Part shown: positions 1 to 32,242 of the stretch, piece after piece | Layout: each line of letters begins with the position of its first letter | How positions within the stretch are numbered: the stretch's first letter is position 1 | Virus record (IMG/VR): IMGVR_UViG_3300023296_001132 | Span: 1-32,242 of that record | Source of the DNA: a virus | Strand: one strand, 5' to 3' | DNA length: 32,242 nucleotides | Notes under the pieces: generated by a model | The model's input: only the letters and a program-made list of their open reading frames with translations | The model's database searches: none | What the model was told of the DNA's origin: nothing | Program-made: the position numbers and the translations under genes

Positions 1-1
1 G

Positions 2-1399
2 ACAGATCCTCCCTACTGACTATCATTTATGTGAAAGGCTTGGGATTACGATGTTCCACAAGTAGAAGTACGAAAGGAAGTCCTAAGAGTATTGAAACCT
101 TGAGGACATTTACTTTCTTTTGCTGGGTCAAGAACGTATCACAGAATGGCAGTAAACATTGAAGACGCAGGGTTTGAAATTAGAGACCAGATTATGCGAG
201 TTTATTGAAGTTGATTTCCTAAGTCTCATAACATAGGTAAGGCGGTTGATAAGAGTAAAGACTGGGCTGTAATGGAGCTTTTAGCATTTAAAATAAAAGA
301 AGCAAGAGAGTCTTTAGGACTAACAAAGAAACAGGCGTTTGATAAATGTGGTATGAAGGCTAAAACGTTCGGGGGTAATAGTTGGTTTGAAGGTACAAGG
401 TTCCCAACTAAAGGGGATTATGAACTTTTAAAGAAGGGACTTGGGTTAGATGAGTCCTGTGATATTGCTTTTGAGGAAGTAGAGAGACAGTTGTTAAAGA
501 TAGATAAAAATTGGGGGAGCAAAGGAGATGTCCCAGTATCAGCTTATGGAGAATTTAATGTAACCAAAGGCTCATCACCATACGAAGGCTGGGGTACAGC
601 ACTAAAGCCTGCACATGAACCTATTGTAGTAGCAAGAAAGCCACTATCTGAAAAGACTATCGCTAAGAATGTACTAGAGTGGGGGACAGGAGGGATAAAT
701 ATTGATGGGTGTAGAGTTGGAACAGAAGATAATCTTAACGGTGGAGCTTATTCAAAAGGAGAATACGACACAACAAATAAAACATACGAACTTGGTCTAA
801 AGAGACAGGAAGGTAACTATAAGCAACCTCAAGGAAGATTTCCAGCAAACTTCATCCACGACGGAAGTGATGAGGTAGTAGGGTTGTTTCCTGAAACAAA
901 GAGTTGAGCAAGAAAAAAATGATTTTCAAATAAAGATAGTGGGTATAACGCTTCAAGTTATGAAATGAGGGTTAATTGGGATAAAGATGTATCTGCCGAC
1001 TCCTGATCAGCTTCTCGCTTCTTTAAGACTTGCCCATACGAAGAAGGAGAAGGTGCTAGATTCGCATACTTCCCGAAGGCTTCAAAGAAAGATAGGAACG
1101 AGGGGTTGCCAGTAGACCAACCATCAACACATCCAACAGTCAAACCAACAGCACTAATGCAATACCTAGTAAGACTTGTAACACCAGTAGGAGGAACTGT
1201 ACTAGACCCTTTTATGGGTTCAGGCTCTACTGGTAAAGCCTGTAAGCTAGAATGATTTCTCTTTATAGGTATAGAAAGAGAAGAAGAATATGTCAAGATA
1301 GCACAAGCAAGGATAGAATGATGTGAAGTAGAAGTAGAAGAACAAGAGAAAAGACAAGAAAAAACTTTATTTGACAATCAAATAGAATGGATAGACTAA
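2..1399 (+). CDS. DNA methyltransferase (N6-adenine/N4-cytosine type), 5' end missing
   Basis: Probably methylates phage DNA, for example to protect it from host restriction; target site unknown. The frame is open from the window edge for 465 codons with UGA as Gly. Catalytic motif IV, DPPYG, is at residues 2-6 of the fragment with a UGA-encoded Gly. HPTVKP is near residue 377, the SAM-binding motif DPFMGSGSTG near 402, and FIGIEREEEY follows. The catalytic motif precedes the SAM motif, as in the beta class. The stretch GWGTALKPAHEPIVVARKPL is typical of phage methylases. Residues of about 90-165 between the motifs look like an inserted helical, XRE-like segment, also seen in phage methylases. 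The end overlaps the next start by 13 nt. Family confident; specificity not readable. Confidence 0.93.
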
Positions 1400-1602
1400 A
1401 AATAATCAAACAATGGATCACAAACTGAACAACTATAACTCAACTTGCTAAAATAAGCAAACTATCCGACGATATAATGTGGGATGTTGTAAATGGAAGA
1501 ACGGCGTTGAATGACGCAAAATACAAAAAAATTTATAAATGAATGGATAAGAAAATCCAAAAAGACATAGATTTACTACAAGACTTTGGGCTTAAGAACT
1601 AG
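1387..1602 (+). CDS. Small HTH-like (Cro/CI-type) putative regulator
   Basis: 71 aa with two in-frame UGA codons. The segment TQLAKISKLSDDIMWDVVNG near residues 18-37 has the spacing of a helix-turn-helix as found in short phage repressors and Cro-like proteins. It starts inside the methyltransferase gene (13-nt overlap), so the two are probably co-transcribed and translationally coupled. It may regulate the methyltransferase or the promoter just downstream at 1627-1654. The HTH call is by eye and moderate; the DNA target is unknown. Confidence 0.6.
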
Positions 1603-1626
1603 GGAAAAGATTTTTATCACTTTCTC

Positions 1627-1654
1627 TTGCTTTTTACGATATAATCCGTATACT
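1627..1654 (+). promoter_or_regulatory. Promoter TTGCTT-N16-TATACT
   Basis: -35 TTGCTT at 1627-1632, 16-nt spacer, -10 TATACT at 1649-1654. It shares the spacer end ATCCG with the promoter at 30746 and belongs to a set of eight such sites in the window. The start would be near 1661, just ahead of a structured segment. Confidence 0.6.
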
Positions 1655-1660
1655 GTCATA

Positions 1661-1760
1661 GTTAAGTTGAGGTAGAGAATGGGTAAGCGATTGATCCTGA
1701 TACAATCCCAAAACCCACATCAGTATATACGCATTCTCTTGACCTCCACACAAACCTTTT
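1661..1760 (+). ncRNA. Structured leader or small RNA
   Basis: A long stem pairs 1669-1681 (GAGGT then AGAGAATG) with 1732-1746 (CATTCTCT, two-nucleotide bulge, ACCTC). Inside are TGGGT/ACCCA (1680-1684 with 1713-1717) and nested GATTG/CAATC (1689-1693 with 1703-1707). It follows directly on a promoter and precedes a series of small genes, so it is either a 5' leader structure or a separate RNA. No T-run follows, which favours a leader. I recognise no known RNA family. Confidence 0.5.
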
Positions 1761-1781
1761 ATACCTTATACTACATCAAAA

Positions 1782-1877
1782 ATGTATGATGAATATGGAC
1801 AAGAAGAAGCAGAAGCAGATGCTCGATACCAAGCATTCGCACAAGCAAAAGCAGAGGTAGAGGCACAACAAGAATAA
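1782..1877 (+). CDS. 31-aa acidic hypothetical protein
   Basis: Very small ORF rich in Glu, Ala and Gln (MYDEYGQEEAEADARY and on). It is supported by the leader AACCTTTTATACCTTATA about 15-30 nt upstream, the same motif seen before other small genes here. Probably one helix. No function can be assigned. Confidence 0.5.
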   Translation: MYDEYGQEEAEADARYQAFAQAKAEVEAQQE

Positions 1878-1916
1878 TCAATAGATTTATATTATATTTT
1901 TATATTCTATCCACTA

Positions 1917-2117
1917 ATGAAAAACAACACACCTGAAACATTTAAGTTATGGAAACAGCTTGAAGAACTAGAAAGACAATACAACAAAGACAAGAATATA
2001 CACGACAAACCATTTGGATCAGCTATAAGGACTTTGATACAAAGACTACATCACAAACTAATGGATTACAAAGCACCAGTAGAGGAATGAGTATCTTTAG
2101 ATTGTAACCAATTCTAA
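1917..2117 (+). CDS. 66-aa hypothetical protein
   Basis: Charged, helical-looking protein (FKLWKQLEELERQYNKDK) with one UGA-Gly near its end. Its TAA overlaps the ATG of the next gene by one base (TAATG), which suggests coupled translation. An AT-rich leader with TTTATATT precedes the start. No recognised family. Confidence 0.65.
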
Positions 2118-2416
2118 TGACTACAAAGGAGATAGTGTATGAAGTATTACTTACTAATGTAGCTAGTAGAGATAACGATCCATTATTATATGTATTGGTA
2201 GCAGACCAACTAGAACTACACAACCTACCACCTTATGCTCTATTGACTGCGTTACCATATCAGACGATTAGAGCTACAAGACAAAACATCCAAATGAAGA
2301 ATCCACATCTAAGAGGAGAGTTCTATGAGGAAAGACAAAAGCATTGATGAACATTAAAGAAAGAATACAGCCCAACATACCTTGATAAGTTGCAATTATG
2401 GCGACAATCGGTATAA
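2117..2416 (+). CDS. 99-aa hypothetical protein
   Basis: Reads through a UGA-UGA pair (KHGGTLKKEYSP) to TAA at 2414. Without code 25 it would stop after 76 residues. Overlaps the previous gene by one base. The last codons lie over the promoter at 2390-2417. No family recognised; mixed helical composition, no membrane segment. Confidence 0.65.
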
Positions 2417-2417
2417 T
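2390..2417 (+). promoter_or_regulatory. Promoter TTGCAA-N16-TATAAT
   Basis: TTGCAA at 2390-2395, 16 nt, and a perfect TATAAT at 2412-2417. It lies over the 3' end of the upstream gene and probably drives the anchor, lysozyme and small membrane protein genes. Best consensus match of the set. Confidence 0.7.
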
Positions 2418-2431
2418 AAACCACTTGCTAC

Positions 2432-2459
2432 ATACAGTATATAGTATACAGTATATAGT
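2432..2459 (+). repeat. Tandem 14-bp repeat, two copies
   Basis: ATACAGTATATAGT occurs twice head to tail, starting 15 nt after the -10 box at 2412-2417. The position suits a repressor operator or a leader element, but there is no further evidence for either. Confidence 0.6.
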
Positions 2460-2516
2460 AGTCCATACAAATGGTATAGCGTAAACAATCGCCACTCTTT
2501 AAGTCTTATAATTCTT

Positions 2517-2801
2517 ATGAAAAACAGAACTCTTATTAAGTATTGAGTAGCAGTAGTATTAGCATTATTACTAACTGTCGGATTGTTTATGATTGTACCA
2601 ACAGCATTAGAAGCCAACGATCTATACCAAACAACCAAACAGATCGACAAAGCAACAGAGCAGATTGAATACAACTCAAACAGACGATTAGAGCTTGAAA
2701 CAGAACAGGAGAGATTGAACCAAAAGAATAAAGAACTGAGAGAAGAACAATTAAGCCTAGAAAACAAATTACTTGGTAAAGACATAGTTTTTACGAAGTA
2801 G
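2517..2801 (+). CDS. Membrane-anchored coiled-coil protein upstream of lysozyme-like domain
   Basis: 94 aa. Residues of about 8-30 (VAVVLALLLTVGLFMIV) form one membrane segment or uncleaved signal anchor. Residues 38-88 are a Glu/Lys/Gln-rich coiled coil (LETEQERLNQKNKELREEQ). TAG follows at 2799. The lysozyme-like frame lies at -1 and is already open from about 2780, across a TTTTT run at 2788-2792. The two may therefore be one protein made by -1 frameshifting, or one gene broken by an indel. If separate, this could be an anchor or spanin-like partner. It starts about 100 nt after the promoter at 2390. Confidence 0.7.
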
Positions 2802-2824
2802 CAACACCAGAAGCTAAAAAGCCA

Positions 2825-3238
2825 ATGGTTACAACTACTAAAACTGTTATAAATACAGTAAGTGCTTGATATGACAAGCCAACAGAAAGGAAGATAAAAC
2901 ACAAATGACGACCAGAAGATAATGTAGTCCAATTATATGTGAATATGGCACGAGAAATAAGTAATGGGGATCGAGATTTTATACGAACACTAGAAGCAGA
3001 AAATGGAACACGAAACCCATACAAACAAAGTGGAGTAGTATCTAAGTGAGTAAGAGAAGATAGCCGATGATTTTGTCAGCTACATAGGAATTGGCATAGT
3101 GATATAGTTGATGATAATAGGTTCTGGGAGAGTCCAAAGCGACAGATGGAACAATGTCGGCTAAAATACAAATGATGAACAAGGTTTTATGGGTATGATG
3201 TAAGATATAAAGTCAAAGATAGATTTGAGTTAAAATAA
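2825..3238 (+). CDS. Lysozyme/lytic transglycosylase-like domain (putative endolysin or cell-wall hydrolase)
   Basis: 137 aa from the first ATG in frame. The pattern LEAENGTRNPYKQS (56-69), EDSRGFCQL (78-86) and CRLKYKGGTRFYGYD (111-125) resembles phage SLT/lysozyme domains: a catalytic Glu in the first motif, a substrate-groove GFCQ, and a closing Gly-Tyr pair. The likely role is cutting peptidoglycan glycan strands during lysis or entry. Three UGA-Gly codons are needed. The open frame extends upstream of this ATG to 2780 in a coding-like way (FYEVATPEAKKP), suggesting fusion to the upstream membrane anchor by a -1 shift. A small UGA-rich membrane protein follows 25 nt later. Confidence 0.65.
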
Positions 3239-3263
3239 TGTTTTATTACTTTATAAATATATT

Positions 3264-3419
3264 ATGTGAAGACATCCTAAAAAACTAGACCGATTAACTG
3301 AATGAACTACAGTACAGAGATCTTTAGCTATTATGTGATATTGGTTTATCTGATACATCATAGTGATAGTTTGAGCATTTGTTGTATGACTTGTATTGTG
3401 ACTGTTAGATCTAATCTAG
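3264..3419 (+). CDS. Small membrane protein, possible holin
   Basis: 51 aa containing seven in-frame UGA codons. Decoded, it reads as a basic N-terminus followed by one long hydrophobic segment (LAIMGYWFIGYIIVIVG, then FVVGLVLGLLDLI). Under the standard code it would be two codons long. The position directly after the lysozyme-like gene suggests a lysis role such as holin, but another holin-like pair lies at 25722-26170, so this is only a possibility. Confidence 0.75.
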
Positions 3420-3436
3420 TGGAATAGATCCGTACT

Positions 3437-3458
3437 GGCAGGGTAACACCTGCCTTTA
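3437..3458 (+). terminator. Weak terminator-like hairpin
   Basis: GGCAGG/CCTGCC with a six-base loop, followed by TTTATA. It lies 17 nt after the membrane protein stop. The T-run is short, so termination would be partial. Confidence 0.45.
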
Positions 3459-3464
3459 TACACA

Positions 3465-3580
3465 TACAGGTAGGAAACTCCCATATATTATATAGAACTG
3501 GGATAGTACAAGGATAGCAACCTTGTGAAGATCTTGAAACTGCTGTAGATAAGCATACACGAGATATATACTTACCTGTA
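3465..3580 (+). ncRNA. Cloverleaf-like structured intergenic element
   Basis: An 8-bp closing stem TACAGGTA/TACCTGTA (3465-3472 with 3573-3580) encloses TCCCA/TGGGA (3479-3483 with 3499-3503), ACAAGG/CCTTGT with a 7-nt loop (3508-3526), and TGCT/AGCA with a 7-nt loop (about 3541-3555). The shape recalls a tRNA, but there is no TTCRA in the last arm, no D-arm consensus and no CCA, so I do not call a tRNA. It sits between the lysis-like genes and the Cys-repeat gene. Confidence 0.5.
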
Positions 3581-3613
3581 GCTGTATAAAACTTTTACCT
3601 TTGTTATACCACT

Positions 3614-4090
3614 ATGGATAATCGAAACTGTAACTCCTGTAACTTCTGTAACTCCTGTAACTTCTGTGACTTCTGTAACTTCTGTAACTTCTGTGACTTC
3701 TGTGACTCCTGTCGCTCCTGTAACTTCTGTGACTCCTGTGACTCCTGTCGCTCCTGTAACTCCTGTAACTCCTGTAAAAACCTAAAGATGACAGAGTATA
3801 ATTATTTCTGTCGAGCTGATGATATGAATACAGACTGATACCAACAATCAAAATATAGAGTATTTAATGTACAGGTAACCAAGGAAGAATATAATAATAT
3901 AACTAAGATTTCTAATAAATTAGAATTTGACGAAGATGAAGATAGTTCTACTAGATACGAAATAGCATTCAAGAAAATGTGGGATTTATTAACACAAGAC
4001 AAAAGACAACAATACATAGACATACCACACTTTAATGCTGAATGATTTAAGTTTATCACTTGAATAGATGTATGACAGCCCAAGGAATAA
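3614..4090 (+). CDS. Cys-rich tripeptide-repeat protein
   Basis: 158 aa. Residues of about 6-54 repeat a three-residue unit, [N/D/R]-[S/F]-C, so Cys occurs at every third position ([18 protein letters not shown]). The DNA is a matching 9-bp repeat, TGTAACTCC with variants. The rest (about 60-158) is a charged globular domain with four UGA-Gly codons. Regular Cys spacing suggests metal binding or a stacked beta-helix or disulfide ladder; this is inference. The frame stays coding-like after TAA 4088 (YTLAEVCKMLGKDIKIKK to TAA at 4146), so the C-terminus may have been longer. The leader ACTTTTACCTTTGTTATA precedes the start. Confidence 0.75.
3620..3775 (+). repeat. 9-bp coding tandem repeat
   Basis: About 17 imperfect copies of TGTAACTCC, TGTAACTTC, TGTGACTTC and TGTCGCTCC, entirely in the reading frame of the Cys-rich protein. 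The copies vary in the first codon (Asn, Asp, Arg) and second codon (Ser, Phe) but never in Cys, which indicates selection on the protein. Confidence 0.9.
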
Positions 4091-4177
4091 TACACACTAG
4101 CAGAAGTATGTAAAATGTTAGGTAAAGATATTAAGATTAAGAAGTAAACCTTTTACCCTTTGTAAAGTAAAGCAGTG

Positions 4178-4202
4178 TTTACCTATTTATATGATAGGTA
4201 AA
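4178..4202 (+). promoter_or_regulatory. Perfect 9-bp hairpin, 7-nt loop
   Basis: TTTACCTAT/ATAGGTAAA around loop TTATATG in the gap 4091-4238. No T-run follows, so it is not a normal terminator. The gap also holds the leader motif AACCTTTTACCC at about 4147 with no convincing gene after it. Confidence 0.5.
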
Positions 4203-4238
4203 GAAAAGTAGAGTAACCTTTATATTCTATATACTATT

Positions 4239-4478
4239 ATGTATCTAATCAAAGATAAATTATATATCAACCGAGGAACGGTCGCTACAAATGAAAGATA
4301 TAGTTGATGAGCAAAAACAATAGCAGATGACAATTGATTTAATTGAAAGGTATGAAAACTTATATGAAGATGTTATTGTCGTTTGATACCACAGATTAGA
4401 ATATCATGTCGCAATAAAATATTTTCCTTTGAGTTTGGATGGCTTATTTGGAATTTAGATATATGTTATTATTTATAA
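4239..4478 (+). CDS. Small hypothetical protein, possibly frameshifted
   Basis: 79 codons with UGA as Gly, starting behind the leader AACCTTTATATTCTATATA. The first half (MYLIKDKLYINRGTVATNER) looks coding. From about 4345 the +1 frame looks better: an ORF from ATG 4327 to TAG 4456 reads YENLYEDVIVVGYHRLEYHV. Either a one-base indel split a single gene, or two small genes overlap. No family recognised. Confidence 0.4.
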
Positions 4479-4502
4479 CCTTTATATTCTAATAGACGAG
4501 TG

Positions 4503-4655
4503 ATGCCTACACCTAAGTATAGAATATGAGATGAAGTATATGTCATAAGAAATAATAGGATAGCAAAATGAACTATAGAGAAGATAGAACGAAGTATATG
4601 TGAATTGACAACAACAGGTTCATCACATACAAAATATACTAGAGATATAGAATAA
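4503..4655 (+). CDS. 50-aa hypothetical phage protein
   Basis: The start KYRIGDEVYVIRNNRIAKGT has the SH3/KOW-like pattern common in tiny phage proteins (a short beta-barrel binding segment). Two UGA-Gly codons, one in the conserved IGDEV turn. The leader AACCTTTATATTCTAAT precedes it. The frame continues after TAA 4653 as TISKLIEAVNLLISKG to TAG, so an in-frame stop may have shortened it. Confidence 0.6.
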
Positions 4656-4710
4656 ACAATATCAAAACTCATAGAAGCAGTGAACCTTTTAATATCTAAA
4701 TGATAGGATC

Positions 4711-5049
4711 ATGAATACAACGAAAAGGAAATCTACACTAGCACAACGCTATATGTCAAAATTAGCAAAGCTAACCACTCCGTTTTTCGACATCGTGAAT
4801 TTTGTGCCAATTAGACGAGCTACCCAGAAAAGTGTGGGATTTGTTGGTAAGGTAAAAAAATGGATAATGAAAAAGGAATTTGTTTGATGCGAAGATTATC
4901 CTGAAATATGAATATATAACGCAAGGATGTATAAAATGCCTGTTATTTGAACCGTGGTTGTTGTTGGTATCTGAATTTTGACTTTGTTAATTCTATGATA
5001 TTCTCTTGTATCAATGTGAAAGTTAATCAAAATCTTGGTTTGAATGTAA
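4711..5049 (+). CDS. Membrane protein of unknown function
   Basis: 112 aa. Basic N-terminal half followed by a hydrophobic segment at about 75-100 (PVIGTVVVVGIGILTLLILG) that needs UGA-Gly to be continuous. Leader AACCTTTTAATATCTAAAT lies about 10-30 nt upstream. One transmembrane helix, probably with a cytoplasmic basic N-terminus. No family recognised. Confidence 0.6.
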
Positions 5050-5314
5050 TGATTGTATAAACAAAGAAAAACTTAATTACATAAAACCTAAATGTAGTAT
5101 TATCAATCATACCGTATCACATTCTAAAACATATAGCACCAAGAAATCAACTCATAGAACCTAACAACAAGTAAATCGTGCTATACTAGCACCACCACAC
5201 CTTATTCTTTTGGCACAATATTTCAGTCTGTAAACAGACCTAGCCGTTGTGCAAGGTAGAGCATAGTTAAGATTTGTTTCAGTCTACCAAGATAACAAGA
5301 CAAAAATAAATCAC
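5050..5314. other. Intergenic region without a gene
   Basis: No convincing ORF. The first 120 bases are featureless AT-rich DNA. It then holds the palindrome GTGCTA-TAC-TAGCAC (5178-5192) over a TATACT box, followed by paired stems at 5213-5288 (separate entry), and ends at a promoter (5315). It separates the small-gene block from the packaging operon. Confidence 0.7.
5213..5288 (+). ncRNA. Structured RNA element before the terminase operon
   Basis: GCACAA/TTGTGC (5213-5218 with 5247-5252) encloses GTCTG-TAAA-CAGAC (5226-5239). An adjacent stem GGTAGA/TCTACC pairs 5255-5260 with 5283-5288. No T-run follows. Might be a small RNA or a processed leader upstream of the packaging promoter. Not matched to a known family. 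Confidence 0.45.
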
Positions 5315-5342
5315 TTGTAATAGTAAAACATATAACTATACT
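5315..5342 (+). promoter_or_regulatory. Promoter TTGTAA-N16-TATACT (packaging operon)
   Basis: -35 TTGTAA at 5315-5320, 16-nt spacer, -10 TATACT at 5337-5342. Start near 5349, 24 nt before the first ATG. Same architecture as the other sites of the set. Confidence 0.6.
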
Positions 5343-5372
5343 AAATAAAACATTTATATTATATAAAAACTT

Positions 5373-5663
5373 ATGACTGATACTCAAACAGAAGCAGAAC
5401 AGATCAGATTGGCAAGATTTGCTGAATTGAAATCACTATCACAGTTTAAGATGATGGATAAGGTAGAAATCACAGGAGGGTTTTATGAATGACAGAAAGG
5501 TATTATATTCGCTGAAAGAGATTTTGTAAGAGATCCATCACAAGATGTAAACAGCACATACCAAGAATGAGTATGTATCAGCTATGAAGTAGTTATACAA
5601 GATGAAGAAGAGAAGACTATCGATAGAAGAGAAGTAGAATCAAGGTATTTGAAAGATATATAG
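5373..5663 (+). CDS. 96-aa hypothetical protein with KOW-like segment
   Basis: Residues of about 31-45, KVEITGGFYEGQKGIIF, resemble a KOW-type beta turn (the conserved Gly is UGA-encoded) found in proteins that bind nucleic acid or ribosomal components. The rest is acidic. First gene behind the packaging promoter, 18 nt upstream of the putative small terminase. Exact function unknown. Confidence 0.65.
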
Positions 5664-5681
5664 TTTTATTATAGTGATAGT

Positions 5682-6098
5682 ATGGCAAATAAAAATAATA
5701 CAAGAGTAGACGCAATTAAAAACAAAGCTAAGGTAATAGCTTCAGTTGTCAAAGATCCATTACAGTCTATAACACAAATATCAAAAGATACATGATTATC
5801 TATTGGGAATGTACATGATAAGTTGAAAGAAGTCGAAAGAACGGGGGTTAAGGACGATAGGATAATTAGTATTTGTGATACAGATCTTGTGAATGTAGTG
5901 TTATGACAGAATGAACTACAGAAGAGGTTACAAGAGCAAGCAAGTGATCTAAAGACAGAGGAGATAGTAAAGATCATAGCAGAGTGAACAAAAAGATACA
6001 GTCTATTCAAGTGAGAAGCTACTGATAAGGATTGATGACTAAAAGAGCCAATAAGTGTTAATATAATAGTATGATGAGTTGATAATATTGACAGTTAG
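5682..6098 (+). CDS. Putative terminase small subunit
   Basis: 138 aa directly before the large terminase. Residues 30-52 (TQISKDTGLSIGNVHDKLKE) form a winged/helix-turn-helix motif whose turn Gly is UGA. Then comes a coiled-coil-like stretch (LQKRLQEQASDLKTEEIVK) and a C-terminal tail SVNIIVGGVDN, as in small terminases that bind the packaging site and end with a peptide contacting the large subunit. Assignment rests on position and architecture rather than a signature motif. Confidence 0.7.
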
Positions 6099-6181
6099 TA
6101 AAAAAAGTTATCTGTTATAAACTAGGGAAGACAATAATATTGTGTATGTAACTATTAGTTTTACTTGGCAAACTATAATAT

Positions 6182-7411
6182 ATGTCAAGTCTTGATATTA
6201 GAGCTACGAATGTATTTGTTAAGAATTGGAAAACAGATAAGAAAATATCTGTTAATAGAGGTTGAACTAGGTCAAGTAAGACATTTTCTTTATTACAGAT
6301 GTGTTTTGTTTGGTTGGTTACAGGCAAGATAGATAACGACAAATATTTTGATGATTGAATATTGTCTATAGTTCGTAAATACTCTGCTACATTAAATGCT
6401 ACAGTTATTAGGGATTTTGAAGAGATAATATCGAGTAATTGATATGATTTTCTATTATCAGAAAAGCATAGAAGTAAATCAGAAAAGACATATAGATATG
6501 ATGGCAGGATAGTAGAGTTCATGGGTGCTGATGATGAGCAGAAGATAAGATGACGCAAAAGGGATATATTATACTGTAATGAAGCAAATGAGCTAACATA
6601 CGAAAAAGAGTTCTTCCAGTTGATGATTAGAACGAAGTATAAGATATTCATCGACTTCAATCCTGATGATGAGAACATATGGATCAATACAGAACTAGAA
6701 CAGAAAAGAGCGATAGAAAAATGAGATGTAGGGATAATAGTGAGTACATACAAAGACAATCCATTTCTAGAGAAAAGCATAATAGAAGAAATTGAATATC
6801 TAGGTAAGACAAACGAAGCATACTGGAGGATATATTGATTATGAGAATATGGTACGGTTGATTGATTGATATTCCCAAAACGACAGGAATTGTTTGAGAT
6901 GCCTGACAACTACAAGTTCTTGTGATATTGATTAGACTTCTGATTCAGTAATGATCCTAGTGCTATGATTGGATTGTATCAGATAGATGATGGGATAGTA
7001 TTGGATGAGGTATTGTATGAGAGATGACTAACTAACCAAGATCTAGTACATAAGTTTGCTAACAATGGAGTTGATAAGACTGATGATATTATAGCTGATA
7101 GTGCTGAGCCAAAGAGTATAGAGGAGATATATAGATGATGATACAATATACATCCAGCACAGAAATGACCTGATAGCATAAAGTTTGGTATAGATATAAT
7201 GTTACAACATAATATATATATAACCAGCAGGAGCGAGAATCTAAAGAAAGAGTTTAGGGCTTATAGTCGAAAGAAAGATAAGAATTGAAAGTATCTACAA
7301 GTGCCATCAGGATGATTGGATCATGGGATAGATAGTGCCAGATATGTGTGTACTGCTTTACTAAAGAAAACAGATATGTTTATAACAATCCATGACGATA
7401 GGGGTAGGTAG
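6182..7411 (+). CDS. terL: Terminase large subunit (packaging ATPase/nuclease)
   Basis: 409 aa motor that drives DNA into the prohead and cuts it. The Walker A-like loop is RGGTRSSKT (26-34; the second Gly is UGA). Walker B with catalytic Glu is DILYCNEAN (128-136), followed by DFNP (159-162). The RNase H-like nuclease domain begins GLDFGFSNDPS (250-260), continues with IIADSAEP (303-310) and closes with GLDHGIDSARY (378-388), giving the acidic metal-binding residues. Length is normal. About half of its glycines are UGA. An 83-nt gap containing the palindrome CAATAATATTG separates it from the small subunit. Confidence 0.95.
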
Positions 7412-7419
7412 TAAACAAC

Positions 7420-7483
7420 TTGCAATTGACCAATAAATATATATAAGGTATTTAGGTTGTAAAAGTTTAGCTATGCCACAACC
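7420..7483 (+). promoter_or_regulatory. Promoter TTGCAA-N16-TATAAG with GGTTGT/ACAACC leader hairpin
   Basis: -35 at 7420-7425, -10 at 7442-7447. The leader holds GGTTGT at 7455-7460 and ACAACC at 7478-7483, a 6-bp stem around 17 nt. The same promoter-plus-stem layout recurs at 19336-19408. It drives the portal and head genes. Confidence 0.6.
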
Positions 7484-7510
7484 AGCAAGCGATATAATAA
7501 AACATCTTCT

Positions 7511-8758
7511 ATGCTAAACATATCGACACAGGATCAGAAGCTATTAGTGGAACAAAGTAATCTCAAGAAATTGGAGAACAATTTATATCTAAGAGATACT
7601 GAGAACGAGAACTACAAATACATAAAATGAAAGTTTTTCACATACGAATGAGAAGACAAAGCAAAGTTGATGAATATAGGTAGCTGATTGTTTAACACAA
7701 TATCAGATATTTTTTCGTATTATGTTGGAAATCCTAGTTATGAGTTCGGTGTTATGTTTGATGACTTCACTAGAGATTTGGTTGCTCTATGATTTTGTAC
7801 TATCGGGATTGAAAGAGAGGATGGGAAACTGAAGTTGGTATATCAACCAGCAAAAAACTATTGGAACGATAACTGAATAGATAAGATAAGCAGACTATAT
7901 ATAGACGATCAAGATAATGTATATGTATTGGTTCAATCATACTATATTGGGTATATTGAAAACAAATTATATTCTATGCCATGATATACATTACAACAAT
8001 GAGTAGAAGTACCGTTGGATACGATCCCACAGACAGCAGACTTGTTGCCAACAATCCAAACAGGATTAGATACTACAGCATTATTGATAGTACAAGAATG
8101 AGATATATCTATATTCGAGAAGATTAAGCAGTTGGTGTATTCAGTAGATAGACAGATAGTTATGAACCATACCCAATACCTACAGAATGTAGAGAGTTTT
8201 GTTATATTCAAAGGCATCAAACGACCTCAGAAGTTGTTGGAGGATTACAATAAAGGAAAAAGAATAGACTTCTCACAGATCGGTAGAATAATCAATGGAG
8301 ATGAGAACAGCACAGTAGAGTTCGTAAACAATATCAATAGTTTGATAGAAACAAGTTTGAAAGATATGGATAACAACATCAGAAGAATAGCATCAATGTC
8401 ATCAGTACCTATCGAGTTCTTATGATTAGATAGTAACGAATGAGCTGTTGGGTTGGGTAGCAGAACATTAAGACATTGAGTATTCATAAAGAAAGTACAA
8501 TATATAAGAGATCTATTCGATGAAGCATTGAATGCTTTTGTTGAATTGACAGGAGAAGATATATCATACAATCGACCAGACATATTTGCTAAGAGCGATA
8601 CTGAATTGGTTGAGGAGTTGAAGATAGCTAGAGAGATCAAAGTGATATCATTGATGAGTGCTATAAAGAAATATAATGGGTATACAGAAGAAGAAGCACA
8701 GATTGAGTATGATTTGATACAATGACAGGATTTACCACTAACAACTATAGATGGCTAA
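7511..8758 (+). CDS. Portal protein
   Basis: 415 aa. Forms the dodecameric ring at the capsid vertex through which DNA passes. It follows terL and precedes scaffold and capsid, the standard portal place, and has the right size. Seen: N-terminal NLYLRDTENENYKYIKGKFF, central alternating beta segments (KLVYQPAKNYWNDNGIDKI), and a helical C-terminal half (RRIASMSSVPIEFLGLDSN) resembling the clip and stem of SPP1-gp6-like portals, ending EEEAQIEYDLI. Start ATG 7511 is chosen because the ORF at 7473 is only 14 codons. Eleven or more UGA-Gly codons. Confidence 0.85.
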
Positions 8759-8921
8759 AGAGATGGATTTTTGAACGATACCAACTGGGAAAACTACTGC
8801 TAAATGATTAGTTAATAATATATTAAGGAGCGATAAGATTGGTTTGTTTATGGTAGTGAATATATTAGTATATTGAGTATGTGTATTGCTGGGAGTATTT
8901 CGTTTGTTTGGGCTCATCTAG
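8751..8921 (+). CDS. Small membrane protein between portal and scaffold
   Basis: 56 aa, overlapping the portal stop by 8 nt. A polar first half with PTGKTTAKGL is followed by a hydrophobic segment at about 33-56 (GLFMVVNILVYGVCVLLGVF). Three UGA codons. No family recognised; a membrane protein is unusual inside a head operon. Its 3' end lies within the first of three hairpins at 8903-8978. Confidence 0.65.
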
Positions 8922-8978
8922 TCCAGACAAAGCTAATACCTCTTGTAGCGAGGTGGTAGAATCGGTTCTTTATAGCCG
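8903..8978 (+). ncRNA. Three consecutive hairpins before the scaffold gene
   Basis: TTTGTTTGG/CCAGACAAA (8903-8911 with 8923-8931), ACCTC/GAGGT with a 7-nt loop (8938-8954), and CGGTT/AGCCG (8963-8978, one G-U). No T-run follows. Could be an RNA-processing or partial-termination site that sets scaffold and capsid levels apart from portal. No promoter of the common type is seen. Confidence 0.45.
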
Positions 8979-9003
8979 TTATTTATATCGTAAATTATCA
9001 CTA

Positions 9004-9567
9004 ATGGAATTCACACAGGAAAACTTTGAGAAATTGTTGAAGGTTTGAGAAGAGAATGAAAATTACAAGAAATCATTGAAGGAAGAGAGAGAGAGAAGGA
9101 AGCAGGCACAAGAAGAAGTGCATAATGTGAAATGATCTCTTGAGGAACTACAATCTTTCAAAAAGGAGCTAGAGGAAAAGGAAGCGAAGAAGAAAGGCAA
9201 GTATGAAGAGTTGTTATCTGAGAAAGATAAACAGCTTGAGGAACTAACTGGTAAACTTACTTCTGTAGAAACCAAAGCCACCAAGTATGATGAGTTCTTG
9301 AACAAGAACCTAGAAGACAAGATGTCTAAGATCCCTGAAGAAAAAAAGGAGTTCATTACAAAAGTCTTATCAGGTAAAGATCATGAGGAGCAGTTGAGTT
9401 TGCTTGATGGGTTCATATTGGACTATTCAAAACCTACAGACTTCAAAGTGAAGCCAAAAGATGATGGTACAGAAGCAAAAGACACAAGCAAAGAAGAAGA
9501 AGCGAAATCTAAGTGAGACATTATTGGTATGATTAGTAACGCTCCAAAACTAAACACAGAAGACTAA
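9004..9567 (+). CDS. Capsid scaffold protein
   Basis: 187 aa, almost wholly charged coiled coil at about residues 15-100 (EERERRKQAQEEVHNVKG, KKELEEKEAKKKGKYEEL), a short folded part (KMSKIPEEKKEFITKVLSG) and an acidic tail. This composition, and the position directly before the major capsid gene, are those of phage scaffolds that template the prohead and leave before maturation. Three UGA-Gly codons. No protease gene is visible beside it, so how it is removed is unclear. Confidence 0.8.
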
Positions 9568-9593
9568 CTATTTAATTTGTAAATTTATTTATT

Positions 9594-10736
9594 ATGGCAG
9601 GTAAACAATTATCCTATGATTATGTAAACGACATTAGAGATCTATCTAATGCTTTCGTACAAGTAATCGAACAAAGTCCAGTTCTTTCGACTCTTATTAG
9701 AGTAGAATGAGTGGCAACAAACACAAAACACGAACGATTACAGGATGTAGTATCTCCAATGCAATGGGCTATCAAAGCAGCAACACCTTATGTAGCAGCT
9801 TCTGGTACTATGGTACTTACTACAAATGTTTGAGTAAAGATAGGAGATATTTTGGAATTTGAATTGACTACTGGAGCTATGGGTACATTGAAAGCTAAAG
9901 TAACTGCAGTCAATGTGGATGGAGAAACTCTTTCTATTAGTGTTTATGGTGGTTCTGTTGATCAGAATATGGCAGCAGCTACTATCATCAACCTATTGTC
10001 TAGACCAAAAAACGAAGCTACTGAAGCATCGGCTGACAATGGTTACGAACCAACTACAGAATACAATGTTACACAAATCTTTGACAGAACTGCTAAAGTA
10101 TCTTTGACTTCATTGGAAGTACCAAAATATGGTATCGGTGGAGCTTTGGATTACCAAGTTTCTAGACAACTATTGGATATAGCATACGAAATAAACAGAA
10201 CTATGCTTAGATCTCCAAGAGTTACTAGAACATCATCAGAAGCTGGTACAATGGGAGGAATTATGTGGTTCTTGCAAGCTGCTACTGGAAATTCAGTAAA
10301 TGCTGCATCAGCTGCTATCTCTATGTCATTGATTAACAACGCTGTTGAGATTGCTAAGGGTAACGGTGCGAACGGTCTTTCTATCATATTGGCACATCCA
10401 ACACAAGCTAGAAAAATCTCAGCATTTAACCAATCAGGAAACAATCCAGTTATGCAAAGAGCTGATACTACTACTGGTTCATATGTAACTACATTTCTAT
10501 CAGATCAAGGAGATATTATGACTATTGTAGCTGACAGAAACTTTGACAAAGACAAAGTAGCATTGCTAGATCCTAGTAAAGTTGCTCTTGTACCACTACA
10601 AAATAGACAATTCCAAGATAAGGATGCTACTCCAGCAGGAGCAGATTATGTTGCTAGAAGAATTATTGGAGAATACACTCTTCAAGTTAAGAACGCAGCA
10701 GAATCACATTCATATATCTTCGGACTAACTATTTAA
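9594..10736 (+). CDS. Major capsid protein (SU10/DUF5309-like)
   Basis: 380 aa forming the capsid shell. Features: N-terminal DYVNDIRDLSNAFVQVIEQS, LIRVEGVATNTKHERLQD, KVSLTSLEVPKYGIGGALDYQ, an Ala-rich helix, and the C-terminal block IIGEYTLQVKNAAESHSYIF. Layout resembles the SU10-type HK97-fold capsid family. By hand count only 2 of about 27 glycines are UGA, both near the N-terminus; the rest are GGA or GGT. That is a sharp contrast with other genes and fits strong selection on a very highly expressed gene. Starts behind an AT-rich leader without Shine-Dalgarno sequence. Confidence 0.88.
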
Positions 10737-10755
10737 TTACTAATTAAAAATCATT

Positions 10756-10992
10756 ATGGACATTATAGATCACAGTAAAAATTATGCTGGCGAACCACAA
10801 GCCATACAAGCAGAAGAGTTTATTGGAAATACTATTGGTACTCATTCTTGAGCTATAGTAGTACCAACAAATGTACCTGCATCAGCATGAGCTGCTGGAG
10901 TTACTTGAGAGGTAGTACGAGGCGATTGATTTGTCTATGTATGTGTCGCAACAGATACACGACAAAGAGTCGCTATAGCTACTTGGGCATAA
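10756..10992 (+). CDS. Small head-associated hypothetical protein
   Basis: 78 aa. The second half (PASAGAAGVTGEVVRGDGFVY, then CVATDTRQRVAIATWA) matches a short beta motif common in phage tail-fibre and head proteins, reading as a surface Gly-turn module ending in ATW. Six UGA-Gly codons, several in the conserved turns. It lies just after the capsid gene, so a head decoration role is possible but not shown. A strong hairpin follows. Confidence 0.6.
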
Positions 10993-11000
10993 TTCTTCTA

Positions 11001-11026
11001 GGATAGGTAGGGCAACTTACCTATCC
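11001..11026 (+). terminator. Strong 9-bp hairpin after capsid genes
   Basis: GGATAGGTA/TACCTATCC around an 8-nt loop, starting 9 nt after the upstream stop. No T-run follows, so it may stabilise the capsid mRNA 3' end or cause partial termination rather than act as a full terminator. Confidence 0.5.
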
Positions 11027-11064
11027 GATTAAGCACTTTGTGATTGTTTATCTATTAATTATGT

Positions 11065-11376
11065 ATGATGTTGTTTACAAGTAAACCAAGATACGCAGTT
11101 CAAGTTGGTACTAAGTTAGTACAATTTAACTTAATATGAGAATATGAAACTGATGATGAAAGTCTTATTACTGGTCTTAGTAATGATGAATTTGTTAGTG
11201 TCTCAGGTAAAGTAAAAGAAAAAGTAGCCACTAATGTTGCTGAAGAAGATCAAGAAGAAGTGGTTGCTGAAGAACAAGGTATTGATAAACTAAGAGCTGA
11301 ATACAAAGAGAAGTTTGGGAAGAAAGCATTTGCTTGATGGACTGCTGAACAACTAGAAGAAAAAATAGCAGCATAA
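11065..11376 (+). CDS. Head-tail region protein with C-terminal LEM/HeH-like motif
   Basis: 103 aa (start could be 11068). Acidic central linker (ATNVAEEDQEEVVAEEQG), then LRAEYKEKFGKKAFAGWTAE, a short two-helix HeH/LEM-like module often found at the ends of small phage head proteins. Located between capsid and connector genes. Two UGA-Gly codons, one in the conserved GW. Role probably structural; not established. Confidence 0.6.
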
Positions 11377-11449
11377 TGCTGTTACTTTCAACTCCATAGC
11401 TCGCTACAGTTATCGGATTGACCGTACTTTATATAGGAATGATGCTATT

Positions 11450-11896
11450 ATGACAAACCTACTAGATGAATTGGTATATGTTAGTTTGGAAGACGCTAGA
11501 GATACATCAAGTGTATTGCCAGATAATCCAACATTAACAGACACTAATCTTACAAAGCTAATAACACAAGCACAATGGATCATAGACACCTATATCCAAA
11601 GTTTTTGAGAAAAGGTTGTTAGCACTCAATCGTTTATCTTTCCTACGATAGATGATGCTATACCACAAGACATACAGCTCGCTACTGTTTGGGTAACTGA
11701 ACAGCTGTACCTTGAAGGAACAACATTATCAGTATTGAAAGGAGAGAAAATCACATCTGAGAGTAATATGTCTAGGAGTATTTGATACTCTGACAAAGGT
11801 AGTTATCAGGAATATATAGACACAATAGGAGTGCCAAAGAAAGTGATCAATATACTCAATAAATACAAGAGCAGCTTTATATGACAGGTAATCTAA
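11450..11896 (+). CDS. Head-tail connector (gp6-like adaptor)
   Basis: 148 aa, mainly helical: DNPTLTDTNLTKLITQAQWI, then IDTYI, then QDIQLATVWVTEQLYLEG. This is the pattern of HK97 gp6-type adaptors that dock under the portal ring. Its end overlaps the next gene by 16 nt, as is common for neck genes. Three UGA-Gly codons including one near the C-terminus. Confidence 0.7.
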
Positions 11897-12246
11897 TGTT
11901 TTTTGACAAACTATGTACTATATCAGCAACAGCTTATTCGACAGTTGGTGGGTTCTCTAAAAGAACATACGCGACATTGTATAGTAATATAGAATGTAAC
12001 TTCGAACAAAATAAGAAAAAGTTGGTTAGTTCTGAATATGCTGAAAACACTAATGTTCCTGATTATGTTGTTGTTCTACCAGTATCATATAACCAAGTAC
12101 AGGAGAACCAAAAGATCATTTTGACAGATCCTGTATTATGAAATATGTGAGAGTATATCATATCTAGTGTCAATGCTGACAAGAGTGTATGATGAGGTAT
12201 TGATTGTATTACTTTATATGTTCAGGCGATGAAATGACAACAATAG
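11881..12246 (+). CDS. Head closure/neck protein
   Basis: 121 aa, beta-rich. Begins LMFFDKLCTISATAYSTVGG; ends with a Gly-rich region (DKSVGGGIDCITLYVQAMKG) needing five UGA codons. Position between adaptor and HK97-gp10-like protein, and size, suit the head closure or stopper protein. Overlaps both neighbours. Assigned mainly by gene order. Confidence 0.55.
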
Positions 12247-12608
12247 AGCTGGATGTATGAGCGATAACCAAAGAATTTGAGAAAAGGGTTATTGCTGGTA
12301 TAAACAAAGCTCTACCAATATTGCTAGAAGAACTCAAAAGATTAACACCCGAGGACACGAGGAATATGCTAGATAGCTATGTAGTTCAATCAGCACAGGT
12401 CGAGGGATGAAAAATAGTTTGAGCGATAGGCAATACAGCAGAATATGCTATCAATGTTGAGTATGGAGTATGATGATTGAAGTATAACTATCATAAACCA
12501 AAGGGAAGTGTCTTTTACCAATGAATAGGTAATAGAACATTTGCGAGAGCAGTAGATAATATTAGGAGTAAGGTTGAGAATATTATTTATCAAGAATTAA
12601 ACAGATAA
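12234..12608 (+). CDS. HK97 gp10-like tail-completion protein
   Basis: 124 aa. LKRLTPEDTRNMLDSY, the middle IGNTAEYAINVEYGVGG and the C-terminal GNRTFARAVDNI follow the HK97-gp10 family pattern (tP.dTG.L..S, then YA..VE.G, then F...A). These proteins sit at the neck and help join head and tail. The residues YGVGG and GAIGN rely on UGA-Gly. Overlaps the previous gene by 13 nt and the next by one base. Confidence 0.8.
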
Positions 12609-13048
12609 TGATCAAGACTATCAGATGAGAGAATATATACAACACAGTGAATGCTATAACAGCTATTACTTCGTTGGCTAGAGTTTTCTCAATGAAACCT
12701 GACGAAAACTCTACTCCTATTGGAACATATGTATATATGACGATCACTTCAAACAATACAACAACAAAAACACAGATAGGATATATAATGAAAACTGCGA
12801 GGGTATCGTTTCATATAGTCTGTAAGAAAGTCTTATTGACAGCTGATACTCCAGAGAGAGTATTGGGAACTGTGATAGACACAATAACAAACAACATTGT
12901 TTATCAATGATGTGGAAACAAAATAGATATAGTGGATGGGTTCTATGTTCAGAGTATATTAGAAGATACGGTTTCTCCTATATTCTTTGCTGACAATAGA
13001 CACTATATCGTAAAAGACTATCTATTTAACTATATAAGTGTTGAATAA
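12608..13048 (+). CDS. Tail terminator protein
   Basis: 146 aa. Mixed alpha/beta: an N-terminal helix (NTVNAITAITSLARVFSM), strands (GTYVYMTITSNNTTTK, ARVSFHIVCKK), a helix TPERVLGTVIDTITNNI and a closing strand FFADNRHYIVKDYLFNY. This is the layout of the tail-terminator fold that caps the tail tube. Start ATG overlaps the previous stop (TAATG), as does its own stop with the next start. Assignment from order and secondary-structure pattern. Confidence 0.65.
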
Positions 13049-13257
13049 TGGGAAAAGTAAAAAAAGAGATCGTTCAGAAAGCAACAGCACCAGTAAGTAA
13101 ATGCTACAAGTTTAATGGCACTTGGTCTATCGGTTGAGTTGTTTATGTGAAAGACAGTTGTATTCATCTAACAGAGGAACAATATGTAGACTTCGCTCAA
13201 TATGTTTACGAATGTACTGGGGATAAGTCTGCTAGTGGGAAATGTAAAAGATGCTAA
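13048..13257 (+). CDS. 69-aa Cys-containing hypothetical protein
   Basis: Lys- and Cys-containing protein (C19, C39, C55, C65, C69 approximately). Central FNGTWSIGGVVYVKDSCIHL looks like a small beta domain and the end GKCKRC could bind a metal together with another Cys. In many siphoviruses a small protein lies here between tail terminator and tail tube. One UGA-Gly. Confidence 0.6.
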
Positions 13258-13282
13258 ATTTATTTTGTAAAACTATTTAATT

Positions 13283-14161
13283 ATGAGTACTATATTAGCA
13301 AATGCAGGCGACAAATTACTTACTATGTGAGATTTGTATTACTGTACTGATGTTGTAGATTATGCTGCTATTACTAAATTGACAGCTACTAATCAATCAA
13401 CATTGAAAACAGAATTAGATCTATTCAACTATTCTACTGTTGGACATATCAATGACTTCTCTATCGCTCACTCACTTCAAAACGAAGAGATTATAAGAGC
13501 AGGTAACTGTGGAGTAGGAGAATTGGCAAGATTGGTAGAATTGACACCAACTATATCATTTACTTGGCTTGATGTAAACAACAGACCAGTATTCGATAAA
13601 ATGCTTGGATTGGATATTCTCAATGTAGCAGGAACACCAGTAACTTGAGTATCACAAGTAATAGCTAATCCATTTGTTGCTAACTTGTTCTATGCTATCG
13701 GAAACCAAAATGGAGATGGAACAGCACCAACAATCAACTCTGTAACAGGAGGAACTGATGGAGCATTGACAGCACAAGATGACTATTCTTTGGTATCTCA
13801 AAACGGGGTTCGAGGTATTGTTATGAATACTGTCGCAGGTGGTTCTACACTTACTACTCTTGCACAAACAATCACAGTAGACTACGATTACACACCAAAT
13901 GCTTCAACTCTTGATGGATATAACATCGAGAAATCATCAGTACCATATGGATTGTTTAAGTTTGTATCATGTCCTAATGCTATCAATAGTACACAAGGAG
14001 TACAAGATACAATCTACTTCCGAAAATATGTATTGAGTGGAGATATGGTAGAAAATTATATACTTCTTTCAGAAGACACATCATTTGAATGATCAGAAGC
14101 ATCATTCGTTGGAGTATCAGGTGGAGGATATTTGAAGAATAAAGCAACAGTTACTTTATAG
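13283..14161 (+). CDS. Major tail tube protein
   Basis: 292 aa, expected to build the tail tube as hexameric rings. It lies between terminator/neck genes and the tail chaperone and tape measure, followed by an intrinsic terminator. Rich in Thr, Asn and Gly, beta-type: GVGELARLVELTPTISFTW, then RGIVMNTVAGGSTLTTLAQT and ITVDYDYTP, ending in a Gly-rich tail. By hand count only 3 of about 28 glycines are UGA, as low as in the capsid gene, consistent with high expression. A longer than minimal tube protein, so it may carry an added C-terminal domain. Confidence 0.78.
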
Positions 14162-14168
14162 TAACAAT

Positions 14169-14190
14169 CAGGGGGGAAATCCTCTGTTTT
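14169..14190 (+). terminator. Intrinsic terminator after tail tube gene
   Basis: Stem CAGGGG/CCTCTG (one G-U pair) with a 6-nt loop, followed by TTTT. Starts 8 nt after the stop. Would allow head and tube genes to be expressed more than the downstream tail genes. Confidence 0.75.
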
Positions 14191-14209
14191 AGTTCTAATG
14201 GTATAATAT

Positions 14210-14824
14210 ATGTATAAATACCCACTAAAAAAAACATACAGATATACTATTCCTACTAAAAGATGAGATTTCGTACTTACTTTTAACCAATCAACAGCAA
14301 AACAAACATCAGAATATCTTGAGATACTAGAATTGTTGTTATCAAACGATACATCCAAACAAATAGAGTGAATACTGCTACAAAGAGATTATATAGATAA
14401 ATTCTTTGTAGATAATTATCAATATAAACGGTATAATATAAAGAAAAGACAGGTCTTATTGTTAGTAAAAAACGAAATAGAAGCATACATAACCGATATA
14501 GTATGAATGCTCCACCCATTGCGAAAAAGTATCTATTCTGACACGAAAAGCCCTAGTATTTGATGAAAGAAACCAAAACCATATCCATTTGATAACCATT
14601 TGGAGGTTCTTGTAAAAAAGACAGGGATTAGTATAGATGAATTGTATGATAGATTGACAATGGAACAGATCGGGCGATACATGGATAAGGTTGTATATGA
14701 TAATTACGAAACATTTAAGGAAGGAAAAGCTATCAATACAAAGATAATGTCGAAATGATGATTGAGTGAAGAACAGAACAAAGACTTGGATATTATCAAA
14801 AAGTATTTTACCAATAATAAGTAA
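14210..14824 (+). CDS. Putative tail assembly chaperone
   Basis: 204 aa between tail tube and tape measure, the invariable place of the chaperone that coats the tape measure. Begins YPLKKTYRYTIPTKRGDFVL and contains helical stretches (SEYLEILELLLSND, IDELYDRLTMEQIGRYMDK). Six UGA-Gly codons. Ends 2 nt before the tape-measure ATG. Many siphoviruses make a longer form by frameshifting; I see no second overlapping frame here, so the longer form may be absent. Identity mainly from position. Confidence 0.65.
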
Positions 14825-14826
14825 AG

Positions 14827-17493
14827 ATGGTATTGGAAACAAAGATACAGGCAACAATAGTAGCTGGGGTAGATCAAAATAGTTTTCGTAAAGGTATTGA
14901 TGTTGCTAGAGATACTGGTAAAAAGCTAGATGAGGAGTTGAGAGTAAAACTAGAGCTAGATGTTGCTAATTTCCAAATACAATTGGGTAACGCAAGAAAG
15001 GCATTAAGGGATGCTAAAAAATCTTGAGATGAGGATGCTACAATAAATGCACAATTAAAAACAAACGAACTCCAAAGAGGGCTAACAGAAGCCAAAAGAC
15101 AGCTAAATAACTATGTAAATACAGGGGATAAAGATTTAAGCAGATTGCAATCGAAATTCAATAATGTATGAAGTACGATAGGAAATCAATTCAAGATGAT
15201 AGGCACCCAGATGAAAGCAGCACTTACATCTTTCTTTGGTATATGATTAATATTATGAGCATTAAGTAGTATAAAGAATTTTCTATCTAGTTCTACTGAA
15301 GATGCTATTGCATTCGAGTCTGCATTTGCTTGAGTAAAGAAAACATTAAATGCTTCTGAAGCTGAATTCTCCGCTTTAAGAAAAGAATTGGAATGATTAA
15401 GTGAAGAAATACCAATAGCGTTCGAAGAGTTATCAAGAATAGCTGAACTTTGATGACAGCTTTGAGTAGGTATTTGAGATATTACAAAGTTTACAGATAC
15501 AATAGCAAAGATTGCTGTTACTACCAATCTTACAGCAGAAGAGGCAGCTACATCTTTCGCAAGAATAGCTAATGTAACATGACTTCCTTTGAGTGAAATA
15601 GACAGATTAGGCTCAGTAGTTGTAGAACTTGGTAATAACTTTGCTACTACTGAAAAAGACATAGTAGAGTTCACTCAAAGAATAGCTGCGGCAGGTACCA
15701 TCGCTTGATTGACTCCTCCACAAATAGCTGCTATTGGTACTTCATTATCTGCAGTAGGTATAAATGCAGAAGCTTGATGAACAGCTGTTAGTAAAGCATT
15801 GATAGATATAAATACAGCGGTTGCTCAATCGAATAGTAAATTAGCATGATTTGCTAAAACATCTTGACTTACAGCTACAGAATTTAGTAAACTATGGGAA
15901 ACAGATGCAGCTTGAGCATTTGAAAAGTTTGTAGAATGATTATGAAAAGAATGAGACTCAGCAGTAAATACTATAGATGAATTACTATGAGCTAATACAA
16001 GAACAAGAGCTGCATTTCTTTCACTAGCATTAGACTCAACAACATTAAGCGAAGCATTAAGCTCTGCCAACTGAGAGTTTGAGATAAATACAGCATTACA
16101 AATTGAAGCAGCTAAAAGATTTGCTACAACAGCATCTCAAATAGATCTATTGACAAACAGATTAAGAGTCCAAAGGGCAGAAGTTTGAGAATCAACTAAA
16201 TGATTTAAAATATTTTGGTTGACTACTCAGCTATATATAACAACAGCTATCAATGCAATATCCAATGCATTTACTACAATGGAAGCATTTGTCAAAAGAA
16301 CTCTTGCTAGAGTGACAGTTGTAGCTGTAGAACAAATACAATTTATGGCAGATTTAATGGCAAAAGTATGATTATTGTCAGATAATTTTGCTAGTAATAT
16401 AGATTCTAAATTGAATAGAATAAAAGATAATGCAAATAGAGCTATTAAAGAAAACTCAAAAGAAGCAGTTTCTGCTCTAATATCTCAAAAGGCTTCTACT
16501 GCAGCATTGGAAGTTGCACAAGAAGATTACAATACTACATTAGACAATACAACAAAATCATATTGAAAAGTAAAAGATGCAGAAGATGCTGTAGCAGAAG
16601 CAGCAAAACTTGTTCAAAAAGAGCAAGAATGAATAGAAAAACATATGGCAAAAGTAGCTGAAGAAACAAAGAAAAACCTACAAGAGAAGTGAGTAGCATA
16701 TATCAAAGCATTCGATGATGCTATAAAAGACAGCACAGACAATATCAAAAAGCTACAAGATGAGTTATGAAAAGTATGAGAGGAATTATGATGAGTAGAA
16801 CAAGATATAGGAAAGAGAGCGATAAGCATAGAAAAAGAATTGGCTGGGATCAATGTCGATATAGCGAGTGGCGATGCTTCACAAGAGGATCTAGACAAGA
16901 AAGTGGCTTTAGAAAGAGAACTAGCATTAGCTAGAGCGAATATCAATCAAGAACTACTGGATGAATTGAAAAGACAGGATCAATTGAGTGAAACAGAAAA
17001 ACTACTAGAAAGACAAACAGCGTTGCTTGCTAGACAGACAGAGTTAATATCAGAGTTAGCTTTTGAGGAAGAACAGAACAGATTATTGAAAGAGAAAAAA
17101 GAGTTATTCTCACAAGAGATAACAAAGACATATAAAATAGAACTACAAAAACAAACAGCAGCATTAGCAGAAGAAGCAGCAAAACAGATAGCTTTGTATA
17201 ATGCTATCGCAGCAGCAGCTAGAGCAGCAGCATCAGCTGGAGGAATATCAGGTGGGGGTTGAACTATACCTTGAAGAGCTATAGGATGACCAGTATCATG
17301 AGGTAGTCCATATATCGTATGAGAAAGATGACCAGAGTTATTTGTGCCATGATCTAGTGGGAACATAGTGCCAAACAACACATTGAATAACAATATCAAT
17401 ATAAATGCTAATGTATCGAATGACATAGATCTTGATTTATTAGGTAACGAGTTAGCAAGAAAGATAGCATTATCAAGGAAAGGAATATTTTAG
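14827..17493 (+). CDS. Tail tape measure protein
   Basis: 888 aa, setting tail length and delivered at infection. N-terminus is a coiled coil (LRVKLELDVANFQIQLGN). The middle has the Ala/Gly-rich tape-measure core with hydrophobic segments, including IGLILGALSSI near 140. Long helical stretches follow at 570-790. The C-terminus near 819-850 carries the diagnostic motif GGPVSGGSPYIVGERGPEL then FVPGSSGNIVPN, in which five glycines are UGA. Dozens of UGA codons elsewhere. The clearest proof of the genetic code in the window. Confidence 0.95.
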
Positions 17494-17508
17494 TTATTAT
17501 ATGAGCAT

Positions 17509-18327
17509 ATGCTTTGATATACAACAGGTTGATACCCAATAGCATTCACACAACAATCATCGGTAGATTTGAGTGGTAGTTTCTTATTCAATGGGTTCGA
17601 TATATCGGATTGTTGAGAACTATCTATAGATACAGCAAACTATGATGATATGAATAGAATATCACTAGATACATACGAAGCACCAAGAATAGATTGAGGT
17701 TGAGTGTTATGATACTTTGTGAATGGAAAGATATTGAATATAAAATTGATAGTCCAACAAGATACAGAAGAAGATCTCAATAATATGATAGATACATTGA
17801 AATTGAAACTATTTAAGAAAGAATGAGATTTGAAAATATTGGTAAATGGTAAATACAGAACAATCAAGGCAAGTCTTACATCATTAAACTTCAATAGAGA
17901 TTTCGAGAAAAAGACTATATTGACTAATGTAGTGATGAGTTTCACAGCAGTAAACAATTTCCAAGATGAGAATGCTACATACAACACAGAGGTTGCTGTA
18001 ACTTCTCCTACACTATCATTAGATATAGATAATGGTTGAGCGAGAACAGACTATCAATTGTATTTGATATTTGGTGCTGGGATCAGTTGAACAGATACTA
18101 TTAGTTTGGTACAAAATTGATATACATTGACTATAAACGAAACAATAGCTGATGGAGATATATTGATATTGGATTGAATAGAAAAACAGGTTGTATTGAA
18201 TGGAGTAGCGATTGATTATGATTGACCGTTTGTCCAGATCGACAATGGAAGTAATCCGATAGAATTGAATATCAATGGAACATACATAGCTGATATTACA
18301 CGACTTTACTATGTAAACTATCTGTAA
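17509..18327 (+). CDS. Distal tail protein (Dit-like)
   Basis: 272 aa directly after the tape measure, where siphoviruses encode the Dit hub ring. Seen: FLFNGFDISDCGELSIDTAN near the N-terminus, then DTYEAPRIDGGGVLGYFVNG (the family typically has a Gly-rich turn here, all UGA), a central core KLKLFKKEGDLKILVNGKYR, and a C-terminal beta sandwich. ATG 17509 is used because ATG 17501 is in another frame and stops quickly. One-base overlap with the next gene. Confidence 0.8.
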
Positions 18328-19349
18328 TGATAACAGTAAAGGTATACGACAGAACGAATACAACACTAAAAGAAACAATCAAGGGCGACTTATTGCTTTG
18401 AGATATTACATTCACTTCAAATGTAAATTGATGACAATGAAACCTGACATTACAGCTGAATAAGAGTATCATAACAACAGACTATACACTATGAGATATA
18501 ATAAAAATCAAAAGATATGATGATGAGTTGAAAACTGGTTGGGATCTATATATGTGATATGTTACGAAGATAGGAAGAAAACAAACAACAAGCAGACAAT
18601 ATATAGAACTATCTTGTTTGTGAATATCTTCTTTATTGACGGAGCATAGTGCTTGATTTAATTATGATAGCAAACCAGTAGGACAGTTAGCAAGAGAATT
18701 GATAGATAGTATCAATGCTTCATATGGTGGTAATATCATCAACTATACTACATCAACTATACCTGATTGAGCAAGTCTATGAACAGGAACGATTAGCACG
18801 ACAAATGCTGCTGAAGCGATGAATGTATTAAGTAATGCTTCATGAAGGAAACGGTATATAGATTGAAACGGTACTTGCTATATGTTTACAAAACCAGTAA
18901 CACCAACACACTTCTTATCAAACCAAAAAGATGTTGAGAGCATAGATATACAAGAGGAGATCCAAGAGATGGTAAACAAAGTATTCTTTTGGAGTAAATA
19001 TACACTATCACAAAACACATCATATAGTGATGCTCCGAGTATAGCTTTATATGGTAGCAAGTTCTTACAACAAGAGATCAATATATACTGACAGACAGCA
19101 TTAGATAACTATGCTATCCAGTATGTGAATGATAGGAAAGATCCAAAAAGACAGACAACATTGGTAGTGAATAGAGAATATCCGATAGAGTTATTACAAC
19201 CATGAGATACAGTAAAGGTAAGAAACTTTGAGTATGCTTTCGATAATATACAGATAGAGAAAGTCCAGTATACTCAAGACAAAGTGATTGTTTATCTAGA
19301 ACAGTATATCAGTTTTGGACAACAAATTAAAGCACTTGCAATTTGATAA
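18327..19349 (+). CDS. Tail hub/tip protein (Tal or gp27-like)
   Basis: 340 aa, overlapping the Dit stop (TAATG). Starts with a beta domain (MITVKVYDRTNTTLKETIKG), has IELSCLGISSLL and a domain with PVGQLARELIDSINASYGG (a helix like those in gp27/gpD-type hub proteins), and ends with a beta part ELLQPGDTVKVRNFEYAFDN. Probably closes the tail tube and links to fibres. No peptidase motif is visible. The end overlaps the promoter at 19336. Confidence 0.7.
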
Positions 19350-19408
19350 TAGATAAATACAAGTGTAAGAGAGATTGGGTTGTAAAGAGTTTTAATTCCA
19401 TAACAACC
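19336..19408 (+). promoter_or_regulatory. Promoter TTGCAA-N16-TACAAG with GGTTGT/ACAACC leader hairpin
   Basis: -35 at 19336-19341, -10 at 19358-19363. The leader pairs GGTTGT (19378-19383) with ACAACC (19403-19408) around 19 nt; both copies continue with TTGTAAA after GG and with AG after ACAACC, as at 7455-7483. It precedes the fibre genes. Confidence 0.6.
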
Positions 19409-19432
19409 AGTGGAAGACATTAGATAACGACT

Positions 19433-21607
19433 ATGCCTTTTCAAAACTACAAATGAGCGAATTTAGCAAAATGAAGATTATTAGCTGGAATTTCTGCGAG
19501 TGCTACTAGTATCATATTACAAACAGGAGAAGGTAACTTATTCCCTGCTGTTTTTCCTTATCTATTAAAGATAGAGAAATATGATGCTACGAGTGGATTA
19601 GAAAACAAACCAGTAACTAAAAGAGAGATTGTAAAAGTAATGAACAAAGCAGGCGATACATTCACGATAGTAAGAGGTGCTTGAGATTGTCCTGTAAGCG
19701 ATACAGCTACAACACAAACAAATACAGCATTAGCTTTCGATAGTGGAGATTTTGCTTATTTGGTATTTGCGAACGAACAGATCGAAGATATACAAGATGA
19801 AGTGGAAAGACTAGAAACAGACAAAGCAAACGATAGTGTAGTAGTGAAGTTAACAGGTAACCAAACAATCGCTGGAACAAAGACATTTTCAAGTAATCCA
19901 CAAGTACCGACAGGAACGACTGGATTAGATGCTGTAAATAAAGCACAATTGGATGCTGATATATTAGCTGCTTGAGCTGTAGAAAGTTTAAACGATAGAG
20001 ATACATATCTACTATGAGAAGATGTAGTAGCAAGTAATAGTTTGTTTGTAGAAGATTGACCGACTTTCGCAGAGAGTACAGTAGTCCAGAATGTAGGAGA
20101 TGTAGCAGCAAACACAAGAATTGCTATACCTATTTTTTGAAGTTGAGTAGCTGGGAGTGAATTCAATCTAGCATTAAGGAAATTTGTATCTCCTTGAGTA
20201 GACTATAGATTTAGAATAGAAACAGATAGTGCTGTTAGTCCTAGTGGAACATTGATAGATGCGAATGCTGAAGCTACAGTAACAGAAGCTAGTTTGACTA
20301 CATCATTGGTAGATACAACAGTTACATTAGCAGGAAGTATAACAATCCCACTATGACAAAGAGCTTGGATAGTATGATTTGCTGGTACATACGGAAGCGA
20401 AACAGTGAATGGTACTAACTATTATGGTATTGGGTATGTATGAAGAAGTACTACAACTAGAAATTCAAAAAAACGAGATGGAACAAATCGAACACCATTC
20501 AGCACTATTCCAGTAACTGACACAGACAATATTACTTTTAATTCTACTACAAGTACAACTAGTGCCTGATATAGAATGCAAGCTATAAACGCATTGTCTT
20601 TGACTACAATAACAAAGTCAGCTTCTTGTAACGCTACAAAAGTATCAGTAAAGGATGATGGTTGAGGAACACTACAAACACTTACATTTGTTTGAAATGT
20701 AGCAACGCTCGCAATTCCACAGGTATTTCAAACAGGAGAGTTCTTTAGACTAGAATGTAATAGCTCTCCAGGCTTATTTACATCCCACAGACTATTATTA
20801 GCTACATTTCCACAAACTAGAACAAATGTAGCGTACATATCAGGAAGTCAAGGAGGAAGCTCTGCTTGAGCTGATGGAACGACAGCTTTCAATATAGATA
20901 GTGTAGGTACTGAACTATTGATTAACAACTTCATTTACACATCATCTACACTATTCACACCAAAACTACTATCAAAAACAAACGCTACATATAGCTATAA
21001 ACTACCAAACGATTTACCAAGAATAGCAACAGAAGCTAAGAGTGCTTGAGAGAATGTGATAGCTACTACCCTTTGATTGAATAGTACATTTAGTGGATTG
21101 ACTCCATTAGTACCTATGTATGTAAGCAATACAGCTTGAGCGATAAGTTCTGTGATTTGAACGAATTTATATCCAATATGATATGCAATAGATTGAAATA
21201 CACTAAATGTTAGTAGGTCGTTTATACTACCAAGCTCATATACAACCTATTGAGCGACAGTGACTCACTATACTAGTAGTGGAGTAGATTTAACCTCCTC
21301 TGCAACTTATGTTGTACTAAAAACAGCTACCCCAGTTACATTTAATTGATGATACACTATAGCATACGATAGATATAGAAATAATTGAGCAACACAATCT
21401 TATGATATAAGAATAAATTGAGTAAGTACAGGAAACGCTGAAACTATAGCTAGTTGAACTACTACATATATATGAGTAAGAAGTATTGATATTTTTGGTA
21501 TAAAAGCTGGAGATATTATAACAATACGAGCAGAAGTAAGTAATGGATCGTATTCTGCAAGAGTACAAACTTTCTCAGTTACATATACACCAGTTACCTT
21601 TGTTTAA
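19433..21607 (+). CDS. Tail fibre/receptor-binding protein
   Basis: 724 aa. The N-terminal 100 residues form a tail-attachment domain (GISASATSIILQTGEGNLFP, FTIVRGAGDCPVS). A coiled-coil linker EDIQDEVERLETDKANDSVV follows. Then comes the fibre motif GNQTIAGTKTFSSNP with DAVNKAQLDADI at about 140-180, common in trimeric phage fibres. The rest is a series of Thr/Ser/Gly-rich beta modules, likely the shaft and receptor-binding tip. Very many UGA-Gly codons. Own promoter just upstream. Receptor unknown. Confidence 0.85.
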
Positions 21608-21623
21608 TCCTTAACAACCACCT

Positions 21624-22034
21624 ATGAAAATATCTATCCTAAAATGACAAGTAATAGAATGAAACGACCTCTCCAAACGATGAGCAGAGGTCTTCACTAT
21701 AGACGACAGTTTCCTTTGAAAACTCACAGCAAAGACTCATTTCTTTGATACTGAAACAAAAGAAGTGGTAGCTTATCCAATCCCTGAACCAGTCGAACCA
21801 ACAGAGGATGAAATAGCAGAACAAGAAGCGATCCAAAAAGAGCAGGAGAAAGAAATTGCTTTGAAAGAGATAGAAGCTCTCTTGCTAAGAAAGCAAGCAT
21901 TGGATTTAGCAGGAGAGAGTACAGTTGATACCGTAGCGAAATTAGCAGGAAAGCTGGACACTGTGATAGACTTAAGAGATATAAGCAAGAGTGAAAAAGA
22001 TGCCTTAAAATTTGAAGTAAACGCAAAACTGTAA
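21624..22034 (+). CDS. Fibre-associated coiled-coil protein
   Basis: 136 aa. A short N-terminal beta part (MKISILKGQVIEGNDLSKRG) is followed by a Pro-rich linker YPIPEPVEPTEDE and a charged helix (EQEAIQKEQEKEIALKEIEA, then LLLRKQALDL), ending SEKDALKFEVNAKL. Reminiscent of phage proteins that follow tail fibres and attach or assemble them; that role is inferred. Confidence 0.6.
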
Positions 22035-22062
22035 TGCCCTTTTATCATTATATATTTGAAAA

Positions 22063-22356
22063 ATGAAACTAACAGTATGATTATCATCTACACCATTATT
22101 ATCGTTGCTTACTCCAGCACAAAAGACTTTGATTGAAAACATAAATCCTAAGTTTTCTCCTGACAATATATTTGTATTTCAAGTTATGACTACTTGAGAA
22201 ACTGTATATTTTGAGAACTGAGCAGTAGCTACCACTACAGATTGATTTCCATTAGAACAAGGTGGAGGTTCTTTGAATATAGCTTGAGAATGATTTACAG
22301 ATCTTAATGTTATAGGTTCAGAAGCTGGGATTGATTTACGCGTACTACCTATGTAA
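22063..22356 (+). CDS. 97-aa hypothetical protein of the fibre cluster
   Basis: Begins MKLTVGLSSTPLLSLLTPAQ, has VFQVMTTGETVYFENGAVAT and ends IGSEAGIDLRVLPM. Beta-rich, small, with six UGA-Gly codons. Lies between fibre-associated genes; probably a structural minor protein. Leader CTTTTATCATTATATAT precedes the start. No family recognised. Confidence 0.55.
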
Positions 22357-22389
22357 TTTGTATGAGCATTTATTTACTAATAAAATAAT

Positions 22390-22881
22390 ATGAAAAGAAG
22401 AAGATGGTTTCCTGCTAATAGTTCAGTTTGCCAACTAATCGCAACAAACCTATCGGCAAGTATTACTTGACCAAATGACGCTACACAAAGCAACAATATT
22501 ATATATTCTATGGTGCTTACTATGACAGGTTTGATTTGAGCTGACAATGTTGTCGCTACAGTAACACTTCCTGCTGGCATATCTTTTATATCTGCTGTTG
22601 ATGGTACACATTCTTCACAAGTTATTACTCGGACTATTGGGGAGTTGATATGAGGATATAGTAGACAATTTGTTATAAATTGAGCAACTTTGTGAACTTA
22701 TACCTTGAATGTAGCAGTTACAACAACAACAGCTAATGGTGGAACAGCAACAAATACTAAAGCTATTACTATTATAGCTGAATCCGAACCAATAGTAGGA
22801 TGTCCAGATCCTAGCGCAAATAACTATGTAGAATGAGCAGATGATAATGATGAATTTAATCGAAGTCTTTGTGAATATTAA
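22390..22881 (+). CDS. Surface-type protein: DUF11-like domain plus GC-DP-A-NY motif
   Basis: 163 aa. Residues of about 35-125 form an Ig-like/DUF11-like beta domain (ADNVVATVTLPAGISFISAV, then SRQFVINGATLGTYTLNVAV). The last 27 residues, starting GCPDPSANNYVEGADDND and ending SLCEY, match the calcium-type surface motif GC-DP-A-NY--A---DG-C-Y known from secreted and surface proteins. Probably displayed on the virion tail tip or used for host adhesion. The two Cys of the motif could form a disulfide. Six UGA-Gly codons. Confidence 0.65.
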
Positions 22882-22967
22882 TATTGAATTATTTAATACT
22901 ATAACAATCCCATGGTATTCAACCATATCAGAAAGATACGCAACCATTTATCTACTAACCAATATCT

Positions 22968-23171
22968 ATGACATTAAGAATCATACAAAACAGTAGAGTT
23001 GATATGACTAGACTAGAATATAGTAATTCCACTTGAGCTATAGTAGCCAACCGTTGCCCTGTAACTATAACACAAGATATGGTAGGAAAGACAATATTTG
23101 CACAAGTTTGGGAAAAGTGAGTAGGATGAGAAGTTTCGTTATCGTTCTTTTTGTTGGAGGATGTAGAATAG
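22968..23171 (+). CDS. 67-aa hypothetical protein
   Basis: MTLRIIQNSRVDMTRLEYSN onward, with VTITQDMVGKTIFAQVWEKG and ending LSFFLLEDVE. Beta-rich, with three UGA-Gly codons. Sits 21 nt before the large fibre protein, probably a small assembly partner. The 21-codon ORF at 22912 just upstream is not called. Confidence 0.5.
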
Positions 23172-23192
23172 TTTTATTATATACAAACAGTA

Positions 23193-25517
23193 ATGAACAG
23201 AAGAGCAATATGAGTATGAAAAAATTGATCTTGACTAACACCTGACCAACAAGCGTCATTAAGACCAAGCCAACAGCGAGCATTCCCAAACATGACTCTC
23301 CTTGATGATTTGAAATCGGTTGGTATATCAGGAGAACAAGTGTTTTTGTCGAAAGGATTGATGACTTATGATTTCCCTACTATCCCACCAATACCACAAT
23401 TAACTATATCAGCTTGATGATATTTGAGATTCTTCACTTTACAGGCTGTCACAAATATAACTACAGGACTACCTGAATATAGTTGGTTAGTATCTGATGA
23501 GTTTGATTCTTGAGTAATAACTCTACCTCTGAATATAGGACAACAGGCAGAAGAATGAGCTATTATTTTGTTTTGATTCTGATTATTGAATGCGACTTGA
23601 TGAACATTGACCAGTTGAATAGATTGAGAAGCTGAATGATTTGTAGGATTTACTCTAAATCTTTGATGAAGTAGTAATGGGGTTAGTGGAAACCCTTTCT
23701 TCTATTTCAATGGTACTGATATAGTTACCAAGAATGATTGTTATGTGTGATTTATTGGATTCCCAGAATGACAAATAGTTGATTTATCAATAATAGAGTG
23801 ATGGGTAATCCCTGATTGAGATAGTAGATGATTTATTATATCAGAATACGATTGAGAGTTATTGGCAGTATCTCCAGTATCACAAACAAAATTAACCATA
23901 TGATTTATTGAATTGATAAACAATACTGGATCTGACTTTGTTGTATGAATCGACCCATTATCATCATTGTCGGCTTGAGACATAACAATAACTACATTAT
24001 CAGAATGAAACTATATATGAAAATGGACAGGCGAACCTGAACTTAATTCCAGTTGATGATATATCCTTGATTGAATGATAGCTAATTTTGCTTGAGATAT
24101 AAATATTCGTACGGATTGAGTGCGAGAACCATTCAATACTTCAACTTCAGCAAGTGCTGACTTTTATGTGTCTGGTTGAATATCAGAGGATTTACCACAA
24201 CAGATATTCAATGATTGGGACACTATGTATAATGCTACACAAGCTGCTGCTTGAGTAAATAAACTTGAAAGAATCCATATCTGACAGAATACTTTAGCAG
24301 TTACAGCAAACACGGCTTGAAGCACATATAATACCACAAACTTTGAGTTATTGAATTACGATATAGTAGAAGATTCCAGTCAAGCTATATTAGATATAGA
24401 AAACACAAACCCAGGCGACCCTATATCATTTAATCTACCAAAGAAGATTGATGGAGTCTTAGTAAAATATACAACAAATCTAGTTCCTTTTTATACCTAT
24501 TCTGTTTGAGAACAAGTGGAAGTAGAGCTATGTAATGCTGCTCAATTAATGACTCTTGATATGTTTCACTCTTATCATTTTACAAACAGTTCTTGACTAA
24601 AGGTTACATTCAGAGATACCAGTAACTATATTTGATACAATTCGCCATTTATACTTCTTGATGATACATCAACTATAGATGTCCATCTTTATGATAACTC
24701 ATTATTACAATCAGGATTTGTCGAATGAAATATAAAAGAGAATATAAGAATACATCTACATTCTCCTAGTGCTTATATAAATGAATCATACTATCAGGAT
24801 GCAACTGTAATAAATTATTGACGAGGTGGTAACTACGACCAAATATCTAGTGTAGCTGAAAACCCGTTAGCTGTAACAAATGTTATTCGATACGATGTAC
24901 CAAAACAAGCATATATAGATTTTGGAACTCCACATTGAATGAATGATTGAGATTATGTATATGTGATTGGAACAACTATGACTTTATGAAGTGCAAATGT
25001 TGATTTGGTGAAAGTGATTGACGCTTCGGCACCAAACTGAGTTACATTACAATACCCTTCAGCTTTTCCAGACCCTTGAACATATACAATTGGAGGTACT
25101 GTTTGATTAAGAAGGGCAGTATCGTACTGATTGATTGATGAAACATTTTGAAATATTTGACAATGATTCAAGTTTGAAATACATTGAGTAACTGCATCAA
25201 ATACAGACAATAAATGAATGTCAATTATATTCTATCAGCCATCAACTTGAAATATAGCAGAAGCATACGATGAGATACTTGTATGAGCTGACGCAGATAA
25301 TAAAGTGTTTGTTACTAATTCTACAACAAGACAACTTAGTTGAAATAATATTGTCAGTTCTTGAATACTGCAAACAAATTGAGGAAGCCCATCAAACGAT
25401 ATGTTTACTTCTTCAAACTGAATTTCTCTATCTGATTGATGGGAGATATTCCTAGTGTTAGACACATTGTCAGCAAGTGATATAATCGTAAACATTTTAT
25501 CTATTCAACCAGCATAA
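23193..25517 (+). CDS. Large tail/fibre structural protein
   Basis: 774 aa, virtually unreadable with the standard code: about 61 of about 83 glycines are UGA by hand count. It begins MNRRAIGVGKNGSGLTPDQQ and continues LLDDLKSVGISGEQVFLSKG. The remainder is Gly/Asn/Thr-rich beta sandwich material with likely carbohydrate-type segments (SSGGYILDGMIANFAGDINI). No catalytic motif seen. By position it is a second fibre, tip or virion surface protein. Ends by overlapping the next ATG (TAATG). Confidence 0.75.
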
Positions 25518-25699
25518 TGAAAACATACACAAAAAATGTAAGATTGAAATCTACACACGATGCCTGTCTGTGTGAAGATTGAAAGTTATGGATATGTTGA
25601 AAAGAGAGCCAACTCCCAATCAATCGACAAAAACAGATCGTGAGAACTCTATGAGGAGAAGAAGTTGTTGCGTATTTTAAGGAAAAACTAGAACAATAA
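25517..25699 (+). CDS. 60-aa hypothetical protein with CxC motif
   Basis: MKTYTKNVRLKSTHDACLCE then DGKLWICGKESQLPINRQKQ. C17, C19 and C27 with two UGA-Gly turns could form a small metal site. Ends ACFKEK-like charged helix (EEVVAYFKEKLEQ). Coupled to the fibre gene by one-base overlap. Function unknown. Confidence 0.55.
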
Positions 25700-25721
25700 T
25701 TTATCTTTTTATTTTGCGACT

Positions 25722-25961
25722 ATGAGTAAATCCGACCTCGAAAGACTATCTGTTTTAGAAACTAGCCAAACATACTTCATGAAAGAACTTGTCGACATAA
25801 AACAGACCTGTCATGATACTAATACTAAATTGGATGGTTTGATAGAAAAGCTAGATGCTAGGTACGCAAACAAACGAGCAGAACTAGCATTAAAGTCTTT
25901 GATTGGTATAGTATTAGGTAGTGTAATGTTGGCAATTTTATCACTTATATTAACTAAATAA
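25722..25961 (+). CDS. XhlA-like membrane/coiled-coil lysis protein
   Basis: 79 aa without any UGA or frame trouble. Coiled coil at residues 3-50 (LERLSVLETSQTYFMKELVD, then TNTKLDGLIEKLDARYANKR) and one C-terminal transmembrane helix (LIGIVLGSVMLAILSLILTK). This is the XhlA/hemolysin-associated layout of proteins that act with a holin. It overlaps the following holin-like gene by one base. Confidence 0.7.
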   Translation: MSKSDLERLSVLETSQTYFMKELVDIKQTCHDTNTKLDGLIEKLDARYANKRAELALKSLIGIVLGSVMLAILSLILTK

Positions 25962-26170
25962 TGGACAAAGTCAAACTAAAATCAGCTTTTGAGCAAATTC
26001 TTATTGTATTTGTATCTAGTTTCCTTACTGTGCTTGTAGATACATTGCCACAGATACAATGAATACTCTGAACACACATCGATCCGATATACTTATGACC
26101 TACATTTATGATCATAGGTATAGTGATAAGAAAGCGAATACAAAGTATAGAGCAGAAACAGGGCAAATAG
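25961..26170 (+). CDS. Holin-like membrane protein
   Basis: 69 aa. Two hydrophobic segments, about 10-28 (FEQILIVFVSSFLTVLVDTL) and 42-57 (PIYLGPTFMIIGIVI), with a basic C-terminal tail RKRIQSIEQKQGK, fitting a class II holin that permeabilises the cytoplasmic membrane. Three UGA-Gly codons in the loop and second helix. Located with the XhlA-like gene and followed by a terminator. Confidence 0.65.
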
Positions 26171-26226
26171 TTTATATAAACTATCCCAATGTGAAACGAA
26201 GCGAAGAAAACATTACATACAATAAT

Positions 26227-26253
26227 AGTAGGAATTTTTTTCCTACTTTTTAT
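26227..26253 (+). terminator. Intrinsic terminator after the lysis genes
   Basis: Perfect stem AGTAGGAA/TTCCTACT with a TTTTT loop and a following T-tract. Ends the long structural and lysis operon. Confidence 0.85.
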
Positions 26254-26272
26254 TTACTTAATTTTAGGTTAG

Positions 26273-26488
26273 ATGGCTAATATGTATATAGGGACTAACG
26301 AACAGGAGATTTGGTTTGGAGATTGAAGCTATGTAATGAGACAGCCAAACACTAGATATTGTATTCAACAAGTAAGTGATGAGATGATGGATGCTTTCTT
26401 GATGTTTGGACAAGATGAAAAGAATAAGCATGTTATATCCAGTATGCTTTACTATTGTTTGGATCAAAAATGACTAAGCAACAACTAG
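26273..26488 (+). CDS. 71-aa hypothetical protein
   Basis: MANMYIGTNEQEIWFGDGSY then VMRQPNTRYCIQQVSDEMMD and a helical end. Two UGA-Gly codons. Overlaps the next gene by 19 nt. No family recognised. It lies directly after a terminator, and I see no promoter of the common type before it. Confidence 0.5.
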
Positions 26489-26748
26489 CGAAGAATATCC
26501 ACACACTAACTATCGCTGAGGGCGAAAAGCTGAATTACTACAAGTTCCAAGAACAATCTATATTGAAAGTATTGAAATGAGATGTTATACTTTGAGTATG
26601 TAAAGAGGAAATGACTGTATGGGCTAGAGTAGAGTTTGAGAAGTTAAAGGAAGACACAAGAGCATACATAGTAGCAGAGATTATAAAACAGAAGAAAGAC
26701 GATAAGACATACATATCTACAAAACCAAAGCATAATGACGATTACTAG
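26470..26748 (+). CDS. 92-aa hypothetical protein
   Basis: MTKQQLAKNIHTLTIAEGEK then VLKGDVILGVCKEEMTVWAR, VEFEKLKEDTRAYIVAEIIK and a Lys-rich tail. Alpha/beta, soluble. Two UGA-Gly codons. Small accessory gene upstream of the phosphoesterase; function unknown. Confidence 0.55.
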
Positions 26749-26769
26749 CTTTTATACCTTATATATAAT

Positions 26770-27897
26770 ATGCCAAGAAAAACACCTGATAATGTAAAAG
26801 AGTTGATTGTTAAGTTAAGGGAAGAATGACTATCTTTTAGAAAAATAGCTGTTATGGTAGAGGAAGAATTAGACTATCCTATAATCCATACTACAGTAAG
26901 AAGCGTATTAGCTGGCAATCCATTGAATGCCTACACAGATCAAGAACAGATGACAGGAGAGAATGTTAGACACTATTGGCATAAAACAAAACTAGAAGAT
27001 GGAAGCAAGGTATCGGTATTTATAAAGAACCCTATAGAGGAGAACAAAATGGAAGCATTACACGAACAAATGGTGGATGATGTAAAAAAATATGCTCCAG
27101 TCTATCCAGTAATCAAAAGGACTATTAGTAAAGATTGACATCTACTTGTTGTTGATCCTGCTGATATACATATAGGTAAGCTAGCAAGTGCTTTTGAAAC
27201 AGGCGAGGATTACAACAGCCAAATAGCAGTCAAAAGAGTGATGGAGTGAGTACAATGATTACTAGATAAATCAGCACCATATAACATAGATAAGATATTG
27301 TTTGTAGGCTGAAACGATATACTACATATAGATAGCCCAAAAAGACAGACAACGAGTGGAACACCACAAGATACAGACGGGATGTGGTACGATAACTATA
27401 TGATAGCAAAAAAACTATATGTAGATGTGTTGGAGAAGCTGATAGCAGTAGCTGATGTTGAGTTTGTTTTCAATCCTAGCAACCACGATTTTATGTCTTG
27501 ATTTATGTTATGCCAAACCATACAGGCACATTTTTCTAACAACAAGAATATAAAGTTTGATTGTGATATGTCGCATAGAAAGTATTACCAGTACGGCAAG
27601 AACATGATAGGAACAACACATTGAGATTGAGCAAAACAGAATGATTTGCCTTTGCTTATGGCGACAGAAGCAGCTATAATGCGAAGTGAGAGCAAACACC
27701 GTTATATATACTGACACCATATCCATCACAAAGTAGCCAAAGATTACATATGAGCGACCTTTGAAAGTTTGAGATCTCCCAGTGGTACTGACAGCCGACA
27801 TCATAGGAACGGTTATACAGGATCTCCTGCTGCTGTGGAGGGTTTCTTACACCATAAAGAACGATGACAAGTCGCAAAGTTTACTCACTTATTTTAA
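26770..27897 (+). CDS. Calcineurin-like metallophosphoesterase with N-terminal HTH
   Basis: 375 aa. N-terminal 1-50 is an HTH-like DNA-binding segment (NVKELIVKLREEGLSFRKIA, VRSVLAGN). The catalytic domain has the ordered metal motifs: DIH (132-134), GGND (180-183, first Gly UGA), PSNHD (236-240), THGDG (283-287) and GHHIHH (315-320). It hydrolyses phosphoesters with two metals; phage relatives are often called phosphoesterases or Mre11-like nucleases of unknown substrate. The HTH suggests action at DNA. Leader GCTTTTATACCTTATATATA precedes the start. Confidence 0.88.
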
Positions 27898-27900
27898 CAT

Positions 27901-28194
27901 ATGACACTCAAAAAAACAAAAAGGACTGTAAATACTATACCAGAGGTAAAACCTTTGTGGCGAGTAAAAGCATCGTTTAGCTATCACAAGGGTTCTAGTT
28001 ATCTTGATCTTGACATGAGCGATAACTTTGAAACACTAGAAGCACCAGCATCATTACTAGCTGAGGGTATCTGAAACATACTAGCAGAGATCAAGAAGTT
28101 AATGCCAAAGACAGAGGAAGCGAAGAAAGAATACAATGATTTGGTTAAAGACATTATCAAAGACATAGAACAATCTTTAGTTCATTATTCATAA
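27901..28194 (+). CDS. 97-aa hypothetical protein
   Basis: MTLKKTKRTVNTIPEVKPLW then VKASFSYHKGSSYLDLDMSD, and a helical C-terminal half (LLAEGIGNILAEIKKLMPK). One UGA-Gly. Tight spacing to the phosphoesterase (3 nt) and the next gene (2 nt), so an operon. No family recognised. Confidence 0.6.
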
Positions 28195-28196
28195 CA

Positions 28197-28400
28197 ATGG
28201 CAAGCAAAAAAACAGCACTAGCAGACTACCAAATGGTAGCAATGGCACGCAATTTATACGAGGAACTAAATAGCTTCTATCCTGATGTAAGGTTAAAAGT
28301 TGAAAATTGATTACCAATCCTTATAAGTGATGATGGACAGTTTATCGGTATGGGTGCTTTGACTGTGTTAGAGAACTATATATTAGATAAGAACTCCTAG
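28197..28400 (+). CDS. 67-aa hypothetical protein
   Basis: MASKKTALADYQMVAMARNL, then YEELNSFYPDVRLKVENGLP and ISDDGQFIGMGALTVLENY. Compact alpha/beta; one UGA-Gly in the ENG turn. Starts 2 nt after the preceding stop. Function unknown. Confidence 0.6.
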
Positions 28401-28412
28401 CTTTATTGGGAT

Positions 28413-28532
28413 ATGGCAATGAAACATGCAGACAAATTCGAGCTTTTGTTTTTGGTCTGTATGGGATTATATATTTTGTATTCAATAATGGAATTTGTTT
28501 TATCAATAAGGATTTACATATGGCACATATAG
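28413..28532 (+). CDS. 39-aa membrane peptide
   Basis: MAMKHADKFELLFLVCMGLY followed by ILYSIMEFVLSIRIYIWHI: a single transmembrane helix. Overlaps the start of the peptidase gene by 13 nt. Very small, so confidence is limited; it could be a membrane partner for the downstream enzyme. Confidence 0.5.
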   Translation: MAMKHADKFELLFLVCMGLYILYSIMEFVLSIRIYIWHI

Positions 28533-29473
28533 AACTACAAAACAACTATGATATAGATAAAATCCAAGAGAGTGATTGGGTACTATCTGGAAACGATGAC
28601 ATTATGAAAGAGATATTGAAACTAGACAAAGCACCTGATTGGGAAGTTGTGTTGAGCCAATATGGCAGACCAGAATGGATCAGCTCTTGTACTAAATTTG
28701 CTGCTATGAATGCTTTGTTTTCTGATATGTGATATTATGCCACTCTTTCAGATATACAAGAGATAGAACAAGCGAGCATAAAGGCAGGTTTCATTGTTGG
28801 GAAATGACGATGGAGAGGTGCTGGTGTTGATGTAGCTCGTAGATGGTGGAACGCTAAGTTTCCTGACAGAGAAGTCGCTTCATTTACTATTACTTTGTTT
28901 AGTGATGAATTCTGGAAGTATTTGGAAACTGGTAGGACTATTATATGTTCTATAAGTGTAAGCTATAAGTATTGGTTGGATATGTTACAAGACTATAAAT
29001 TAGATAGAATGGATTTTACTACTGGATGATGACACGCAACAACATTCCGTTACGATGGAAAGGTTGTGAGGTTGTTGGATAGTGTAACAAGTGGTAGTGT
29101 TAAATCTTGAATACATACAGAGATAACATATACTATGACTATCGAGCAACTAAGAGAAAAAGCAGATAGACTAAAGACATTAAGATATGAGGCACACATT
29201 TTTATTCCTAAAAATATAATTCCTATGATAATGAGTGATGTTCCAGAATGACAATGGTATTCTGATGCTGTAAAGTTTGTAAAAGATAAGAAGATTATGG
29301 TATGAAACGATGATAAGTTCAGACCAACGGATCCAATAACAAGAGCAGAGGTTGCGAAAGTGATGCATAACTTCTATACACAGGTTATCCAATTGAAATC
29401 AGTTGAATATAATGCTGCTTTGATGGCACAGGTATCCACTTTGGTAAAGATGATCAATGATTGAAAGTCTTAG
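28520..29473 (+). CDS. C39-like cysteine peptidase fused to an SLH domain
   Basis: 317 aa. Residues 1-190 look like a papain/C39-fold peptidase: catalytic Cys57 in SSCTKFAAMNALF, His172 in GGGHATTFRY (two of the glycines UGA) and Asp near 187 in RLLDS. Residues 238-287 are one S-layer homology repeat (SDVPEGQWYSDAVKFVKDKK, then FRPTDPITRAEVAKVMHNF). SLH domains tether proteins to cell-wall polymers, so this may be an exported or lysis-released peptidase acting on the envelope, perhaps the endolysin. No signal peptide is seen. Confidence 0.75.
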
Positions 29474-29502
29474 ATTTGGTACTTTATATGTTAATAAATT
29501 AT

Positions 29503-29889
29503 ATGAGTAAAGAATTTTACAGACACATAGAATTTAATTTTGATCCAATTAAGCATGAAAAGAGCTGATATAAAAGCGACAATAAGTTTTGGCATTTAAG
29601 CAAACTTATCCAAGCAGTAAAAGATCAAAAAGTAAAGAAAGAAAAAATATACATAAACAGTATGCATCATCCTAACAGGTGGAAAGGAAATACTATGAAT
29701 ATGGCAGAAAGTATTAAAAGAATAAATAAAGCAAATACAAAAATGCCAGTAATAATAGATTGGGATTGATATTTGATAGACTGATACCATAGGATAGTAA
29801 AATGTATATTAGAGAATAAAACTTGGATATGGGCATATAGGATAGTGCTAGATAATGTAGAATGTGAAGAAGACAAAGACTGAAAATAG
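29503..29889 (+). CDS. ParB/sulfiredoxin-like protein
   Basis: 128 aa (start could be 29488). Residues 81-112, PVIIDWDGYLIDGYHRIVKC then ILENKTWIWAYRI, match the ParB/Srx-like core, in which D-G-HR binds a nucleotide. Both glycines of WDGY and DGYH are UGA, as the fold requires. Members act in partitioning, transcription or as nucleases; this one is too short to include a DNA-binding domain. Followed by a terminator. Confidence 0.72.
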
Positions 29890-29948
29890 ATTTGACTTCA
29901 ATATATAAATAGTTATAGTGTAACTCACTACAGTTTTGTATTAATGTG

Positions 29949-29972
29949 ACTCTCTAGTAATAGGGAGTTTTT
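29949..29972 (+). terminator. Intrinsic terminator of the accessory operon
   Basis: ACTCTC/GGGAGT (one G-U) with an 8-nt loop and TTTTT. It lies 60 nt after the ParB-like gene. Confidence 0.75.
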
Positions 29973-29978
29973 GTATAA

Positions 29979-30005
29979 CAAAAAAACTACCCACGAGGAG
30001 TAGTT
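29979..30005 (-). terminator. Intrinsic terminator for leftward transcripts
   Basis: On the minus strand, AACTAC pairs with GTAGTT around a short loop and is followed by seven T. Expected to end transcription of the minus-strand gene(s) at 30280-30686. Confidence 0.75.
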
Positions 30006-30105
30006 ATATTTCCCACCACCTGCTAGGATTAGTAAGAAAATAGACCTAGATGCTAAAGGGGGTGACGGTACGGCACGATGTGTTATAGTGTAATATATAA
30101 AAGTC

Positions 30106-30133
30106 TTGCATGTAATTTATAAATATATATATT
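30106..30133 (+). promoter_or_regulatory. Promoter TTGCAT-N16-TATATT
   Basis: -35 at 30106-30111, -10 at 30128-30133. Its transcript would run antisense to the minus-strand genes and reach the terminator at 30696-30732. No + strand gene follows directly. Confidence 0.5.
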
Positions 30134-30279
30134 GTTTTATATGTAAATAGATAAATTGCTTTATATTTATATGTAGAAGCTGTATTAGCTATTTAATAAG
30201 TAATTTATTATTTAACTACATGTAATAAATGACGAAAAAACTAGCATTAATAAATGAATGATTTCATAGCGTATCAAAT

Positions 30280-30432
30280 TTAGACAAAAAGATCAGTAAT
30301 TCATAGAAAATCAGCTAATTTCTTTCATTCTGGAGTAGTTATAGCTGCTCATCTATACTCACTATATATTTGTATAAACCTCTCAAATGCTTCTGTTTTG
30401 TTGTATTTTTTTGCTATTGTTATAGTTTCCAT
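30280..30432 (-). CDS. 50-aa putative regulator on the minus strand
   Basis: METITIAKKYNKTEAFERFI then QIYSEYRGAAITTPEGKKLA and DFLGITDLFV. Needs three UGA-Gly codons at natural turns, which supports it as real. Helical and compact, resembling small phage regulators but with no clear family. One of the few leftward genes, placed between opposing terminators and promoters where a lysogeny or early/late switch regulator would sit. Overlaps the upstream minus ORF by 13 nt. Confidence 0.6.
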
Positions 30433-30686
30433 AGAGTAGTGGACTCCCCCGAATATAAAATACCACACAATATATATGTCTTCTGCTTAGCTAATAGACT
30501 GTTTGCTCTATAGTAGTTATATATCTTTCTAACCACAAAGCCCCCATTATATCTATAAGCTAGTTGGCACAAATTTTGTTGAGTATATGTAAATATATCC
30601 TTTTCCTTTTCTATTACAATACAAAGTAGTATAAAATATACATATGTTTTTGTCTTGCAATTAACAAACAGATCAGTATAAAACAT
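30420..30686 (-). CDS. Possible minus-strand gene, start uncertain
   Basis: The C-terminal half looks coding: TYTQQNLCQLAYRYNGGFVV then RKIYNYYRANSLLAKQKTYI. It ends by overlapping the next minus gene (ATGGAAACTATAA). The ATG at 30686 makes the N-terminus read across a likely minus promoter (TTGCAA 30655-30660 with TATTTT 30633-30638), so the true start is probably further in. No UGA is needed. A + strand promoter lies in the same DNA. Confidence 0.38.
   Translation of the reverse strand: MFYTDLFVNCKTKTYVYFILLCIVIEKEKDIFTYTQQNLCQLAYRYNGGFVVRKIYNYYRANSLLAKQKTYILCGILYSGESTTLWKL
30633..30660 (-). promoter_or_regulatory. Possible minus-strand promoter
   Basis: The self-complementary TTGCAA at 30655-30660 can also serve the minus strand: 16 nt away lies TATTTT (30638-30633). 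It would transcribe the small leftward genes. Weaker -10 than the + strand sites. Confidence 0.35.
30655..30682 (+). promoter_or_regulatory. Promoter TTGCAA-N16-TATAAA
   Basis: -35 at 30655-30660, -10 at 30677-30682. The predicted RNA meets a terminator after only about 45 nt. Confidence 0.55.
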
Positions 30687-30693
30687 ATACCAA

Positions 30694-30734
30694 TATTCAC
30701 CGGGGAGCGATCCTGACTGGTGAATTTTTTTTGT
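30694..30734 (+). terminator. Terminator with GNRA-type inner loop
   Basis: ATTCACC/GGTGAAT with an inner GGA-GCGA-TCC mini-hairpin, followed by eight T. It directly follows one promoter and precedes the next. Confidence 0.8.
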
Positions 30735-30745
30735 GAAATAATCTC

Positions 30746-30773
30746 TTGCAATTGGTATAAAAATCCGTATAGT
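30746..30773 (+). promoter_or_regulatory. Promoter TTGCAA-N16-TATAGT
   Basis: -35 at 30746-30751, -10 at 30768-30773, start near 30780. Drives the structured RNA that follows; spacer shares ATCCG with the promoter at 1627. Confidence 0.65.
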
Positions 30774-30779
30774 GGAGGT

Positions 30780-30899
30780 AATAGAAAAGCGACCATATTG
30801 ATACAGTACCAGTGGATGACTGGCTATCCGAGAGGATAAGGTGGAGTATCAATACAATAAGAACTCCTAGAGTTGCTTGGTCGCTCTCTAGGATTTTTT
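30780..30899 (+). ncRNA. Compact structured RNA with three-way junction and terminator
   Basis: Stem ATTGATAC/GTATCAAT (30797-30804 with 30846-30853) encloses two hairpins: CCAGT/ACTGG (30809-30823) and TATCC-GAGA-GGATA (30825-30838). A terminator stem CCTAGAG/CTCTAGG (30866-30872 with 30886-30892) with six T follows. Its loop contains TGGTCGCT (30878-30885), complementary to AGCGACCA at the RNA's own 5' part (30788-30795) and also at 31094-31101, just before the replisome-organizer start. It could be an antisense regulator or an attenuator controlling replication genes. Not a family I recognise. Confidence 0.65.
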
Positions 30900-30915
30900 A
30901 TAAGTATAAAACAAT

Positions 30916-31092
30916 ATGTATAAGATACAAATAACACTAAATAAAAAAAGTAAAACTGTTCTTGTGTCAAAGGATGTTGAGAACATAAGATTCCATTTAA
31001 GAGTACAAGTGCCTAAATTAGAGAAAATAAATATAAAAGATATAGAGAAACAACTGGATATAGAGATAAACAGAGAATTTTTATTATCATAA
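30916..31092 (+). CDS. 58-aa hypothetical protein at the start of the replication operon
   Basis: MYKIQITLNKKSKTVLVSKD then VENIRFHLRVQVPKLEKINI and a short charged end. Small beta/alpha domain with no UGA. Starts 17 nt after the RNA terminator, so its expression depends on read-through or on antitermination by the RNA structure. Function unknown. Confidence 0.6.
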   Translation: MYKIQITLNKKSKTVLVSKDVENIRFHLRVQVPKLEKINIKDIEKQLDIEINREFLLS

Positions 31093-31103
31093 AAGCGACC
31101 ACA

Positions 31104-31892
31104 ATGACACAATGACGAATAAAACTACACAGATCATCACAAGATAATGAGATGTATTTTCTTGAACCATTTACAAAACGACAAGCATGGCAAGATTTGA
31201 TACTAACAACAAACCATAAAGACTGAAAAATAATAGTAAGATGAAATATTATAGATATAAAAAGATGAGAAAATTGATACTCTGAGGACACATTATCTAC
31301 AAGATGGAAGTGGTCGAGAGGTAAGGTAAGAAGATATCTAAACTACCTAGAAACGATACAACAGATAGTACAACACAAAAGCAAGGTCAAGTCTACCATA
31401 ACAATAATAAACTATGAAAAATATCAATGAAACGATACATCAGACAGTACAACAGACGGACATCAGACAGTACAACAGACGGACACTAACAAGAATGATA
31501 AGAAGAAAAAGAATGAAAAGAGTATAATAGATATTCTAAAAAATGATGATTTAATAAACGAACGATGAATAGATATATTACAACTGTTTGTGGACTACCG
31601 ATCAGAAACAGATACAAATTGAAAAGAGAAACGACAAAAGGAAAAGACACGGAATACAAATCTAAGATTGAAAAGATGGCAAACAAATAACAAAACAAAC
31701 TTTGGTAGAAAGATAATAACTGACTATGAGGATATAAACAACTTCCATAGATGAGCGATGAAAGATGATCGAGATGCTATTAAACAATATTTTAGGGATA
31801 AATATAAAGAGGATGAGATCCGAAAGAGAAAGTATCGAGATACTAAAACAAAACGAAAAGAGAATCCTTTATATCTTGAAACCTCAAAATAA
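31104..31892 (+). CDS. Phage replisome organizer (DnaD-like N-terminal domain)
   Basis: 262 aa. Residues 20-108 follow the pattern of phage replication-initiation proteins: FTKRQAWQDLILTTNHKDGK, then IIVRGNIIDIKRGENGYSED, then TLSTRWKWSRGKVRRYLNYL and TITIINYEKYQ, a winged helix that binds the origin. Glycines at KDGK, RGN and KRGE are UGA. A Lys/Thr/Asn-rich linker and a basic helical C-terminus follow, likely the helicase-loading part. It overlaps the DnaB-like gene by one base. The sequence just before its ATG holds an 11-mer (AAAAGCGACCA) shared with the small RNA. Confidence 0.82.
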
Positions 31893-32242
31893 TGGATATA
31901 AACTTTGATATGATAAATAACTATAGCCGATGATTAGATAAAATAGATACAAGGTTTTGACTACCTAGCAATAGAGAACTAATCATATTATTTGGATATA
32001 TGAGTAGTGGTAAAACAGAATATGCTTACTTTGTTTTAAGGAAGAACGCAGAGAAAGGGAACAAGGTAATGTTTATATCACTAGAACTACCTGAATACGA
32101 TATGAAGCTAAGGATTGCAAGAAAGAAAGCATGAGTTAATAAGTTTGATTTCCAGACAAAAAAATATAACCAACATCAAAAACAAATAATGATAGATGAG
32201 TTTAATAAGATAGATAAACAACCAAACTTGTTAATAACCAGT
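31892..32242 (+). CDS. DnaB-type replicative helicase, 3' end missing
   Basis: First 117 codons only, running off the window. Walker A loop GYMSSGKT at 35-42, followed by KGNKVMFISLELPEYDMKLR, the RecA-fold block of DnaB-family helicases (SLEM-like strand). There is no N-terminal DnaB domain, so this is a short, helicase-core-only phage type. UGA encodes Gly at three sites, including SRGLDKIDTRFGLPSNREL. Coupled to the replisome organizer, which would load it. Confidence 0.85.

Follow-up and report, generated by a model that had tools for sequence, protein, structure and literature searches.

A leader RNA with a terminator loop complementary to its own 5' end precedes the replication operon of a code-25 phage and may act as a conditional terminator

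The replication operon of a phage that uses genetic code 25 is headed by a leader RNA in which the loop of a predicted intrinsic terminator is complementary to the RNA's own 5' end, and by analogy with leaders found in other phages this RNA is on balance probably a cis-acting conditional terminator (attenuator) of the operon. The window, i.e., the whole stretch of DNA analysed here, is a viral record of 32,242 bases. The same topology recurs at the replication operon of other phages, and in one family, for which the host phylum is probably Bacteroidota as judged from the promoter type and one Sphingobacterium contig, the equivalent helix covaries.

The phage of the window employs code 25 (TGA = Gly), known from SR1 and Gracilibacteria. 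Reading positions 25000-32242 with table 11 yields short frames only, and reading with table 25 reveals an ordinary phage gene order including methyltransferase, terminase, portal, tape measure, and exonuclease. Code 25 is also in use in the relatives L082 (96% terminase identity) and L083 (80%) and in L191. The operon consists of the leader RNA, an ORF of 58 amino acids, a DnaD-like helicase loader, and a DnaB-like helicase, and a Shine-Dalgarno match is absent at most gene starts of this phage. The elements of the region are the following.

30746-30773, + strand: putative promoter TTGCAA-16 nt-TATAGT, a 9/12 match that is weak alone; putative transcription start at about 30780
30788-30795, + strand: 5' arm of the long-range helix (P1a, seqA-like), AGCGACCA, the 3' end of the 11-mer AAAAGCGACCA
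30796-30854, + strand: predicted three-way junction with stem 30796-30804/30846-30854 and hairpins 30809-30823 and 30825-30838
30862-30874, + strand: alternative, antiterminator-like hairpin AACUC-CUA-GAGUU, which would tie up the terminator's 5' strand
30865-30893, + strand: predicted intrinsic terminator stem TCCTAGAG/CTCTAGGA (arms 30865-30872/30886-30893) with a 13-nt loop
30878-30885, + strand: 3' arm of the long-range helix (P1b, seqB-like), TGGTCGCT, adjoining the terminator 3' strand with no spacer
30894-30899, + strand: T-run (T6) of the terminator, 16 nt 5' of the next ATG
30916-31092, + strand: small ORF of 58 amino acids with a weak match to phrog_13235 (E = 0.0034)
31094-31101, + strand: third copy of AGCGACCA (seqC-like), which could pair with the terminator loop (p about 0.01)
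31104-31892, + strand: gene for the DnaD-like helicase loader/replisome organizer (rep), code 25, matching phrog_2514 (E = 1.2e-24)
31892-32242, + strand: gene for the DnaB-like helicase (DnaB_C, E = 2.1e-8), truncated by the window end

The three-way junction, the GNRA-type loop (GAGA, in hairpin 30825-30838; the loop of hairpin 30809-30823 contains GGATG) and the T-tailed terminator of an RNA of about 120 nt, all of them put forward in a preliminary description of this DNA, were located, and the whole 121-nt RNA is predicted to fold at -37.0 kcal/mol (z = -3.4; equalled by 3 of 200 shuffles). The promoter claimed in the same place is present as TTGCAA-16-TATAGT, but promoter-type matches at 9 of 12 positions are equally frequent in shuffled sequence. 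A simple terminator scan of the window did not detect the terminator at 30865-30893 because its loop comprises 13 nt. The complementarity described there holds as well: the loop TGGTCGCT complements AGCGACCA both at 30788-30795 and at 31094-31101, and AAAAGCGACCA is repeated exactly at 30785-30795 and 31091-31101, with the correction that two bases, and not three, separate the third copy from the rep ATG at 31104. Perfect sites of the AGCGACCA type occur only three times in the 32 kb, namely as the two copies and the complement TGGTCGCT. Pairing of the loop with the 5' arm has a chance probability of about 0.02 by exact-pair score and of 0.043 by duplex energy, pairing with the rep start one of 0.013, and the 11-mer repeat arises in 2 of 400 shuffles. 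Each of these tests alone is moderate, and it is the comparison among sequences that decides for the predicted self-pairing. The observation itself is thus confirmed and the interpretation first attached to it partly supported.

In a nested ensemble, i.e., one that permits no pseudoknots, about 56% of the structures combine the loop/5' arm pairing with the AACUC-CUA-GAGUU hairpin (the share of this hairpin being about 55%) and about 44% form the terminator. The long-range helix is worth -12.8 kcal/mol as a duplex, and in models that allow a pseudoknot it can coexist with the terminator. Given these competing nested folds and their possible coexistence, the sequence could either switch between states or form a capped terminator. 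After initiation near 30780 the 5' arm would leave the polymerase first, followed by the three-way-junction domain and then by the terminator hairpin, the loop of which complements that arm. By pairing, loop and arm would either form a pseudoknot that caps the terminator or, jointly with the AACUC-CUA-GAGUU hairpin, compete with the terminator, and the balance would set how far RNA polymerase reads through into the 58-amino-acid ORF, the helicase loader, and the helicase. No conservation of the AACUC-CUA-GAGUU hairpin was seen in the comparison with other leaders. As the interval from the terminator to the first ORF is too short for a promoter, the genes would be reached by read-through, which makes an attenuator acting in cis the best reading; among the options that had been named for this RNA, it is the one best supported by the position of the terminator and by the bistable nested folding.

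Part of the comparative evidence comes from a family of kissing-loop leaders (R1), which was traced from a word pattern common to some leaders and for which a scan of viral contigs gave at least 120 matches. Among the matches listed, 122 distinct contexts exist, 115 of them with an inner helix P3, and all 115 have the upstream complement. Pattern matches in cellular genomes that have a chance P3 lack the complement except for one real member from Sphingobacterium alimentarium (DSM 22362; L428, which has the RNA at its start); 45 matches of the pattern shifted by one base served as control. Members consist of a TAnnTTTG promoter, a 5' hairpin P0 with an 8-nt arm in its loop, the terminator P2, and an inner hairpin P3 whose loop bears the complement of the arm, with an invariant UGAA/GGAU between P2 and P3. 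Since the arm and its complement are both located in hairpin loops, the contact would be a kissing loop. In 58 non-redundant members, 94.8% of the cells pair, and the covariation amounts to 0.716 compared with 0.198 ± 0.011 in shuffles and 0.06-0.12 when the alignment is slid. The kissing helix (loop to 5' arm) is paired at 98.9% in these members, with double changes in five of its eight pairs, and 25 sequence versions of it occur in the 115 contexts among the matches listed. The helix is partly constrained, three of its eight pairs being essentially fixed, and it is no more variable than the P3 stem; a free specificity code is therefore not favoured. A kink-turn between terminator and inner stem was also considered and dropped, as a symmetric internal loop accounts for the pair counts.

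The TAnnTTTG promoter is found in 103 of 112 members, mostly ending 9-12 nt 5' of the 5' arm, and from the end of the T-run to the first ATG the median distance is 18 nt (10-90%: 11-20). The first genes encode DnaD-like proteins (phrog_2514, as in the window) or members of other families less firmly linked to the initiation of replication, an ORF of about 55-70 amino acids often comes first, and a gene for a helicase-like ATPase follows. No sequence similarity is detectable between the 58-amino-acid ORF of the window and the small ORFs of the family, and no entry in Rfam matches the family. In four members (L240, L254, L267, and L318), ORFs resembling, by eye, NUMOD4/HNH homing endonucleases lie between the RNA and the rep gene.

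The RNA of the window resembles R1 in that its terminator loop complements the RNA 5' end and adjoins the 3' strand of the closing stem, in that its T-run lies within the family distance from the first ORF of a loader-helicase operon, in promoter spacing (14 nt from the end of the -10 element to the 5' arm), and in the order small ORF, DnaD-like loader, helicase. It differs from R1 in that its fold is devoid of a P0 hairpin presenting the arm, of a separate P3 stem, and of the UGAA/GGAU internal loop. With the R1 covariance model it scores 7.6 bits at 30796-30905 with filters off, compared with 73 bits for L068, an outlying true member, and is not a member; the comparison therefore rests on analogy of design. 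The preliminary description had looked to covariation in related phages, and this proved decisive for the R1 family only, the window RNA having no close homologue for its exact site. The two nearest relatives, L082 and L083, are fragments ending short of the leader site. The RNA thus appears to work like R1 and to share its design without demonstrable homology.

A broader set of leaders was assembled from 80 loci with a related helicase loader, L191, and the window, which gave 43 distinct leaders, and in each of these a terminator hairpin was sought with a loop able to pair with the sequence immediately 5' of it. A terminator-like hairpin is present in 27 of the 43 lineages, with pairing in only part of those. 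Loop scores of at least 20 for upstream pairing are reached by 37% of the 27 leaders and by 5% of 582 control hairpins from the same loci; five of the ten high-scoring leaders form one related set (the Bacteroidota family), which leaves about six independent lineages. When all loci were scanned with a strict geometry, 58 matches were returned compared with 48 in shuffled sequence, which means that the motif alone is not distinctive away from replication leaders. In the window, L191, the L013 type, L041, L074, and L059, the 3' strands of the loop helix and of its closing stem are directly contiguous. The L013 type keeps the complement despite changes on both sides (TTAGACCC/GGGTCTAA, TGACTCC/GGAGTCA, TGAACCC/GGGTTCA, and TTCAACCC/GGGTTGAA).

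L191 is a code-25 phage with a helicase 55% identical to that of the window. In its leader, TGAGCAAAAA (9137) pairs with TTTTTGCTCA (9210) and TGGACTTT (9152) with AAAGTCCA (9193), and the terminator, TAATACTT..CAGGAAG / CTTCCTG..AAGTATTA, ends about 10-15 nt 5' of the rep ATG. The loop-to-5' helix of 10 + 8 bp is longer than that of the window, and its duplex energy of -19.1 kcal/mol is matched by 5 of 2000 shuffles. Position and design are the same in both phages, and the sequences are entirely different. The pseudoknot suggested for the window RNA is supported by this common topology and by the covariation of the equivalent helix in R1. Against a general role as attenuator, such a leader is missing in some DnaD-type phages, and a similar RNA occurs in L002 away from rep. 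The latter (4650-4860; 11-bp TGAGTAAGCAG/CTGCTTACTCA, terminator, TTGACA promoter) lies 3' of a DNA methylase-like gene. The rep leader of L002 (1760-1870), which belongs to the closest relative of the loader, resembles a nested three-way junction in which the terminator stem is the closing helix, just 5' of the ATG. In L482 (G357 C11), a genome of the Gracilibacteria-containing class, about 230 nt at about 1740-1990 on the minus strand, 5' of a DnaD-like gene, are apparently structured and non-coding, and they differ from the window RNA.

Searches for homologues of the window RNA itself gave no match among 80 rep loci (nhmmer and blastn), among viral contigs (DNA pattern), among the terminase relatives L082-L095, in a scan of 353 genomes of the class around a Gracilibacteria genome, or by blastn among 50,697 phage records. 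Rfam returned nothing at gathering thresholds and nothing meaningful at permissive ones, the protein encoded at 28406-29470 retrieved no relatives when used as bait, and no description of such an RNA was found in the open-licence literature. Known RNAs offer partial parallels. The preQ1-I and fluoride pseudoknot riboswitches are leaders with long-range pairing and a terminator close to the start codon; the window RNA is unlike them in having no Rfam match and phage replication genes downstream. The c4 antisense RNA of P1/P7 is likewise small and phage-encoded, and it has stretches that complement other parts of the same RNA as well as a target further downstream, close to a start codon. The window RNA shares such self- and target-complementary segments with it (RF01695), but the target in P1/P7 is an antirepressor operon and in the window would be the replication loader; the Rfam model RF01695 does not match the window RNA. 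For P4 CI, an RNA matured by processing, termination depends on Rho. In P4, CI carries a complement situated between seqA and seqC copies in the leader of the replication genes and brings about premature termination (PMC4825925). The window has the same copy-complement-copy arrangement in a replication leader (30788-30795, 30878-30885, and 31094-31101), but here an intrinsic terminator carries the complement in its loop, the layout also contains a three-way junction, and blastn shows no similarity to phage records.

This layout is the main argument for a system like that of P4, in which a short terminated RNA would act in trans, its loop (seqB) pairing with seqA and seqC of nascent leaders and shutting off the replication genes, with copy control or superinfection immunity as the outcome. 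Two members of the R1 family (L186 and L318) also carry CTTCGAC 2 and 4 nt 5' of the first ATG, where swap controls expect none that long. Most family members have no third copy, however, and among the other lineages no convincing one was found, perhaps except for L043 (ACCGCCTGAA at -67, p = 0.007). The partly constrained family helix, too, does not look like the specificity code of a trans-acting RNA, and we regard control in trans as unlikely. A target-like copy just 5' of a start codon is thus a rare feature that nevertheless recurs. Such a copy could also serve translational control: a terminator loop, located on the rep transcript itself or on a different one, would bind 31094-31101 and block the ribosome at the rep ATG. 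The duplex is predicted at -14.2 kcal/mol, rep is the second-best partner of the loop among the 46 gene starts compared, and in a phage whose genes mostly lack Shine-Dalgarno sites the ribosome may recognise the -10 region, so that pairing there could block translation. The antisense control at the rep start that the preliminary description had envisaged thus has its site in the right place and as a moderate outlier (p = 0.013), but start 1679 pairs slightly better, the intramolecular site is closer, and most relatives lack the copy; we consider this reading quite unlikely.

Two further readings were considered. The promoter-like site, the terminator, and the compact fold would suit a stand-alone small RNA whose ends are locked by the pseudoknot for stability, as would the similar RNA of L002, and its site before rep would then be incidental; the family T-runs, however, lie about 11-20 nt from the first ORF, too close to accommodate another promoter, as is expected of a leader, and a stand-alone RNA is very unlikely. 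Direct repeats beside an initiator gene are common in origins, and the region upstream is non-coding and AT-rich, as would suit a DNA-level element in which the AAAAGCGACCA copies are putative iterons or operators for a replication initiator or repressor. The direct copies number just two, however, at a distance of 306 nt, with a further, inverted copy in the terminator loop, and what relatives keep is complementarity within an RNA fold and not a word, which renders this last reading highly improbable. An attenuator acting in cis remains the preferred explanation.

More widely, we tentatively suggest, as an idea that falls a little short of probable, that a so far undescribed class of kissing-loop- or pseudoknot-capped conditional terminators, made up of several unrelated sequence families, heads replication operons in phages of widely different hosts, recoded candidate-phyla bacteria included, and lets the phage sense a signal, or its own leader RNA, ahead of DNA replication. 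If so, a folded RNA at the operon's 5' end would gate the phage helicase loader and helicase in many phages, and RNA-based replication control, known from P4 and plasmids, would extend to a large set of ordinary phages; the window would add a recoded phage to those with this design. The Bacteroidota family, absent from Rfam, offers a testable fold with more than 100 natural compensatory variants.

Some features of the neighbourhood may be added. Between 29890 and 30690, about 800 bases are without any + strand ORF of 60 amino acids (code 25), are AT-rich and contain many short repeats, and this stretch is possibly an origin region. Just 5' of the RNA promoter lies a second intrinsic terminator (30695-30732, + strand; ATTCACC/GGTGAAT, 17-nt loop, T8), so that the two terminators are in tandem. 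It was considered as a second unit of the same kind and rejected, as the scan for upstream pairing finds nothing significant for its loop, although the family model reaches a weak 14 bits at this site. Finally, the rep start falls within a tandem ACAATGAC repeat (31102-31115), which provides two ATGs eight bases apart.
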